Assembly: GCA_002898295.1 (NCBI GenBank)
Contig: BEHX01000003.1
Coordinates: 1 to 64,000 of the forward strand
From: a bacterium HR21
Lineage (GTDB): Bacteria > Bacteroidota > Ignavibacteria > Kapaibacteriales > HRBIN21
DNA length: 64,000 bases
Direction: 5' to 3'
The notes below the pieces were generated by a model. The model saw only the letters and a list, made by a program, of their open reading frames with translations, ran no database searches and was not told the DNA's origin. The translations under genes were made by a program, and so were the position numbers. Positions 1-64,000 of this stretch are shown one piece after another; position 1 is the stretch's first letter; every line of letters begins with the position of its first letter.

Positions 1-855
1 CAGCCCGGTCAGCACAGAGCCGTGCACCTGCACGAGCTCCTCTTCCTCTTCCAGTCGAGCCCGCACAAACTCTATACGCCCTTGCACAACCGGACCGGGG
101 ACTCCCCGCCAACTGCGCCGTGCCAGCAGCTGGAAACCCGTTCGCAGCGCCTCACCTCGGTACTCTCCCCTCACCAACACGGCAGCAGTGGTGTAATCCC
201 CATTGTGGCGGCGTTCTCTCCGCAGCTGTCCAAACTGATTGGTCACAAACGGGTAATCGCCGCGGGCAGTCATATACTCCATGCCGAGCCGCGCCAGGAA
301 AGGCGTTGCAACAAGCGTGCCCTGTGCTGCCAGACGTCTCTGCCCGAACGACCCCCCACCCAGGAGGAACCGTAATGAGGATTCTGGCACCGCCGGAAGT
401 GTTCGAAAGACGAGAACGCCACTGCCAGCATATCCACCGGCGACAGCCGAAGCTGCTGCCGAGACAACTTCGACCTCCTCGACAAACGAGCTCGGGATCA
501 GACTCAGATCGTAGACTCCGTGCAGCGCGGTATTGAGCCGTACACCGTCCCAGAGCAGCAGCGTCTGTGCCGCTGCTAAGCCACGGACGGAGACGGTCTT
601 CAAGCCTCCCATCCCGCCGTAATCTCGCACGAAAATCCCGGGCAGCCCCGAGAGCACCTCCGCTCCTTGCCAGCACAGGAGCCGCACAAACTCCTGAGAG
701 CTGACCACTCGCAGCGGGACAAACCCTGCGGCAGTCCGGGCTGCTTCAACCGGAACCGGCGGGAGGACGTACCGGAGCGTGTCCTGCCGGAGAGAATCCA
801 GCGGGGACGCCTGCGCAAGGAACACGCCCAAAAGCACCAGAACTCCCTGCTTCAT
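1..855 (-). CDS. TonB-dependent outer-membrane receptor, N-terminal part (runs off window)
   Basis: The frame is open from the ATG at 855 to the window edge, 285 codons, and the C-terminal barrel lies outside. A short hydrophobic signal peptide (MKQGVLVLLGVFLAQA) is followed by a typical plug domain at about residues 55-140: segments such as SQEFVRLLCWQGAEVL, GIFVRDYGGMGGLKTVSVRG, LLLWDGVRLN and SFVEEVEVV match the plug of BtuB/FepA-like receptors. Such proteins import siderophores, cobalamin or glycans across the outer membrane using TonB energy. The start codon overlaps the stop of the upstream deacetylase gene (ATGA), so it is translationally coupled as the last visible gene of the glycan cassette. 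The substrate cannot be read from this part. No TonB box is obvious before the plug. Confidence 0.85.
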   Translation of the reverse strand, partial: MKQGVLVLLGVFLAQASPLDSLRQDTLRYVLPPVPVEAARTAAGFVPLRVVSSQEFVRLLCWQGAEVLSGLPGIFVRDYGGMGGLKTVSVRGLAAAQTLLLWDGVRLNTALHGVYDLSLIPSSFVEEVEVVSAAASAVAGGYAGSGVLVFRTLPAVPESSLRFLLGGGSFGQRRLAAQGTLVATPFLARLGMEYMTARGDYPFVTNQFGQLRRERRHNGDYTTAAVLVRGEYRGEALRTGFQLLARRSWRGVPGPVVQGRIEFVRARLEEEEELVQVHGSVLTGL

Positions 856-1865
856 GGACGCTCCGGCGGAATCCGTATTCGACGGGCAATCTCTCGCAGC
901 GGTGCAGGCTCAAAGCCCCGCCGCAGAGCGTAGTCGAGCACGCGGCACATCGTCTCCACAAAGCGCTGGCACGCTTCCTCGGTGTGGAAGTAAGGGTTGG
1001 CTCCCGGACGGAATTCGCAGCTGTGGCATGTCAGGACGAGGGCAACATCGCGTCCGGTCCGTTCTGCCAGCCGGCTGTACCACTCCACCGTCTGCAGCAG
1101 CTCTCGCAGGGGGGTGAAGGCGGCGTAGAACAGCCGTGGGCGCAGGTCGTAGACGGCACGATTCCAGCGCCGCCACAGCCATGCCACAACGGGATGGTAC
1201 GGATTGAAACGCTGCCGCCACGCCGCCGGGATCTTCCCGAAAAGCCCCGGCAGCACCCCGACGGGAATCTCCAGTACCGTCCCTTGCGGAGCCGGCTCGT
1301 TGAGGTCGTGCTCTGCCGGGTAATACGGGAACGGCGGTGCCGTCAGGAAGCGGACCTTCGGTGCCCACCACTTGTACGGGGTCACACTGCTATCGACTCG
1401 GTAGCCCAGAGCTGCTAACATGGGGATGGTCCGGGCACTGATACCATAGCGCCCCGCTCGGAAGCTCTGCGGGGGGTATCCGAAACGCTGGCGAAACAGC
1501 TCCGTGAGCTGCTGCAACTTTGCCCATTCGAGCTCGGCGGGGTAATCGCACTGCATAGCGTAGGTCCCTTCCGCATCCCAGCGCGGTTCCGGCTCGATGT
1601 ACTCACCATGCAGGTGCGTGCCCAGCTCGGGCATACCAGGCAACGCCTGGAGCACGGCTGCAGCCTCCTCGTCCCGAATAACCTCAGGGCTGAGCAGGTA
1701 CGTCGGGGAGATCCCCATGTGCAGCATGCGTTGGTGGAAGCGGCGGGGAAGGTCCTCTACAACATTGCGGCAGCGCAGTGGACGCTGCGTCCGCCATGCT
1801 TCGCCTTTATCGCACTCTGTGTCAACCGTCACGGCAATGAAGCGGTGCGGAGACCCCATCGGCAT
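852..1865 (-). CDS. polysaccharide deacetylase-like protein (NodB-fold family)
   Basis: This is a 337-residue protein. The start is the ATG at 1865; an upstream in-frame extension lies inside the preceding acetyltransferase gene and is rejected. Near the N-terminus IAVTVDTECDKG resembles the metal-binding TFDD/TVDxE segment of polysaccharide deacetylases. GTHLHGEY around residue 85 and SFRAGRYGI around 140 match the conserved His and Arg/Gly segments of that family, and TCHSCEF near the C-terminus fits the last motif. Members remove N-acyl groups from cell-wall or exported polysaccharides. No signal peptide is seen, so it probably acts in the cytoplasm or on a lipid-linked precursor. Its neighbours are acyltransferases and a flippase, which supports a glycan-modification role. 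The exact substrate is unknown. Confidence 0.75.
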   Translation of the reverse strand: MPMGSPHRFIAVTVDTECDKGEAWRTQRPLRCRNVVEDLPRRFHQRMLHMGISPTYLLSPEVIRDEEAAAVLQALPGMPELGTHLHGEYIEPEPRWDAEGTYAMQCDYPAELEWAKLQQLTELFRQRFGYPPQSFRAGRYGISARTIPMLAALGYRVDSSVTPYKWWAPKVRFLTAPPFPYYPAEHDLNEPAPQGTVLEIPVGVLPGLFGKIPAAWRQRFNPYHPVVAWLWRRWNRAVYDLRPRLFYAAFTPLRELLQTVEWYSRLAERTGRDVALVLTCHSCEFRPGANPYFHTEEACQRFVETMCRVLDYALRRGFEPAPLREIARRIRIPPERP

Positions 1866-1870
1866 GCTCC

Positions 1871-2488
1871 TCAGCTGTTGAACACCGGACGGGAACGCAG
1901 TACGTGCCCGCAGAGCCGGTAGTGGACGACCGACCCGGTCACATGGAACCCTGCCCGCAGAAAGCCCCGCAGCGAGGGGGCATTCCGCTCCGAGACGACC
2001 GCGAAGGCACGCTGAAATCCGTGCTGCCAGAGCCAGGCGCAAACCGCCTGGAGTGTCCGGCTGTGGAAGCCCCGCCCTCGGTAAGCAGGCAGCGTGTAAC
2101 AAGTGTGGACGTACGCCTCGCCAGCCTCGAAGGAGCGATGGAGAGCGAATTCCTCAATCCAGACGGTGCCGACCGAGACGAAGCAGTAGTACACAACTGG
2201 CACTGCAGCATCCCCGGCGGCGAACACCCACGACTGTGGCAGAGCTTCCCAGAGTCGTGCCAGCCGGTGTGCCGGCTCCGGTGGGAGAGCCCCCAGAAAT
2301 GCCCAGCGCTCCTCGAACCGATAGCATCGCACAGCGGGAAGAGACACCTCGTCGCAGGCAGGCTCCTGCAGTTGTGCCTCCAGCCAAAGGAAGCGTTCTC
2401 GCCAGAGGAGCCAGCGCCAGAGGCGCCGCAGCCGCCGGCGAAGAGCCCGCACCCCCCTTACCGCCGCATGCGCCACGCGTTGAGCCAT
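1871..2488 (-). CDS. GNAT-family N-acetyltransferase
   Basis: This 205-residue protein has an Arg-rich amphipathic N-terminus (residues 1-35) followed by a GNAT fold. The acetyl-CoA binding signature is visible as YTLPAYRGRGF at about residue 130 (R/Q-x-x-G-x-G/A pattern), followed by LQAVCAWLWQHGFQRAFAVV and NAPSLRGFLRAGF, the usual alpha4/beta6 region. It would transfer an acyl group to an amine of a sugar or amino acid. Its start overlaps the end of the CelD-like gene by 31 bases, and it ends 5 bases before the deacetylase start, so it belongs to the same operon. Pairing of an acetyltransferase with a deacetylase suggests tuning of amino-sugar acylation on a surface glycan. The substrate is inferred only from neighbours. 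Confidence 0.8.
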   Translation of the reverse strand: MAQRVAHAAVRGVRALRRRLRRLWRWLLWRERFLWLEAQLQEPACDEVSLPAVRCYRFEERWAFLGALPPEPAHRLARLWEALPQSWVFAAGDAAVPVVYYCFVSVGTVWIEEFALHRSFEAGEAYVHTCYTLPAYRGRGFHSRTLQAVCAWLWQHGFQRAFAVVSERNAPSLRGFLRAGFHVTGSVVHYRLCGHVLRSRPVFNS

Positions 2489-3525
2489 CGCCCCAACCCT
2501 GTCCAGTTCGGAATCCGAAGACGGTAAAACTGGCGTACCCGTTTCGCCCAGTGCCGTTTGTACTCTGTGTCGCCCCCCATGAAGTTGAACTCCCGCCAGC
2601 GTTGCTGCTGAAAGCCTGCCTGTAGTACGTGCCAGAGCAACACCTTCGTCGGTGCGAACCGCTCGTAGGCGGGGTCAAACCCCTGCAACCACCAATAGAA
2701 GACGCCGCCGTACGAGAAGCCCAGCAGGAAGGCTACCCACCGGCGCTGAATCTGGAGGACAAAGCACTGGAGCCATCCTAATTGTGCGCTCCGGGCAAGA
2801 ACCGTGCCCAGGAACTCCCGGTACCAGTCCCGAGCAGCAAAGAGCGACTGCCGTCCTTTGCGCTGCTGCGAGAGAGCATGGAGCCGGACCACCTCCTCTA
2901 CCGACGCCGGGGGCAGCTCGGAGAGTTCCTCAATGCTCCAGTCAACCCGAGCATAGAGCGCCGTCCGGCGCCGTACCCCGCGCACGACGAATTCCCGTCC
3001 CGCTTCCTCCCGCAGATACTCCTCCCAGCTCCGCCCCGCAATGGGGATATACCAACACGGCTCGTACGGCTCCAGGCACGCCCCGCGCCAGCTCCGGACA
3101 CATTCCCGGTAGGCAGCCAGATGAGGCGAAGTCTCGTACAGGTAATGCCCAACGAACTCAATCCACCGCCAGCGCTGCAGTTCTCGGAAGAACTCCCACC
3201 AGAAATCCGGCGTAGCTTCGGGCACCAAGAAATCAGCAAACTCCGTCAGCTGCGCCCCCAAGAAGTGAAGCCGGTGCAGCGGAAGCCAGCCCTTCACGTG
3301 CCATCGCGCCCACATCAGCGGGGCGTACCCCCGCACGCACCTTCCCTGCCAGAGACGGAGGATGAGCGGACGCCAGCTGCGATGCTTCGGGAGTGCTTCG
3401 GCAAGGGCAGAGAGCCACTCGTGGCGCAGAAAGGGGGCATCCACACCGCATGCCACCAGCAGCTCGTTCCACTCCTGCCGCAGCCGGCGAAATTCCGCAA
3501 GCGAGAGCTCCTCCAGCCTTAGCAT
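2458..3525 (-). CDS. CelD/BioF2-like acyltransferase (FemAB-type GNAT)
   Basis: A 355-residue protein with the layout of the CelD/FemAB acyltransferase group: an N-terminal half rich in Trp and Arg, and a C-terminal GNAT-like half with WVAFLLGFSYGGVFYWWLQGFDPAYERFAP around residues 265-295 and the closing FNFMGGDTEYKRHWA motif around 320. This type of motif (LGxxYxxxxYxxxxGxxPxY, FDxxxGxxxYK) is typical of proteins that acylate polysaccharides or transfer aminoacyl groups to peptidoglycan or lipid intermediates. No signal peptide or membrane segment is seen. It overlaps the methyltransferase gene by 7 bases. Together with the flippase it suggests capsule or exopolysaccharide decoration before export. 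Confidence 0.75.
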   Translation of the reverse strand: MLRLEELSLAEFRRLRQEWNELLVACGVDAPFLRHEWLSALAEALPKHRSWRPLILRLWQGRCVRGYAPLMWARWHVKGWLPLHRLHFLGAQLTEFADFLVPEATPDFWWEFFRELQRWRWIEFVGHYLYETSPHLAAYRECVRSWRGACLEPYEPCWYIPIAGRSWEEYLREEAGREFVVRGVRRRTALYARVDWSIEELSELPPASVEEVVRLHALSQQRKGRQSLFAARDWYREFLGTVLARSAQLGWLQCFVLQIQRRWVAFLLGFSYGGVFYWWLQGFDPAYERFAPTKVLLWHVLQAGFQQQRWREFNFMGGDTEYKRHWAKRVRQFYRLRIPNWTGLGRWLNAWRMRR

Positions 3526-4262
3526 CGCCGCGCCCGAACGATCAGCACGCGCCCTATGTGAGCACTCCCCGGCAGGCGCTGTATCCAGTGGGCAAGCCTC
3601 CAGAGCTGCCTTGGCAGACGCTGCCCATAGCGTGCCGACGGTACCGGTGCACCGCCGATCCAGATGAGCTGCAGCCCCGAGCGGCGCACGAGCTGACGCA
3701 CTTCCGCCACCGTGAAACGCATGCGGAAGTATCCCCCCGCAGCCCGCTCATCAATCTCCTTTGGCACCCCTCGCCGACGGTCGTCCCTGGTATGCCGCGC
3801 CACCACAAGCCAGAGCTCCCCTTCGGGAAGCAAGCTCTCGGCAAAGCGCTGCAATGCCTGCTGGCGTAGCTCCGCTGTGGGGAGGTGCTGGAGGACCTCC
3901 GTGCAGAGAACCCATCGGACCGGCTGTGGCGGACTCCATTGCGTGATATCGGCGCACACTGCCTGAATCCTCTCCGCTACTCCGCGATGACGGGCTTCCT
4001 CACAGAGTCGCCGCAGACTCTCAGCGGAAAAGTCCACCGCTAAGACCCGAACGCGGGGAAAGCGCTCGGCAATCCGGAGAGCATAAAGCCCCACGCCACA
4101 GCCGGCATCGTAGAGCCATCCACCCGCGTGCAACCCCATGCGATGGAGCAAGAACTCCCGCACGGCGTACCACCAGTATGCTCCGCGCTGACCAACCAGC
4201 TCTTCATACTGCTGCGCCATCCGATCGCGGAAGAGCACCTCCGCGCGCTGCTCAGGATTCAC
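3519..4262 (-). CDS. class I SAM-dependent methyltransferase
   Basis: A Rossmann-fold methyltransferase of about 247 residues. Motif I is LYDAGCGVGLYALRIAE, the acidic motif II end is VLAVDFSAESLRRL, and the post-motif QAVCADITQW with VLCTEVLQHLP is typical of the UbiE/type-11 family. I chose the GTG at 4262 because GGAGG lies seven bases upstream. An ATG at 4298 is possible but would overlap the flippase gene by 47 bases. It sits between the flippase and the CelD-like acyltransferase, so methylation of a sugar or lipid carrier in the same pathway is the likely role. The substrate is unknown. Confidence 0.82.
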   Translation of the reverse strand: MNPEQRAEVLFRDRMAQQYEELVGQRGAYWWYAVREFLLHRMGLHAGGWLYDAGCGVGLYALRIAERFPRVRVLAVDFSAESLRRLCEEARHRGVAERIQAVCADITQWSPPQPVRWVLCTEVLQHLPTAELRQQALQRFAESLLPEGELWLVVARHTRDDRRRGVPKEIDERAAGGYFRMRFTVAEVRQLVRRSGLQLIWIGGAPVPSARYGQRLPRQLWRLAHWIQRLPGSAHIGRVLIVRARRC

Positions 4263-5760
4263 GGCGTTTCCTCCACTGGACCCAAAGCTCGCGGTCATCC
4301 CGGCTCACCGCTACAGGGAGCAGCACTCCAAAAATACCCAACCCCACCAGCGTCCCTCCCCACCCGCTGGACAGGGAAGCTGAGAGAACTCCCCCGGACA
4401 GCGCTGCTGCCACTACCAGGAACGCCTTCCCCAGCGTGGCATCCCATGGATGAAGGCGGAACAACCACCACACCTGCCCCATGCGCAGCAGAGCAATCCC
4501 GACATTGACCCCCGCATACGTCCACGCCGCCCCCAGCATCCCGAAATGGGGAATGAGCCAGAAAAACAGCCCCAGATTCAGCACTGCCGTAAGGATACCG
4601 TTGAGCAGGTTCACCTGCGGCTTCCCTGCCATGTTCAGCACATAGCCGGCAATCCCCAAGGCAGCTCCCAGCCACGTGCCGACACTGACCCACCGTAAGA
4701 CAGGTGCCGCCGCGGCAAATTCCGCTCCAAACAGACGCAGCACCGCTTCGGGGACCATGAGCAAAGGCAGCACCAGCGGGAACGTCAGCAGGAGCGACCA
4801 CCGGACGGTGCTTCGATAGACCGCTTGCAGTGCCCCGCGCTCTTCCCGAGAAAAGAGCTCCGCTACGACGGGATTGAAGGTCTCCCCGAGCGCATACGTC
4901 GGCAAGGTCAGAAGCGGCTGCAGGCGGAGCGCAACGGCGTAGAGCCCCACCTCCGCAGCTGAGCGGAACATCCCGAGCACGAGCACATCGAGCTGGAAAG
5001 TGTACCGGTAGAACAGGCTCGTTGCGAATATCGTCAGCCCGTAGGAGAGCAGCGCTCGCCACTCTGTCTGCATCTGAACCGCCGGTTTCCACAGCTCGGG
5101 GAAGACTCGGCGCAGGAAGACCAGACCCAGAAGGAGGATCGCGACGTCCTGCAACAAGCTCGACCCCAAGGCAGCATAGAGTCCTGCTCCCGCCCAGAGT
5201 AAGAGCAGCAAACTCACCAGTTTGACTATCCCTCCCACCACGGCATTGCTCAGCTGCACGAAGCGCTGCTGCTGGAAGCCCGTCAAGACCGCAAGGACAA
5301 TGCCATAGAGCGCCGTCAGCACGATAGCCGGTCCGTAAAACCGCAGGGCGGCTGCTGCCTCCGGGTGGCGAAGGAGGAGCTGACTTACCGGCTCGCTTGC
5401 CACAAGCGCCACCAGGGTGAAGCCTCCCCCTACCAGCCCTGCCCAGCGCAGACCTGCCCATATCGCTCCCTTGAGCTGCTGCGTCTGCCCACGCGCCCGA
5501 TAGACCCCCACGAACCGAACCAGAGCTGCCCCGAACCCCGCTTTCGCCAGCTCTGCCGCAAATCCACCCCACTGCACCAAGAGCGTGTACAGCCCGTAGA
5601 GCTCCGCTCCGAGTGCACGGGTAGTCACAACCCCAATGACCGGTCCGAGCACCTGCCCAAAGAGCGTGCCTCCCGCGGTGATGGCAGCATTCTGAGCGAT
5701 CCGGCGCAGATACGAAGCTGCCTCGGATTGGGACACGCCGCGTCGTTCTTCCTTCGGCAT
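4252..5760 (-). CDS. polysaccharide flippase (Wzx/MOP superfamily)
   Basis: A 502-residue membrane protein with about 12-14 hydrophobic segments, the size and layout of MOP-superfamily oligosaccharide flippases (Wzx/RfbX). The N-terminal NAAITAGGTLFGQVLGPVIG helix and the RALGAELYGLYTL segment right after it are the family hallmark (xALGxxxYGxYxL). These proteins move undecaprenyl-linked oligosaccharides across the inner membrane. It starts 12 bases after nhaA and is followed by glycan-tailoring enzymes, so it looks like the export step of the cassette. No glycosyltransferase or polymerase is found beside it; one glycosyltransferase is 4 kb upstream at 9692-10813. Confidence 0.9.
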   Translation of the reverse strand: MPKEERRGVSQSEAASYLRRIAQNAAITAGGTLFGQVLGPVIGVVTTRALGAELYGLYTLLVQWGGFAAELAKAGFGAALVRFVGVYRARGQTQQLKGAIWAGLRWAGLVGGGFTLVALVASEPVSQLLLRHPEAAAALRFYGPAIVLTALYGIVLAVLTGFQQQRFVQLSNAVVGGIVKLVSLLLLLWAGAGLYAALGSSLLQDVAILLLGLVFLRRVFPELWKPAVQMQTEWRALLSYGLTIFATSLFYRYTFQLDVLVLGMFRSAAEVGLYAVALRLQPLLTLPTYALGETFNPVVAELFSREERGALQAVYRSTVRWSLLLTFPLVLPLLMVPEAVLRLFGAEFAAAAPVLRWVSVGTWLGAALGIAGYVLNMAGKPQVNLLNGILTAVLNLGLFFWLIPHFGMLGAAWTYAGVNVGIALLRMGQVWWLFRLHPWDATLGKAFLVVAAALSGGVLSASLSSGWGGTLVGLGIFGVLLPVAVSRDDRELWVQWRKRRES

Positions 5761-5772
5761 GCAGTGCTTCCA

Positions 5773-7116
5773 CTACCGCTGAGCAGCAGGAAGTACCCGC
5801 CAGAGGACCAGAAGCCCAAACAGCGCCGAGAGTGCCGAACCGAGCAGAATCCCAAGCTTCGCCTCGTTGAGCAGAAGGAGGGAATCCCCGTACGCCAAGC
5901 CGGCAATGAACAGCGCCATCGTAAACCCAATCCCTGCCAGAAGCGAAACCCCGTAGATGTGGCTCCACCGTATCCCGCTTGGCAGTGTAGCAACTTTGAG
6001 CTTCGTCATCACCCACGACACCCCAAACACCCCCAGCTGCTTCCCAGCAAACAGCCCTAATGCCACCCCCCAGAGCACGGGGGAGCGAACAATGGTCCCG
6101 AGCTGTTCCAGCTCGAGGCGCACCCCGGCATTGGCGAGAGCAAACAGGGGCATAATCCCGTAGTTGACCCAAGCGTGCAATCCGTGCATTGCCCGCTGCA
6201 GAGGCGGCACTGCCAGTACGCTAGCCTTTTCAATCTGCTCAGCAATAGCAAGCAGAGCCGGTCCCGAGGAGAGATCCCTCCCGGCAGCATCAGCCAGCAA
6301 GCGTTTTGTCCCTTCAGCAAAGTATTGCCAGGGGATGCGCTCCCGGATTGGGACCGTCAACGCAATGAGGACACCGGCAATAGTCGGATGCACTCCCGAC
6401 TTGAGAAACGCTATCCAGATGGGGATACCCAGAATCCCGTAGACACCCAGGTTGGAAATCCGCAACCGATTGCACCCCCAGAGCACCGCCAGTCCAAGCA
6501 GTCCGACAAGGAGCGCCGGAAGCGAGAGCTCATCTGTATAGAAGAGCGCAATCACCAGCACCGCTCCAATGTCATCCGCAATGGCAAGGCTCAAGAGGAA
6601 AATCCGCAGTGGGTGCAGCACTCGGTTCCCCAACAGCGAGAGTATGCCCACCGCGAAAGCAATATCTGTTGCCGCCGGGATTGCCCAGCCGCGCTGGCTC
6701 GGTCTGCCCAGGTTGAATGCCGTGAAAATGAGCGCCGGCACGAGCATCCCGCCGACTGCTGCCATCACAGGCAACGCTGCTTTCTTCCAGGTGGAGAGCT
6801 CACCGTCGAGCACCTCCTGCTTGATCTCCAGTCCCACCAGGAAGAAGAAAATCGCCATCAAGCCGTCGTTGATCCAAAGAACCAGCGGCTTGGAGAGTGC
6901 AAAATCACCATACCCAATCACCACGTGGGTGAAGAACAACTCAACGTAGCTCTCACCCCATGGACTGTTTGCCCACACCAGGGCGACGAGGGTGCACAGA
7001 AGGAGGAGAACCCCCGGCATGTACGGGCGCTCGAAGAATTCCTGCAAGCGGTCGCGAAGCCGCTCTAACGGCGTCTTCTGGTAGGTGTAATACAACTCAA
7101 CCAGTGGGATCCGCAT
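5773..7116 (-). CDS. nhaA: Na+/H+ antiporter NhaA
   Basis: A 447-residue member of the NhaA family with about 12 membrane helices. Hallmark stretches are VGLEIKQEVLDGEL near residue 94, GWAIPAATDIAFAVGILSLLG (containing the family's discontinuous helix IV region), LAIADDIGAVLVIALFY with the paired Asp residues corresponding to the sodium/proton-binding aspartates of E. coli NhaA, and SGVHPTIAGVLIALTVP. It exchanges Na+ or Li+ for protons and handles salt and alkaline stress. A TAATTTCG promoter element overlaps the stop codon of the upstream E1 gene, leaving a leader of about 50 bases. It appears to be the first gene of the operon leading into the glycan cassette. Confidence 0.96.
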   Translation of the reverse strand: MRIPLVELYYTYQKTPLERLRDRLQEFFERPYMPGVLLLLCTLVALVWANSPWGESYVELFFTHVVIGYGDFALSKPLVLWINDGLMAIFFFLVGLEIKQEVLDGELSTWKKAALPVMAAVGGMLVPALIFTAFNLGRPSQRGWAIPAATDIAFAVGILSLLGNRVLHPLRIFLLSLAIADDIGAVLVIALFYTDELSLPALLVGLLGLAVLWGCNRLRISNLGVYGILGIPIWIAFLKSGVHPTIAGVLIALTVPIRERIPWQYFAEGTKRLLADAAGRDLSSGPALLAIAEQIEKASVLAVPPLQRAMHGLHAWVNYGIMPLFALANAGVRLELEQLGTIVRSPVLWGVALGLFAGKQLGVFGVSWVMTKLKVATLPSGIRWSHIYGVSLLAGIGFTMALFIAGLAYGDSLLLLNEAKLGILLGSALSALFGLLVLWRVLPAAQR

Positions 7117-7172
7117 CTATTCCACGCTCGCCGGGAAGTGCTTCTACCGCCCTGGTGCGCTTCGGGGGCAGG

Positions 7173-7180
7173 CGAAATTA
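7173..7180 (-). promoter_or_regulatory. TAATTTCG promoter -7 element for nhaA operon
   Basis: The minus-strand octamer TAATTTCG matches the Bacteroidota -7 consensus TAnnTTTG at seven of eight positions. It overlaps the stop codon of the E1 gene and lies 57 bases before the nhaA ATG. No clear -33 TTG was seen. Confidence 0.45.
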
Positions 7181-9625
7181 GCGGAAAAAGAGTGGATACC
7201 GTCGGGGATCTGCTTCGTGCATGAGCTCGTAGGCTGCCTCGAAGACGTGCTCCACATTGGGTTTCGACCAGTAATCGCCGTCGGTCCCATATGCCGGGCG
7301 ATGTTCTTTGGCCGGGAGCGTCTTCGGTGGAGCATCCAACCAGCGATATCCGCCCTGGACTTCCAGAACTTGCTGCATCATGTACGCCGTTGTCCCCCCT
7401 GGCACATCCTCATCGACGAAGAGAATCCGATTGGTCTTCTTGAGCGACTCCACGATGCGGTGGTGGATATCGAAGGGGACAAGCGATTGCACATCGATGA
7501 CCTCGGCGCTAATCCCGACCTGCTCCAGGAGCTGCGCTGCTTCCAAAACGATGCGGCAGCAAGCCCCGTAGGTCACAATCGTCACGTCAGTGCCCTCACG
7601 GAGCACCTCTGGCACACCGACCGGCACGGTAAACTCCCCGATATTTGCCGGCAAACGCTCCTTGAGGCGGTATCCATTGAGCACTTCCACAATCAAAGCT
7701 GGCTCATCGGAGCGGAGGACCGTGTTGTAGAACCCGGCAGCCCGGGTCATATCGCGCGGTACCAGTACCAGCATTCCCCGCACCAAGTTGATGATGCCCG
7801 CCATTGGGGAGCCTGAGTGCCAAACGCCTTCGAGGCGATGCCCGCGCGTGCGGATGATCACCGGCGCTCGCTGCATCCCCTTGGTCCGCCACTGAAACGT
7901 GGCGATGTCGTCGGACATGATTTGCAGGGCATAGAGCAGGTAGTCCAAGTACTGAATTTCGGCTATCGGGCGCAGCCCTCGCAGCGCCAGTCCAATAGCT
8001 TGTCCGACGATGGTGCACTCTCGGATGCCTGTATCGCTGACGCGCAGCTCCCCGTAGCGTGCCTGAAGTCCTGCACACCCTTGGTTGACATCTCCCAAGC
8101 GCCCGACATCCTCGCCGAAGATGAGCACCCGCGGGTCACGCCGCAGCGCTTCATTGAAGCACGCATTGATGACCTCGAACCCATTGACCAGGGGGGAGTC
8201 CTCCGTATAGACTGGCGGAACGGCTGGCACACGCAGCGCCGAAAAGGGCGTCTGGCTATAGAGATGGGAGTCGTAGCGCTCGCGTTGCTGTTCTTCAAGC
8301 TGCTGGCGCCAGCGCACGATGCGCTCCCGCTGCGGACTTGGTTCATGGGCAACAGCGATCAGTGCCCGGTTGACCGCGACGGCAAGATCCCTCCGCAGCG
8401 GCTCGCGGATCGACAGTAGCTCTGTCCGGACACGCTGGATGTGTTCAGCACGGGAACTGACCTGCGCCAGCTCCTCGAGCAGCTGCGCTAATTCTGCCCG
8501 TTCCCGCAGAATCGGCTCTTGGTACGCCCGCCATGCCCGCTCTTTGGCCTGGCGCGCCGTTTCGGCAGCTTCCCGCTCGATCTGATCGAGCTCCTCGTCC
8601 GTCGCAAGCCCTTCGTGGAGAATCCACTGCCGCATGCGCTTCAAGCAGTCGTACTCCCGCTCCCACTGCAGGCGCTCCGGCGACTTGTACCGCTCGTGAC
8701 TTCCGCTGGTGGAGTGTCCCTGCGGCTGGGTCAGCTCCGTGACGTGGATAATAGCCGGCACATGCTCACGCCGCGCCGTCTCCGCTGCCTGAAGGTAGAC
8801 AGCTACCAGCGCGGGATAATCCCACCCGCGGACGGTGTAGAGGTCAAACCCATCGCGTTGCCCTGGACTCCGCCGGAACCCCTCCAGCACAGCGCTGATG
8901 TTCGACTTGGTCACTTGGTACTCATTCGGGACCGAAATGCCGTAGTCATCGTCCCAGATCGAGACAATCGCCGGAGCTTTCAGGACGCCGATCGCGTTGA
9001 TCGCTTCCCAGAACATCCCTTCCGCACAGGTCGCATTGCCAATCGTGCCCCAGGCAATTTCATTGCCGTGCTCGGAGAATTCCCGAAACTGCTGCAGTTC
9101 GGGGAGCTCCCGGTAGAGCCGCGAGGCGTATGCCAACCCAACCAACCGGGGCATCTGCGAGCCAGTCGGGGAGATATCGGCGGCGATGTTGACCCGCAGA
9201 GTCTGTGGGAGCCAGCGTCCGTCGGCGTCTACCAGGCGCCCACCGAAGTGACAGTTCATCTGCCGCCCGGCAGAATGCGGCTCGGCTTCCTCATCGGCAT
9301 GGGCATAGAGTTGGGCAAAGAACTGCTCAGGCGTCAGCAGTCCGAGCGCCATCAACAATGTCTGGTCCCGATAGTACCCCGAGCGCCAATCGCCCGGACG
9401 CATCGCTTTCGCCATGGCGACCTGCGCGACCTCCTTGCCATCGCCGAAGATGCCGAACTTGGCTTTCCCTGTCAGAACCTCACGCCGCCCCAGCAAGCTA
9501 CAGTGGCGGCTCACCCAACAGAGGCGGTAATCTTGCAAGACAACCTCCCGTGTAATCCACTCCGGCAGGATCTGAACTCCATCGGCACCGATAGCCTGCG
9601 CCCGCCGGTCTCGAACCCGTGCCAT
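7178..9625 (-). CDS. fused 2-oxoacid dehydrogenase E1 (alpha-beta), thiamine diphosphate-dependent
   Basis: An 815-residue single-chain E1. The first half is E1 alpha-like: [19 protein letters not shown] and the following DDDYGISVP correspond to the ThDP motif, and [15 protein letters not shown] matches the phosphorylation-loop region of branched-chain or pyruvate E1. The second half, from about residue 470, is E1 beta-like: [42 protein letters not shown], and the C-terminal [11 protein letters not shown]. It decarboxylates a 2-oxoacid and passes the acyl group to lipoyl E2. E2 and E3 are not in the window. The fused form with GNA and DDDYG in place of GDG and NNYAIS is the usual Bacteroidota type as far as I know. 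I start at the ATG at 9625 rather than a TTG at 9637. Confidence 0.9.
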
Positions 9626-9651
9626 TGGATACCTCAACCACTTGTGGGCAT

Positions 9652-9659
9652 CAAAATTA
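9652..9659 (-). promoter_or_regulatory. TAATTTTG promoter -7 element for fused E1
   Basis: Perfect TAnnTTTG on the minus strand, 27 bases before the ATG at 9625, in the 66-base gap after the glycosyltransferase. It lies in an A/T-rich island against a GC-rich background. Confidence 0.6.
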
Positions 9660-9691
9660 CGAAAACCCCCCAGGCATGCTCGTGCGCTGGC

Positions 9692-10813
9692 TCAGCGCAA
9701 AGAGCGCCCTTTCCAGTGAATGCGAGAGCGCATCAGGACCAGGAACGGAAGTACCAGTTCAATGACTGCCAGCCAGAGAACCGCCAGCAGCACCACCGGC
9801 ACTAGCTGCCATTGCCGCAGGAGAGCCACACCGAAGATACCCAGCGCCCCCTCTATCGCGAGGCGGAGCGTGAGGATCCCCGCTACCCCGAGCCAATGCC
9901 CGGTCGATGCCCCCGCAAGCACTGCGCCCCAGAAGAGCAGGGTGGTACACACAAAGGCTAGTGCCCATGTCCCCAACATCAATCCACCCCGCCCCCAGCG
10001 CCGGAGCTGTCGCAGGCGATCGCGGAGGGTCGGCACCGGGAGTGTTGTCACAAGCACCTCCGGCGCAATCAGGTAGTGCTGCCGCCATCCCAAGCGGACA
10101 ATTGCCTGCTGCAGCGCCAAGTCCTCCGTTACCGAGAAGGGGATCTGCGCATAGCCACCTGTCTCCCAATACGCCCGAGCACGGACAGCCAGATTCGTCC
10201 CAAAGCACCCTAATGCTTGTCCCCAGCCGACGGCGGCGCTCCCTGCCATGCCCAGCAGCAGCCACTCGGCAGATTGCAGCCGGGCAAAGAAGGAGTTTCC
10301 TTCCACGAGCGTTGCCCCGGCAACGAAGCCGACTGTAGGATCCCGGAAGGGCGCCACCATGCTGTCAATCCAGCTCGGTGGTACCCGGCAGTCAGCATCG
10401 GTGAAGAGCAGAATCTCACCCCGAGCGCGCTCAATACCGGCATGGAGGGCGCCGGCTTTGCCCTGGAGATTCGGGGAAGCAGCCTCACCGCTACGACGCT
10501 CGATACGGAGCCGGTCACCGTACTGTACCCGGAGCTGCCCCAGCACGGCCGCGGTCCCATCGCTTGAATTGTCGTCCACCACAATGACCTCGAAGTGCGG
10601 ATAGGCGCATGCCATCACCGAGTGGACACAGCGGGCGATGGTCTGCTCCTCATTGCGTGCCGGAATCACAACGGAGACCGTGGGGGACCAGCGCTGCCCA
10701 GAGTCACTGCGGCACAAGCGGCGCCACTGCCGCCAGGCACCCACGAGGAAGAATCCCCCTCGAACACTGAGAACAAGGCACCCGAGAGCCAGGAGCCAGT
10801 CCACCCAGCTCAT
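9692..10813 (-). CDS. membrane glycosyltransferase, family 2
   Basis: A 373-residue protein. The start is the ATG at 10813, which overlaps the purB stop (ATGA); the long upstream extension of the frame is an artefact inside purB. There is one N-terminal membrane helix (residues 4-24), then a GT2 domain: VSVVIPARNEEQTIARCV, VIVVDDNSSDGT, the DxD-type LLFTDADCRVPP, SVTEDLALQ and the QLRRWGRGG acceptor motif (QxxRW). Two to three helices follow at the C-terminus. This is the layout of processive or lipid-modifying glycosyltransferases that face the cytoplasm. Its coupling to purB is probably only positional. It may serve the glycan cassette a few kilobases downstream, but that is inference. Confidence 0.88.
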   Translation of the reverse strand: MSWVDWLLALGCLVLSVRGGFFLVGAWRQWRRLCRSDSGQRWSPTVSVVIPARNEEQTIARCVHSVMACAYPHFEVIVVDDNSSDGTAAVLGQLRVQYGDRLRIERRSGEAASPNLQGKAGALHAGIERARGEILLFTDADCRVPPSWIDSMVAPFRDPTVGFVAGATLVEGNSFFARLQSAEWLLLGMAGSAAVGWGQALGCFGTNLAVRARAYWETGGYAQIPFSVTEDLALQQAIVRLGWRQHYLIAPEVLVTTLPVPTLRDRLRQLRRWGRGGLMLGTWALAFVCTTLLFWGAVLAGASTGHWLGVAGILTLRLAIEGALGIFGVALLRQWQLVPVVLLAVLWLAVIELVLPFLVLMRSRIHWKGRSLR

Positions 10814-12132
10814 GGCGCCGGTAATGGAGCTGAATCCTTCAGTCCAACACGCGCGAAGAGCTCCTCCACATTGCGCAGCAGCGGTGCTGGGTCGAAGAGC
10901 GCCTCGAGTGCCTCTGGTGTCGGGAAATGCTGCCGAATTTCCGGTTGTTCCCAGAGTGTCTGCCGGAAATGGCGTCCTGTCCGCCAGGTCTCCATAGCTG
11001 CCTGCTGAACTACCGCATAGGCAGCATCGCGGCTCATGCCCCGCCGGACAAGTGCCAAGAGAACCGTCTGCGAGTAAATGAGCCCGTGGGTCAGTTCCAG
11101 ATTCTGCGCCATGCGTTCTGGATAGACCTGCAGCGTTTGCAAAAGTTCTGTGGTCAGCCCGAGCATGTAGTCGAGTGCAATGGTAGCATCCGGGAGAATG
11201 AGGCGCTCGGCACTGCTGTGGGAGATATCCCGCTCGTGCCACAACGGGATGTTCTCCAGGGCAACCAGGGCATAGGAGCGGAGCATCCGAGCCAGTCCGC
11301 AGATACGCTCGGCATGGATTGGATTGCGCTTGTGCGGCATTGCAGAGCTGCCGCGCTGCCCGGCGGCGAACAATTCCTCCGCTTCCCGCACCTCGGTGCG
11401 GTGCAGGTGGCGGATTTCCGTGGCAATCCGCTCACACATGCCGGCAATTACTGCCAAGACGGTCAGGAAATGGGCATGGCGGTCACGGGGCACCACCTGC
11501 GTTGCCACCGGTTCCGGGCGCAGTCCCAGACGTTCGCAGACGTATGCCTCTACCTGCGGCGGCAGCTGCGTGTACGCACCAATGGTTCCGCTGAGTTTCC
11601 CGTAAGCAATCTCCTCCACCGCTGCCCGGAGTCGCTGCTGGTTCCGGCGGCATTCCTGGAGCCAGCTGAGGAACTTCAGTCCGAAGGTCATCGGCTCAGC
11701 GTGCACCCCGTGGGTCCGCCCCACACAGAGTGTCGTGCGGAATTCCCACGCCCGCTGCTGGAGGACCTGCTCCAGCTCGCGCAGATCGTGCAGCAACAGC
11801 TCCCCTGCCCGCTTGAGTTGGACTGCCAGCGCTGTGTCCACCACATCGCTGGAGGTCAGCCCGAAGTGGAGGTATCGTCCCTCTTCGCCCGCCTGCTCGG
11901 CCAGGCTGCTGACGAAGGCAATCACATCATGCCGAAGCGTGCGCTCCAGCTCCGCAATCCGCTCCGGTTGGACCCGAACCCGCTCCCGGATGCGCTCCGG
12001 CACCCCGGCAGGAATCCATCCCAGGTGCACCAGCGCTTCGCAGACCAGAAGCTCGATGTCCAACCAGAGGCGGAATTTCTCCTCCTCGGCCCAGAGCGCT
12101 GCCATTGCCGGTCGGGCGTATCGGGCAATCAT
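10810..12132 (-). CDS. purB: adenylosuccinate lyase
   Basis: A 440-residue member of the fumarase/aspartase superfamily. It catalyses two steps of purine synthesis, cleaving SAICAR to AICAR and adenylosuccinate to AMP, both with release of fumarate. The superfamily signature GSSAMPHKRNP is present near residue 270, with LTSSDVVDTALA near 92 and VGRTHGVHAEP near 143 carrying the catalytic His. Length and start agree with the family. It is preceded by its own TATTTTCG promoter element and coupled to the downstream glycosyltransferase gene by a four-base overlap. Confidence 0.97.
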   Translation of the reverse strand: MIARYARPAMAALWAEEEKFRLWLDIELLVCEALVHLGWIPAGVPERIRERVRVQPERIAELERTLRHDVIAFVSSLAEQAGEEGRYLHFGLTSSDVVDTALAVQLKRAGELLLHDLRELEQVLQQRAWEFRTTLCVGRTHGVHAEPMTFGLKFLSWLQECRRNQQRLRAAVEEIAYGKLSGTIGAYTQLPPQVEAYVCERLGLRPEPVATQVVPRDRHAHFLTVLAVIAGMCERIATEIRHLHRTEVREAEELFAAGQRGSSAMPHKRNPIHAERICGLARMLRSYALVALENIPLWHERDISHSSAERLILPDATIALDYMLGLTTELLQTLQVYPERMAQNLELTHGLIYSQTVLLALVRRGMSRDAAYAVVQQAAMETWRTGRHFRQTLWEQPEIRQHFPTPEALEALFDPAPLLRNVEELFARVGLKDSAPLPAP

Positions 12133-12160
12133 CCTCCGCGGTGCACTCGTGTGACCGACG

Positions 12161-12168
12161 CGAAAATA
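12161..12168 (-). promoter_or_regulatory. TATTTTCG promoter -7 element for purB
   Basis: Minus-strand octamer TATTTTCG, 29 bases before the purB ATG. It is one of five identical TATTTTCG elements placed similarly ahead of genes in this window. Confidence 0.5.
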
Positions 12169-12192
12169 GCGCCCTGCACCCCCTCCTGTGTG

Positions 12193-12576
12193 TTACGGCT
12201 CCGTATCGGAGACCGACTGTTCCACATGCAGCCGGTGCATCACCCGATGCACGATAGGGCTCAGCATCACCCCAACGGCAGCAATGAAGAAGAGCCCGCA
12301 GAAGAGAGCATACGCTGCGGCAAAGAGCTTGCCTGGAACACTCGACAATGGATGCAGCGGACCCATTCCACCCAAGAGAAGCGCCGCCTCCAGAAGTGCA
12401 TCCACCCAAGACAGCCCCGCCAGCCAGTGATATCCGCACACACCGATGCCGAGCACCACTCCTGTGGCACATGCCACGAGGAACCACAGCAGAGCAAGTC
12501 GCTGCAAGAAGCGCCGCGGGGGCGCCAGTGCCTCACGACGATGCTCAAACCGGAGAAGGTGAAAGAAGCGCCGCAT
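12193..12576 (-). CDS. small membrane protein with degenerate K+-channel-like pore loop
   Basis: 127 residues with two membrane helices (about 27-50 and 83-105) and a re-entrant stretch between them. The segment LLGGMGPLHPLSSVPGKLFAAAYALF aligns with the pore region of two-helix potassium channels, but the selectivity filter TVGYGD is replaced by GGMGPL. Similar GMGP proteins occur widely as uncharacterised channel-like proteins. I know of no assigned function, and K+ selectivity cannot be assumed. Its ATG shares one base with the stop of the NTF2-like lipoprotein (TGATG), so it is the last gene of the dapA operon. Confidence 0.7.
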   Translation of the reverse strand: MRRFFHLLRFEHRREALAPPRRFLQRLALLWFLVACATGVVLGIGVCGYHWLAGLSWVDALLEAALLLGGMGPLHPLSSVPGKLFAAAYALFCGLFFIAAVGVMLSPIVHRVMHRLHVEQSVSDTEP

Positions 12577-13073
12577 CAGTAAAACGACTCATCCCGCCAG
12601 GCGACAATCCGCCAGGGGTCCTCTGGGCGAGCTCGCTGCACTCGGAATGTTGCCCGCCCATAGATGCGGACAACATCCACGGGCGAAAAGGTGATCGTCA
12701 GGGCAAAACTCCGGGAGACATCGTGCCGGAGAGAGTCCCCGTAAGAAGCAACGATTTCATGCCAGAGCAGTTCAATCTGCTGCGCAGCTCGGAAAAGCCC
12801 AGCTGTTGCTCGCATATCTTCCTGGCGCCCCCAGCTGACGTCAACCCCACGTTCGTAGTTGCGGTAGGTGAAGGTGAAGGCGCTGTCCAGGAGCTGCCCG
12901 TAGAGGACGGTGTCCCGGAGCACGTAGGCGATACGGAAGTTCTGGAAAAGCCCTTCGAGCGTCCGCTGGTCGCCAATGACGCCGGCAGGAGGCTCGCCCT
13001 CTACCAGCCGTGGGGCAAAGGGATTCACGCAGCCAGCACATCCCAGACCGAACAGCCACAGCCACCTCCTCAT
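12576..13073 (-). CDS. putative lipoprotein, NTF2/SnoaL-like
   Basis: 165 residues. The start is the ATG at 13073, overlapping the previous stop (ATGA). The N-terminus MRRWLWLFGLGCAGC is a lipoprotein-type signal with two candidate lipidated cysteines. The rest has the sequence pattern of an NTF2-like fold: a helical TLEGLFQNFRIAYVLRD opening, then FTFTY, and C-terminal strands ending DPWRIVAWRDE, a common ending in SnoaL/DUF4440-like proteins. It shares this architecture with the gene just upstream, so the two may have arisen by duplication and may work together at the membrane. No catalytic function can be assigned. Confidence 0.7.
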   Translation of the reverse strand: MRRWLWLFGLGCAGCVNPFAPRLVEGEPPAGVIGDQRTLEGLFQNFRIAYVLRDTVLYGQLLDSAFTFTYRNYERGVDVSWGRQEDMRATAGLFRAAQQIELLWHEIVASYGDSLRHDVSRSFALTITFSPVDVVRIYGRATFRVQRARPEDPWRIVAWRDESFY

Positions 13074-13657
13074 CGCATCCAGAGTGCCTTGAGTACACTC
13101 CAACTGACGGCTGCCGTATCGGGCAGTTCACGATCACTCCAGCGGAGAATTGCCCAGGTTCCCTGGCGGAGTGGCACAAGCGTCCACCGCAGATAGCCCC
13201 GTGCCAGCTGCGGAATTCCCGGCTCCTGATGCGGGACATAGAGCTGGTATTCTGCCTGGAACAGCACCGAGTCGGGGGCTTGCAGCAAGAAGTTCGGGGC
13301 GATCAAGAGGAGCTCGGGGACAACCCCGCTGGGCACGCGGCTCATCATTGCTGTAAAGCTCCGGCGTTCCGCCTCCCGGTCCCAGCGGGCAAAGAGGTCA
13401 GCGTAGCGCGCCTGAGCCTGTCCAGCAGGTTCAAAGCGGTACGCTTTCCCCGGGGCAGCGCTACTATCCAGGAGGCAATCGAGGAAGAGAACGGCGTCGC
13501 GGCGGGAGACCGCCAATCGGAGGTTGTCTACAACAGCTGCCGGCGTGGTCGGCTGCCGGTAGCCTGTCTCCCCACCCGGTTCGGGCGGCTGTGCGGGGCG
13601 AGGGCTAAAAAACCCACAGCCCGCAATCCCCACCGCCAGGAGTACTCTCCACTTCAT
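13070..13657 (-). CDS. putative lipoprotein of unknown function
   Basis: 195 residues with a lipoprotein signal (LAVGIAGC, lipidated Cys at residue 14) and a Pro/Gly-rich linker up to residue 40. The mature part starts with AAVVDNLRLAVSRRDAVLFLDCL, like the helix that opens NTF2-like lipoproteins, and ends in strands such as GYLRWTLVPLRQGTWAILRWSDRE. Its overall pattern resembles its downstream neighbour. Its ATG overlaps the dapA stop (ATGA). The function is unknown; by position it is co-expressed with lysine/peptidoglycan precursor synthesis. Confidence 0.7.
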   Translation of the reverse strand: MKWRVLLAVGIAGCGFFSPRPAQPPEPGGETGYRQPTTPAAVVDNLRLAVSRRDAVLFLDCLLDSSAAPGKAYRFEPAGQAQARYADLFARWDREAERRSFTAMMSRVPSGVVPELLLIAPNFLLQAPDSVLFQAEYQLYVPHQEPGIPQLARGYLRWTLVPLRQGTWAILRWSDRELPDTAAVSWSVLKALWMR

Positions 13658-14553
13658 GCCGATACATGTTCCAGAAGCCCTGCCTCCCGCACCGCGTGCT
13701 CAAGCAACGCCCGATGCTGGGGCTGCAGTGGCGTCAGAGGGAGCCGGTACACTTCCTCGATCAGCCCCATCATTGCTAACACCGCCTTCACCGGGATGGG
13801 GTTGGACTCGATGAAGTTCAGGCGCATCAGCGGGAAGAGCCGGTAGTGGAGCTCGCGCGCGCGCTCCCATCGTCCCTCCAGCGCTGCCCGGATACACTCT
13901 CCGAAGAGCTTCGGCGCATAGTTCGCAATAACCGATACCACTCCCGCTCCACCGCAGGCGATGATGGGCAGCGCCAGAGAATCATCGCCTGCCAGCACGG
14001 CGAAGTGCGGCGGTGCCGAGCGCAGAATCTCCATGACTTGCTCCAGATTTCCCGAGGCTTCCTTCGTTGCCACAATCGTGGGGCATTCCTCAGCCAGCCG
14101 GAGTTGTGTCTCCGCGGTCATGTTCACCGCTGTCCGCCCCGGGACGTTGTAGAGCACAATTGGCAGCTCAACGGCTTCTGCAACCGCACGGAAATGCTCG
14201 TAGAGTCCCTGTTGGGTGGGCTTATTGTAGTACGGGCAGACCACAAGCGCCGCATCTGCCCCGAGCCGTTGCGCTTCGCGGGTCAATGCCACGGTCGTCC
14301 GTGTATCGTTGGTCCCTGTTCCGGCAATCACCGGAACACGCCCGGCAGCCCACTCGACGACACGGGCAATGAGTTCACACTTTTCCTGGAAATCCAGGGT
14401 CGCGCTCTCCCCTGTAGAGCCGGCAGGAACAAGCCCCTCGACCCCAGCAGCGATCTGGAACTCCACCAGCCGCCGGAGACTTGCCCAGTCAATGGAGCCA
14501 TCCTGCCGGAAAGGAGTCGCCAGTGCTGTCAATGTTCCGCGAAGCTGGAGCAT
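13654..14553 (-). CDS. dapA: 4-hydroxy-tetrahydrodipicolinate synthase
   Basis: A 299-residue (beta/alpha)8 aldolase that condenses pyruvate with aspartate semialdehyde in the lysine/diaminopimelate pathway. The Schiff-base lysine is K164 in ATKEASG and the catalytic Tyr is Y135 in VLYNVPGR. The GSTGES signature (residues 45-50) and PYYNKPTQQGLYEHF are also present. Length is normal. It is the first gene of a four-gene coupled operon with two lipoproteins and a channel-like protein, behind a TATTTTCG promoter element. Confidence 0.96.
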   Translation of the reverse strand: MLQLRGTLTALATPFRQDGSIDWASLRRLVEFQIAAGVEGLVPAGSTGESATLDFQEKCELIARVVEWAAGRVPVIAGTGTNDTRTTVALTREAQRLGADAALVVCPYYNKPTQQGLYEHFRAVAEAVELPIVLYNVPGRTAVNMTAETQLRLAEECPTIVATKEASGNLEQVMEILRSAPPHFAVLAGDDSLALPIIACGGAGVVSVIANYAPKLFGECIRAALEGRWERARELHYRLFPLMRLNFIESNPIPVKAVLAMMGLIEEVYRLPLTPLQPQHRALLEHAVREAGLLEHVSA

Positions 14554-14580
14554 CGGGATCCCCTCGGCTGACGGACATCG

Positions 14581-14588
14581 CGAAAATA
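14581..14588 (-). promoter_or_regulatory. TATTTTCG promoter -7 element for dapA operon
   Basis: Minus-strand TATTTTCG, 28 bases before the dapA ATG, in the 63-base gap after rlpA. Same octamer as before purB and others. Confidence 0.5.
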
Positions 14589-14616
14589 CTCGGCACGTCC
14601 TTCCGCAACGGCAGAT

Positions 14617-15345
14617 TCACCCATCGCGGAGCAGCGCGAGGAGGGAATCCTGCCGCAGGCGGGGCACCCCGAGGTGAAACCACAAGCGGTGCGGCTGTTG
14701 ACTGGAAGCACTATCAATTCCCGCTTCCCATCCGACCAGCAGCCATGCCTCCGGCACTGCCTGCCGGAAGCTCCCCCAGAGCCGGACAGCCTCCGTCCAG
14801 TCCCGGAGCGTATCCACCAGCGTGAACGCTCGGCGTTGTACACTGTACGGTCTCCAGTGAGCATCGAATCCCAAAACGAGCCCCGAGTCTTGAGGCGGCA
14901 AAAAGGCTTCGATCCGAACCGGATGGCGACGCACGCCGAGAGCTCTCGCCGCTGCCCAGGAAAGGTCAATAATCCGCCGCCGGATAAAGGGTCCCCGATC
15001 GGTGATCTGCACCACAAGCGTGGTGTCGCCTCCGGGCACGCTTACCCGCACCAGTGTCCCGAACGGCAGCGTTCGATGCGCCGCCGTCAGTTCGTACATG
15101 TCGTAGCGCCTGCCTGATGCTGTCCGCCGCCCGTGGAAGCCTGGTCCATACCAGGTGGCAATCCCCTCCTGGACCATGAACGGAACCCCCTGCTGCACTT
15201 GCACCAGCACCAGGGTGTCCTCTGGCTCACGGGACTGCTCAGCGTCGCTCCGCTCACGCGCCTGCACCAGCAGCGTGATGGAGAGAACCGCAACCAAGAC
15301 ACCCCAGAACACGAGCCACGCTACAAGCGACCATCGCCGTATCAT
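14617..15345 (-). CDS. rlpA: RlpA-like septal/cell-wall protein with double-psi beta-barrel
   Basis: 242 residues with an N-terminal membrane anchor or signal (residues 8-28). The RlpA-type double-psi barrel follows at about 58-140: GIATWYGPGFHGRRTASG, ELTAAHRTLPFGT and VVQITDRGPF with the catalytic-type Asp of DPBB glycan hydrolases, then RIIDLSWAAARALG. RlpA proteins are lytic transglycosylases that cut denuded peptidoglycan. A C-terminal part of about 100 residues is not the classical SPOR domain by eye. A strong ribosome-binding site (AGGAGGT, 3 bases before ATG) fixes the start at 15345. It may be the end of the accC unit or separately transcribed. Confidence 0.85.
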   Translation of the reverse strand: MIRRWSLVAWLVFWGVLVAVLSITLLVQARERSDAEQSREPEDTLVLVQVQQGVPFMVQEGIATWYGPGFHGRRTASGRRYDMYELTAAHRTLPFGTLVRVSVPGGDTTLVVQITDRGPFIRRRIIDLSWAAARALGVRRHPVRIEAFLPPQDSGLVLGFDAHWRPYSVQRRAFTLVDTLRDWTEAVRLWGSFRQAVPEAWLLVGWEAGIDSASSQQPHRLWFHLGVPRLRQDSLLALLRDG

Positions 15346-15502
15346 GTACCTCCTGTGCCGCGTTCCACATTCCCATCCGTGCTCGCAGCCGTTCGGGCAC
15401 GAGCACTGCCCCCTGCGCGGGTGAGCCGTTACAAAAAACGCCCACTTTCGTGAAGGTATGCAGAAAAAATGGTGAACGCAAACTCAGATTTTCTCCGCCA
15501 CC

Positions 15503-16183
15503 TCAGAGCGGCAAACGCAGGCTCAACACAACTCCGCCGAAATCGCGAATCGGACGCCCACGGATGCTCTCCAACCCGGCGCCTCCGAAAGGAATCGTGT
15601 AGTAGCGGAGCCCGATGCCGAGGAAGCTCTGCCCGCTATAGCGAATCTGTGCCCCAAGCCCGATGTGTGCCCCAAAGCGCCCGAAGAGCTGAGCACGGCG
15701 AAACGCCCGGAAAAACTCCTCTTCGTACGGCGTTGCCACCACCAGAGCGGGGACAATGCCGACTGCAACCAACGGCGAAAAAGCCTCATCGAGCGACTCC
15801 GTGAAGAGGAAATACTGGAGGCTCAGCGACAGCGGGAGCAGGAAGAGCCGATTGACTTTCCCGGGAACAGCAATGGTGCCCGTGTAAGGGTCGTAGACCT
15901 CGAACTCATCGGAATTCCGCGCACCGGAGATGGTCAACTCCGCTGCCCAGGCAAGCGTTCGGGTCACTCCACGCTGGTACGAAATCCCGCCGCCGAAGCC
16001 GTTGCCTGAAAAGGTCAGCAGGATTCCCCACGAGGCGGGAAGCTCCGGGCTTGTGCGGAGCAACGGACGGGGTGACTCAAACACGAAGAGGCTATCAGGG
16101 AGCTCGGTCGTCGAGGTCCCAGCAACTTGAGCCGCCAGGGGAACGAGCATCCCTGCGCCGAGGAGCGCCACCCGCCATAGCAT
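15503..16183 (-). CDS. putative outer-membrane beta-barrel protein
   Basis: 226 residues from the ATG at 16183. MLWRVALLGAGMLVPLAAQVAG is a signal peptide. The mature chain alternates polar and hydrophobic residues in short strands (TLAWAAELTISG, NRLFLLPLSLSLQYFLF, LGIGLRYYTIPF) and ends in VVLSLRLPL, a pattern typical of small barrels in the Bacteroidota outer membrane. No named family is recognised. It lies between the TPR-esterase and rlpA on the same strand. A role as a structural or porin-like protein is a guess. Confidence 0.65.
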   Translation of the reverse strand: MLWRVALLGAGMLVPLAAQVAGTSTTELPDSLFVFESPRPLLRTSPELPASWGILLTFSGNGFGGGISYQRGVTRTLAWAAELTISGARNSDEFEVYDPYTGTIAVPGKVNRLFLLPLSLSLQYFLFTESLDEAFSPLVAVGIVPALVVATPYEEEFFRAFRRAQLFGRFGAHIGLGAQIRYSGQSFLGIGLRYYTIPFGGAGLESIRGRPIRDFGGVVLSLRLPL

Positions 16184-16233
16184 TGAACCCTCCAACGCAG
16201 TATCTCGTCGGGCAAGACGAACAAGCCCGGTTA

Positions 16234-17322
16234 TTAGTAGCGCCTCAGCAGCTGCTGCAGCCACCGCCGCAGCCGTTCGGTTGCCTCTGCCGATGCCCAG
16301 TGCCCTCCCCGGAAGGAGAACAGCTCAAACTCAACCCCTGCCCGAGCAAGAGCATTCGCAAGGAGTTCTGCGGTTTGGTACGGCACAATGGGATCGTCCA
16401 CGGCATGGAGCAAGAGTATCGAGGCGCCGAAACGCCGAAGCTCGCTCACACGCTCCAGCAGCATTCCTTCGGGATAGTAGCTCGCAGCGACCAGTGCCGC
16501 TCCAGCGTACGCATCGGGATGGCGCGCCAGGAGTTCTGCCGCCAGGAAGCCTCCCTGCGAGAAGCCTACGACAATGGGTAACATACGCCGCACGGGGAAA
16601 CGGCGGAGGGCATCCCGGACGACACTGTGGTACCATTCCACGGTCATCTGCAGAATCTCCCGCCGGAGCGAGTCCGGTGCTCCGAGCTCCTCCCCAAGGG
16701 CAGAGAAGCGCAGCGCTGCCGCATTCAGTGTCGGGCGGAGCCGCACGTACGGTGCCTCCGGGGCAATCACGAGCACATCGGGAGGCTGCCACTGCCGAGC
16801 CCACGCGAAGAGCTGCGCAGGCTCCTGCGAATTCCCATGGAGCAGCACGATGAGGGAATATCGCCGTGTCGTATCGTAGTCCGGCGGATAGAGCACGAAG
16901 TAGCGCCCGAGCCGTTCTTGTGGCACGAAGGCTGTCCCAACCCTCCCATATCCCTTTGCCCGACGCCGCAGTTCTGCCAGAAGGCGAGTTCCCCGAGGGT
17001 GTTGCCTCAAAAAGGACCATTCTGGCTCCGCTCCTACGAGCGTGGTATCGCTCCATCCAGCTCGGAGTGCCCCCTCCAGTGCCTGGAGAGCAGCAACCGT
17101 ATCCCCACGGCGCAGTTGACAGCGTGCAAGGAGCAGAAATGCCTCACGGTCGTGCGGCTGTGCTTCGGTCCACTGCTGGAACGCCCGTGCAGCCTCTGCG
17201 TATCGTCCTTGGTTCCATAAGCTGTAGCCAAGCTCGAAGGCACTCTGCAGACTCTGCCCCCAGGCGCTTGCTATCCCAAGCAGGAGTCCCAGGGCTTGCA
17301 GGCCTCCACACTGCCCTGCCAT
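16234..17322 (-). CDS. secreted TPR + alpha/beta-hydrolase (carboxylesterase type)
   Basis: 362 residues from the ATG at 17322, 10 bases after the gcvH stop. A signal peptide (residues 1-22) is followed by a TPR-like helical region (about 28-95, ELGYSLWNQGRYAEAARAFQQWTEAQP) and then an alpha/beta-hydrolase domain of the phospholipase/carboxylesterase type. The triad is visible: nucleophile S255 in GFSQGG, an aspartate at 309-310 in HAVDDPIV, and H341 in RGGHW. LLHGNSQE forms the oxyanion strand. It probably hydrolyses an ester in the periplasm. The TPR may bind a partner or the membrane. The substrate is unknown. Confidence 0.82.
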   Translation of the reverse strand: MAGQCGGLQALGLLLGIASAWGQSLQSAFELGYSLWNQGRYAEAARAFQQWTEAQPHDREAFLLLARCQLRRGDTVAALQALEGALRAGWSDTTLVGAEPEWSFLRQHPRGTRLLAELRRRAKGYGRVGTAFVPQERLGRYFVLYPPDYDTTRRYSLIVLLHGNSQEPAQLFAWARQWQPPDVLVIAPEAPYVRLRPTLNAAALRFSALGEELGAPDSLRREILQMTVEWYHSVVRDALRRFPVRRMLPIVVGFSQGGFLAAELLARHPDAYAGAALVAASYYPEGMLLERVSELRRFGASILLLHAVDDPIVPYQTAELLANALARAGVEFELFSFRGGHWASAEATERLRRWLQQLLRRY

Positions 17323-17332
17323 TCCACCGTCA

Positions 17333-17716
17333 TCATGCACCAATCAGTGCCCGGTAGGCAGCCGCATCCAGGAGCTGCTCGACTTCCCCCGGCTGCGTCA
17401 GCTCCAGGCGGAGAATCCAGCCCTCACCATAGGGGTCGTGGTTGATTGTCTCCGGCTTTTCGGCAAGCACCCCATTGATTTCGAGTACCCGCCCGCTGAC
17501 CGGTGCGTAGACATCGGCAACGGTTTTCACCGCCTCCAGCGTTGCCACTACATGCCCTGCTTGGACCTCCTGCCCAACCTGCACGGCGATGTCTACGTAG
17601 ACGATATCTCCCAACTCATGCTGAGCATGGTCGGTGATCCCAATGGCTGCTGTCCCGTTCTCCTGTCGCAGCCACTCATGGTCTTTCGTGTAGCGCAGCT
17701 CTTCTGGAATGTGCAT
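17333..17716 (-). CDS. gcvH: glycine cleavage system H protein (lipoyl carrier)
   Basis: 127 residues from the ATG at 17716. H protein carries the aminomethyl group on a lipoyl-lysine between the P, T and L proteins. The lipoylation site is K64 in LEAVKTVADVYAPVSG, matching the family pattern. YTKDHEWL and GITDHAQHELGDIVYVD are the typical N-terminal blocks. P and T proteins are not nearby. It sits 22 bases after accC, which is an unusual partner; biotin carrier AccB would be expected there, but the sequence is clearly H protein (no MKM biotinylation motif). Confidence 0.95.
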   Translation of the reverse strand: MHIPEELRYTKDHEWLRQENGTAAIGITDHAQHELGDIVYVDIAVQVGQEVQAGHVVATLEAVKTVADVYAPVSGRVLEINGVLAEKPETINHDPYGEGWILRLELTQPGEVEQLLDAAAYRALIGA

Positions 17717-17738
17717 TGCCCACGATCCCTGGATTTGG

Positions 17739-19103
17739 TTAGACCTCGAGGACAGGCGCATACTGGCGCCAATCGTGCTCTTCGAGATACCGCGTGTCGA
17801 ACTCTCCGGCGATGAAGTCGGGATTGTTCATCATTGCCAAGTGGAAGGGGATTGTGGTAGCAATCCCTTCGACGACAAACTCCTCCAGTGCCCGCCGCAT
17901 TCGGGCAATTGCTTCCTGGCGGGTAGGAGCCACCGCAATGAGCTTGGCAATCAGCGAGTCGTAGTACGGCGGAATCGTGTAGCCTTGGTAGATGTGCGAA
18001 TCCACTCGCACACCCGGTCCTCCGGGGAAATGCAGGCTGGTAATCGTCCCGGGCGAAGGACGGTAGTCGTTGAAGGGGTCTTCAGCATTGATCCGGCACT
18101 CGATGGCATGGAAGCGCGGCGGGGCTGGACGCACACGCAATGGCTCCCCCGCAGCCACACGGATCTGCTCCTTGATAAGGTCTATGCCCCCGATAGCTTC
18201 CTCCGTGACCGGATGCTCAACCTGGATACGGGTGTTCATCTCCATGAAGTAGAAGTTGCGGTCTTTGTCCACGAGGAACTCCACCGTCCCGGCATTGACA
18301 TAGTTGACTGCCCGGGCAACGCGAACTGCCGCTTCCCCCATTGCCTGACGCAGTTCCGGGGTCATGATCGGGGAAGGCGATTCTTCGATGAGCTTCTGGT
18401 GGCGGCGCTGGATGGAGCACTCCCGCTCGTTGAGATGGATAACCGTCCCGTGGTGATCGCCGAAGACCTGAATTTCTATATGCCGAGGCTGCTCGATGAA
18501 CTTCTCCACGTACAGGTCTGGATTGCCGAAGGCAGCTTCTGCCTCATTACGTGCCAGGACAAATGCCCGTTCCAGCTCCTCGTCATTCCGGACCAGGCGC
18601 ATTCCCTTACCCCCTCCGCCCGCGGCTGCCTTCAGCATGATGGGATAGCCCACTTCATGAGCAACCTCCCGTGCCTCCCTGAGCGAGGAGACGACTCCCT
18701 GGCTGCCTGGGATGACTGGCACACCTGCCGCCCGTGCTGTCTCTTTGGCAACCGACTTGTTGCCCATCTTCGCGATTGCCTCGGGGCTCGGTCCGATGAA
18801 GACAAACCCGCAACTTTGGCAAATCTCCGCAAAGGTCTCGTTTTCCGCCAAAAACCCGTAGCCCGGGTGAATTGCATCAGCATTGGTGATCTCCGCCGCG
18901 GCGATAATAGCGGGAATGTTGAGATAACTCTGCTTGCTCGGCGGTGGTCCGATGCACACCGCCTCATCGGCAAAGCGGACATGGAGCGCGTACCGATCTG
19001 CTTCCGAATAGACCGCCACCGTCCGAATGCCCATCTCTCGACAGGCTCGGATAATCCGCAGAGCAATCTCGGAACGGTTCGCAATGAGGACTTTTCGGAA
19101 CAC
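17739..19103 (-). CDS. accC: acetyl-CoA carboxylase biotin carboxylase subunit
   Basis: About 454 residues. It carboxylates biotin using ATP and bicarbonate, the first half-reaction of acetyl-CoA (or another acyl-CoA) carboxylase. [13 protein letters not shown] opens the domain; usually it is ANRGEIA, and here Ser replaces Gly. [14 protein letters not shown] is the Gly-rich ATP loop, and [16 protein letters not shown] is the signature with the catalytic Glu/Arg. I prefer the GTG at 19103, which gives the family's usual N-terminus. A GTG at 19130 adds nine residues but would leave almost no leader after the promoter. AccB is absent; gcvH follows instead. Confidence 0.93.
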
Positions 19104-19142
19104 TGCCTCTGCTGCGTCCTGCTCGTACACAGACCGCAGGTG

Positions 19143-19150
19143 CGAAATTA
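19143..19150 (-). promoter_or_regulatory. TAATTTCG promoter -7 element for accC
   Basis: Minus-strand TAATTTCG, 40 bases before the preferred GTG start, in the divergent accC/murA gap. Confidence 0.45.
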
Positions 19151-19182
19151 CAAAGATGCAACTCTGTTTGTCGGGAAGCCCC

Positions 19183-19190
19183 TACTTTTG
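19183..19190 (+). promoter_or_regulatory. TACTTTTG promoter -7 element for murA
   Basis: Plus-strand TACTTTTG is a perfect TAnnTTTG, 38 bases before the murA ATG. Back-to-back with the accC element. Confidence 0.55.
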
Positions 19191-19228
19191 CCCCTTGCCA
19201 GAGGTACCCTGAGCGGTGTGGGGAGCGG

Positions 19229-20488
19229 ATGGAAAAATTTCTCATCGCCGGCGGGCGTCGGCTCCAGGGGCAGATTCGAATCTCCGGCGCCAAAAACGCC
19301 GTCCTTGCCCTCGCGCCGGCAACACTCCTGGCGCCGGGCATTCACCGCCTCGGGAATGTGCCGCGCCTTCGGGACGTCATGACCATGATCGAGCTCCTGG
19401 AAGCTCTCGGCTGCACCTGCCGCCTGGAAGGAAGGGAGCTGCTCATCGACACGCGCAGCATCTCTTCCCTCCGGGCACCCCAGGAGATTGTCAGCCGGAT
19501 GCGTGCCTCTTTCTATGTCCTGGGACCGCTGGTGGCACGCTACGGCTACGCTGAGGTCTCGCTACCGGGAGGATGTGCGTGGGGTCCCCGTCCGGTGGAC
19601 CTTCACCTCACCGGATTGCAGCAGCTGGGAGCCACCATCGAGGTGCGCGATGGCTACGTCATCGCCTCTGCTACCCGGCTTCGGGGCACACGGATTGAAC
19701 TCCGCGTCTCCAGTGTCGGCGCCACAGGCAACATCCTCATGGCGGCGGCGCTTGCCGACGGCGAAACAATCCTCCACAACGCTGCCATGGAACCGGAAAT
19801 CGTCCAGTTAGGCGAATACCTCCGCTCCATGGGTGCCCATATCGAAGGGCTGGGGACACCAACGCTCCGGATTGTCGGTGTGTCGGAATTGCGCCCCGCC
19901 TCCGTGGAGGTCATCCCGGACCGCATCGAGGCAGCAACGTTCCTCATTGCCGTGGCGGCAACCGAAGGCGAAGTCACGCTGACAGATGCCTGCGCAGACC
20001 ACCTCACCGCCGTGCTGGAGGCACTGGAAGCCGCCGGCTGCTCGATCACGACCACCGCTTCCAGCATCACGCTCCGGATGGAGACCCTGCCACGTCCGCA
20101 CCCCATCTCTACAGCACCTTACCCGGGCTTTCCCACCGATGTCCAAGCCCAGTGGACGGCATTCATGTTGCGCGCACCCGGCACGTGCCGAATCACCGAC
20201 ACAATCTACCCTGACCGCTTCCAGCATATTCCGGAGCTCCAGCGACTCGGAGCGCGACTGGAACGACAGGGCAATAGCGTCCTGGTCCACGGCGGCTATC
20301 CCCTGGTTGGCACTCGTGTTGTCTCACGCGACCTACGGGCAAGCGCGGCGCTGATTATCGCTGGACTCATTGCCGAGGGATGGACAGAGGTGATCGATAT
20401 CCATCACATCGACCGCGGCTATGAAGCGATCGAGACCAAGCTCCAGGCTCTGGGAGCAGCAATCCACCGGGTGGTACAGGGCGACTAG
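19229..20488 (+). CDS. murA: UDP-N-acetylglucosamine 1-carboxyvinyltransferase
   Basis: A 419-residue EPSP-synthase-fold enzyme that adds enolpyruvate to UDP-GlcNAc, the first committed step of peptidoglycan synthesis and the fosfomycin target. The catalytic cysteine is present, C116 in LPGGCAWGPRP, as is K22 in ISGAKNA. SSVGATGNILMAA and YPGFPTDVQAQ are the family blocks. The fosfomycin-reactive Cys implies a normally sensitive enzyme. The gene stands outside the mraZ-rsmH cluster that lies 2.8 kb further right. Confidence 0.97.
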   Translation: MEKFLIAGGRRLQGQIRISGAKNAVLALAPATLLAPGIHRLGNVPRLRDVMTMIELLEALGCTCRLEGRELLIDTRSISSLRAPQEIVSRMRASFYVLGPLVARYGYAEVSLPGGCAWGPRPVDLHLTGLQQLGATIEVRDGYVIASATRLRGTRIELRVSSVGATGNILMAAALADGETILHNAAMEPEIVQLGEYLRSMGAHIEGLGTPTLRIVGVSELRPASVEVIPDRIEAATFLIAVAATEGEVTLTDACADHLTAVLEALEAAGCSITTTASSITLRMETLPRPHPISTAPYPGFPTDVQAQWTAFMLRAPGTCRITDTIYPDRFQHIPELQRLGARLERQGNSVLVHGGYPLVGTRVVSRDLRASAALIIAGLIAEGWTEVIDIHHIDRGYEAIETKLQALGAAIHRVVQGD

Positions 20489-20492
20489 CCGT

Positions 20493-21653
20493 GTGGTGCT
20501 CCTGGCACTCCTGACCACTCCGCTGTGGGCACAAGGGAAACAGATGCAGGAACTCCAGCGCCATCGCCAGGAGCTCGAAATGCTCCAGCGCTCCATTGCC
20601 GAGCTTCGCCGCCAGCTCAGCGAAAACCAGCAGCAAGCGCAGTCACTCCGCCTCCAACTCCAACGCCTCCAGCGCTACCGCACTCTTCTAGAACGCTCCA
20701 TCGCCTTGACGAACCGAGAACTGCAGCGCTTGGAAGACTCCCTCCAGCGCGTGCGCACCGAACTTGCCTCTCTCAATGCCCGCCGGGACACCCTCGGGGA
20801 ACGCCAGCGCCAGCTCATCCAGGGTTTCTACACCCGCTGGATGTCCGCCTCAGAGCTGGAGCGTCCACCTCTGCGCCACTACATCCGTGCACTCCTCGGG
20901 CATTACCACCACCACGACCAGGCTCTCGCCCGTCGCTCCGACACACTTGCCCAGCTCCGAGAGCAACTCCAGAGCCTGCAGGAACGCCACCGCCGCTGGC
21001 TCCAGCAACGTGAGGAACAGCGCCGAGAGCTCGAACGCACTGTTCGCCGCCAGGAACGCGCCCTGACCGCGCTGCAGCGACATCAACGCACACTCCTCTC
21101 CCTGCTGCAGCGGCGCCAGCAGAGTGCCAAGCACCTCCAACGGATGATCGAACGTCTGGCGGCACGAGCTCAGCGTGCCCACCGCCTCCCCCGAAGCTCT
21201 CCGCAAGCCCGTCCTCTGCCCTCGCCCCCGACGGTCGCAGCCCTTCCTGAACTGCCCTCCTCAGCACCACCACGGAGCTTCCGTTGGCCTTCTTCGTCTC
21301 GCCGTCTGCTGCGCGGGTATGGACTGCAACGAAACCCCGAAACGGGGGTTGCCTGGGAGAATCCCGGAGTTGATATCGCCGCTCCGGAAGGCTCGCCTGT
21401 CCGAGCTGCTGCCCCTGGTGTGGTCAAACTCCTGCAGTGGCTCCCTACCTACCAGAATGTCGTCGTCATCGAACATCCCGGCGGGTTCTATTCCGTCTAT
21501 GCAAACCTCCAGCAGCCGTCGGTCAGTCCGGGAACAACTGTTGAGGAGGGGAGCCTTGTCGGAACTGCAGGTTCAACTCCAGACGGTACAGGCTTTCACT
21601 TCCAGCTGTGGCGTGGACGCCAGCGCCTCAACCCGCTCGAATGGGTCCGATAA
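20493..21653 (+). CDS. EnvC/NlpD-like murein hydrolase activator (coiled coil + M23)
   Basis: A signal-like hydrophobic segment VVLLALLTTPLWAQ is followed by a long coiled coil (about residues 15-220, very rich in Gln, Leu, Arg and Glu), a Pro/Ser linker and a C-terminal LytM/M23 domain (GVDIAAPEGSPVRAAAPGVV, HFQLWRG). In EnvC-type proteins the M23 domain is often inactive and activates amidases at the septum. Here the HxxxD and HxH zinc residues are incomplete (NPGVDIAAP lacks the first His), which supports an activator role. I give the GTG at 20493. An ATG at 20421 would add 24 basic residues before the signal but overlaps murA by 68 bases. Confidence 0.8.
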   Translation: MVLLALLTTPLWAQGKQMQELQRHRQELEMLQRSIAELRRQLSENQQQAQSLRLQLQRLQRYRTLLERSIALTNRELQRLEDSLQRVRTELASLNARRDTLGERQRQLIQGFYTRWMSASELERPPLRHYIRALLGHYHHHDQALARRSDTLAQLREQLQSLQERHRRWLQQREEQRRELERTVRRQERALTALQRHQRTLLSLLQRRQQSAKHLQRMIERLAARAQRAHRLPRSSPQARPLPSPPTVAALPELPSSAPPRSFRWPSSSRRLLRGYGLQRNPETGVAWENPGVDIAAPEGSPVRAAAPGVVKLLQWLPTYQNVVVIEHPGGFYSVYANLQQPSVSPGTTVEEGSLVGTAGSTPDGTGFHFQLWRGRQRLNPLEWVR

Positions 21654-21659
21654 CCCGGC

Positions 21660-22142
21660 TCACTTCCCCGCTTTCCGAACCGCTGCGACTTCCTCCGGCG
21701 TCACGATCCCCCCAGGGTTGCCGAAACTGTTGTAGACATAGGTCAGCACCGCCGCCAAGTCCTGGTCGTTGTACGGTGCCGGCGGCATAACGCCGTTGAA
21801 CTTCTTCCCGTTCACCGTGATAGGACCTGACAGCCCGAAGACCAGGGCGTGAATCACCTTTCGTTTGTCCTGCAGGTAATCGCTCTTGGCCAGTGGCGGA
21901 TATACCCCGGGAATGCCTTGTCCGTTCGCCTGATGGCACGTCTTGCAGTACGAGTCGTAAATCTGTTTGCCGCGCTGCATAGTCTGCGGAGCTACCCCAG
22001 CAACCGTGGGAACCGCCTCCGACTGTGCCACCGAAGGCTGAGAAGCTTTCTCCGAATTTGCCGGCTTCTCCTCTGAGCCCCCACAGGCAAGGGCAAACAC
22101 TCCGAGAAACAGCACTTCGACGAGAATGCGGTACAGTCGCAT
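21660..22142 (-). CDS. lipoprotein cytochrome c (class I, mono-haem)
   Basis: 160 residues. The N-terminal lipoprotein signal ends in FALAC (Cys20) and a Ser/Glu/Pro-rich linker follows. The haem-binding motif CKTCH is at residues 66-70 and the likely axial Met is M118 in FNGVMPP; LAAVLTYVYNSFGN is the usual C-terminal helix. It would carry electrons in the periplasm while anchored to a membrane. It converges on the M23 gene with only 6 bases between the two stops, and a perfect TAATTTTG promoter element lies upstream. Confidence 0.9.
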   Translation of the reverse strand: MRLYRILVEVLFLGVFALACGGSEEKPANSEKASQPSVAQSEAVPTVAGVAPQTMQRGKQIYDSYCKTCHQANGQGIPGVYPPLAKSDYLQDKRKVIHALVFGLSGPITVNGKKFNGVMPPAPYNDQDLAAVLTYVYNSFGNPGGIVTPEEVAAVRKAGK

Positions 22143-22192
22143 CGGACCCCTATACGATTGTGAGACCGAGCTCTACGACGGCTCAGCTGGGA

Positions 22193-22200
22193 CAAAATTA
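22193..22200 (-). promoter_or_regulatory. TAATTTTG promoter -7 element for cytochrome c
   Basis: Minus-strand perfect TAnnTTTG, about 51 bases before the ATG at 22142. Confidence 0.6.
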
Positions 22201-22280
22201 CACCGACCCCATCGTGGTCCCCACTGACGCACATCAACGTCCTGACCGAGCCGTATCAGAAAAGACCCGGCGGGCACGAA

Positions 22281-22943
22281 TCAGTACCGGCGAATGAGCC
22301 CAACGACATACCCGAATACCATCAGGTCCGGATCAGGGGGCTGGAAGCGGATCGGTGCGGTGTGACGCGCCGCGGCGCGGAGTTCCCATCCAGTCGGTGT
22401 ACGGTGAAGGGAGCGCACCACCCATGCACTATTGACCCATGCCACAGCCAGCTGCTCTGCTTCGAGCGCCTCTGATCGGCGAGCAATGACAATATCGCCT
22501 GCACCGATTCCCACCGCACGGAGCCCATCGTCGGGAACAACCAGAGCGAAAAGCTCCTGTTCGGGAAAGAGCGTTGGGTCAACGAAGAGATACCCCTGCG
22601 GCAGACGGAGCGCCTGCTGCGGCTCGAGTACAATACCCGAGCGCAGGAGCGGAACCGATCGACCTTGAGGAACCTGGTACGGTCCCCCAAGACCACCGAG
22701 CGCTTTCTCAGTCAACTGCAGAGTTCGCGCTTGCCCGCGTCCTCGACGCCGAATGTACCCCTTCCGCTCCAGCGCCTTGAGCAGTTCATGAACGGCATTC
22801 GGAGAGCGACAGCCCAGTGCCCGGCAGAGCTCCTGGACCGTCGGAGGAAAACCCTGCTGAGCAATGCTTTCGACAATGTATCGGAGTGCCTGGAGCTGCC
22901 GTCGCGTGAGTCCTCCGACATACTCTCGCTCAGCCCACCGCAT
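22281..22943 (-). CDS. lexA: LexA-family repressor with degenerate (non-catalytic) S24 domain
   Basis: 220 residues from the ATG at 22943 (GTG 22964 and TTG 22976 are alternatives). Residues 1-75 form the LexA winged helix (LTRRQLQALRYIVE, GFPPTVQELCRALGCRSPNAVHELLKALERKGYIRR). Residues about 90-220 align with the S24 peptidase dimerisation domain (YLFVDPTLF, GIGAGDIVIARR, FGYVVGLIRR). The catalytic Ser position (E. coli LexA S119) is Gly140 in PDDGL, the Lys position (K156) is Arg177 in WVVRSL, and the Ala-Gly cleavage site is replaced by RSG. So it should bind DNA and dimerise but not self-cleave. Two palindromic operators overlap its own promoter. Use of the symbol rests on homology, not on proven SOS function. 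Confidence 0.85.
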   Translation of the reverse strand: MRWAEREYVGGLTRRQLQALRYIVESIAQQGFPPTVQELCRALGCRSPNAVHELLKALERKGYIRRRGRGQARTLQLTEKALGGLGGPYQVPQGRSVPLLRSGIVLEPQQALRLPQGYLFVDPTLFPEQELFALVVPDDGLRAVGIGAGDIVIARRSEALEAEQLAVAWVNSAWVVRSLHRTPTGWELRAAARHTAPIRFQPPDPDLMVFGYVVGLIRRY

Positions 22944-22973
22944 GGTGTCCTCGAAGTGTTTCACCGCGCCCGG

Positions 22974-22981
22974 CAAAACTA
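22974..22981 (-). promoter_or_regulatory. TAGTTTTG promoter -7 element for lexA
   Basis: Minus-strand perfect TAnnTTTG, 31 bases before the ATG at 22943. Its first base is also the first base of operator 1, so repressor binding would block it. Confidence 0.6.
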
Positions 22982-22998
22982 CTGAAAGCCTGTTCAGT
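22981..22998. promoter_or_regulatory. LexA-type operator 1 (ACTGAA-N6-TTCAGT)
   Basis: An exact inverted repeat with 6-base arms and a 6-base spacer. It lies directly upstream of and overlapping the lexA -7 element. Binding by the neighbouring LexA-like protein is inferred from position and symmetry. Confidence 0.7.
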
Positions 22999-23011
22999 CT
23001 ACCGGCACGCC

Positions 23012-23029
23012 CCTGAAAATCTATTCAGT
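23012..23029. promoter_or_regulatory. LexA-type operator 2 (CCTGAA-N6-TTCAGT)
   Basis: The same palindrome with one outer mismatch. Its centre is 31 bp from that of operator 1, close to three helical turns, so both face the same side of the DNA. Confidence 0.65.
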
Positions 23030-23110
23030 CTGGCGCGTAGAAGAGGGTGGAGGCGGGAGAGGAAGTAGTTGTAAACATGGAATAACGGCAGCTTGCAGCA
23101 TCGAAATCGG

Positions 23111-23129
23111 CGATTTTTGCAAAAAATCG
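23111..23129. repeat. AT-rich inverted repeat (8-bp arms, 3-base loop)
   Basis: CGATTTTT and AAAAATCG arms around GCA, in the lexA/mraZ intergenic region. It could be a hairpin or a protein site. It is not followed by a T-run on either strand and lies upstream of both genes, so a terminator is unlikely. Confidence 0.4.
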
Positions 23130-23222
23130 CTCATTTTGAGCCGCTTCACCGCGTTCTTCCTACCGTAGGCAGGCACGAATGTGTCAGGAAAGTGGCGTTT
23201 TCCTTTTTCGCGCGGCGAACGG

Positions 23223-23247
23223 TGGGAGAAAGTGGGAGAAGCTCCCA
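23223..23247 (+). promoter_or_regulatory. MraZ-box cluster upstream of mraZ
   Basis: TGGGA, 5 bases, TGGGA, 5 bases, then TCCCA (the inverted form). MraZ is known to bind TGGGN repeats with 5-base spacers ahead of its own gene. The cluster ends 42 bases before the mraZ GTG. The third repeat being inverted is unusual. Confidence 0.65.
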
Positions 23248-23289
23248 CCCCGTGATAGCCGGCATCGTACCACTCAGCGGGACAGCGCC

Positions 23290-23736
23290 GTGGCATTTTT
23301 CAAAGGACAGGAGACCTACTCACTCGACAGCAAGGGACGGGTGAGTCTGCCGGCGAAGATGCGGCGGAGTCTCACGCCCGAGGCACAGGATACCTTCATT
23401 GTGACCCGCGGCGTTGATCGCTGTATTGTTGCCTACCCACTCGATGAGTGGCGCAAGTACGAAGAACGCTTTGCCCGGCTCAACCAGTACAATGAGCAGG
23501 AACGCTTCTTCCTGCGCATGATTCTGGCATGGAGCGAAGAAGTTCAGCTCGATGCACAGCAGCGGTTGATGTTGCCGCGTCGGCATCTGGAATTTGCCGG
23601 CATTACGAACAAAGTGACCATCGTCGGCGTGGTGGACCACATCGAGTTCTGGAATCCCGAGGAATTCGAGCGCTACCTGGCTGGCTTTGCACAATCGTAC
23701 GAAGAGGTTGCAGCCCATGTTATGCGCTCCTCATGA
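23290..23736 (+). CDS. mraZ: transcriptional regulator MraZ
   Basis: 148 residues from the GTG at 23290. MraZ is a DNA-binding dodecamer of two AbrB/SpoVT-like repeats that controls the division and cell-wall (dcw) cluster. Both repeats show the D-x-K/Q-x-R signature: YSLDSKGRVSLPAKMR near residue 12 and VQLDAQQRLMLPRRHL near residue 88. The family length is about 140-150. Upstream TGGGA repeats are its expected target. The stop overlaps the rsmH start (ATGA). A longer frame exists upstream but lacks family similarity. Confidence 0.94.
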   Translation: MAFFKGQETYSLDSKGRVSLPAKMRRSLTPEAQDTFIVTRGVDRCIVAYPLDEWRKYEERFARLNQYNEQERFFLRMILAWSEEVQLDAQQRLMLPRRHLEFAGITNKVTIVGVVDHIEFWNPEEFERYLAGFAQSYEEVAAHVMRSS

Positions 23737-24641
23737 CCGAAGCGGGAACATCGGTGCCATACCATGTGCCGGTCATGGTAGGCGAGGTACTCCACTTCTG
23801 GTTGACCTCGCCCGATGGGATCTACGTGGATGGGACCATCGGCGGGGGTGGGCACACAGCAGCGCTGCTCGAGCACCTCTCACCGAAAGGGCTGGTTATT
23901 GGACTGGATGCCGACCCGGAAGCCATTGCATACTGCCAGCAGCGGTTTGCTCGGGAGCTCACGCAGGGGCGTCTTCGCCTGCTGCGGGCGAACTTTCGGC
24001 AGACATGCGATCTCATGCGCGACATGTGGGGGAAGGTGCAGGGCTTCCTGCTGGATCTGGGAGTGTCGTGGCATCAGGTAGATACCCCCGAGCGGGGGTT
24101 CTCCTTCCGAGCGCGCGGACCTCTGGACATGCGCTTCGGTCCCGACACTCTGCAGACCGCGGAAGCCCTGCTGGCTGCAGCATCGGAGGAAGAGCTCGCG
24201 TCGCTCCTCCGCCGCTATGGCGAGGAGCCCCGCGCACGGGCGATCGCCCGCCGGATTGTGCAGCGCCGGCGGAGCGTCCCGGTGCGCACCACGGCTGACC
24301 TTCGGGCGGTGGTGGAAGAGGTTGTCCCTCCTCCCCACCGCCTGAAGTCCTTAGCCCGCGTCTTCCAAGCCCTCCGGATTGCCGTCAACGATGAGCTCGG
24401 AGCATTACAGGAGGCGCTCGCATGCGCCCCTCTGCTCCTGGCTCCTGGCGGACGGCTCGTCGTCCTCAGCTACCACTCCCTGGAGGACCGGCTTGTCAAA
24501 GAGTTCCTGCGCCGACAATCAACAAGTCCAGTGCCAACCTTCCGGACTCTGACGCCCAAACCCCTCCGCCCCTCAGCGGAGGAAGTGCAGCGCAATCCCC
24601 GCGCTCGCAGCGCTCGGCTACGCGCCGCCGAACGGCTCTGA
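23733..24641 (+). CDS. rsmH: 16S rRNA (cytosine1402-N4)-methyltransferase
   Basis: 302 residues from the ATG at 23733. It methylates N4 of C1402 in 16S rRNA in the P site. YHVPVMVGEVL opens the protein, DGTIGGGGHTAALL is the SAM-binding motif, GFLLDLGVSWHQVDTPERGFSF and DMRF are the signature blocks, and SYHSLEDRLVKEF closes the core. It normally precedes ftsL and ftsI in the dcw cluster, but here the next gene lies on the opposite strand and the two coding ends overlap by 24 bases. The cluster is therefore reduced to mraZ-rsmH at this site. Confidence 0.96.
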   Translation: MTEAGTSVPYHVPVMVGEVLHFWLTSPDGIYVDGTIGGGGHTAALLEHLSPKGLVIGLDADPEAIAYCQQRFARELTQGRLRLLRANFRQTCDLMRDMWGKVQGFLLDLGVSWHQVDTPERGFSFRARGPLDMRFGPDTLQTAEALLAAASEEELASLLRRYGEEPRARAIARRIVQRRRSVPVRTTADLRAVVEEVVPPPHRLKSLARVFQALRIAVNDELGALQEALACAPLLLAPGGRLVVLSYHSLEDRLVKEFLRRQSTSPVPTFRTLTPKPLRPSAEEVQRNPRARSARLRAAERL

Positions 24642-26033
24642 GCGCACAACCTCCCCACCGTACCGCACCCACTCTGCAAAACCGCCACCGTAGAGGCGGA
24701 CCCGAAAACCCGCGCGCTGTAAGTATGCCGCAGCATATGCAGAGCGCTCTCCCGACTGGCAATACACAACAAGCTCCGCCTCCCGCGGAAGCTGCCCTAA
24801 ATACTGGGGCAGGCGAGCATACGGAGCATGGTATGCCCCTGGAAGATGCCCTGCTTCGTACTCGCTCCGGTCCCGTACATCCAGGAAGAGCACATCGTGC
24901 CGGCGCCGGAGCGTGTCAATATCTTCCGTCCCAATCACCTCCACCGAACGTAGCCGCCCACTCCGTTCGAGCTCCTCGGGCTCGACGTACCCGAGGAGCT
25001 TGTCAACCCCGACCCGAGCCAGCCAACGCACGATGTCCTCCAGCCATCGATGCCGAGCAACGAGCACAATAGGGGCATCCTCCGGGACATACGACGCCAC
25101 CACGGTCGGCAATGCCCGCGCAAACGGGGCAAAGAGGGCACCGTCGAGATGTCCCTGTCGGAAGAACTCCCAGGGACGGGTGTCCACAAGCCAGACTTCC
25201 GGCATCTGCCGCACTACGTCGAGGGTCATCGCACGCGGGCGGGGGAGTTTCTTGAGCGGCGGTACCCCATCTCGGTTGAGCCGCTTCATTCGGGCAAAGT
25301 AGAGGGGTGGCTCGGGCTGTCCACTGAGCACATACGCGATGAAGCGTTCTCGATCCGAGATCTGGAGCGCCGGATTGTATCGCCGCTCATACCCAACGGT
25401 AGAGTGTGGGACAGCTCCGAGCGCCTTGCCGCAGGCACTTCCCGCCCCATGCCCAGGCCAGACCAGCACGAAATCCGGGAAATGCTCCAGAAGCTGCAGC
25501 GATTCAAAGAGTTGCTGCGCCGCACTCCGCGCCTTTCCCTGCTCGCCTACGGCGCTTTCCAGCAAGTCCGGGCGTCCCACATCACCGACGAAGAGGAAAT
25601 CACCCGTGAAAAGCCCCATCGGCTGGGTTGCCCCACGCCCACGATCGATGACAGCAAAGCAGAGGTGCTCTGGCGTATGCCCGGGCGTATGGAAGACCGT
25701 CACAAGCACGTTCCCTACCCGGAAACTGTCCCCCGTGTGGAGCAGAACGGCTCCGTCCGGTGCCCAGCGGTAGGACCATTCCGCATCTCCACAGCCAGAC
25801 AGGTACAGCGTCGCCCCTGTCTGCTCAGCCAGCTCGCGGCTGCCAGAGAGGAAATCAGCGTGGATGTGCGTCTCCGTCACCGCCACAATGCGGTAGCCGA
25901 ACTGCTGCGCCAACGCGCGGTAGCGGTCCACATCTCGGGTCGGGTCAATCACCAGAGCTTCCCGTGTTGCCGGGCAGCCGATAAAATAGGAGGCTTGAGC
26001 AAGTGCTTCGTCCCAGAGCTGACGCAGGAACAT
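24618..26033 (-). CDS. metallo-beta-lactamase-fold persulfide dioxygenase fused to two rhodanese domains
   Basis: 471 residues. Residues 1-240 form an MBL-fold domain of the ETHE1/persulfide dioxygenase type: THIHADFLSG near 57, FHTPGHTPEH near 114, TGDFLFVGDVGRPDL near 145 and VWPGHGAGS. Residues about 270-360 are a rhodanese-like domain with no cysteine at the active-site position. Residues about 375-470 are a second rhodanese with the catalytic loop YCQSGERSAYA. Such fusions oxidise glutathione or other persulfides to sulfite and move sulfane sulfur, so they belong to sulfide detoxification or use. The 3' end overlaps the 3' end of rsmH in antisense by 24 bases. Confidence 0.88.
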   Translation of the reverse strand: MFLRQLWDEALAQASYFIGCPATREALVIDPTRDVDRYRALAQQFGYRIVAVTETHIHADFLSGSRELAEQTGATLYLSGCGDAEWSYRWAPDGAVLLHTGDSFRVGNVLVTVFHTPGHTPEHLCFAVIDRGRGATQPMGLFTGDFLFVGDVGRPDLLESAVGEQGKARSAAQQLFESLQLLEHFPDFVLVWPGHGAGSACGKALGAVPHSTVGYERRYNPALQISDRERFIAYVLSGQPEPPLYFARMKRLNRDGVPPLKKLPRPRAMTLDVVRQMPEVWLVDTRPWEFFRQGHLDGALFAPFARALPTVVASYVPEDAPIVLVARHRWLEDIVRWLARVGVDKLLGYVEPEELERSGRLRSVEVIGTEDIDTLRRRHDVLFLDVRDRSEYEAGHLPGAYHAPYARLPQYLGQLPREAELVVYCQSGERSAYAAAYLQRAGFRVRLYGGGFAEWVRYGGEVVRSEPFGGA

Positions 26034-26042
26034 AGCGACGCC

Positions 26043-27314
26043 TCACGCTGTGATTCCCCACGTTCGCTCGTACTCGATTCGGAACAGCGCCTCTTCCTCT
26101 GGCAGGAGACACCGATTGCGGCGCGCCATGACTCGGCGAGCAACCTCCAAAGCCTTGTCCAGCTGGTATGGCTGCGGATGTGCCGCATCTCCCCAGGAGA
26201 ACGAGGGAACCAGCCGCGCGTCCATGCCCCCGGTGAGAATGTTGGCACTCACCCCCAGAACAGCCCCCGTGCGGAGGCGTGTCCCGATCGCCGTCTTAGT
26301 ATGGTCGCCGCAGAGCGTACCGAGGAACTGCAAGCCCGTTTCACGCTCTCCCGAAGGCAGACGGAGCCGGACAGAGCCGTAGGTGTTCTTCAGGTTCGAG
26401 GTTGTCGTCCCGGCTCCTAAGTTGACCCACTCGCCCAGGTACGAGTGCCCGACAAAGCCCTCGTGCTGCTTGTTCGCATACGCATGCACGACGCTATGGG
26501 CAATCTCACCGCCGATACGGCAGTGCTCACCAATAGCGGTGAAGCGCCCAATTGTTGCATGTGCCCGGAGCAGGGAGTGTTTGCCCACCGAGCACGGACC
26601 GAAGAGCACCACCTGAGGCTGCACGATGGCTCCCTCCTCGATGATGATTGGTCCTTCACGGGCATCGAGGACAACGCCCGGGGCAAGCTCTGCCGTGGGG
26701 GCGATCCAGACCCGTTCGGGCGCCTGGATCCAGATCCCGTGCCGGCGCCATTCCTCAGCATCCGTCCCCAGCGGGAGGAGCTGCTCTGCTTGGAGAAAGG
26801 CATCGGGAAGCCGCGCCACAAGCTCCCAGAGCGAGCAGATAAGCGGGAATCCATAGTCTCGGCTCGGTAGAGTCCGGCAGAATGCCGTCAGCTCTGCATC
26901 CCAGATGCCGGTGCGGATGCTCACTTGCACAGGAGCTCCCTCTGCTATCCACGCTGCCGCCAGCACTTCCCCAGCGAAGGCTACCCAGGAGGCACCCGCC
27001 ATGCTCCGCGTCTGCTCCTCCATCCACGTTAGGTTCTCCCGCCGCGGAAGGAGCTGCGCGTTGAGGAGTAGCACTGGGAATCGGGGTTCCCGGACATCGT
27101 GCTCGGGAAAACGTGCCAGGAAGGAGCGGCGCCAAGCCTCGCGTTCGGACCCGACAGCAACGGCAAGCTGCGCCTCCGGGAACAGACGCTGCCACCACTC
27201 CACCAGGCGCCATGGTCCCCAGCGCAGCTCCCAGAGGCAATGCAGAGAGCTGAACGGGAAAAACTCCCCCACCGCTGCCGGGAACTCAACCAAAAGCACT
27301 GTCTTCGGCTTCAT
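26043..27314 (-). CDS. GlmU-like putative sugar-nucleotidyltransferase with left-handed beta-helix
   Basis: 423 residues of the Bacteroidota-type GlmU family protein. The N-terminal part (about 1-190) is a nucleotidyltransferase-like domain that lacks the clear G-x-G-T-R-M pyrophosphorylase motif; LLNAQLLPR is visible. Residues about 210-400 form a left-handed beta-helix of hexapeptide repeats ([51 protein letters not shown]). This resembles the acetyltransferase half of GlmU, but the precise reaction is not established. The start overlaps the pyrG stop (ATGA), so it is co-translated with CTP synthase, a supplier of nucleotides. Confidence 0.8.
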
Positions 27315-28951
27315 CGAACAGGCACCCGAGCAGCTTCCTCTCCGTGGCGTTGCTGCCGGTACCGCAACGCCGCACGGACAAAGTGGACAAAGAGCGGATG
27401 CCCGGTCGGCACGCGGGACTTGAATTCCGGGTGAAACTGCACGGCAACAAACCAGCGATGCTGGGGCAGCTCAACGATTTCCACCAGCCGCCCATCGGGA
27501 GAGGTTCCGCTGATGAGAAGTCCATGCTCCTGCAGCGCTGGGATGAACTCGGGGTTGACCTCGTAGCGGTGTCGGTGCCGCTCGTAGACGAGCTCCTGCC
27601 TGTACGCAGCCCATGCTTTCGTCCCTTTCCGCAGCACGCACGGGTAGGCGCCCAGGCGCATGGTCCCCCCCTTCTGCTTGACCCGCCGTTGTTCCGGCAG
27701 TAGGTCGATGACATTGTGTGCCGTCCGAGCAAATTCCGCTGAATGGGCATCTGCCCAGCCACAGACGTTGCGCGCAAACTCGATGACAGCACACTGCATG
27801 CCCAGGCAGATGCCGAAATACGGAATATTGCGCCGCCGAGCGTACCCTGCCGCAGCAATTTTGCCCTCCACTCCCCGCGAACCGAACCCCGGCGCAACCA
27901 GAATACCGTCAACCTCATCGAAGGGGTCTTCCGGAGCACCATTGAGCGAGAGCTCCTCCGCACTGACCCACCGGATGTGTACCCGCGTGTTGGTCACCGA
28001 GCCGGCATGAGTCAGCGCCTCCAGAATGCTCTTGTACGAATCCCGGTACTGCGTGTACTTGCCCACCAGGGCAATGGTGACGGCGTACCGTGGGTTCTTA
28101 ATCCGCTGCACAAACCGGTTCCACCGCTCCATGCGCAGGGGCTTCCCCTGGAGCCCGAGCTTGCGCAGGACAATGACATCGAGCCCCCGGCGGGCAAACA
28201 TCTGCGGCACTTCGTAGATGGTCTCCACATCCAGCGCCTCGATAACCGCTTCCTCATCCACGTTACAGAAGAGGGCAATCTTGGAGCGAATCTCCCGGCT
28301 CAGGCGCTGCTCCGTACGGCATAGGAGAATGTCCGGGCGAATCCCCGACTCCATCAGCGCCTTGACAGAGTGTTGGGTCGGCTTCGTTTTGACCTCCCCC
28401 GCCGAGCGGATGAAGGGAACGTAGGTCAAGTGGATGGTAAGGGTATTCTGCGGACCGCGCTCTAAACACAGCTGGCGTGCCGCCTCCAAGAAGGGCAACG
28501 ACTCAATGTCTCCGACTGTCCCACCAATCTCGATGAGCACAATGTCGTGCTGCCCATCGAAGAGCGTCATGCGGCGCTTGATCTCATCGGTAATGTGCGG
28601 GACCACTTGGACGGTTCTGCCCAGGTAGTAGCCTTTGCGCTCTCGCTGGATGACCTCGTAGTAAACCTGCCCCGCTGTCGCATTATTGAGCCGGGAGGTG
28701 GTGATGTTCATAAAGCGCTCGTAGTGCCCCAGGTCCAGGTCCGTCTCTGCTCCGTCGTCGGTAACGTAGACCTCGCCGTGTTGGTACGGGTTCATCGTAC
28801 CGGGGTCTACGTTGATGTAAGGATCCAGCTTGATTGCCGTCACGCTGAATCCCCGCTGCTTGAGAAGCAAGCCCAGCGACGCCGTTGCAATCCCTTTGCC
28901 GAGCGAGGAGAGCACGCCGCCGGTAATGAAGATGTATTTCGTCATCGGCAT
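27311..28951 (-). CDS. pyrG: CTP synthase
   Basis: A 546-residue two-domain amidotransferase that makes CTP from UTP, ATP and glutamine. The synthase half begins [23 protein letters not shown] with the ATP loop, followed by [23 protein letters not shown]. The glutaminase half contains [10 protein letters not shown] with the nucleophile Cys and [10 protein letters not shown] with the His/Glu pair. The length is normal and the start could be either of two ATGs (28951 or 28945). A TAAGTTTG promoter element lies about 70 bases upstream. Confidence 0.97.
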
Positions 28952-29020
28952 GACGACTGCCTACGATTGTGCCATTCACGACTGCGAGAAGAGAAATGAT
29001 CTGCCGCCGGCGCGATGCTT

Positions 29021-29028
29021 CAAACTTA
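29021..29028 (-). promoter_or_regulatory. TAAGTTTG promoter -7 element for pyrG
   Basis: Minus-strand perfect TAnnTTTG in the 101-base gap upstream of pyrG. The long leader of about 60 bases could hold the kind of start-site control known for pyrG elsewhere, but no such structure is evident. Confidence 0.55.
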
Positions 29029-29052
29029 GAAAAAAGCCCCCAGACGTTCCCC

Positions 29053-29814
29053 TCAGCCGTACCGCTCTTCGGCAAGTGGGGCATAGAGCACGGGCTTGCT
29101 GGGACTGGCATCGCTGTGGAGGTTGAGAATGTGGAGTTCGAGCAGGTATTCCCCATCCGGCAGTGTGGGCGGGAAAGCCAGCAGTTCGGTAACAGTTGCC
29201 TCTAACCGGGTTGCATAGGGATATTGCCAGAAAGCTCGGTGTGCTCGCAGCGCGCCCCCATCATCTTCGCGGTCGAGCGAAGGCAGGTCTGTCAACAGAT
29301 GCACGATCCCGTGCTGCACCAGTAATTCCATCGCCTCTGGGGTGAAGTACGGTGGGTTTGTCCCGGAGAAGTCCCGCGGTGGGTCGGCGGAAACGCCGGT
29401 CCGCACGATGAGTGCCTCCGGCGGAGGCACCAGCAGCAGAGGCTGCAGCTGCGCAGCGGTGACCACCTGGTCGCCATTGGCAAGCCGATAGGGTTCGACC
29501 GTGACCACCTGTGCCCAGAACAGGTACCGCCGCAGGCAGTGGTAGAGGGCAATTGGCTCTGCCGTAATGTGCCCAACACACTCCGTGTGTGTACACGTCC
29601 CATGAGGTACCAGCTCAATGAGGTCGCAATTGCAGGAGCCTCCCTCGGCAACAGACCCGACAAATTTCCCCTGCCGCAATGGGACAATGCGTGGACGTGG
29701 CAGTCCAAACGCCCGCGGCGCTTCCATGCCATCGGCAATGGGGAATGCGAGCTCAATAGGGTGAGCCGGATCAATGAGCACTCGCCGCGACGGGAGCTCA
29801 ACCCATAGCCGCAT
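29053..29814 (-). CDS. cyclase-family hydrolase (kynurenine formamidase-like)
   Basis: 253 residues. The region HGTCTHTECVGH (residues 71-82) matches the metal-binding HxGTHxDxPxH motif of the cyclase/KynB family, with Glu in place of Asp. EALIVRTGVS and GTNPPYFTPEAMELLVQHGIVHLLTDLPSLDR correspond to the family core where the product diol or acid is bound. Members hydrolyse formyl-kynurenine, isatin or related amide and ester rings. It is divergent from a TRAP transporter, each with its own TAATTTTG element, so it may act on a compound brought in by that transporter. The substrate is unknown. Confidence 0.8.
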   Translation of the reverse strand: MRLWVELPSRRVLIDPAHPIELAFPIADGMEAPRAFGLPRPRIVPLRQGKFVGSVAEGGSCNCDLIELVPHGTCTHTECVGHITAEPIALYHCLRRYLFWAQVVTVEPYRLANGDQVVTAAQLQPLLLVPPPEALIVRTGVSADPPRDFSGTNPPYFTPEAMELLVQHGIVHLLTDLPSLDREDDGGALRAHRAFWQYPYATRLEATVTELLAFPPTLPDGEYLLELHILNLHSDASPSKPVLYAPLAEERYG

Positions 29815-29846
29815 GGTGTAGTCTGCAGGAAGCTACCGAAACCAAA

Positions 29847-29854
29847 CAAAATTA
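29847..29854 (-). promoter_or_regulatory. TAATTTTG promoter -7 element for cyclase-family gene
   Basis: Minus-strand perfect TAnnTTTG, 33 bases before the ATG at 29814. It lies back-to-back with the dctQ element 34 bases away. Confidence 0.6.
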
Positions 29855-29887
29855 GCGGATCCCCGGTGGAATCAGGAACGTCGCTGG

Positions 29888-29895
29888 TAATTTTG
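29888..29895 (+). promoter_or_regulatory. TAATTTTG promoter -7 element for TRAP permease genes
   Basis: Plus-strand perfect TAnnTTTG, 27 bases before the ATG at 29922. Confidence 0.6.
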
Positions 29896-29921
29896 TGTCC
29901 GTCCAGCAATACCGCATCAGG

Positions 29922-30437
29922 ATGAGAACCCTCCTCCGGTGGCTCGACGCCCTCTCCCGCACAGCGGAGATTGCCGCCGCTGCCAGCATCCTGGCGCTGG
30001 TCTGTGTGGTCTTCCTCAACGCGATGCTCCGCTACTTCTTCAACCTCAGCGCCATGGCGGTCCAGGAGCTCCAGTTCTACTTCTACGCTCTGGGCTTCTT
30101 GCTGGCGATGGCACCGATCCTGAAGACCGATGGACACGTACGCATAGACATCTTCTACGCTCGCTTCCCCCAGCGCTGGAAGCGGTGGGTCGATGGGTTC
30201 GGGACGCTCTTCTTCCTGCTCCCCTTTGCGCTACTGGTGCTGTGGGCATCGTACGACTTCGTTGCATACTCTTTCAGCATTCGGGAGGCATCGCCGAATC
30301 CGGGCGGACTTCCGGCGCTCTACCTTTTCAAGGCACTCATTCCGCTGAGCTTTGCCCTCCTGGTGGTGGTGGCGCTCGGCTTCCTTTGGAACTGCCTGCA
30401 CGAGGGGCACCTTTTCTTTCCGCGAGAGAAACGATGA
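29922..30437 (+). CDS. dctQ: TRAP transporter small permease (DctQ)
   Basis: 171 residues with four membrane helices (about 15-38, 48-65, 88-110, 133-155). NAMLRYFFNLSAMAVQELQFYFYALGFLLAMAPILKTDGHVRIDIFY contains the family's conserved NxxxRYxF and GHVRxD blocks. It is the small membrane subunit of tripartite ATP-independent periplasmic transporters. The ATG at 29922 is chosen because the GTG at 29895 lies within the promoter element. Its stop overlaps the dctM start (ATGA). Confidence 0.92.
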   Translation: MRTLLRWLDALSRTAEIAAAASILALVCVVFLNAMLRYFFNLSAMAVQELQFYFYALGFLLAMAPILKTDGHVRIDIFYARFPQRWKRWVDGFGTLFFLLPFALLVLWASYDFVAYSFSIREASPNPGGLPALYLFKALIPLSFALLVVVALGFLWNCLHEGHLFFPREKR

Positions 30438-31717
30438 CCGGGCTTGCGCTTTTCGCCGTAGCCTTTCTCCTGCTGATGCTGGGCTATCCGGTCGCCTTCA
30501 CATTCGCTGCCGTTGCGGTCTTCTTCGCCGCTGCAACTGGGCAGCTGGAGCTCTTTGCCATGATGCCGGAGCGAATCTATGCCCTGATGACCAACTTCTC
30601 GCTCATGGCCGTGCCGCTTTTCATCTTCATGGGACTGATCCTCCAGCGCTCGGGTCTTGCAGAGATGTTGCTCCGGACAATCGGTATGCTCTTCCGCCGC
30701 CTGCACGGCGGGATTGCCATTGGGACTGTTCTGGTGGGGACAATCTTGGCAGCCTCCATTGGCATTGTCGGAGCCTCGGTAACAGCCATGAGCCTGATTG
30801 CCCTCCCCGTCATGCTCCAGCATGGCTATAACCGGCGCTTCGCTGCCGGTATCATCTGCGCTGCCGGGACGCTGGGGCAGATCATTCCGCCCTCGATTGT
30901 GCTCATCGTCCTGGCAGAAGTTCTCCAAGTACCTGTTGGGGAGCTCTTTCGGGCAGCATTGCTGCCGGGGTTAGCTCTGTCAGGGCTCTACATTGTGTGG
31001 ACATTCCTCGTCGGGCTCCTCAAACCTTCCTGGCTGCCGGCGCTCTCAGGGGAGAACTCCCCCTCGTGGCAAGAGGTTGTAAAGGCCATTGTGCCCCCTC
31101 TACTGCTCATTGTGCTGGTGCTAGGGTCGATTTTCGCCGGGATTGTCACGCCGACGGAATCTGCCGCTATCGGGGCGGTCGGCAGTATTGCGCTGTCCCT
31201 ACTCTACCGACGCTTTTCCTGGGACGTCCTCTGGGAAGCTGCCAGGGAAACAGCCCGCATCAGCGCTATGGTCTTCACCATCCTCATTGGGGCAACAGCA
31301 TTCTCGATGGTCTTCTCGTACACCGGTGGTGAGCACACTGTACATAGCTTCTTGGAAGCCCTTCCTGGAGGAGCGGGCGGGGTACTGGCTTTCTCCATGC
31401 TGCTCATCTTCACCTTGGGCTTCTTCCTGGACTTTGTGGAGATCAGCTACATCGTGGTGCCCGTCATTGCCCCCGTGCTCCTCCGAGCGGGCTTTGACCC
31501 CATCTGGCTAGGCGTCCTCCTCGGGATGAATCTGCAGACGTCGTTCCTCACGCCGCCTTTCGGTTTTAGCCTCTTCTACCTCAAAGGCTCAGCTCCTCAG
31601 CTCGAGACGCTGGACATCTACCGGGGAGTCGCCCCCTTCATTGCCCTGCAACTCCTCTGCCTGATGCTCCTCATCCTTGCTCCGGAGCTCTTCGGACTTC
31701 ACCGGATGGTAAAGTAG
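30434..31717 (+). CDS. dctM: TRAP transporter large permease (DctM)
   Basis: 427 residues with about 12 membrane helices. It forms the transport channel of the TRAP system and drives uptake with a sodium or proton gradient. SGLAEMLLRTIG, GIAIGTVLVGTILAASIGIVGASVTAM and AGTLGQIIPPSIVLIV are typical blocks, and FAGIVTPTESAAIGAVGS is the repeated half. The start at 30434 overlaps dctQ. It ends on the opposite strand to dctP with a 19-base tail-to-tail overlap. Its closest specificity group (organic acids) is suggested by the binding protein. Confidence 0.95.
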   Translation: MTGLALFAVAFLLLMLGYPVAFTFAAVAVFFAAATGQLELFAMMPERIYALMTNFSLMAVPLFIFMGLILQRSGLAEMLLRTIGMLFRRLHGGIAIGTVLVGTILAASIGIVGASVTAMSLIALPVMLQHGYNRRFAAGIICAAGTLGQIIPPSIVLIVLAEVLQVPVGELFRAALLPGLALSGLYIVWTFLVGLLKPSWLPALSGENSPSWQEVVKAIVPPLLLIVLVLGSIFAGIVTPTESAAIGAVGSIALSLLYRRFSWDVLWEAARETARISAMVFTILIGATAFSMVFSYTGGEHTVHSFLEALPGGAGGVLAFSMLLIFTLGFFLDFVEISYIVVPVIAPVLLRAGFDPIWLGVLLGMNLQTSFLTPPFGFSLFYLKGSAPQLETLDIYRGVAPFIALQLLCLMLLILAPELFGLHRMVK

Positions 31718-32793
31718 TACTGTTCGGAGATTTCCGTCCAGCGGCGAGCACGCTCCAGGAAGCGCTGCTGACTTTCCCAGACGCGGCGGAAGAGAGGATC
31801 ACGAGCGGCGTATTCCTGGAGCAGTTGCCGCGTGTGCTGCTTGAGTGCCGCTACCACCTCGTCGGGGAAACGCAGGATTTTGACATGCGGGTACTTCGTG
31901 CGGAGCGCCTCCAGTCCTTCGACATTGCGAGCGAAGAATTCCGCGGTAGTCTCCAGCGCTGTCTCGTGCATTGCCGTCACAAGCATTGCTTGGAATTCCG
32001 GGGGTAGCTCCTCGAAGGACCGCTTGTTGACCAAGTACTGCAACTCGGCAGCCGGCTCATGCCAGCCCAGGTAGTAGTATTCGGCGATTTCCTGGAAGCC
32101 CATCATGAGGTCAATGGCAGGGCTGACCCATTCGACAGCATCAATGACGCGCTTTTCCAAGGCAGTGTAGAGCTCACCGGCAGGCAAGATGATGGGCTCC
32201 GCACCGAGACGCGCCAGTACTTCCCCGCCGAGCCCGGGAATCCGTACTTTCAACCCCCGGAAATCTTGCACTGACCGGATTTCTCGGCGGAACCACCCAC
32301 CCATCTGCACGCCGGTATTCCCTGCCAGGAACGAGAGTAGCCCGTGCTTACCGAAGACTTCCTGCATCAGCTCCATGCCCCCACCGTAGAAAAACCAGGC
32401 GTACTGCTCCAGCACATTCATTCCGAAGGGCACAGTGGTAAACAGCGACATCACCACCTCCTTGCCCTTCCAGTAGTAGGCTGCTGTATGCCCCATCTGG
32501 TACGTCCCGTTGCGCACCATGTCGAAGACCCCGAAAGGAGCTTTATGCTTGCCGGCAGAATCAACCTCGAGTGTAAAACGCCCGCCGGACATCTTCTCCA
32601 GCCGCTCTGCCAGCCGACGGGGACCTTCCTCGAAGACCGGAAAGTTCGGTGGCCACGAAGTTGCCAGCCGCCAGTGTACCCGCACCGCCGATCCAGCTGC
32701 CGATGGAATCGCTTCGGTGCGTTGCCGGCATGCCCACCCCAGAGTCGCCGCAGCACCGAGCATGCCATAGCGCAGGAGCTCGCGTCTTTTCAT
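31699..32793 (-). CDS. dctP: TRAP transporter solute-binding protein (DctP/TakP type), lipid-anchored
   Basis: 364 residues. The N-terminus has both a twin-arginine-like motif (KRRELLRYG) and a lipobox (GWAC, Cys22). The mature protein starts WRLATSWPPNFPVFEEGPRRLAERLEKMSGGRF, typical of TRAP P proteins of the TakP/2-oxoacid group. GLKVRIPGLGGEVLARLGAEPIILPAGELYTALEKRVIDAVEW is the ligand-binding signature with the conserved Arg and Trp. It delivers an organic acid to DctQM. The gene is transcribed convergently to dctQM from its own promoter element, so stoichiometry can be set separately. Confidence 0.9.
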   Translation of the reverse strand: MKRRELLRYGMLGAAATLGWACRQRTEAIPSAAGSAVRVHWRLATSWPPNFPVFEEGPRRLAERLEKMSGGRFTLEVDSAGKHKAPFGVFDMVRNGTYQMGHTAAYYWKGKEVVMSLFTTVPFGMNVLEQYAWFFYGGGMELMQEVFGKHGLLSFLAGNTGVQMGGWFRREIRSVQDFRGLKVRIPGLGGEVLARLGAEPIILPAGELYTALEKRVIDAVEWVSPAIDLMMGFQEIAEYYYLGWHEPAAELQYLVNKRSFEELPPEFQAMLVTAMHETALETTAEFFARNVEGLEALRTKYPHVKILRFPDEVVAALKQHTRQLLQEYAARDPLFRRVWESQQRFLERARRWTEISEQYYFTIR

Positions 32794-32828
32794 CGAAGCT
32801 CTCCCGCATGGTTCACCTCACAGCGAAA

Positions 32829-32836
32829 GCAAATTA
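32829..32836 (-). promoter_or_regulatory. TAATTTGC promoter -7 element for dctP
   Basis: Minus-strand TAATTTGC, a one-base departure from TAnnTTTG by position (last two bases swapped), 36 bases before the dctP ATG. Confidence 0.4.
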
Positions 32837-32907
32837 CGGGAAACCGCGCTCCCATCCCGGGTTCTGCTCCCCCACTGAGAAAGCCCAGCTCGGCAGCAGA
32901 AAAAGCG

Positions 32908-32915
32908 TATTTTCG
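32908..32915 (+). promoter_or_regulatory. TATTTTCG promoter -7 element for type IX cargo gene
   Basis: Plus-strand TATTTTCG, 42 bases before the ATG at 32957. Confidence 0.5.
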
Positions 32916-32956
32916 GGAAGACAAGCTGTACCAGTCTCACACTGGAGGGTTTTCTC

Positions 32957-35395
32957 ATGCGGCGCATTCTTGTACTGATGCTCGCCTGTGGGTTTCCGCT
33001 CCTGGGACAGCAGACTCCGAAGCGGTACGTGCTCATCGAGGAATTCACAAGCGCCACCTGCCCGCCGTGCGTCCAGGCATCGGAGAAGCTCAACGCGATG
33101 GTACGGGTCGAAAACGGGCTGATCTCCGTCCGATACCACATGAACTGGCCCGCACCGGGAGATCCGTTCAACGTTGCCAATCCAACGGACAACAACGCAC
33201 GGCGCCAGTACTACGGGGTCAACTCCATCCCCTTCGCAGCCGTGATGGGAAACTGGACTGGGCATCCGCTCACCTCTGACTTCGACGCTGCAATCCAACA
33301 ACAGCGGCAGCGCTCGGCACGACTGCTCATTACGGTCTCGGAAAACCGGCAGAATGCCCCGAATATCCAGGTGCAGGTAACCATCCGCAATGTCAGCACG
33401 CAAGCCCTCGACCTGACCGGGCATGTGCTCCACGTCGCGGTGGTCAACCGGCGGGTTGACCTGCCCGATCTCCCCCAGCGGCTGCAGGGCTCTAACGGGG
33501 AGACCGTCTTCTACGATGCCATGATGAAGATGCTCCCCAGTGCCAGCGGCACTCAACTCTCCGGCTCCCTGGCTCCGGGGCAGGAACAGCTCTTCGGTCC
33601 CTTCGTCTACACGCTGGGCACGGGTGAGCTCTGGCCAGCCGGGCAGGACTACGTCATCGCTTTCGTGCAGAACGCAAGTACCAGGGAGATTCTCGATGCT
33701 GGGACGAATCTGGAACAGAAACTCACGGCTGTGACAGTCCAACTGACCGCCCCCACACCGCAATTTGACTACATCCCCCGGGGGCAAACGGTTAGCAAGA
33801 CGGTGACGCTCCGCAACACAAGCTCGGCATCGTACACGTTTCGGGTAGTGATTGACCCGAATTCCGTTCTGCTCACCACGTGGGGCTGGAGTGCTACGGT
33901 CTCACCGGATTCCCTCACGCTGGCTCCTGGTGCCACTGGGCAGTTTACCGTCCGTGTCACAGCGCCGTCGTCCAGTGCCGGCTATGCCCGTCTGCTCCTC
34001 AAACCGGAACTTCTGACCCGAAGCAGTGGGACGATCCTGGAGCTCCGCGACACGAGCATTGTGGTAGGGCTGTTGACAGAGGATACGAAGTACGTGCTCT
34101 ACTACGGCATGATCCCGTGGTTCTCCTCGGCGTACCTCTCCGTTGCCAACACAGTACCTGAGCTGCAGGGCGATTACGCGTGGCTGCCCTTGCTGCCAGA
34201 AGACATGGCAGCCTATCCCATCCAGAATTTCCAGCTGGCGGTCTTCCCGCTCTATGACTACCCGCTCAAGACCCCAGCGGGCGAATTGGATCACATCTTC
34301 AATGCCATCCAGCAAGCCATCCAGGCAGGAACCCGCCTCTGGATTGTCTCGAATGCTGGGCTTTACTGGGCATTTGACCCGAACTCCTCCTACCGGACAT
34401 CAGCAGCACAGAGCTTCTACACAAACACGCTGGGGCTGCAGTACACTCGGATCCAGCAGCGGTACAGCGGGAACACGCTCATTTCCTTCCCCATCACTGG
34501 CGTCAGCAGCGACAGCATCGGGGATGGCTTTACAGCGATGGCAAACACCAGTGCCAGCGCTGGCTACAACCTGTACACAGACATTTTCTCGCTCCGCTCG
34601 GGCAGCCCCTCGAAGGCAGTCTTCTACTACGACAACACTCCAAACTCGCTCGGCGGTGTTCGGGTCGAGCTCAGCAATGGGAACCGCCTCGTGTATACGA
34701 GCTTCGGTCCCGAAGCGATTGCCAACACGTCAGTCCGTCAGGAGCTTTGGCAGCGTATCGTACGCTGGCTGCTCGGACGTGCCCAGGGGCAACCGCGCAT
34801 TGCGCTGAACACGTACTCGCTGCAATTCGATAGCGTCGAGCTCAACCAAACGAAGGCGCTCACGCTGACACTCGGCAATGTGGGGCAAGCAGAGCTGCGG
34901 ATCACCCGCATTGAACTGAGCGGCACGGACGCCTCCGCCTTCAACGTCCCCGATGCCGATGTAGTCCCGATTGTGCTGCAGCCTGGGGAAGAAACCACAT
35001 TGGAGGTGCAGTTCCGTCCCACCCGGCTCGGGGACCATACGGCATTGCTGACGCTGTTTTCGAACGATCCTCTGGAAGGTGAGCAGGGAAGCGTGGTGAT
35101 TCTCTCCGGTGTTGGTAAACGCGGGGTTGGCATTGCCCAGGAGCCAGCTCTCCGCCTGCAGCTCAGCCCCGTACCGGCATCGGACGTTGTTCGGCTCCAG
35201 CTCCCGGAGGTCTCCGCTGCCACATATTCCGTGCGCATCACCGATGCTCTGGGGCGGAGCTGGCTTTCGGAGAGCTTCCCCATCTCCGGCAGAGAGCTCC
35301 TGCTGTCGGTCGGGCATCTGCCTGCTGGGGCATACACGGTCACGCTCCTCAACGGCACACACCGCTTCTGGGCACCGCTCCTGATCGTCCGCTGA
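32957..35395 (+). CDS. secreted thioredoxin-fold/Omp28-like protein with type IX secretion C-terminal domain
   Basis: 812 residues. Signal peptide 1-18. Residues 20-180 look like the Omp28-related thioredoxin-like domain, with a C35-P-P-C38 redox motif (EEFTSATCPPCVQ) and VNSIPFAAVMGN as the cis-Pro region. The middle has an Ig-like part (about 260-350) and a domain with FPLYDYPLKTPAGELDHIFNAI that resembles a ThuA/GATase-like fold, uncertain. Residues about 613-720 are a choice-of-anchor D (ASH-like) module. Residues 729-812 are a type IX secretion sorting domain (LSPVPASDVVRLQL and LPAGAYTVTL). It should be exported by the Por system and attached to the cell surface. The secretion machinery genes are not in the window. 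Confidence 0.85.
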   Translation: MRRILVLMLACGFPLLGQQTPKRYVLIEEFTSATCPPCVQASEKLNAMVRVENGLISVRYHMNWPAPGDPFNVANPTDNNARRQYYGVNSIPFAAVMGNWTGHPLTSDFDAAIQQQRQRSARLLITVSENRQNAPNIQVQVTIRNVSTQALDLTGHVLHVAVVNRRVDLPDLPQRLQGSNGETVFYDAMMKMLPSASGTQLSGSLAPGQEQLFGPFVYTLGTGELWPAGQDYVIAFVQNASTREILDAGTNLEQKLTAVTVQLTAPTPQFDYIPRGQTVSKTVTLRNTSSASYTFRVVIDPNSVLLTTWGWSATVSPDSLTLAPGATGQFTVRVTAPSSSAGYARLLLKPELLTRSSGTILELRDTSIVVGLLTEDTKYVLYYGMIPWFSSAYLSVANTVPELQGDYAWLPLLPEDMAAYPIQNFQLAVFPLYDYPLKTPAGELDHIFNAIQQAIQAGTRLWIVSNAGLYWAFDPNSSYRTSAAQSFYTNTLGLQYTRIQQRYSGNTLISFPITGVSSDSIGDGFTAMANTSASAGYNLYTDIFSLRSGSPSKAVFYYDNTPNSLGGVRVELSNGNRLVYTSFGPEAIANTSVRQELWQRIVRWLLGRAQGQPRIALNTYSLQFDSVELNQTKALTLTLGNVGQAELRITRIELSGTDASAFNVPDADVVPIVLQPGEETTLEVQFRPTRLGDHTALLTLFSNDPLEGEQGSVVILSGVGKRGVGIAQEPALRLQLSPVPASDVVRLQLPEVSAATYSVRITDALGRSWLSESFPISGRELLLSVGHLPAGAYTVTLLNGTHRFWAPLLIVR

Positions 35396-35421
35396 GCTTC
35401 CTCGCACACTCTACAACCGGG

Positions 35422-35453
35422 AACGGCGGCAAGGGCTTTCCCTGCCGCCGTTT
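35422..35453. terminator. intrinsic terminator hairpin (bidirectional candidate)
   Basis: Perfect 10-bp arms AACGGCGGCA and TGCCGCCGTT with an inner GGG/CCC pairing, followed by TTTCGTTTCG on the plus strand. It sits between the convergent type IX cargo gene and uvrB and could serve both. Confidence 0.7.
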
Positions 35454-35475
35454 CGTTTCGGAATGCAGCACAGCC

Positions 35476-37545
35476 TTAGTGTGCTCTCCCGGGAATGGGC
35501 AGATCGGCGAATTCGTCGGGAAACTGGTTGAGGAGCTGCAGGAGAGCATCGCGGAGCTCGGCGGCTCGCTCGTAATCGAGCTCCTGGGCAGCACGCCGCA
35601 TTTCTGCAAGGAGTTCCTCAGCAAGGTGGCGACGCTGCTGGGGGGTGAGGTACTGCACCAGCGGATCTGCTACCACAGCAGGGCGTCCAGAGAGGCGATG
35701 CTCTGTCCGCGGGCGCCGCGGGTGGATATCGGCAACGGCGGTGGTCTGCAGAATCTCCTCCAGGCTCTTGTAGACTGTTTGTGGGTTGATGCCGTGCCGG
35801 CGGTTGTACTCCATCTGCAGGGCACGCCGCCGGTTCGTCTCGGCGATGACCTTCTGCATTGCGTCCGTGATGCGGTCCGCATAGAGGATCACGCACCCTT
35901 CGGCGTTCCGGGCAGTGCGCCCGGCGATTTGGAGCAGCGAACGCTCACTGCGCAGGAAGCCTTCTTTGTCCGCATCCAGGATTGCGACCAAGGACACTTC
36001 GGGTAAATCTAGCCCTTCGCGCAGGAGGTTGACCCCAACGAGCACGTCGTAATTTCCCAGGCGCAGGTCGCGCAGGATTTCCACACGCTCCACAGCGTCA
36101 ATGTCGGAGTGCAAGTAGGCAACGCGCACACCCAGCGCCTGGAGGTACTCGGCAAGGTCTTCCGCCATGCGCTTGGTCAGTGTTGTCACCAGCACCCGCT
36201 GGCGGCGTTCTACTCGGCGGCGAATCTCTCTCAGGAGGTCGTCGATCTGAGTGCGCGTGGGACGCACCTGGATTTCCGGATCTAGCAGCCCCGTGGGGCG
36301 GATGAGCTGTTCGACGACAATTCCCTGGCTCTTCTCCAGCTCGTAGTCCCCTGGTGTTGCACTCACGTAGATAACCTGGTTGACCAGCGCTTCGAACTCA
36401 TCGAAGCGCAAGGGACGGTTCTCTAGAGCGGAGGGGAGCCGAAAGCCATACTCAATGAGCGTCTCCTTGCGAGAGCGGTCGCCGTTGTACATACCCCGCA
36501 GCTGCGGGATCGTGACGTGGCTCTCATCGATGATGAGGAGGTAATCCCGGGGGAAGTAGTCGAGCAAGCACCACGGACGCTCGCCCGGTTTGCGCCCAGA
36601 CAGATGCATCGAGTAGTTCTCAATACCTGGGCAGTAGCCCACCTCCTGCAGCATTTCTAAGTCAAAGAGGGTGCGCTGCTCCAGCCGTCGGGCTTCGAGT
36701 TCTTTGCCCTGGGCACGCAGCTCCCGAAGCCGCTCCTGGAGTTCGAGCCGAATACTGGTCAGGGCGCGCTCGAGCTGCGCCCGCGTGGTCAGAAACAGCT
36801 TCGCGGGGTAGAGGGTCACAGCGTCGAGCTCTTCGAGCACCGTACCGCTGAGCCGGTCAATCCAGCGGAGACGGTCAATCTCATCCCCGAATAGCTCGAT
36901 ACGCAGCGCGCGCTCGGTCTCGTAGGCTGGGACAACGTCAATGACATCACCGCGGACACGGAAGCTGCCACGGGACAGCTCCTCATCATTGCGCCCGTAG
37001 TACATGTCGGTCAGGCGGTAGAGAAGCTGCCGCCGCGTAAGGCGCATGCCCACCCGAAGCACCAACACGCTGGCACGGAAATCCTCCGGGCGCCCAATGC
37101 TGTAAATACAGCTGACCGATGCTACCACAATCACATCGCGGCGCCCCTCCAGCAAGGCACTGGTTGCCCGCAGCCGGAGCCGGTCAATCTCCTCGTTGAT
37201 GGCAACCTCCTTCTCGATGTACGTGTCTGTTGCCGGCAGATACGCCTCGGGCTGGTAGTAGTCGTAGTAGGAGATGAAGAACTCCACGGCGTTGTGCGGG
37301 AAGAACTGACGGAACTCGCCGTAGAGCTGGGCAGCCAGCGTCTTGTTGGGCGAGATGACCAGAGTCGGTTTCTGCACCTGGGCAATGACGTTGGAGATAG
37401 TGAAAGTCTTCCCCGAGCCGGTCACCCCCAGCAGTACCTGGTGTTTGACCCCACGGCGGAGGTTGTCCACCAGCTGGGCGATTGCCTTGGGCTGGTCCCC
37501 CGCTGGCTCGTACGGTGCCACCAGCTGAAATCGACCACCTGCCAT
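35476..37545 (-). CDS. uvrB: excinuclease ABC subunit B
   Basis: 689 residues from the ATG at 37545. UvrB is the damage-verification helicase of nucleotide excision repair. Walker A is GVTGSGKT (K46), the beta-hairpin [12 protein letters not shown] follows, [18 protein letters not shown] is the helicase II/III block, and motifs V-VI are [27 protein letters not shown] and QIAGRTARN. The C-terminal UVR domain that binds UvrC is present ([26 protein letters not shown]). It is intact. No LexA-type palindrome was seen at its promoter, which carries a TAGTTTTG element. Confidence 0.97.
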
Positions 37546-37569
37546 TGCGCCAGTTCCCCAAAAGACGTC

Positions 37570-37577
37570 AAAACTAA
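37570..37577 (-). promoter_or_regulatory. TAGTTTTG promoter -7 element for uvrB
   Basis: Minus-strand perfect TAnnTTTG, 25 bases before the uvrB ATG. Same octamer as at lexA. Confidence 0.6.
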
Positions 37578-37603
37578 CGAAAGCTGCCAGATTTACGTCA
37601 CGT

Positions 37604-37611
37604 AATCTCGC
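37604..37611 (+). promoter_or_regulatory. weak promoter-like element TAATCTCG for queA
   Basis: A two-mismatch match to TAnnTTTG on the plus strand in the divergent uvrB/queA gap. It fits a start at 37648 better than one at 37621. Confidence 0.25.
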
Positions 37612-37647
37612 CGTACGAGCATGTGCAGTGAGCTCTACTGTGGGGAG

Positions 37648-38703
37648 ATGTTGTTGCGGACCAAACTCTCGAGCTTCCGGTACACGTACCCCAAGCAAGC
37701 AATCGCGAAGTTCCCAGCAGACCCTCGGGATAGCTCCCGCTTGCTGGTGGTCCACCGCACCAGCGGCGAGTTGGAGCACCGGACATTCCGGGATATCGTG
37801 GACTACTTCCACAGAGGCGATTGCCTGGTGGTCAACGACACCTGGGTCTACCCCGCGCTGCTCATCGGGAAAAAGGAGCGGACACATGCACCAATTGAGG
37901 TCATCCTTGCCCGGGAGCTCAGCCGTGAGGGCAACCTCTGGGAGGTACTCGTGGAGCCCGCGCGCAAAGTCCGCATCGGCAACAAAATTTACTTCGACAA
38001 CAACCGCTTCTACGCCGAAATTATCGACAACACAACCTCCCGCGGGCGGATCGTCCGCTTCAGCTACAGCGGCGATCTCTACAAGGTCGCCGAACGGCTC
38101 GGCAATATGGTGCTACCGCCGTACATGCAGCGCCAACCCGAAGAGGGGGACAAGGAATGGTACCAGACTGTCTTCGCCAATCCTGAGAAGATTGGCTCTC
38201 TTGCGCCTCCCACAGCAGGACTGCACTTTACCGGCGAGCTCCTCGAGCAGCTGCGACAGAAGGGAGTCCACATTGTCTCCATCACGCTGCACATCGGACT
38301 GGGAGCTTTCGAAACCATCGAGGTAGAGGACTTGAGCAAGCACACCATGACATCGGAGTACTTCGAGGTCAGCCCCCAGGCTGCTGACCTAATCAACCGA
38401 GCGCTGCGCAACCGAAAGCGGGTCTGTGCCGTCGGCTGCAGCGTCGTGCGTGCCTTAGAGTCGAGCGCGTTGACCACAGGCGTGGTCAAACCGAGCCGGG
38501 GCTGGACCGACCGCTTCATCTACCCGCCGTACGAATTCCGCATCGTGCAGAGCATGATTACGAACTTCCATCCGCCCAACTCCCCCTCGCTCCTGGTAGG
38601 GGCAGCCCTTGCCGGACCGGAGCTCATCACGAAGGTGTACCGGACCGCTGTCAAGGAGGGCTATCGCCTGTTTGCTTACGGCGATGCAATGCTTATCCTC
38701 TAA
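37648..38703 (+). CDS. queA: S-adenosylmethionine:tRNA ribosyltransferase-isomerase
   Basis: About 351 residues. QueA transfers and isomerises the ribosyl part of SAM onto 7-aminomethyl-7-deazaguanine at tRNA position 34, making epoxyqueuosine. Blocks seen are [77 protein letters not shown] and [15 protein letters not shown]. The N-terminus matches the family best from the ATG at 37648; an ATG at 37621 would add nine residues. Other queuosine genes are not in the window. Confidence 0.94.
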
Positions 38704-38712
38704 GGCTTGCCC

Positions 38713-39051
38713 ATGCGCTTCGTGCTCATGTGGCTCCTGCACGCTGTCCTGATCATGCTGATTGCGCATCTGCTGCCGGGCATCACACTGCAGAGCTTCT
38801 GGGTCGCGCTCGTCAGTGCGCTCGTACTCGGATTGGTCAATGCTCTTGTCCGTCCCATTTTGATTGTCCTGACCCTGCCTGCAGTGGTGCTGACCTTCGG
38901 GCTTGCATTGGTGCTCATCAATGCGGTCGGATTGTGGCTGGTTGCCGCTCTGGTACCGGGCTTCCAGATTGCGAGCTTCTGGGATGCACTGCTCGGCTCG
39001 CTTCTCATCTCCGCCCTCTCTGCTTTTGGACGCTGGTTGCTGAAGGTCTAA
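38713..39051 (+). CDS. small four-helix membrane protein (phage holin family IV / DUF type)
   Basis: 112 residues with four hydrophobic helices. LHAVLIMLIAHLLPGITLQSFWVALVSALVLGLVNALVRPILIVLTLPAVVLTFGLALVLINAVGLWLVAALVPGF follows the pattern of the common bacterial 'mycobacterial 4TM holin / phage holin family' (LNxxlrPil..l.lPl...tlGlf.lvinalml.l...). Despite the family name these are housekeeping membrane proteins of unknown function, not evidence for a prophage. The ATG at 38713 is preferred over a TTG at 38707. It follows queA by 9 bases. Confidence 0.75.
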   Translation: MRFVLMWLLHAVLIMLIAHLLPGITLQSFWVALVSALVLGLVNALVRPILIVLTLPAVVLTFGLALVLINAVGLWLVAALVPGFQIASFWDALLGSLLISALSAFGRWLLKV

Positions 39052-39071
39052 CCTCGAAGAGGACATCTCGG

Positions 39072-40460
39072 ATGCGCTTGCCAACGTGGCTTCTAGGCTC
39101 TTGCGCTCTTGCCCTGGCAGCCGAAACGCCCCCGACGGGACAGCTGCAGCAGCGTCATCTGACGCTCTACCAAGATGGGTTCGGCTTCGTCGAGGAACGG
39201 TACCAGTTCTCTCTCTCTGACCGGCGGCAGCGTGTTCGCTTCGAAGACATTCCTGCCGCAGTAGACCCTGCCAGCGTAGTCGTCAGCCTCCCGGAAGGAA
39301 CAGTTCTCTGGCACTCTCTGCAACCCGCACAAGCCACGACAGGAGAGATGCTCCTCGAACGCCTGCGCGGGCGTTCCCTCCGCTTCATTAGCTCCGATGG
39401 GCAGCAGGTCATCGAAGGCGTTCTCCTGGGGATAGTACCGCCGTATGCTGTGCTGCGGACACCGGCAGGAATACTCCTGCTCCCCTCCCCGACCCAATAC
39501 CGAGTCCTCTTCAGCGGCGATACGGTGCCGATGGCACCAACCGCTTCCCTGCAAGCGCTCGTGCAGATGCCTCGTGCAGGACAGGCATCGGCAGCGGTTT
39601 CCTACCTCATTGAAGGCATGGGCTGGCAGATGCGCTACCGGCTCCAGCTTGCTCCTCACGGGGCAACAGCGACGCTGTGCGGCTCTGCGCTTCTTGAAAA
39701 TCGCACAGAGGTAGCGTTCGACTCCACCGCCGTGAGTCTCGTCGCGGGAAATGTCCCCCGCCTCCGGGCTCGCCCAGTTGACTGGAACGCTCCAGCAGCC
39801 ATGGCACGGATGGCTGTCCAGGAATCGGCTCCAGAGGCGCCTGCAGCCCAGAAGCTCAGTGGCTTCTATCGCTACGAGCTCTCGTCGCGAATCGCGCTGC
39901 ATCCCAACGAGCGGCTCCAGCTTCCGCTCCTCCCCTGTACTGCCATCCGCCTGGAGCGAGTCTATCGGATCGAGAGCTCGGCGATGGTTCGGGGACAACT
40001 CTCCGTCCTCCAGCTTGTGCGCGTGCCCAATACGGAAGAGGCAGGGCTTGGGATTCCGCTCCCTGCCGGCATGCTCTCTGCCCTGGTTGCCACACCCGAA
40101 CGGCAAGAGTTCGTCGGGGAGACGCTCGTTCCAGAGACGCCCGTCGGTGATACGGTCACCCTCACGCTCGGTCCCGCCTTCGATATCAAAGCCTCCCAAC
40201 AGCTCGTCGAGCACCGGGAGTTGGGGAACAACCTCGTCGAGGAGACCTACCAGCTCACTGTGCTCAACGGTGGGCAGGAACCTGCGGCGGTCGAACTCTC
40301 CTTCCAGCTCCGATGGGACCAGCAGAACTGGCGCATCACGACGACAACCCATCCCTACCGCCGGCTCGATGCGCAGACACTCGCTTTCCGGCTCTCCGTC
40401 GGGGCGCGCAGCCAGAGCGTGCTCCGCTTCACAGTCCAGAGTCAGCGTCCGCCGCGTTAG
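39072..40460 (+). CDS. DUF4139 domain-containing secreted protein
   Basis: 462 residues from the ATG at 39072. A signal peptide (MRLPTWLLGSCALALA) precedes an N-terminal beta-rich region that describes a change in DGFGFVEERYQFSL, like the DUF4140/DUF4139 mucoidy-inhibitor-like family. The rest is DUF4139: VSYLIEGMGWQMRYRLQL, GSALLENRTEVAFDSTAVSLVAGNVP, VPNTEEAGLGIPLPAGMLSAL and the final VLNGGQEPAAVELSF, ITTTTHPYRRLDAQTLAFRLSV. The biochemical role of the family is unknown; members are exported or periplasmic. It ends one base before the convergent LD-carboxypeptidase gene. Confidence 0.82.
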   Translation: MRLPTWLLGSCALALAAETPPTGQLQQRHLTLYQDGFGFVEERYQFSLSDRRQRVRFEDIPAAVDPASVVVSLPEGTVLWHSLQPAQATTGEMLLERLRGRSLRFISSDGQQVIEGVLLGIVPPYAVLRTPAGILLLPSPTQYRVLFSGDTVPMAPTASLQALVQMPRAGQASAAVSYLIEGMGWQMRYRLQLAPHGATATLCGSALLENRTEVAFDSTAVSLVAGNVPRLRARPVDWNAPAAMARMAVQESAPEAPAAQKLSGFYRYELSSRIALHPNERLQLPLLPCTAIRLERVYRIESSAMVRGQLSVLQLVRVPNTEEAGLGIPLPAGMLSALVATPERQEFVGETLVPETPVGDTVTLTLGPAFDIKASQQLVEHRELGNNLVEETYQLTVLNGGQEPAAVELSFQLRWDQQNWRITTTTHPYRRLDAQTLAFRLSVGARSQSVLRFTVQSQRPPR

Positions 40461-40461
40461 A

Positions 40462-41457
40462 TCAGCCCGGGTGGACTGCCGCTTCTTCCAGCACAAGGTA
40501 GCCCTGCCGGTTGAGCCGGGCAGGGATCCCGAAGGGGAGAGCCCAGTGGTGTCGCACATGCCCGTATGGAAGACCGAACAGACACGGCACGCGCACCCGG
40601 TCGGCAAAATCCCGCAGTAACGTCTGAAGCGATGGCTGGGGCAAACGCTGCTCTGCTGAACTCGGCAAAGTAAATTCCCCGAAGACAAGCGCTGCCACCC
40701 CGGTGAAAGCACCTGCTAAGAGCAACTGGGTCATCATCCGGTCCAGCCGATACGCAGCCTCGCCGACATCCTCAAGCACCAGGATGGAGCCTTCCAGCTT
40801 TGGGAAGAAAGGCGTCCCACAGAGGGCACTCCAGAGCGAGAGTGTGCCGCACAGGAGCGTTCCCTGGACACCTCCGGAAGGCATCGGCGAGAGCGGTTGG
40901 AGCGGTTCCCCGACCGCCCCTGGGGGTTTTGCCGAGGTGAGCAGCTGCCAAAACCACGCCTCACGGTCCGGCGGAATCAGCTCCGTGCCGGGCGGAGGGG
41001 CTGAAATTGTCACCAGCCGGCTCCGCTGCCAGAGGGCAATCTGCAGCGCAGTAATGTCCGAGAAGCCAACCAGCACTTTCGGATGCTGAGCAATGAGGCG
41101 GTAATCCAGCTGTGCCAGGAGACGCATGCTCCCGAACCCTCCCCGCAGGCAGAAAATCGCCGCAATACGGGGATCGGTGAAGAAGCTATGGAGCTCGGCA
41201 AGGCGCTGCGTATCGGTCCCGGCTAAGTAGCCCAGGTACGTGCTGTGCGCATTGGCGGAGACCTCCACGCGGTAGCCGAGCCGTTCCAAGTAGCGGACGA
41301 TACTCTCCAGCTGCCCGGATTCCACCGGCGACGCGGGCGCCACCAGCCCGATGACATCACCCCGACGGAGCGGGCGTCCTCTCCGCAACTGTTCCGCCCG
41401 TGCGGACTCCCGCCTTACAGCGTCAGCTGCACCTGACCGTTGAGCGCGTGCCACCAT
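40462..41457 (-). CDS. ldcA: muramoyltetrapeptide (LD-) carboxypeptidase, S66 family
   Basis: 331 residues. This cytosolic serine peptidase removes the terminal D-Ala from recycled murein tetrapeptides. GDVIGLVAPASPV opens the fold, CLRGGFGSMRLL contains the GxGxxR-type motif, LVGFSDITALQIAL carries the nucleophile region, LCGTLSLWSALCGT follows, and the acidic/His block is VLEDVGEAAYRLDRMMTQL and PYGHVRHHWALPFG. I take the ATG at 41457, which overlaps the preceding barrel gene by 43 bases; no better start is in frame nearby. It closes the long minus-strand gene train. Confidence 0.88.
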   Translation of the reverse strand: MVARAQRSGAADAVRRESARAEQLRRGRPLRRGDVIGLVAPASPVESGQLESIVRYLERLGYRVEVSANAHSTYLGYLAGTDTQRLAELHSFFTDPRIAAIFCLRGGFGSMRLLAQLDYRLIAQHPKVLVGFSDITALQIALWQRSRLVTISAPPPGTELIPPDREAWFWQLLTSAKPPGAVGEPLQPLSPMPSGGVQGTLLCGTLSLWSALCGTPFFPKLEGSILVLEDVGEAAYRLDRMMTQLLLAGAFTGVAALVFGEFTLPSSAEQRLPQPSLQTLLRDFADRVRVPCLFGLPYGHVRHHWALPFGIPARLNRQGYLVLEEAAVHPG

Positions 41458-44400
41458 CGCCGTCCCTTCTGCTGTGCACCAAGATACTGCAGTGACCAGA
41501 GAGCGCCTCCTGTCCGATATCCAACGCTGCCCTGAAGCCGCCATCCTTGGAGGAGACTCCCGCTCCAGAGTAGGAGCTCAGGGGGCAATGCCGGCACCAA
41601 GACACCGATGTGGACTGCCGCCTCAGCGCTGAGGAAGTCCTGCCGCCGGAAGCTCAGCTGGAGCATCCCGACGGGATTGACCACCGTGTACCTCAGTGTG
41701 CCATCCCCGAGGGAACCTCGGAGGAGCTGGAGCCGAGGGGTACACCACAACTCCGATGTTGGCTGCCACGGCAGCTCCGAGAAGAGCTGCACTACCGAGA
41801 GCCGAAACTGCCCGGGCTGGAAAGCTCGGGAATGTTCTTCCCAGAGTGGACCACCACCGCATGCCAATCGGAGCGTTCCCCGGAGAGTGCGCTCCCAGCG
41901 GAGCTCAGCGGTTGCCCGCTGCCATTGCTCCCACGCGGTTCCCATCCAGAACGCTGTCCCACTCCACTCCGCACGGGCATCCCACTGTGCCGATCCTGTC
42001 GGGAGCCGGAGCTGCTGGGCGATGGTCCACTGCGTCGTGTTCACCCCGTCCTCCCTTGCCCGATGCGGGAATAGCGCCTGCCACCACGAGCGGAAAACTC
42101 CACGCTGCAGCAGCCTCAGTTGGCTCTCCCATTCCCCCTTCGGCTCCGGCTTCTCCCCCAGCGGGAACCGCAGGATGCCCTCGATCCGCAGCAGTGTGCC
42201 AGGGCGGGATATTCCCCGGGAAGTCGGCACCAAGAGGTAGTCTCCCCCCACGGGAGCAGGCTCAAACTCCGACGGGTCGGCGATTCCATTCCCGTTGAGG
42301 TCACCCCGATATCGATACGTTCCCTGCCCGGGCAGAACCCGGAGGAACGCCGGTGAGACGGTATCGGTCAGCTCTGTCCCTGACTCATAGCGCCACTGGA
42401 TGCCTCCCCGGCGCGCCAGGGCAGCACTTGCTTGCCAGAGAACGTGGAGGTTTTCCCAGCGCTGCTCTGCTTGCTGGACACGGTTCCATCCGAGCCGGAG
42501 CTGGAGCTTCCAGCTCTCAGGATGCGTCCAGCGCAGCCACAGACCCGGCTGCCACCACTGGCTGGGCAGAGGCTCCCACTGTCGCCGCCACAGGAGGAAG
42601 GCTTCCAGTGTTGTACGGGGAGAAACTGTCCAGATGCTCCGCGTCTCGCCGGCAAGCTCTCGCTGCCGGACAGGAGCAAGCACCCCAGCCTCACGCTGCC
42701 ACTGCCAGCGGACATCACCGAGGAGATGCCATCGGGAAATCGTCGCCGTCACTGTTCCTCGAAGCCGATGCCAGAGGTGCCGTTGTCCGGCATCATCATC
42801 CCTGTGGTGCCCGACGGCGTAGCGCAGCACGACCGGGGAATGCCCCTGCCCGGGGAGCACCCCAAGCACCGTCTCAGCCCAAAGTGCGCTCAGCCTTGGC
42901 GCCCAGCGTATCCATCCCGCCGTAGCTTCTGCCATCAGGGGAGCCAGCTGCAGCCGGAACCGCTGATGGTGGAACGCTTCGGCGCTGGCACCATCGAAGC
43001 CACGCTGCAGGAGATTCCATGGCAGGACGTGCTGCTCCTCTGCCGTGCGGCGTCCGAAGAAGAACGGGCTCTTCCACCTCGTCTGGCTCTCCCAGAGGAG
43101 GGGCGCACGCGCTGTATCGGGATGCTGGCTGTAGCGGGTCTGTACCGAGAGCGCTACCCCTTGAAGCACTTCAGAGTGACGCCGAAAGGGAACAAAGCGA
43201 CTACCCTCCCACTGCAGGTGCGAAGACCACTGCGGCGTTCGCCACTCCCACCGTACTGTCCAGAGCTGCTGCTGCGTTGGCAATGGTAGCAACCGCACCG
43301 GTGCGTATCCTCCACGACCGGACCCAACATAGCGGAAGACACCCGGCGCCTCTTGCACATACTCGCCCTGTCCCTCCCCGACGGCACTGAACTCGACCAT
43401 GTAGAAGGCGTCGGGAGCTGCCGGAGCGTATTCCCAGATGGTGTGCACCTGCCCCCCGAGGAGCGTATCCCGGCGGCGATACCAGCCACGCCCTCTTCCG
43501 GTAGCGCTATCGAAGCCAACCCACGTAGCACCCTCCAGCTGTGCATAGGACATCCCGTTGCGGAGCACCGGACGCGCTGTCGGTGGAACGTCCTGGAATG
43601 GTGTTGTAAGCCGGTGGGAGTACGCAACCTCCAGGTTATGCGCGGCTCCTAAAGCTCCGGTTAGCTGCAGGAATCCGAGCGTCTGTGCACTTGCCTGGTC
43701 CAGCTCGGAGAACTCCACCACAATGTGGGACGCAGAGCTTACCGGGCGGCGCGGGCGGAAGGTCAGCTCACCTCGGAGCTCATCGAGGACGTAATCTTTG
43801 TCCTCCCCCCGCTCTTGGAGCACGCCATCGACCCAGACCCGCTCACTGCCCGGCAGTATCCCAGCGATGCGCCTGCCGAGAGCATCCTGCAGCCGGTACG
43901 GTCCCGGAACACCATCGCGGGCAGTGAGCACAACCACCGTGGTCACTGTTCGGGACGCTCCCAGCAGCGTAGCAAGCTCCCACCGCCCCATGCGGACAGA
44001 GGCTTTGACCCCCTGCAGATGCCCGATACCAAGCGCTGCCTGCAGCCCTGATGGGAGCAGCAGCTCTCCAACTTCCGCATGCAAGCCCGGCGAACGGACC
44101 TGGAGAGCGAACTGGTCAAGCTCCTGGACCGATAGACTGCTGCCTGCGGAGCTGACCGGGAGGCGATCCGCCACAATGCGTCCCCCGATCTCTGTCTGCC
44201 CCGCCAGATGGGAGGAAAACCCCAACTCCAGCCCCGAGTGGAGCACAAGCCCTGAACCTGTCTGGAGTGAAAACCCCCGAATGAGGCGCCCACGCGGCTC
44301 CACAGGCGGAGCCTCAGGAGTCTCCCCGACCGGTGTCCCCGATGAGTGCGCCGCAGGAGCGGCACTGGGGCACGTGTCCCAGCGCTGTTTCCCTCCACGG

Positions 44401-44702
44401 GCTTGCACGAAAAGCGGCACATAGCATGCCGCAACAGAAAGCCGAAGCGTATCGCGGAAGCGGAAGAGGCGCCGGAAATGGGGAGAGAAGCGGATACATC
44501 CCTGCCGCGCTGCCACTTCATAGTCCAGCGGCGACTGCAGGGTATAGACCGAATCGAGCTGGAGCACAAGCCTCTGCACAAACGGGACTCCCAGACAAAC
44601 AACACTATCCCGAGCTGTCAGAACCAGCAGCTGGTGAACTTCCGGAAGCTCGTGGGCAGCAAGGATTCCCGGCAGAAGAGTCCACCAGCACCACCGGTGC
44701 AT
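41415..44702 (-). CDS. large putative outer-membrane beta-barrel protein with SprA-like repeat motif
   Basis: 1095 residues from the ATG at 44702, fixed by an excellent GGAGGGGGAG ribosome-binding site. Signal peptide about 1-16. Residues 41-95 and 285-335 each carry a repeat in which a Tyr-Leu-Asp core (DYEVAARQG, DYVLDELRG) is followed by a hydrophobic strand; this resembles the motif in SprA-type and related FCB surface proteins. Residues 140-220 (LELGFSSHLAGQTEIGGRIVADRLPVSS, QFALQVRSPGLHAEVGEL) resemble the start of a barrel family common in Chlorobi/Ignavibacteria. The last 700 residues are Trp-rich alternating strands, consistent with a large barrel. No function is known. It lies 19 bases after the duplicated-domain lipoprotein. 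Confidence 0.7.
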   Translation of the reverse strand: MHRWCWWTLLPGILAAHELPEVHQLLVLTARDSVVCLGVPFVQRLVLQLDSVYTLQSPLDYEVAARQGCIRFSPHFRRLFRFRDTLRLSVAACYVPLFVQARGGKQRWDTCPSAAPAAHSSGTPVGETPEAPPVEPRGRLIRGFSLQTGSGLVLHSGLELGFSSHLAGQTEIGGRIVADRLPVSSAGSSLSVQELDQFALQVRSPGLHAEVGELLLPSGLQAALGIGHLQGVKASVRMGRWELATLLGASRTVTTVVVLTARDGVPGPYRLQDALGRRIAGILPGSERVWVDGVLQERGEDKDYVLDELRGELTFRPRRPVSSASHIVVEFSELDQASAQTLGFLQLTGALGAAHNLEVAYSHRLTTPFQDVPPTARPVLRNGMSYAQLEGATWVGFDSATGRGRGWYRRRDTLLGGQVHTIWEYAPAAPDAFYMVEFSAVGEGQGEYVQEAPGVFRYVGSGRGGYAPVRLLPLPTQQQLWTVRWEWRTPQWSSHLQWEGSRFVPFRRHSEVLQGVALSVQTRYSQHPDTARAPLLWESQTRWKSPFFFGRRTAEEQHVLPWNLLQRGFDGASAEAFHHQRFRLQLAPLMAEATAGWIRWAPRLSALWAETVLGVLPGQGHSPVVLRYAVGHHRDDDAGQRHLWHRLRGTVTATISRWHLLGDVRWQWQREAGVLAPVRQRELAGETRSIWTVSPRTTLEAFLLWRRQWEPLPSQWWQPGLWLRWTHPESWKLQLRLGWNRVQQAEQRWENLHVLWQASAALARRGGIQWRYESGTELTDTVSPAFLRVLPGQGTYRYRGDLNGNGIADPSEFEPAPVGGDYLLVPTSRGISRPGTLLRIEGILRFPLGEKPEPKGEWESQLRLLQRGVFRSWWQALFPHRAREDGVNTTQWTIAQQLRLPTGSAQWDARAEWSGTAFWMGTAWEQWQRATAELRWERTLRGTLRLACGGGPLWEEHSRAFQPGQFRLSVVQLFSELPWQPTSELWCTPRLQLLRGSLGDGTLRYTVVNPVGMLQLSFRRQDFLSAEAAVHIGVLVPALPPELLLWSGSLLQGWRLQGSVGYRTGGALWSLQYLGAQQKGRRWWHALNGQVQLTL

Positions 44703-44721
44703 CTCCCCCTCCAGGGAAATG

Positions 44722-45735
44722 CTATTGCAGACGGAAGCTCTGGACGACTCGCTCGAAGACGGGCAAGTAGATCGACTCCTCAGGCTTGTACCAGGTGATG
44801 ACAATTCGGTACAGGCGCTTCTGCGCCAGCGTAAAGTAAGCGCGCCCGCTGACCTGCGCCGCCGGGGCATACTCCAGGTAGTAGGCTTGCTGCCCGCCGA
44901 GACGGGTCGGGATAGCTTGTGTGGCTCGATAGCGCGGGCGATTCTCCTCGACAATCTTGCGCAGGTCCTGCTGCTGCGAGGCATCGAAGACATCTACCTG
45001 GATGATGCAATCGTTGCGCGCACCGACAAAGCGGACCGAGAAAAGAGAGCTGGGGACGCTGGTCCGTTCTGCCCGGAAGTTCTCCGGCACCTGGATCAGG
45101 AAGCCCTGTCCGGCATAGTTCCGGAGGGTCTGCGAGGGAGGCTCGGGCTGTGCCGGGGTGGGAGTCGGTGCCTGCTCCGGGAGAGGCTCCCGCGCAAGCT
45201 TCAGCCCCGCAATGACGGAGTCGAATACAGCCCGATAGGCAGGGAAGGTGCCTCCAAAGGCTGCAACCTCCAGCACCGTTGCTACCCGTCCATCTGCTGA
45301 GGCGACGTAGAGCTCGCCTTCAGCGTCCCCATCACGGAGAGGGAAACGGTAGTGGAGCTTACGCCCTTGGCTCCCCCCGAGCGTGAGAGACTCCACAGGG
45401 CTGTAGACCTCATCGGTAAAGATCTTGCGCTCAGCCAGGATGCTGTCGAGACTCTTGCCCTGCAGAGGGATCACCGTCACCTCAATCTTGGCAGCCGACG
45501 GACCCTCCGCCTCCCACCGGAGAAAGCGCTCCAACGCCGCATCGGTAGACAATGCCAAGAAGCTCTCCCCCGGAACTGCCCGCACGGACCAGTTCTTCGG
45601 ATACACAAGGGCAAACCCCGTGACCCGGTCTTCGTAGCGCTCCAAGCCCTCAATCGGAGCAGGTTTCGGGGTCGGTTGACAGGCGCTCAACACAATGCCC
45701 ACACAGAGGCTACCCCGGACAAACCACCGGCACAT
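44722..45735 (-). CDS. lipoprotein with two tandem PsbP/Mog1-like domains
   Basis: 337 residues from the ATG at 45735. The lipoprotein signal ends in VLSAC (Cys26). Two similar domains follow, about 38-185 (GFALVYPKNWSVRA ... AYRAVFDSVIAGLKL) and about 212-337 (GFLIQVPENFRAER ... PVFERVVQSFRL), separated by a Pro/Gln linker. Each opens with an F-x-x-x-Y/V-P-x-N-W/F pattern and ends with a helix of the form FxxVxxSFxL, as in PsbP-like or DUF1795 proteins. An internal duplication is therefore likely. It is followed 19 bases on by the large barrel gene and may be its periplasmic partner. A TATTTTCG element lies upstream. Confidence 0.72.
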   Translation of the reverse strand: MCRWFVRGSLCVGIVLSACQPTPKPAPIEGLERYEDRVTGFALVYPKNWSVRAVPGESFLALSTDAALERFLRWEAEGPSAAKIEVTVIPLQGKSLDSILAERKIFTDEVYSPVESLTLGGSQGRKLHYRFPLRDGDAEGELYVASADGRVATVLEVAAFGGTFPAYRAVFDSVIAGLKLAREPLPEQAPTPTPAQPEPPSQTLRNYAGQGFLIQVPENFRAERTSVPSSLFSVRFVGARNDCIIQVDVFDASQQQDLRKIVEENRPRYRATQAIPTRLGGQQAYYLEYAPAAQVSGRAYFTLAQKRLYRIVITWYKPEESIYLPVFERVVQSFRLQ

Positions 45736-45774
45736 GAGCTGCTCAGGCACGGTTGGAACATGAGACAACGGCTG

Positions 45775-45782
45775 CGAAAATA
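45775..45782 (-). promoter_or_regulatory. TATTTTCG promoter -7 element for lipoprotein/barrel operon
   Basis: Minus-strand TATTTTCG, 40 bases before the ATG at 45735, just after the mutY stop. Confidence 0.5.
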
Positions 45783-45820
45783 CAGAAAAGACCTGAGGGG
45801 ATACAATCCCGCCACGTGGT

Positions 45821-46708
45821 CTACTGCGGCAGCATCAGCCATCCTCTCCGGGACTGGAGTAAGCCGTCGCGAACAAGCCCAGCAACGAGCTCACGCAACC
45901 AGCGCCGCTGTTGTGGGGTGGGCGGCGCCTCGAAGAGCGCAGCCGCTACCTCCTCCAGCGTGATCCTGCCAACCGTTGCGACCAGCCGCAGGAGACGTCC
46001 CCGCCAGAGCCGACGTGGCACACCCTGGAAGTGTGGTTCCCCGCGTGTCCCGGAGGATAGCTCCTGAACTTCCCTGCCAGCAGACCGACACCAGGAGCGC
46101 AGTGGGCATTGCCCGCAGAGTGGACGACGCTTCCGACAGTAGAGGGCACCTAGGTCCATGAGTGCCTCGTGCCACTGCACGGAAGCACCTGGAGGAATCA
46201 GCTCTCGTGCCCGTTGCAGGAGCACCCGAGGCGGGAGTGTTTCTGCCAACAGCCGTTGGAGCGCCCGGGCAATGTTGGTATCAACCACAGGCACATCCTG
46301 CCGTCCGAAGGCGAAGGTTGCCACGGCTGCGGCGGTGTACCTTCCAATGCCGGGAAGCCTCGTCAGCAGCCCAGGGTCGGAGGGAATCACCCCACCGTAG
46401 TCTTCCACAATCCGGCGAGCACACTCCCAGAGCAGGCGTGCTCGGCGATTGTACCCCAGCCCCTGCCACCAGCGAATGACCTCTGCCAGCGGAGCAGCCG
46501 CTAAGGCTTGCACCGTGGGAAAGCGCTCCAGAAAGCGCGGCAGCAGGCGCTCGACTCGCGCCACCTGGGTCTGCTGCAGCATCACCTCGCGGACCAGCAC
46601 CTGGTATGGGTCCCCAGGAGTCCGACGCCACAGCAACGGGCGCCCCCGCTCTGCGTACCACTGCAGGAGCGCCTCATGGAGCTGCGTTCTGGAATCGCTG
46701 GGCTTCAT
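45821..46708 (-). CDS. mutY: A/G-specific adenine glycosylase (short MutY form)
   Basis: 295 residues. MutY removes adenine mispaired with 8-oxoguanine. Catalytic Glu E41 is in REVMLQQTQV, the helix-hairpin-helix is LTRLPGIGRYTAAAV, the catalytic Asp is D143 in VVDTNIAR, and the 4Fe-4S cysteines are C191, C198, C201 and C207 (C-x6-C-x2-C-x5-C). Unlike E. coli MutY it lacks the C-terminal NUDIX-like domain that reads 8-oxoG and has GLGYN where MutY has GLGYY. A short winged-helix-like tail replaces it. Such short forms occur in several phyla. It follows the sigma54 activator by 8 bases. Confidence 0.9.
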   Translation of the reverse strand: MKPSDSRTQLHEALLQWYAERGRPLLWRRTPGDPYQVLVREVMLQQTQVARVERLLPRFLERFPTVQALAAAPLAEVIRWWQGLGYNRRARLLWECARRIVEDYGGVIPSDPGLLTRLPGIGRYTAAAVATFAFGRQDVPVVDTNIARALQRLLAETLPPRVLLQRARELIPPGASVQWHEALMDLGALYCRKRRPLCGQCPLRSWCRSAGREVQELSSGTRGEPHFQGVPRRLWRGRLLRLVATVGRITLEEVAAALFEAPPTPQQRRWLRELVAGLVRDGLLQSRRGWLMLPQ

Positions 46709-46716
46709 CCGGTGCC

Positions 46717-47961
46717 CTAGAGGATGTCTCCCAAGCCGTACTGTGCCAGCTTCCGGTACAAGGTGCGCTCGCTAATTCCCAGCGCACGGGCTGCCAGACG
46801 CCGGTTCCCGCCGAAGCGCTTGAGAGCGGCGATAATCAAGCGGCGCTCGATGTCATCGAGCCGGAAATCCGCTTCGTCCCGGAGCCGGATGCCCTCTTCT
46901 GCTTCCTTGGGCTGCTCTACGCGGTGTTCCAACGTGGCAAGCTGCTCCCGCAGCGCTTCAATGCTGGGCAGGAGGAACTGTAATGCCCGCCGCAATTCTG
47001 CCAACTCGCTCCGCATGTCGAGCAGCACGCGGTAAAGCAGCGTCGTGTCGAAGGCTGCCGGCAGAGCCGGCTCATTGCGAGCGCGTCCTACCGCGACAAT
47101 TGCTCGCTCCACCGGGACGGCTTCACCCGACTCACCTGGGGCGGCGCGCTGCAGGTAGCGCTGAACCATCTCCGCCGTGATGTAAGCCCCACGCTCGAGC
47201 GTGAGGAGGGTCTCAACAACGTTGCGCAGCTCCCGGACATTGCCTGGCCACGGGTATCGCTGTAGCAGTTCCAGTGCCTCCGGGGCAATTCCCTCGAACG
47301 TGATTCCCAGACGTTCGCAGATTCGGGCAGCGAAGTACTCCACCAGCACGGGGATGTCCTCCGGGCGCTCTCGCAGCGGCGGCAGGTGAATCCTGACCGC
47401 GTTGAGCCGGTAGTAGAGGTCCTGCCGGAAGGTGCCTTCGCGCACGGCGCGCTCCAAATCCCGGTTCGTCGCCGCGATGAGCCGGACATCGACCCGGCGA
47501 ATCTCCGAGGAACCCAGCGGAGAGAATTCCCCGCTTTCCAGGACGCGCAGCACCTTTGCCTGCGTGCTCAGCGGCATCTCCCCGATTTCGTCCAGGAAGA
47601 GCGTGCCCTGATGAGCAACCTCGAAGAAGCCCTGCCGATCGCTGGTAGCACCGGTGAAGGCACCCCGCACATGCCCGAAGAGCTCCGACTCAAGGAGCGT
47701 CTCCGGAATAGCCGCACAGTTGAGACTGACAAAGGGATGACGCCGCCGGGGGCTCAAACCGTGAATGGCACGGGCAAAAAGCTCCTTCCCCGTCCCTGTC
47801 TCCCCAGTGATGAGAACGGTCAACTCCGTTGGTGCCACCTGCAGCAGAAGGCGCATCGCCTGCCGTAATGCCTCTGATTGCCCTACAATGCCGTAGCGCC
47901 ACTGCAGGAGCTGAAACTGCGCCTCTTCCTCCGTCCTTACTGGCTGTGCCGACGACGCCAT
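46717..47961 (-). CDS. sigma54-dependent transcriptional activator (AAA+ with Fis-type HTH)
   Basis: 414 residues from the ATG at 47961. A short 25-residue N-terminus without receiver, GAF or PAS domain leads into the AAA+ domain: Walker A GETGTGKE (53-60), GAFTGA (100-105) that contacts sigma54, GTLFLDEIGEM as Walker B, and the R-finger region. PEALELLQRYPWPGNVRELRNVVE follows. A predicted coiled helical linker (about 300-350) precedes a Fis-type HTH (RLIIAALKRFGGNRRLAARALGISERTLYRKLAQYGL). It opens closed RNA polymerase-sigma54 complexes at -24/-12 promoters. No sensory input is visible, so activity must depend on a partner or expression level. Confidence 0.92.
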   Translation of the reverse strand: MASSAQPVRTEEEAQFQLLQWRYGIVGQSEALRQAMRLLLQVAPTELTVLITGETGTGKELFARAIHGLSPRRRHPFVSLNCAAIPETLLESELFGHVRGAFTGATSDRQGFFEVAHQGTLFLDEIGEMPLSTQAKVLRVLESGEFSPLGSSEIRRVDVRLIAATNRDLERAVREGTFRQDLYYRLNAVRIHLPPLRERPEDIPVLVEYFAARICERLGITFEGIAPEALELLQRYPWPGNVRELRNVVETLLTLERGAYITAEMVQRYLQRAAPGESGEAVPVERAIVAVGRARNEPALPAAFDTTLLYRVLLDMRSELAELRRALQFLLPSIEALREQLATLEHRVEQPKEAEEGIRLRDEADFRLDDIERRLIIAALKRFGGNRRLAARALGISERTLYRKLAQYGLGDIL

Positions 47962-48578
47962 TCTTCCCACCCGCCCTCGTAGATGTAGAGCCGTTGGAAT
48001 CCTAAGTTCCGGAGTTGCTCTGCCAGGTAGTGACTCAGCTCACACTGTCCGCCATCGCAGTAGATGAGAATTGGCTTCGTCCGCGACAGGGCAATCAGTT
48101 CGGGAATATGGGCAGCGAAGTCGTAGGCGAAGATGTTCCGTGCTCCTGGGATATGCCCGGCAGCGTAGTCCTCGGGGCGTCGGGCATCGATGAGCAGCAG
48201 CTCGGGATGCTCCAGGAGCTGCAAGACCTGCTCGTAGCGCACTGCTCGAATGGGGGATTCCTGTGGAGATGGGTGGTGTGGTGCGGCTTCCGCCGGGGTT
48301 CTCTGCTGCGCTGCCGGCGCCGATAAGACATGCCGGCGCTCCGCTGGGGCGCGTTCCTGGACCGGTGCATTCCCCGGAGCCGGTATAGCCTCCGCCGGCG
48401 CAGCCGGTTGCGCCGATCCTTGCCCGAGCTCCCGCAACAGCACCGAGTCGTCAACGACCGGCAGACGCTGATGGTGCCGGATGAGGGGAAGCCCATTCGG
48501 GTTGAACACATTGTACGCCAACCCAACAATGGTGGCAAGCCCAACAATTGCGGCAGCTTCCCGTATGAGGGCTCTCAT
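47937..48578 (-). CDS. membrane-anchored rhodanese-like protein
   Basis: 213 residues with an N-terminal membrane helix (about 6-25), an Ala/Pro/Glu-rich linker (about 50-110) and a rhodanese domain (about 112-213). The active-site loop is YCDGGQCELSHYLA with two cysteines, and LLIDARRPEDYAAGHIPGARNI is the typical CH2A-like block. It would carry persulfide sulfur at the periplasmic or cytoplasmic face. It overlaps the sigma54 activator by 25 bases. There is also a two-rhodanese protein at 24618-26033. Confidence 0.82.
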   Translation of the reverse strand: MRALIREAAAIVGLATIVGLAYNVFNPNGLPLIRHHQRLPVVDDSVLLRELGQGSAQPAAPAEAIPAPGNAPVQERAPAERRHVLSAPAAQQRTPAEAAPHHPSPQESPIRAVRYEQVLQLLEHPELLLIDARRPEDYAAGHIPGARNIFAYDFAAHIPELIALSRTKPILIYCDGGQCELSHYLAEQLRNLGFQRLYIYEGGWEEWRRRHSQ

Positions 48579-48634
48579 GAGGCTCTCCCTTCTCTGTTCT
48601 CAGGCTGCAGTGACGTATGAGGCACGCTTTCCCG

Positions 48635-49174
48635 CTACCGACCTCCGAGCAGAGCGTACCGGAGCTGGTCGAGCACCTCGTCCGGGGTCTGGCAGAGGGA
48701 GACAAGCTGCCGCGCTGGTGCCAGTTCGGGCAGCACCTCTACCAGCCGCCCGAATACCTCACTCCAGGGATGCCCTAAACAGAAGACAGGACGGCTCGGC
48801 AGGAGAGAGCGCTCGCGAAGCGCCAGTACGGCAAAGAGCTCCAGCAGGGTTCCCGTTCCCCCGGGAAGGAGCACATAGGCATCCCCGAGCTGCAGGAGCC
48901 GGTGCAATCGCTCCAGGTACGTAGGGACCGAGAGGAGCTCAGCGACGTATGGATTGACCTGCCGCTGCCGGAGTTCGGGCGTCACAACCCCGATGCGACG
49001 CACTGCATACAGCGCAGCGCCGCGCAGAACCGCCTCCATCACACCACCGTAGCCCCCGGTGGCAACTCCGAATCCTGCCGCACCGAGGAGCTCCCCGAGC
49101 CGCATCGCCTCTTGGTACAGCGGGCTTCCCGGCTCCGCGCGAGCACTCCCAAAGACTGTTACCACAAAGCTCAT
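48635..49174 (-). CDS. LOG family protein (nucleoside 5'-monophosphate phosphoribohydrolase type)
   Basis: 179 residues of Rossmann type. [10 protein letters not shown] (about 40-49) and [16 protein letters not shown] (PGGxGTxxE, about 104-119) are the two LOG hallmarks. Family members release the base from cytokinin riboside monophosphate or act on AMP, IMP and GMP (YgdH-like). [31 protein letters not shown] matches the family core. Start overlaps the stop of the patatin gene (ATGA). The bacterial physiological role is unclear. Confidence 0.88.
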
Positions 49175-51816
49175 GGGAGGAAGCTCCCTACACTGAAGGC
49201 AACCACCGGCGGTCCCCAGCGCACGAACGGAGCCGTCTGGGCAATCCGGAAAGCAACACCCACAGCAACTGCCGCCACCCCAAGCGGCGTCTCCAGCACG
49301 AATCCGCCCCCAAGGCTCTGCCGCAGCTCACCCAGGCAAATCCGTTCGGGCACTTCCCATACCCCGCCTAGATCGGAACGCACAAAGAGCCGCGTCATCA
49401 GCCCAAGCAGCGGGAAGGTGGGCAGAGAATACGCCATCGAGGCGCATACCAACTGGCGTCCCCGTTGCTCTTCTTCCCGCATCCCGAGAAAACTCTGCAT
49501 CCCCCCCAAGGCGAAGAACTCCGCCCTCGGGAGCGTCGCGTCGGCAGCCCCGAATCGCAGACGCCACCACACACTGTGCCCCCTCCCCAAGGGAAGAGCG
49601 CGTTCGTAGAGGAACTCTGCCCGTGTAAACCCCCCGACGCCAGCAAGGCGTACAAGCGCCCCTTCCAGAGCCAGCCGGAGAAATTGCCCGCGCTGTGGGA
49701 ACTCTGCCCGGTCACGGCTATCATGGAGAAAGTGCATCCCGAAGAGGGCTACCGTTGTCAAGGGTGGCACGGTTTCCACAACCTCCCGCTGCCGCTCTAC
49801 ACGGAGCCAGCCCTCCAGGATATCCACCGGCTGGAACGGGAAGCTGACCGAAGCGCGAACGCCATACCGCTGCTGCCGCGCGTCTGCCAGCTGCTGGAGC
49901 GTCCAGCCCGCTTGCGTCGGGAGCTCACGGAAGCGGCGGATGAGCCGATTCTCCGCATAGAAGCAGAGGCGAGCCGTTGCCCAAACCTCGGGGAACGCCC
50001 GTTGCAGTGCCAGCTGCCCCAATACGAGTACATCCCGGGGTCCTGCCCCGCCGGAGAGCCGCAGCTCCAGCTGCCGGGAAATCCCCGTGCGGTGCAGTGC
50101 CTCAAGCCACAGGCGCGTGTAGTGTTCGTTATCCACTCGGATGCCAATCCGCAGCTGCTGCGGGGGTTGACACTCAGCAAAGAGCTGCAGATGGATTTGC
50201 CCGTCCGTCTTTCCCATCCGGAGCTCAAGGGCACGGAACAGCCCGGAGCGCTGTAATTCCTGCCAGCGATGCCAGAAAGAGGTCTCGATCGGTCCTCTCA
50301 TCCCAATGCCGAGCAGCTCCTGGAGTTCTCGGCAGCGTCCCGTGTCCAGCCCTGTACAGGTGATGCGTCCGACCGTATCGAGTTGCAGCCAGAGCTGGAG
50401 GCAGGAGTCTGCCTCCTGCCAGCCGAGGAAGCTGGTAGGTCCCAGCCCAAATGCGGAGAGCCACCGACGCAGAACCCAGCTCAGGTGCTGCTGCTCTCGC
50501 GGACTGGCCACAACGGCTCCTTGCTCCATGCTGGAGCGCTCGGTAAGGAGCGTGGCGAGCGCTTCCGGAATGCCCCAGAGTTCCAGCCGTGCGTAGCGCC
50601 GGTAAGGTTCGGCTCGGCACAGGAGTGTCACCCCGGCACCGTTTGGGACCGCTGCCAGATGCAGACGGCGGTAGCGACCGTTTGCCCCGGAGCGCAGAAG
50701 CTCTGGCAGCACACGCTCCAACGGCATGCCCTGAAGGTGCTTCAGCTGCTGTTCGTCCTCCGGCATCCAGCCCACAGTCTGGAGCTCCACAACTGGCGAT
50801 GCAGAGCCTGCGACACGCTGCCCGAAGTGCTCAGCAGCCAGCGAATCCCAAATACGGGCAAGGCATGCCTGAAGCTGCGGGAGCGCCCGCCGGGCTGCCT
50901 CTCGACCAGCAGCGATGAGGCGCTCCAGATGGTGGAATTCAAACGTCCCATGCTGTCCAAGCTCAGGCTCAATGAGCACATCAGCAGCGGCACGGTCGAG
51001 CTCGACAAAACGGTGCATCACCAGCGAAATACTCTGGTCGGCAACAGCCCAAGGTGTTGTCAATTCTCCAGCACTGCGCAGCGGAGCCGTCGTATTGACT
51101 GCCACCAGGACGGCGCCCGGAAACTCCCGCCGTGCAATCCGAACCGGAAGATTAGCCTCGAGCCCTCCATCAACCAGCAGCAACGAATCCCAGCGCACCG
51201 GCGTATAGCGCAGCGGGAACACCGCGCTTGCCCGGAGTGCCAGTCCGAGATCCCCGGAGCGCAGCACCACTGTCCGCCCCTGCACCAGATCTGTTGCCAC
51301 TGCCCGAAAACGACAGCGCAGCCGGTCGAAATCGCTGCTCACACATGGCGCCCGCCAGACGAGCTCCTGGAGAAAATCCGCCATACGCCCCCCGGAGGAG
51401 AGTGCCAGAGGCAGCACCGGGCGGAAATTCTCAAAGGACAGCGTGAGGAGACTGCGGTCTTGCTCCTGACGCTGGTCGACGAAGAGGTCCGCTCGCTCAG
51501 CATGCCCTAGCGCCAGCAGTTCCTCCCAGTCGGTGCGCCTGACCAACTCTTCGAGCTCGTGCGGGGTATAGCCGGCAGCGTAAAGCCCACCCAGAATCGC
51601 CCCAATGCTGGTTCCCACCACTGCATCAGGGGCATATCCTGCCTCTTCCAGCACCTGCAGTACCCCGATCTGTGCGATGCCCCGCGCCCCGCCACCGCTG
51701 AGGACAAGCACCAGCGCCGGGCGCAGCCGCCAAGGTTCTTCCAGACTCCACTGCTGTCCTGCCGCAGCGCTGCTTCCCAGCAGAACCCCGATACACCACC
51801 AGCACCAGCTACGCAT
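49171..51816 (-). CDS. patatin-like phospholipase with POTRA-like and outer-membrane barrel domains (PlpD/type Vd-like)
   Basis: 881 residues from the ATG at 51816. Signal peptide about 1-20. Patatin domain about 35-330: oxyanion loop SGGGARG, nucleophile S70 in GTSIG, and catalytic Asp D216 in [11 protein letters not shown] region about 360-600 contains POTRA-like stretches ([33 protein letters not shown]). The C-terminal third has alternating strands and [26 protein letters not shown] near the end, as in BamA/Omp85-family surface antigens. This is the PlpD arrangement, a lipase displayed or released through its own barrel. The 3' part carries long antisense open frames that I treat as shadows. 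Confidence 0.88.
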
Positions 51817-52690
51817 GCTGCCGCCACTGGCTGTAGACCCGCTGCACCCCCAGGTAGAAGGGCAACATCTGCTCTTCGAAAGCACGCCGGTCCTGCGCCA
51901 CCAGCACCGCCAACTCCTGGGTGCCGGGATGGGTAAAGACATCACCACGGGGTGGTCGGCGCACCACATCCACGAGCTGCTCGGCAACCTGCTCAGCGGT
52001 GAGAATCGTCGGCAGCGGGGCTAGAGGAAGCCCCAATTCGTGCGCCACCTGCTTGGAATGGCGAACTCCTTCCTGGAAGAGCGCTCCGAGAGGTCCTCCC
52101 TCAGTCACCATCCCCCACTCGGTGTCTACGGCTGCCGGACAGACCACCGTGGCTTCCACTCCCGTCCCGAGAAGTTCAGTGCGGAGTGCGGCTACGAATC
52201 CCACCGCGGCGTGTTTCGCCGCCACATAGGCGCTATTGTACGGATAGCCCCACTTGCCCGCCACACTTGCGATGACGAGGATGTGCCCCCGTCCCTGCGC
52301 CTTCATCACCGGTAGAGCCGGTGCTGTCACGTACCAGAGGGCAAATGCATTGACAGCAAAGATGCGCCAGAGTTGCTCTGGGGTGGTCTCCTCAACCGCT
52401 GCACAGTTACCCCGCCCAGCGTTATTGATGAGCACATCGAGCCGACCGAACTGCTCCACCGCGCGCCGCACCAATGTCTGAGCCTGCTCCGGGACAGTCA
52501 CATCCGTTGGCACTGCCAGCACCTCTGCCCCGACTTGACGGCACTCAGCTGCAACCGCCTCCAGACGCTCACGACGCCGTGCCGCTAGCACCAGCCGCAC
52601 CTTCTCACGAGCAAATCGACGGGCGGTTGCCGCCCCAATCCCAGAGGAAGCCCCCGTGATGAGCACCACAGTCTCTGGCGTCAGCTCCAT
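51809..52690 (-). CDS. short-chain dehydrogenase/reductase
   Basis: 293 residues from the ATG at 52690. Classical [19 protein letters not shown] cofactor loop, INNAG, catalytic Ser in VIASVAG and Y-x-x-x-K in [16 protein letters not shown] after the second strand favours NADP(H). The C-terminal part ([22 protein letters not shown]) is of the type seen in membrane-associated fatty-acyl or hydroxysteroid-like SDRs. It overlaps the patatin gene by 8 bases and may handle a lipid product, but this is inference. Confidence 0.9.
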
Positions 52691-52720
52691 CGCACCCTCG
52701 TTCGATGCCACATCCTGTCG

Positions 52721-52999
52721 CTATCCCGTTCGGCGAACGTCAAAGTCTGCAAACTCCCCTGTCGGCGTCTCCCACTGCACTTCCACAGCCTGCACCCGCG
52801 CCGGCGGCGGACCCAGACGCACGAGCTCCAAGAGACGCTCCACCACTGCCGGTTCGCCTTCCACAACCACCTCCACGCTCCCATCGGGACAGTTCCGCAC
52901 ATATCCCTTGACCCCAAGCTGCCGGGCATGGTGGAGCACAAACCAGCGGAACCCCACTCCTTGCACTCTCCCGCGAACGCGTACCCGCGCTCGAACCAT
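52721..52999 (-). CDS. acyP: acylphosphatase
   Basis: 92 residues from the ATG at 52999. It hydrolyses carboxyl-phosphate bonds such as acetyl phosphate or 1,3-bisphosphoglycerate. Both catalytic residues are seen: R18 in [11 protein letters not shown] and N36 in [11 protein letters not shown]. The family size is about 90 residues. It is 30 bases before the SDR gene and divergent from sbcD. Confidence 0.94.
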
Positions 53000-53026
53000 G
53001 CCGTCTCCTGCCTTGTCGGGACGGAG

Positions 53027-53034
53027 CGAAATTG
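53027..53034 (-). promoter_or_regulatory. promoter-like element CAATTTCG for acylphosphatase
   Basis: Minus-strand CAATTTCG, differing from the TAATTTCG elements elsewhere in the first base, 28 bases before the ATG at 52999. Weak. Confidence 0.3.
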
Positions 53035-53064
53035 CAAAGAAGCACGAACCCAGAGTCCCGGCTG

Positions 53065-53072
53065 TAATTTTG
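53065..53072 (+). promoter_or_regulatory. TAATTTTG promoter -7 element for sbcD operon
   Basis: Plus-strand perfect TAnnTTTG, 22 bases before the sbcD ATG; a GGAGG ribosome-binding site lies between. Confidence 0.6.
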
Positions 53073-53093
53073 CCCCGGCGGTGGAGGTACTCC

Positions 53094-54308
53094 ATGGTGC
53101 GTCTTCTCCATACGGCAGATTGGCACCTGGGCAAACGTCTCGGGCGCTTCGAGCGCCTCGCCGAACAACAGCATGCCCTGGAATCGCTCCTGCAGCACGC
53201 CGACACCGAGCATGTCGATGCCATTCTGGTCGCCGGCGATGTCTTCGATAGCGCCAATCCGAGTACCGAAGCACTCAAGCTCTTCCACACTGCGCTCTGC
53301 GAGCTGTCCCGGGGCGGAGAGCGCCCCGTTATTGTGATTGCCGGCAATCACGACTCGCCCGAGCGCCTGGAAGCTGCCGCTACCTGGGGATACGCTCTCG
53401 GCATCCTGCTACTGGGTTTCCCCGACACCGCGCTGCCACCGGCTGGGACACCCCTGGGAAAAGCTGTGATCCGCTCCAGTGTGCCCGGGATGCTGGAGCT
53501 GGAGCATCCCCGATGGGCACATCCACTGCGCCTGCTCCCGCTCCCATATGTCTCTGCCTATCGGCTCTCCCACGACCTTCCCGTTCCCCTGCCCGAGTGG
53601 CTCCGTCGGCGCTGGGAGGCTGCTCTCCAGCACCGCCGCACGGCTGCCCCAACCTTGGTGATAGCGCATCTCTACTGCCAGGCACCAGACGGCACAGCAC
53701 CGGAAGAAGGCGAAGACGAGAAACCCGTTGCCCTCGGCGGACTGGACCCATTGCCGACGCAGATTTTCCCCGAAACTGTCCACTACGTTGCACTCGGACA
53801 CATCCACCGCCCGATGACACTCCAGGCAGAACATCCTCCCGTGGTCTATGCGGGGAGCCTCCTACCGTACACCTTCACGGACACCATGCCGGAGAAATCC
53901 GCTGTCCTGCTGGAGCTCTCTCCCCAGGGGGTGCTCAGCTCTACCCGCCTCCCACTCCGGGGCAGTCTTCCCCTCCGGCGCCTCTGCTGCCAGAGTGTGG
54001 AGGGAGCCCTCCAGGCGCTTGCCCGCTATCCCGAGGCATATGTCCAGCTGGAGCTCTCCTGTGACCATGCCCTAGCGGTTGAAGACCTCCAACGGCTCCA
54101 TCAGGCTCACCGCTACCTTGTGGAACTCCGCCTCGTCCCACGCGTTCCCCTGCCCTCCGCCTCCCAGGCAAATTCCCTCGATCCGCTGCGGATGGACATC
54201 GAAGAGCTCTTCCTTACCTTCTTCCGTACCCGCACCGGAGTAGACCCAGACCCGGCTCTGCGCCAACTCTTCCGCGAGGTTCTCCGTGAACACCACTCCG
54301 AGACATGA
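53094..54308 (+). CDS. sbcD: exonuclease SbcD (Mre11-like nuclease)
   Basis: 404 residues from the ATG at 53094. It is a calcineurin-like phosphoesterase with the nuclease metal sites [35 protein letters not shown] and ALGHIHRP. With SbcC it forms an ATP-dependent nuclease that opens hairpins and trims DNA ends. A GGAGG ribosome-binding site precedes the start. The stop overlaps the sbcC start (ATGA). Confidence 0.96.
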
Positions 54309-57300
54309 TCCCACTGGAACTCCACATCGAGGGCTTCCTCTCCTACCGCAATCGGCAATCGCTCAACTTCCGTCCCCTTGTGGACGCCGGGCTCTTCGGC
54401 ATCCTGGGACCTACCGGCAGTGGGAAATCTGCCCTGCTGGAAGCGATCCTCCTGGCACTCTACGGGACTTGCCCACGCCAGAAGGGAAACGAGCTGCTCC
54501 CGCTGGTCAACCATCACTGCTCCACGCTGACAGTGGAATTCCTCTTCCAGCTCCGCCGAGCCGGGCAGACCGAGCTTTACCGCTGCCGCTACCGAGCACG
54601 GCTGAAACCTGGCAGAAAAGGTGTACAGCAGCAGGAACATCTCCTCGAGCGCTGGGACGGACAAGGATGGCAGCGCGACCGGGAAGGCAGAGCAACAGAG
54701 CACCGGGTCAGCGAATTACTCGGGCTGGACTACGAGAATTTCTGCCGCTCGATTCTCCTGCCCCAGGGGCGCTTCGATGAGCTCCTCCAGTTGACCCCGT
54801 CGCAGCGCGCCGAGGCACTGGAGGTCCTCTTCCACCTGCACCGGTACAATCTCGGGGAAACTGTCCGCCGACTCCGAGCAGAGACGGACGCACGCCGAGA
54901 GCTCCTCCAGCGGCGCTTCGACGTCCTTGCCCAAACCGCTTCTGCCGAGATCTACCAGCAGCTTGAGCAGGAGCTCGAACACCTCCGGATCGAGTCCCAT
55001 CGACTCGAACAGCTCCTCAGCAAGCTCCAAGCTGCCGACGCAGAGTATACCACCCGACGTCACCGGTGGGAGGAATACCGGCGCCTCCAGCAGGAGCTCG
55101 CACACCAGCGCCATCGTGTCCTCTCCTCTGCGGAGCGGAAGCAGCGCCTGGAGCAGCTCCAGCGCTTCCTGCCCCTGCTCCATGCTTCCTGGAGCCAGCT
55201 CCAGCAGCTGCGCCGCGACGCTGCAGCAGTAACTGAGCAGTACAACCGCGCCCGACAGGACCATGCTCGCCTCCGTACGGAGCTCGACGCCCTCCTCCCC
55301 CGGTACGAACAGCTCCGCCAAGCCTATGAACAGCGCCACCAACTCCACGAGCGCCTGGAACACTGCCGGAACGCTCTCCGCTGCCTGGACCTGCACGCCC
55401 AACTCCACGCCCTCGACGCCCGGCTTGCGAAGGGCAGAATCGTGCTGGAGGAACTCCAGCAGCGGCACAGAGAGTACACCCAGCGCTTGACCGCCTGCCG
55501 CCATCGCCAGCGGGAGCTGACCCAGGAGCTCCACACGCTCTCCGAGCTCCTCCACTGGTACGAACGAGAGCACACCCTCCGGCGCGAACGGCAGCAGCTC
55601 GAAGCGGACCTTCAGCAGCTGGAGCAACGCCTGCAGCACTTCCTGTCCGCTCTCCACGACCGCAGCCGTGCACTCCCTCAGCCGTATCGTCCCCACCGGG
55701 TACAGTCGGCGGAACGCTACCTTGAAGAGCTCCAGCAGGCAGAGAGCCACCTGCACACCGAGCTTGCCCGCCTCCAATCGGAACTTGAATCCCTCCATCG
55801 CCAGAGGACTGCTGCCGAGCTTGCCCGGGAGCTCGTCGCCGGTCAGCCGTGTCCAGTTTGTGGTTCTCCTCACCATCCCGAGCCGTGCCGGATGGATCCC
55901 ACAGCGGAACTGCGCCTCAGGGAGCTCCACTCCGAGCACGAGCGCCTCCGCACGGCTTTCGAGCTTACGCAGCACTTACGCACAGAGCTCTACGCCGAAC
56001 TCCGCTCAGTCGCCGACCGCCGCCACGAGCTTACCGAGCGCCTCCGCACCGTGATGGATCAGCTCGCCGAGCATCGCCGTCACTTCCGCTGGAGAGGCTG
56101 GGAAGCTGATGCTCCCGAGCAGAAGACCCTTGCCGAACAGCGCCATGCCGCACTCCGCGCAGAGCTTGAGCAGTTGCAGGCACACGAGCAGCGCTTCGAG
56201 ACCGATCTCCTCCACCTCGACCGCGAGCTGGAAACCGCCCGCCAGCATTTCCAACAGCTCGATGCTCAGCGAAGTGCCCTTGCCGGACAGTACGAACTGC
56301 TCCGTACCTCGCTCCCGGAGGAGCTCCGCCATGCCTCAGCTCAGGCACTGCGCGAGCTCCTGGAGTGCACCCAGCAGCAGCTTGCTCAGCTCGAACACGA
56401 ATTCCCGCTCCTCAAGCAGCGCTACGAGCAGCTCCGCGAACAGACCGAGAGCGCTCGCCTGCGCTGTGCATACCTTGCCGAACGCCATGGGCAACTGCGT
56501 GCAGAACAGGACCGCCTCGCCCAAGAGTTTGCCCGCCAGTGCGACCACGCCGGGTTTGCCCCGGAGGATCTCGAGCCGTTCCTGCAGGACCACACGCGGG
56601 TTCTCGAAGAGCTCCAACGGCTCCAGGAAGAAGAACAGCGTCTTGCTGACCTTACCGATCGGCTTGCCGCCTTGGAGCCGGAGGCAACCCACTACGATCC
56701 CGACCAGCATGAGCAACTGCAGCACAAGCTCCAGCACACCCGAGAGCAGTTGCAGGAGCTCCACGTCCGCCAGGGGCAACTCCAGGAGCGGCTCACAAGA
56801 CTCAAAGACACCCTTGCCGAGCAGCGTCAGCTCCAGCAGCAGCTCGACGATCTCCATCTCCGGAGCCAGCGCTTGAAGGTCCTGGAGGAACTCTTCCGCG
56901 GGAACGCCTTCGTTGCCTTCGTCGCGCAGGAATACCTCCGCAGCCTCTGCCACCAGGCAAACCTCTACTTCCGGCAGTGGACGCATGGTACACTGGAGCT
57001 GGCTCTCAGTACCGCAGGCAAGCATCCGGAATTCCAGGTCCGCGACCTCCTTGCCAACGGCTCCCTGCGCCCGGTTCGCACTCTCTCCGGTGGGCAGATT
57101 TTCCAAGCATCGCTGGCTCTAGCGCTGGCACTTTCAGACATGGTCCGCTCCACCTCCCGCCTGGAGCGCTGCCTCTTCTTCATCGACGAGGGCTTTGGGA
57201 GTCTGGATCGGGACACCCTCTTCGTGGTACTCGATACCCTCCGGCAGCTCCAGCGCCAGGGTCGGCTCGTCGGCATTATCTCGCACCGGGAAGAGCTCCA

Positions 57301-57376
57301 GCAGGAGCTGGATGCCTATGTTCGCATCCGCCGTGATGCCGAGCACGGGTCCCGCATCGCATTTGGGCTGCAATGA
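54305..57376 (+). CDS. sbcC: exonuclease SbcC (Rad50-like SMC ATPase)
   Basis: 1023 residues. Walker A is GPTGSGKS (about 35-42), the Q-loop PQGRFDELLQL lies near residue 155, then comes a very long coiled coil rich in Leu, Glu, Arg and Gln (about 170-860) broken by the zinc hook C516-P-V-C519 in AGQPCPVCGSPHHPEP. The ABC signature TLSGGQIFQASLALALALSD and Walker B CLFFIDEGFGSLD are near the C-terminus. It is intact. The repetitive base composition of the coil is a codon effect (CAGCTC, GAGCTC), not a separate repeat element. Its stop overlaps the mannosidase start (ATGA). Confidence 0.96.
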   Translation: MIPLELHIEGFLSYRNRQSLNFRPLVDAGLFGILGPTGSGKSALLEAILLALYGTCPRQKGNELLPLVNHHCSTLTVEFLFQLRRAGQTELYRCRYRARLKPGRKGVQQQEHLLERWDGQGWQRDREGRATEHRVSELLGLDYENFCRSILLPQGRFDELLQLTPSQRAEALEVLFHLHRYNLGETVRRLRAETDARRELLQRRFDVLAQTASAEIYQQLEQELEHLRIESHRLEQLLSKLQAADAEYTTRRHRWEEYRRLQQELAHQRHRVLSSAERKQRLEQLQRFLPLLHASWSQLQQLRRDAAAVTEQYNRARQDHARLRTELDALLPRYEQLRQAYEQRHQLHERLEHCRNALRCLDLHAQLHALDARLAKGRIVLEELQQRHREYTQRLTACRHRQRELTQELHTLSELLHWYEREHTLRRERQQLEADLQQLEQRLQHFLSALHDRSRALPQPYRPHRVQSAERYLEELQQAESHLHTELARLQSELESLHRQRTAAELARELVAGQPCPVCGSPHHPEPCRMDPTAELRLRELHSEHERLRTAFELTQHLRTELYAELRSVADRRHELTERLRTVMDQLAEHRRHFRWRGWEADAPEQKTLAEQRHAALRAELEQLQAHEQRFETDLLHLDRELETARQHFQQLDAQRSALAGQYELLRTSLPEELRHASAQALRELLECTQQQLAQLEHEFPLLKQRYEQLREQTESARLRCAYLAERHGQLRAEQDRLAQEFARQCDHAGFAPEDLEPFLQDHTRVLEELQRLQEEEQRLADLTDRLAALEPEATHYDPDQHEQLQHKLQHTREQLQELHVRQGQLQERLTRLKDTLAEQRQLQQQLDDLHLRSQRLKVLEELFRGNAFVAFVAQEYLRSLCHQANLYFRQWTHGTLELALSTAGKHPEFQVRDLLANGSLRPVRTLSGGQIFQASLALALALSDMVRSTSRLERCLFFIDEGFGSLDRDTLFVVLDTLRQLQRQGRLVGIISHREELQQELDAYVRIRRDAEHGSRIAFGLQ

Positions 57377-59853
57377 AGCAGAGGGCGTACCTCATTGCAC
57401 CGGTGCACATTGATCCTGTCCGGCTCTGGGACTGGACCGAAGGGGTTGCCGTGACGCTGGAGACATTCCGTCACCTTGTTTCCCTCTGTCGGCAGCATCC
57501 CGAGCTGCGGGTTACTCTGCAGGAAACGCTCCCAATCCGCTGGGTTGAGCAGTACGCCCCTGAACTCTTTGCCCAGCTGCGACAGTTCGTCGCTGAGGGG
57601 CGATGGCACATTGCCGGAGGCTGGTACGTGCAGCCGGATTGCAATCTGCCCTGCGCCGAAGCGATGGCACGCCAGCTCCTCCTGGGGCGGCGCTTCGTGA
57701 CACAGACCTTCGCCGTAGAGCCAACCGCAGTGCTCAATACGGACTCCTTCGGACACAGCCGAGGACTGGTGCAGCTCCTGGTCCGGAGCGGCTATCGGAT
57801 GTACATCTTCTGCCACCCAGCGGCTTCTCGCCTTCCACTGCCGCAGGACCTGTTCCTCTGGGAAGGGGTTGACGGCTCCCGCATTGTCGCTCTGCGCGTC
57901 GAGCCCTGCGACACCACCACCCGGGGCGAAGCAGCAGCGCACCAGCAGCAGGCACATGCTCCCGCTGGTATAGCTCCCCTCCGCCTGTGGGACCTCGGCA
58001 ATCACGGCGGGGGATGTACCGAAGCCGCCCATTTCCCCCGCCTCGCAGAGGAGCAGCCTGACTGGGAGCTTCACCACGCCACCCTGGAGGAGTACGCCGC
58101 AGCTGTCGAGTCACTCCGCTCACATCTCCCGGTCGTCACCCAAAGCCTCCGTCCTTGGGCAGTCGGTGCTTATACGAGCGGGATGCGGCTCAAACAACTC
58201 TACCGGCGTGCCGAAGACCGGCTCCTGCTGGCAGAGAAGCTGGTCACCTGTGCCGCATTTCACGGTCGAATGGCATACCCTGCCGACGAATTACGCCATG
58301 CCTGGGAAGAGCTCCTCTTTTGCCAGTCCTCCGGCATTCTGAGTGGGGTTTGCACGGAATCGGCGATGCATGCTGCTCTCAACCGCCTGAGCTCTGTGCT
58401 ACGCACCGCCGAGGAGCTCCTCTTCCGCGCCTTTGTCCGGTTGAGCGCTGGGCAACCCCCGGCAGCAGGGGACGGACTCCCCGTCCTGGTCTACAACCCG
58501 CATCCTTACCCGGTTACCACCCTGCTGGAGTGTGAACTCCAGCCCGAGGAACCGTTTCCAGAGGGAGCACCTCTTGTCCCGCAGCTTTTCAGCGAAACGG
58601 GGACTCCCATTCCGTGTCAGGCGCTGCGTCCGGAGAGTCCTCTTGTCCAGCCCCGGCGCGTGCGGATATCTTTCCGTCTGAGGCTGGAACCGCAGCGGAT
58701 GCGGCGTCTGATATGTCGTTTCGCTGTTGTCTCCCCGTCCAGCGTGTCAGCCCGTGAGGAGCCGGACCACATCCGCATCCGCACCTCGGAGCTGGAGCTG
58801 CTCATCAGCCGTCATACTGGTCAGATTGCGCACTACCGTGTCCGTGGACGCGAATACGCCCGAAGTGGACTTGCACGCCTGTTAGCAGTGCCCGATAGCG
58901 CCGATCCCTGGGGCATCCATGTCCGCCACTTCTGGCGAAAAGCGCGTCCGTTCCGAGTCTTACCGAAGGAGAAAGCCGCGTGGTTTGCCGGCACCCCAGA
59001 AGCGCTCCATCCGGTGCGAATCATCGAGCAGGGAGAACTCTGCACAGTGGTGGAGGTTCTGCTCCACCACCGCTACCGCTCGTTTGCGTGCGTACACTAC
59101 GTCATCCCGCACGAAGGCACGGAACTCGAGCTCCGTCTGCGCCTTCTTTGGAACGAACGGGATACCCTCGTGAAACTTGCCTTCCCGACGCGCCTGCTCC
59201 ACGCCCGCTGCTATGGGCAGAGCATGGCTGCTGTTGAGGAGTTCTCCACCAACGGCATGGAACACGTTGCCCAGCGCTGGATCTGCCTGGTGGAGGGCGG
59301 CTGGGCGTTCAGCTGTATTACGGACAGCACCTACGGCTTCGGCTGCCGCAGTGGAGAGCTCCGTCTCTCACTCCTGCGGTCACCTGCCTATGCAGCGCAT
59401 CCGGGCGCTACGCGCAAGGGGACCTTTCTCGCTGCCGACCGCTTCATGCCCCGGATGGACCAGGGTGAGCATCAGTTCCGGTTCTGGCTCAACGCCGGGG
59501 ATGCCTCCACACGGCTGGAACAGTTGGAGCGCGAGACCCAAATCCATCTCCAGCCGCCTCTGGTCTTTCCCTTGCCTACACCGCCCAGCGCTGCGGCGCC
59601 GGCAGAAGCCCTGCTCCAGGTCGATGACCCAGCGGTCGTTGTGACAGCGCTCAAGCAGAGCGAAGACGGCTCTGAGCTCCTGCTGCGCCTCTGGGAGCCG
59701 ACCGGGCACGAGCGCTTCTGCCGCCTCCACTTCCCCGTGTTCGGGTTCAGCACGACGGTGCGGCTCTCGCCCTTTGCATTCCTCACGCTCCGCATAGACC
59801 CTCAGCAGCGCCGTGTGCAGGAAACAGACCTGGTGGAACGCCCGCTCTCCTGA
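57373..59853 (+). CDS. alpha-mannosidase, GH38 family
   Basis: 826 residues. A retaining GH38 enzyme with zinc. HIDP near residue 12 supplies His and Asp ligands, the nucleophile Asp is in NTDSFGHSRGL near 118, and LWDLGNHGGGCTEAA near 207 supplies the later His. The middle is a helical bundle and the C-terminal half is beta-rich, as in the family. There is no signal peptide, so it is probably cytoplasmic and acts on taken-up or recycled mannosides. It is coupled to sbcC by a four-base overlap, which is not an expected functional link. Its closest eukaryote-like role (lysosomal type) should not be assumed. Confidence 0.88.
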   Translation: MKQRAYLIAPVHIDPVRLWDWTEGVAVTLETFRHLVSLCRQHPELRVTLQETLPIRWVEQYAPELFAQLRQFVAEGRWHIAGGWYVQPDCNLPCAEAMARQLLLGRRFVTQTFAVEPTAVLNTDSFGHSRGLVQLLVRSGYRMYIFCHPAASRLPLPQDLFLWEGVDGSRIVALRVEPCDTTTRGEAAAHQQQAHAPAGIAPLRLWDLGNHGGGCTEAAHFPRLAEEQPDWELHHATLEEYAAAVESLRSHLPVVTQSLRPWAVGAYTSGMRLKQLYRRAEDRLLLAEKLVTCAAFHGRMAYPADELRHAWEELLFCQSSGILSGVCTESAMHAALNRLSSVLRTAEELLFRAFVRLSAGQPPAAGDGLPVLVYNPHPYPVTTLLECELQPEEPFPEGAPLVPQLFSETGTPIPCQALRPESPLVQPRRVRISFRLRLEPQRMRRLICRFAVVSPSSVSAREEPDHIRIRTSELELLISRHTGQIAHYRVRGREYARSGLARLLAVPDSADPWGIHVRHFWRKARPFRVLPKEKAAWFAGTPEALHPVRIIEQGELCTVVEVLLHHRYRSFACVHYVIPHEGTELELRLRLLWNERDTLVKLAFPTRLLHARCYGQSMAAVEEFSTNGMEHVAQRWICLVEGGWAFSCITDSTYGFGCRSGELRLSLLRSPAYAAHPGATRKGTFLAADRFMPRMDQGEHQFRFWLNAGDASTRLEQLERETQIHLQPPLVFPLPTPPSAAAPAEALLQVDDPAVVVTALKQSEDGSELLLRLWEPTGHERFCRLHFPVFGFSTTVRLSPFAFLTLRIDPQQRRVQETDLVERPLS

Positions 59854-59893
59854 GCTGCGGGCTCGTGGATGAGGAAACTCCGCCAAGGAGGCT

Positions 59894-60277
59894 TCAGCGG
59901 GTAGTGCGTCCTGAGCGCTTCGGGGGAAGAGTAACAGCAGGCTCAGCCGGTGTCTCTGGCGTCTCCGGGATACGGTACTCCAGCTTCCCCTCGTAGCGCT
60001 CCTTCATTGCCAAGAAGGTCGGCTTCGGGATCTGCTCAAATTCCAGCGCAATCCGGAGCTGTTCCTCCTGGAGGCGGCGGGACGCAACGCCATAGGCAAC
60101 GTCGCCGTCGTCGCCCGGCTCCCCGATCAGGTCAGCGATGCGTTCCTCGAGCTTCTGGCGAATCTGCACGGCAAGGTCATTGGCACGCATTCCCATGCAG
60201 ACAATTGCCGGATAGAGCGTGCCACGCTCATCTTCCCGCATACGCACTTCGGCAGGGTTGACAATGTAGGTACCCAT
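59894..60277 (-). CDS. rpoZ: DNA-directed RNA polymerase omega subunit (Bacteroidota Rpb6-like)
   Basis: 127 residues from the ATG at 60277. TLYPAIVCMGMRANDLAVQIRQKLEERI matches the omega/Rpb6 core (YxAxxxxxxRAxxL), and the second half EQLRIALEFEQIPKPTFLAMKERYEGKLEYRIPE is the conserved ending of Bacteroidota omega proteins. It binds the beta' subunit and aids assembly of the polymerase. The C-terminal tail (Pro/Arg-rich, about 110-127) is variable. Recognition rests on motif pattern only. Confidence 0.78.
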   Translation of the reverse strand: MGTYIVNPAEVRMREDERGTLYPAIVCMGMRANDLAVQIRQKLEERIADLIGEPGDDGDVAYGVASRRLQEEQLRIALEFEQIPKPTFLAMKERYEGKLEYRIPETPETPAEPAVTLPPKRSGRTTR

Positions 60278-60336
60278 CGCTATTGGGGACAACTGGAACC
60301 ATCCACCGACGGGATGGTGACGTATCACCTCGGGAA

Positions 60337-61989
60337 CTAATTGCCAGGGGAGGTTGCCAGGATGGTGTAGTACGCCCGAGTCCCGACCAGCTCGGCTGCA
60401 ACTCTGAGTTGGGGATCATCCTGCAAGAAGCGCTCGGTCAAGATCCGGCGCGGCAGGAAGCGTGCCAGGATTTCCCGCTCCAGGGCAGGCAAGAGAACTG
60501 CTTGGTATCGCCGGAGCAGGGACTGTTCCACCTGGCGGCTCTGGAGCAGAAAGCGTTCCAGGACACGCACGGAAGAGCTGGGGAGCGTCTGCGGTGCGTG
60601 GTTCAGCGCCTCGGTCAAGGCCGTGCTGAGCGGGTAGAGCGCCGCACTCTTCCCATGGCGGGCAAGGAAGTGCTCGAAGTCCACGAGCAGCTGGGGGGTG
60701 ATTTGGAAACCTTCAGGGAGCCGAGGGTACTGAGCGGCGTACGCTGTGGCAAAGCGGGACAGCCATCCCTCGCGCTGGAGCCACCGAATCGGTTCGGGCA
60801 GCGAATCGTGCGCCTCCACAATGGTATCCGGAACGATTCCGGCATTCCCCGGCACGACGCGTCCGTTGCGGGTTGTGAAACGCCGCAGCGTATCGGGCTG
60901 GCGCGGGGCAAGCAGCGGGATGGGCTGTTTCTGGAGTGTCCGTCCCGAGGGAGTGTAGTAGCGCGCTGTGGTCAAGCGCAAGGCTGTTCCATACGGCAGT
61001 GTCAGCACAGATTGCACCAGCCCTTTGCCCACCGAGGGTGTCCCGACGATGAGAGCCCGGTCCAAGTCCTGCAAGACGCCGGCCAGAATTTCCGAGGCGC
61101 TGGCGCTCCCTCCATTGACCAGCACTACCAACGGCAGCTCTGGCTCAACGGGTGCCACATAGGCGAAGTAGGTCCTGTCCTGCTGGGGATCGCGCCCACG
61201 GACGGTGAGCAGCGGCGTGTTGGGCGGCAGGAAAAGCCCGCAGATATTGAGCGCCACATCGAGCAACCCGCCGGGGTTATCGCGGACATCCAGAATCAAC
61301 CCCCGCACTGGAGCTGCCCGATGCAACGCGGCGATCGCCTGCCGTACCTCCTCAACAGCCTTCCGCGAGAAACGTTCCAGGCGGATGTAGCCGATGCTAT
61401 CCCGGAGTACCTCCACTACTGTCACTGATGGCAGACGGATCTCCTCTCGGCGCACCCGGAGACGGAGCGTGTCATATCCTCCGCTGAGCCGCTCACGGAG
61501 CACAACCAGCTGCACCTCCGTGCCCGGTTCTCCCCGCGTGTAGCGCCGGAGCTGCCGTCCGGAGAGGTGGAGCACCACGGTGGAGTCCACCTGATAGAGC
61601 CGGTCGCCAACCCGCACCCCCGCACGCCAGGCATCAGAGTTCTCGTGGACCTCAACGACTGTCAGCAGGCTATCGTCACGCAACGCCGTCACAATTCCGA
61701 TGCCGGTGTAGGAACCCGTGGAGAGAATGTCGAGCTCATCGCTGCCCTGTTCATCGATGTAGCGCGTGTATGGATCCAGTTGCCTGAGCATCGCATCGAG
61801 CGCCGGCTCTATCAGCGCCTCCGGATCCACCGGCTCTACGTACTGCGTGACAACATGCCGGAGCAGGGCAGTGAAGATGTCTACCACCTTCGTCACCTTC
61901 GTGACAAAAGGCTCCTGCGCAATGGCAGCCACGATACCAGCTACCCCCACGACCCCGAGCACACCCCCCAGACGCGACCAGAAGCGCAT
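60337..61989 (-). CDS. C-terminal processing peptidase, S41 family (CtpA/Prc type)
   Basis: 550 residues. A signal or anchor at the N-terminus (about 8-24) is followed by an S41 N-terminal helix part, a PDZ domain (about 90-185) and the peptidase core. The Ser/Lys dyad is visible as S297 in NGGSASASE and K322 in PSVGKG, exactly 25 residues apart as in E. coli Prc. RDNPGGLLDVALN is the preceding block. It cleaves proteins at exposed C-termini in the periplasm. About 150 residues after the core are unassigned. Confidence 0.93.
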   Translation of the reverse strand: MRFWSRLGGVLGVVGVAGIVAAIAQEPFVTKVTKVVDIFTALLRHVVTQYVEPVDPEALIEPALDAMLRQLDPYTRYIDEQGSDELDILSTGSYTGIGIVTALRDDSLLTVVEVHENSDAWRAGVRVGDRLYQVDSTVVLHLSGRQLRRYTRGEPGTEVQLVVLRERLSGGYDTLRLRVRREEIRLPSVTVVEVLRDSIGYIRLERFSRKAVEEVRQAIAALHRAAPVRGLILDVRDNPGGLLDVALNICGLFLPPNTPLLTVRGRDPQQDRTYFAYVAPVEPELPLVVLVNGGSASASEILAGVLQDLDRALIVGTPSVGKGLVQSVLTLPYGTALRLTTARYYTPSGRTLQKQPIPLLAPRQPDTLRRFTTRNGRVVPGNAGIVPDTIVEAHDSLPEPIRWLQREGWLSRFATAYAAQYPRLPEGFQITPQLLVDFEHFLARHGKSAALYPLSTALTEALNHAPQTLPSSSVRVLERFLLQSRQVEQSLLRRYQAVLLPALEREILARFLPRRILTERFLQDDPQLRVAAELVGTRAYYTILATSPGN

Positions 61990-61992
61990 TGC

Positions 61993-63429
61993 TCACCCCA
62001 GCGGTGGTCGCACACGTTCCCGCACATACTCCAGTACCCGACACAGCGGGAGGCGAATCTGCTCCATTGTATCACGGTCCCGGATCGTCACCGTCTCATC
62101 CTGCAACGTTTGCCCATCAACAGTTACGCAGAACGGCGTGCCAATCTCGTCCTGCCGTCGGTAGCGCCGTCCAATGGCACCGGAGTCATCGTACTCTGCC
62201 CGGAGATGGCGCCGCAATTCTTCGTAGAGCTTGCGGGCAACCTCCGGCATCCCTTCTCGATTGACCAGGGGGAAGACGGCAACTTTGACTGGTGCCAGCG
62301 CTGGATGGAGGCGGAGAACCGTGCGTGTCTCCCTTGTCCCTCGGTCGGCGGGAATGTCCTCCTCATCGTAAGCGTTGCACAGAAACGCCAGAAACGAGCG
62401 GGTTGCTCCCGCCGACGTCTCAACGACATAGGGGATGTAGCGTTCGCGGGTGACCGGATCGACGTACTCCAGGCGCTTGCCTGAGTACTCCTGATGGCGG
62501 CGCAGGTCGAAATCCGTCCGGGAGTGAATCCCCTCCAGCTCTCCCCAGCCAAAGGGGAAGAGGAACTCGATGTCCACAGCAGCTGACGCGTAGTGTGCCA
62601 GTTTCTCATGCGGCTTGATCCGGAGCCGCTCCTCTGGGATGCCCAGTGCCCGATACCACCGGTAGCGCTCCTGGAGCCAGTAGTCGAACCACTGCTGCTC
62701 CGTGCCGGGCTTGACGAAGTACTGCATCTCCATCTGCTCGAACTCCCGGGTGCGGAAGAGGAAGTTCTTCGTCGTGACCTCGTTGCGGAACGCCTTCCCA
62801 ATCTGGGCAATACCGAAGGGGATTTTCTGCCGACTACTCTGCAGCACGTTGAGGAAGTTCACGTAAATGCCCTGTGCCGTCTCCGGGCGCAAGTAGACGA
62901 TGCTGCTGGTGTCCTCAACGGGACCGAAGAAGGTTTTGAACATGAGGTTGAAGTGGCGCACTTCGGTCCACTCCCGAGTCCCGGAAACCGGGTCAGGGAT
63001 TTGCGCCTCGACGATGATGCGGTAGTAATCCCGCGGCTCGGTCGCCTGGCGCAGGCGCTCTTCCCAGTAATGAGCTTCCTGCTCTCTGCCCGTGTTCCGG
63101 AGGCGCTCGATGAAGTCTTCAATGAGCGTATCGGCGCGGTAGCGCATTTTGCTGACTTTGTTATCCACCATCGGGTCGGAGAACTGCTCCACATGTCCGC
63201 TGGCTTCCCAGACCCGGGGATGCATCAGGATAGCGGCATCGAGCCCCTCGATGTCCTCCCGCTGTGTCATAGCTTGCCACCAAACCTCTTTGAGATTGCG
63301 CAGCAACTCAACGCCCATCGGACCGAAGTCCCAGACACCGTTGAGTCCGCCGTAAATCTCCGAGGACTGGAACACGAAGCCCCGTCGCTTTGCCAGGGCA
63401 ACAACTGCCTCCAAGGATGGAGCTGCCAT
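61993..63429 (-). CDS. glyS: glycyl-tRNA synthetase, single-chain class II
   Basis: 478 residues. It attaches glycine to tRNA-Gly. VVALAKRRGFVFQSSEIYGGLNGVWDFGPMGVELLRNLKE is the family start (motif 1 region), and LRPETAQGIYVNFLNVLQ plus IAQIGKAFRNEV and FRTREFEQMEMQYFV are motifs 2 and the ATP site. The C-terminal anticodon-binding part is VKVAVFPLVNREGMPEVARKLYEEL. This alpha2 type without a separate beta chain is the form used in Bacteroidota, Gram-positives and eukaryotes. Confidence 0.96.
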   Translation of the reverse strand: MAAPSLEAVVALAKRRGFVFQSSEIYGGLNGVWDFGPMGVELLRNLKEVWWQAMTQREDIEGLDAAILMHPRVWEASGHVEQFSDPMVDNKVSKMRYRADTLIEDFIERLRNTGREQEAHYWEERLRQATEPRDYYRIIVEAQIPDPVSGTREWTEVRHFNLMFKTFFGPVEDTSSIVYLRPETAQGIYVNFLNVLQSSRQKIPFGIAQIGKAFRNEVTTKNFLFRTREFEQMEMQYFVKPGTEQQWFDYWLQERYRWYRALGIPEERLRIKPHEKLAHYASAAVDIEFLFPFGWGELEGIHSRTDFDLRRHQEYSGKRLEYVDPVTRERYIPYVVETSAGATRSFLAFLCNAYDEEDIPADRGTRETRTVLRLHPALAPVKVAVFPLVNREGMPEVARKLYEELRRHLRAEYDDSGAIGRRYRRQDEIGTPFCVTVDGQTLQDETVTIRDRDTMEQIRLPLCRVLEYVRERVRPPLG

Positions 63430-63466
63430 AATCAGGCTCTGGCTTATCCGACACGGTTTGCCGCGC

Positions 63467-63474
63467 TAAGTTTG
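63467..63474 (+). promoter_or_regulatory. TAAGTTTG promoter -7 element (plus), facing glyS promoter
   Basis: Plus-strand perfect TAnnTTTG, 29 bases before the ATG at 63503. It shares its last base with the glyS element on the other strand. Confidence 0.55.
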
Positions 63475-63481
63475 CAAATTA
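63474..63481 (-). promoter_or_regulatory. TAATTTGC promoter -7 element for glyS
   Basis: Minus-strand TAATTTGC, 45 bases before the glyS ATG at 63429. It forms one near-palindrome (centre around 63474) with the plus-strand element. Confidence 0.45.
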
Positions 63482-63502
63482 GCAAAAGCCAGAGCATGCC
63501 TT

Positions 63503-63928
63503 ATGCCCGAGCCTGCAGAGCTACTGGCACAGATTCGCGAGGAACTGCGGACCGGGCTCCAAGCCTGGAAGGAAGGTAATGCTGGCAAAGCCCGTGTCTG
63601 CGCCCGCCGGGCAGTGGCGTGGCTGGTTCAGGCGCTCCCGGCACTGGGTCTTCGCTCCTACGGCACCCACGTTGGGGAAAACCTTCGCCAGCTGGCTGCC
63701 GATGAGCAACTGCCCGAGCCTGTCCGCCGTGCGGCAGCGCGTTTGCACGGTGGAGCTCGCGCACAATTGCACGGGGGGCTCTACAGTCTCTACCCCTTGC
63801 ACGATGCCGGGCTTATTCTCCGCCATTTCGCTCGGCAGCTCGGAATGGCAGACGCCGTCATGTCCATGCTGCAGGAACTCAACCTATGCGATGCACCCTC
63901 CGACAGCTCTTCTTCAGCAGCCTCCTGA
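63503..63928 (+). CDS. small helical protein of unknown function (HEPN-like pattern)
   Basis: 141 residues from the ATG at 63503, with no signal peptide or membrane segment. The sequence is all helical by composition: a first helix LLAQIREELRTGLQAWKEGNAGKARVCARRAVAWLVQAL, then RLAADEQLPEPVRRAAARLHG, and a last helix LILRHFARQLG. The Lys/Arg-rich Ala pattern resembles HEPN or related nucleic-acid or nucleotide-handling four-helix proteins, but no catalytic motif (Rx4-6H) is clear. I cannot name it. It faces glyS with a shared promoter region. Confidence 0.55.
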   Translation: MPEPAELLAQIREELRTGLQAWKEGNAGKARVCARRAVAWLVQALPALGLRSYGTHVGENLRQLAADEQLPEPVRRAAARLHGGARAQLHGGLYSLYPLHDAGLILRHFARQLGMADAVMSMLQELNLCDAPSDSSSSAAS

Positions 63929-64000
63929 GCACCGGGCTGCTGGCTCACTCGCCTTCGCCGGTACGGCTTGAGCTCTTCCCCGATACGCTCCGCCGTCCTG
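63886..64000 (+). CDS. secreted protein, N-terminal part (runs off window)
   Basis: An ATG at 63886 overlaps the end of the previous gene by 43 bases and opens a frame to the window edge: MRCTLRQLFFSSLLSTGLLA looks like a signal peptide with a cleavage site near Ala20. Only 38 codons are visible. No family can be assigned. Confidence 0.45.
   Translation, partial: MRCTLRQLFFSSLLSTGLLAHSPSPVRLELFPDTLRRP

Follow-up and report, generated by a model that had tools for sequence, protein, structure and literature searches.

A clade of putatively non-cleavable LexA paralogues in Candidatus Kapabacteria, with mraZ-rsmH as its predicted target

What does a LexA-like protein control, and how could its control be relieved, when the residues needed for self-cleavage are gone? 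The question is raised by an open reading frame in positions 1 to 64,000 of contig BEHX01000003.1 of bacterium HR21 (assembly GCA_002898295.1); this whole 64,000-nucleotide stretch is referred to here as the window. A sequence-only reading had described the encoded protein as a LexA repressor that had lost its self-cleavage residues. We consider it likely that this protease-dead LexA acts through predicted operator binding to repress the gene that encodes it and to control the divergent operon mraZ-rsmH, not an SOS response. The features of the locus are collected in Table 1.

Table 1. Features of the lexA-like/mraZ-rsmH locus, in window coordinates
Feature	Position	Strand	Basis or remark
LexA-like regulator, putatively non-cleavable, 220 aa: winged helix aa 11-73 and S24-fold domain with Gly140/Arg177	22281..22943	-	Pfam, NCBIfam, PDB, AlphaFold/Foldseek
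TAGTTTTG, putative -7 element of the lexA-like gene promoter, abutting operator 1	22974..22981	-	read from sequence
Operator 1 (lexA-proximal), CTGAA-N6-TTCAG, CTGAAAGCCTGTTCAG	22982..22997	.	exact palindrome, 16 bp
Operator 2, CTGAA-N6-TTCAG, CTGAAAATCTATTCAG	23013..23028	.	exact palindrome, 16 bp; the pair recurs upstream of mraZ in relatives
TGTAAACATGGAATAACGGCA, conserved element and candidate core promoter of mraZ	23070..23090	+	conserved in about eight families
Pair of TGGGAGA repeats ahead of mraZ, 10 bp apart	23223..23239	+	read from sequence; relatives also have repeats ahead of mraZ
mraZ, starting with GTG and transcribed away from the lexA-like gene	23290..23736	+	PF02381, E 1e-30
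rsmH (mraW), two-gene operon with mraZ	23733..24641	+	PF01795, E 2.6e-90

The reading frame, whose ATG start is preceded by an AGGA Shine-Dalgarno sequence, encodes a full-length LexA-fold protein. The 63-residue N-terminal winged helix, which had been called intact, matches LexA_DNA_bind (PF01726) with an E value of 1.7e-20 (73 bits, cut-off 23.7), and its recognition helix resembles that of E. coli LexA. The C-terminal half matches Peptidase_S24 (PF00717; E 2.7e-8, 33.9 bits, cut-off 23.3). The score against the NCBIfam lexA equivalog model TIGR00498 was 104.4 bits, slightly below the cut-off of 110.95, and the top PDB sequence matches were all LexA. An AlphaFold model was obtained with 7 related sequences as input (mean pLDDT 81); when it was searched with Foldseek, LexA structures ranked first (3k2z, E 1.3e-16; 1jhf, E 1.8e-16). 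The profile comparison and structure prediction that had been proposed as checks thus bore out the S24 fold.

Alignment with E. coli LexA places Gly140 (PDDGL) at the catalytic Ser119 and Arg177 (VVRSL) at Lys156, in agreement with the earlier assignments, and the Ser-Lys dyad that defines catalytic LexA is therefore absent. The cleavage site had been given as RSG. The absence of Ala-Gly was upheld, but the residues that align with Ala84-Gly85 are Val-Leu in RSGIVLEP, not RSG, so the aligned position has neither an Ala-Gly nor a Cys-Gly scissile bond, and no Ala-Gly occurs near it. Lysines are found only at positions 56, 61 and 80. The C-terminal domain therefore offers no alternative lysine as catalytic base, the kind of residue that had been named as able to overturn the claim. 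With Ser, Lys and Ala-Gly gone and no lysine in that domain, the prediction that the protein does not undergo RecA-driven autoproteolysis is sustained.

Thirty homologues show both the replacement of Lys by Arg and the loss of GDSM, so neither is the product of chance or error. In six families of the order every homologue has Arg in place of Lys, and the Ser is missing from all except one; L017 (genome G024, one of the 30) and L144 still show a Ser letter at the catalytic position. Arg177 does not vary among 19 aligned sequences, and Asp138 hardly does. AT-rich, lysine-rich members also retain the Arg, which argues that the change is not simply an effect of G+C content. Retention of Ser in relatives such as L017 lends some colour to the idea that a shifted active site has restored self-cleavage. 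We regard this as highly improbable, since L017 itself has Arg in place of Lys, and the window protein has neither a lysine in its C-terminal domain nor an Ala-Gly near the site.

In a tree of 45 proteins the 30 non-cleavable proteins form a single branch (support 100/99), and a quick tree built without the catalytic and cleavage columns recovered the clade again (SH-aLRT 99). Throughout the class, LexA proteins of the canonical kind (Ala-Gly, GDSM, VK) form a lineage apart, and one genome (G066) has both types. The window protein belongs to the non-cleavable DD[GA]M/Arg clade, and the operator pair described below lies upstream of its mraZ. We conclude that Candidatus Kapabacteria and related lineages hold a well-supported clade of non-cleavable LexA paralogues, not decayed LexA. 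The picture of the window protein as a LexA deprived of its self-cleavage residues accordingly gives way to that of an ancient, separate paralogue with a conserved target of its own, mraZ-rsmH. Loss of the catalytic residues, and loss of the gene from some lineages, could also be expected if this were the decaying relic of an SOS repressor gene. Such decay is very hard to reconcile with reading frames that are intact in about 30 genomes, with invariant Arg and other residues, with conserved operators and with one deep clade.

The gene that follows rsmH in the window is convergent, so the operon consists of mraZ and rsmH only. A lexA-like gene divergent from mraZ-rsmH was also found in families f1, f3, f4, f16 and f23, and the records with this arrangement in an mraZ alignment search were Candidatus Kapabacteria and Bacteroidota assemblies. 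In G066 it is the non-cleavable gene that adjoins mraZ; no mraZ was found next to the canonical lexA of this genome. Among 61 genomes, the lexA-like gene is almost restricted to those that carry mraZ, being present in 27 of these 47 versus 1 of the 14 others. Both genes are absent from G041, G051 and families f2 and f6.

Targets in the window genome were sought by pattern search and in stretches of sequence. Exact CTGAA-N6-TTCAG occurs twice in the genome, both times between the lexA-like gene and mraZ and with 31 bp from one operator to the other; a reversed-pattern control gave 0 sites. A wider regulon was rejected for this genome, in which sites with one mismatch allowed were as numerous as in the control. 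The element that abuts operator 1 matches TAnnTTTG, the -7 promoter consensus of Bacteroidota, and a -7-like element directly after the proximal box is also seen in relatives. The conserved element between the operators and mraZ fits neither the sigma-70 nor the TAnnTTTG consensus, and a scan for sigma-70 promoters found none; this element may be the mraZ promoter. The TGGGAGA repeats we take to be probable MraZ autoregulatory boxes. An Rfam search of the region returned nothing credible, a mir-6511 match being far below the gathering score.

If the palindromes are bound by the lexA-like protein, they should follow its gene. In families f5, f7 and f10 and in parts of f9 and f13 the lexA-like gene lies elsewhere, yet one or two boxes remain upstream of mraZ; in G036 the pair stays at mraZ while the lexA-like gene is on a different contig. 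In f5 and G028 the boxes are preceded by a co-directional gene, so mraZ is the sole gene that starts downstream of them. Across 45 genomes with mraZ, the box pair was found upstream of mraZ in 22 of the 27 that have a lexA-like gene. When the gene is not adjacent the pair is present in 13 of 18 genomes, versus 0 of 18 without the gene (Fisher p 7e-6), a comparison between genomes that, we stress, are related and not independent. An independent-pairs test gave 3 supported pairs, of which about 2 agree and none disagrees, a result that is not significant. All 13,312 five-base dyads were also scanned in the non-adjacent set without the motif being supplied. The top two were ACTGA-N8-TCAGT (10/18 vs 0/18) and CTGAA-N6-TTCAG (8/18 vs 0/18), and 30 shuffled sets never exceeded 3. 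The distance from the boxes to the start codon of mraZ is 250-440 bp, and the two boxes of a pair are only ever 31, 40, 41 or 42 bp apart, about three and four helical turns.

A clear consensus pair is missing from five lexA-positive genomes (G011, G013, G021, G047 and G048), and half a box is present in G057, a possible lexA-negative exception whose genome is 92% complete. In genus g9 the recognition helix differs (STRTAYD) and a different palindrome pair, CCAAACAWWTWATTGG, is found at the same place. At L177 and L238 (G013 and G048), from a genus with the changed recognition helix, the altered palindromes upstream of mraZ are about 30 bp apart. Exact sites exceed the control in the large f7 genomes, and the regulon may therefore be wider there. 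The extra exact sites that were read in f4 genomes were rejected as targets: they lie within genes (ComEC, atpD, methylase), among mobile genes or in dispersed repeats. Exact boxes at L102 and L103 (G031) are within a dispersed palindromic repeat (frame HAELVSAS) and are not promoter sites.

These observations bear on whether another regulator binds CTGAA-N6-TTCAG, the lexA-like gene being merely a frequent neighbour of mraZ. Binding by the lexA-like protein is a prediction from sequence, and MraZ and others likewise act on the mraZ promoter in bacteria. We nevertheless think a different regulator unlikely, because the boxes track the presence of the lexA-like gene even where the two are unlinked, because the operator has the E. 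coli-like form CTG-N10-CAG and is matched by an E. coli-like recognition helix, and because in genus g9 helix and palindromes both differ.

We then consider whether the protein governs an SOS response, which had been doubted in the sequence-only reading. Apart from this protein, the window genome (1.83 Mb, 95% complete) encodes neither a LexA DNA-binding domain above the family cut-off nor an S24 domain; the second, intact LexA that had been suggested for search was thus not found. No SOS-type S24 regulator or UmuD-like S24 protein was found in this genome (G000), though recA is present. One S24 protein each is likewise encoded by four congeneric genomes (98-100% complete), and no canonical SOS regulator was found in the genus. 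No operator box was seen upstream of recA in the region checked, which is approximate because the recA start codon in the window genome is unsettled. Judged by sequence, control of SOS genes is not found, exact boxes being confined to mraZ and the lexA-like gene. The doubt is thus supported, and the genus may lack an SOS response.

An SOS-like damage response could still persist if the protein were relieved by means other than self-cleavage, such as an ATP-dependent protease or binding of RecA that causes no cleavage, and if mraZ were its damage-inducible target. Its LexA ancestry is in keeping with this, as are two published cases. In vitro, the cleavable LexA of B. subtilis binds an mraZ site of gut Gram-positives that comes from gut metagenomes (PMC3998124), and the E. 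coli dcw cluster carries SOS boxes for LexA (PMC3265435). What these cases share with the window is a LexA-family protein at mraZ or the dcw cluster; there, however, a cleavable SOS LexA has mraZ as one of many targets, whereas the window protein is predicted to be a dedicated, non-cleavable regulator. Since the recA region checked has no box, there is no genome-wide set of sites, the catalytic and cleavage residues are gone throughout the clade and the genus has yielded no canonical SOS regulator, we judge a persisting damage response to be improbable.

For the preferred reading, control of its own gene and of mraZ-rsmH, we propose the following mechanism. The S24 domain, without self-cleavage, would have been retained for its fold, most likely for dimerization. 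The dimeric protein would bind, side by side, to the tandem palindromes that lie between mraZ and the lexA-like gene. The proximal operator abuts the -7 element of the lexA-like promoter, so that bound protein should block this promoter in negative autoregulation. The operator pair, spaced by whole helical turns, would also control the divergent mraZ-rsmH, probably by repression, with activation as the alternative. Release would come by a route other than RecA-driven cleavage, for which protein level, a ligand, modification or another protease are candidates.

The window protein shares with canonical LexA (TIGR00498; E. coli, T. maritima) the winged helix, the S24 fold, the length, a 16-bp CTG-N10-CAG palindromic operator and predicted autoregulation. 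It differs in lacking the Ser-Lys dyad, the Ala-Gly bond and any SOS regulon that we could find, in having mraZ-rsmH as its predicted target, and in coming from a clade of its own, which is found together with canonical LexA in G066. A close parallel is LexA of Synechocystis sp. PCC 6803, which has lost the catalytic Ser and Ala-Gly and is not an SOS repressor; graded control by phosphorylation has been proposed for it (PMC3091678; PMC7567884). Both losses are common to the two proteins, and so, probably, is the absence of SOS repression. The cyanobacterial change, however, is reported for one orthologue with a broad stress regulon, whereas the window type is an ancient paralogue clade in which Lys is also replaced and which has one main conserved target. 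The SOS response of Bacteroidetes is controlled by CI-like S24 proteins that have a CI-type HTH_3 domain and intact Ala-Gly and Ser-Lys (PMC8565304). These are S24-family regulators from the same broad phylum, but the window protein, with its LexA-type winged helix and dead site, is not one of them; within the order, f2 and f9 have similar proteins and the genus of the window does not. PdhR, a pyruvate-responsive factor that acts at the E. coli mraZ promoter (PMC3265435), is likewise a transcription factor at mraZ but is not a relative of LexA. Non-cleavable LexA and LexA sites at mraZ are thus each already known. Their combination in a dedicated, ancient non-cleavable paralogue tied to mraZ was not found in the literature searched, which lay largely outside the subscription journals.

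With about even confidence, we suggest that an SOS repressor was duplicated and lost its protease switch before Kapabacteria and their relatives diverged, and became a dedicated regulator of mraZ-rsmH. Division-associated expression would thereby be coupled to a signal other than LexA cleavage, and some lineages would be left without LexA-type SOS control. The clade represents an old, widespread and apparently vertically kept LexA that works without cleavage and has one predicted, testable target. It also offers a possible upstream regulator for mraZ, whose role in division remains debated. A 'lexA' annotation in Kapabacteria and Ignavibacteria need not imply an SOS response, and some of these genomes may be without any LexA-type response to DNA damage.
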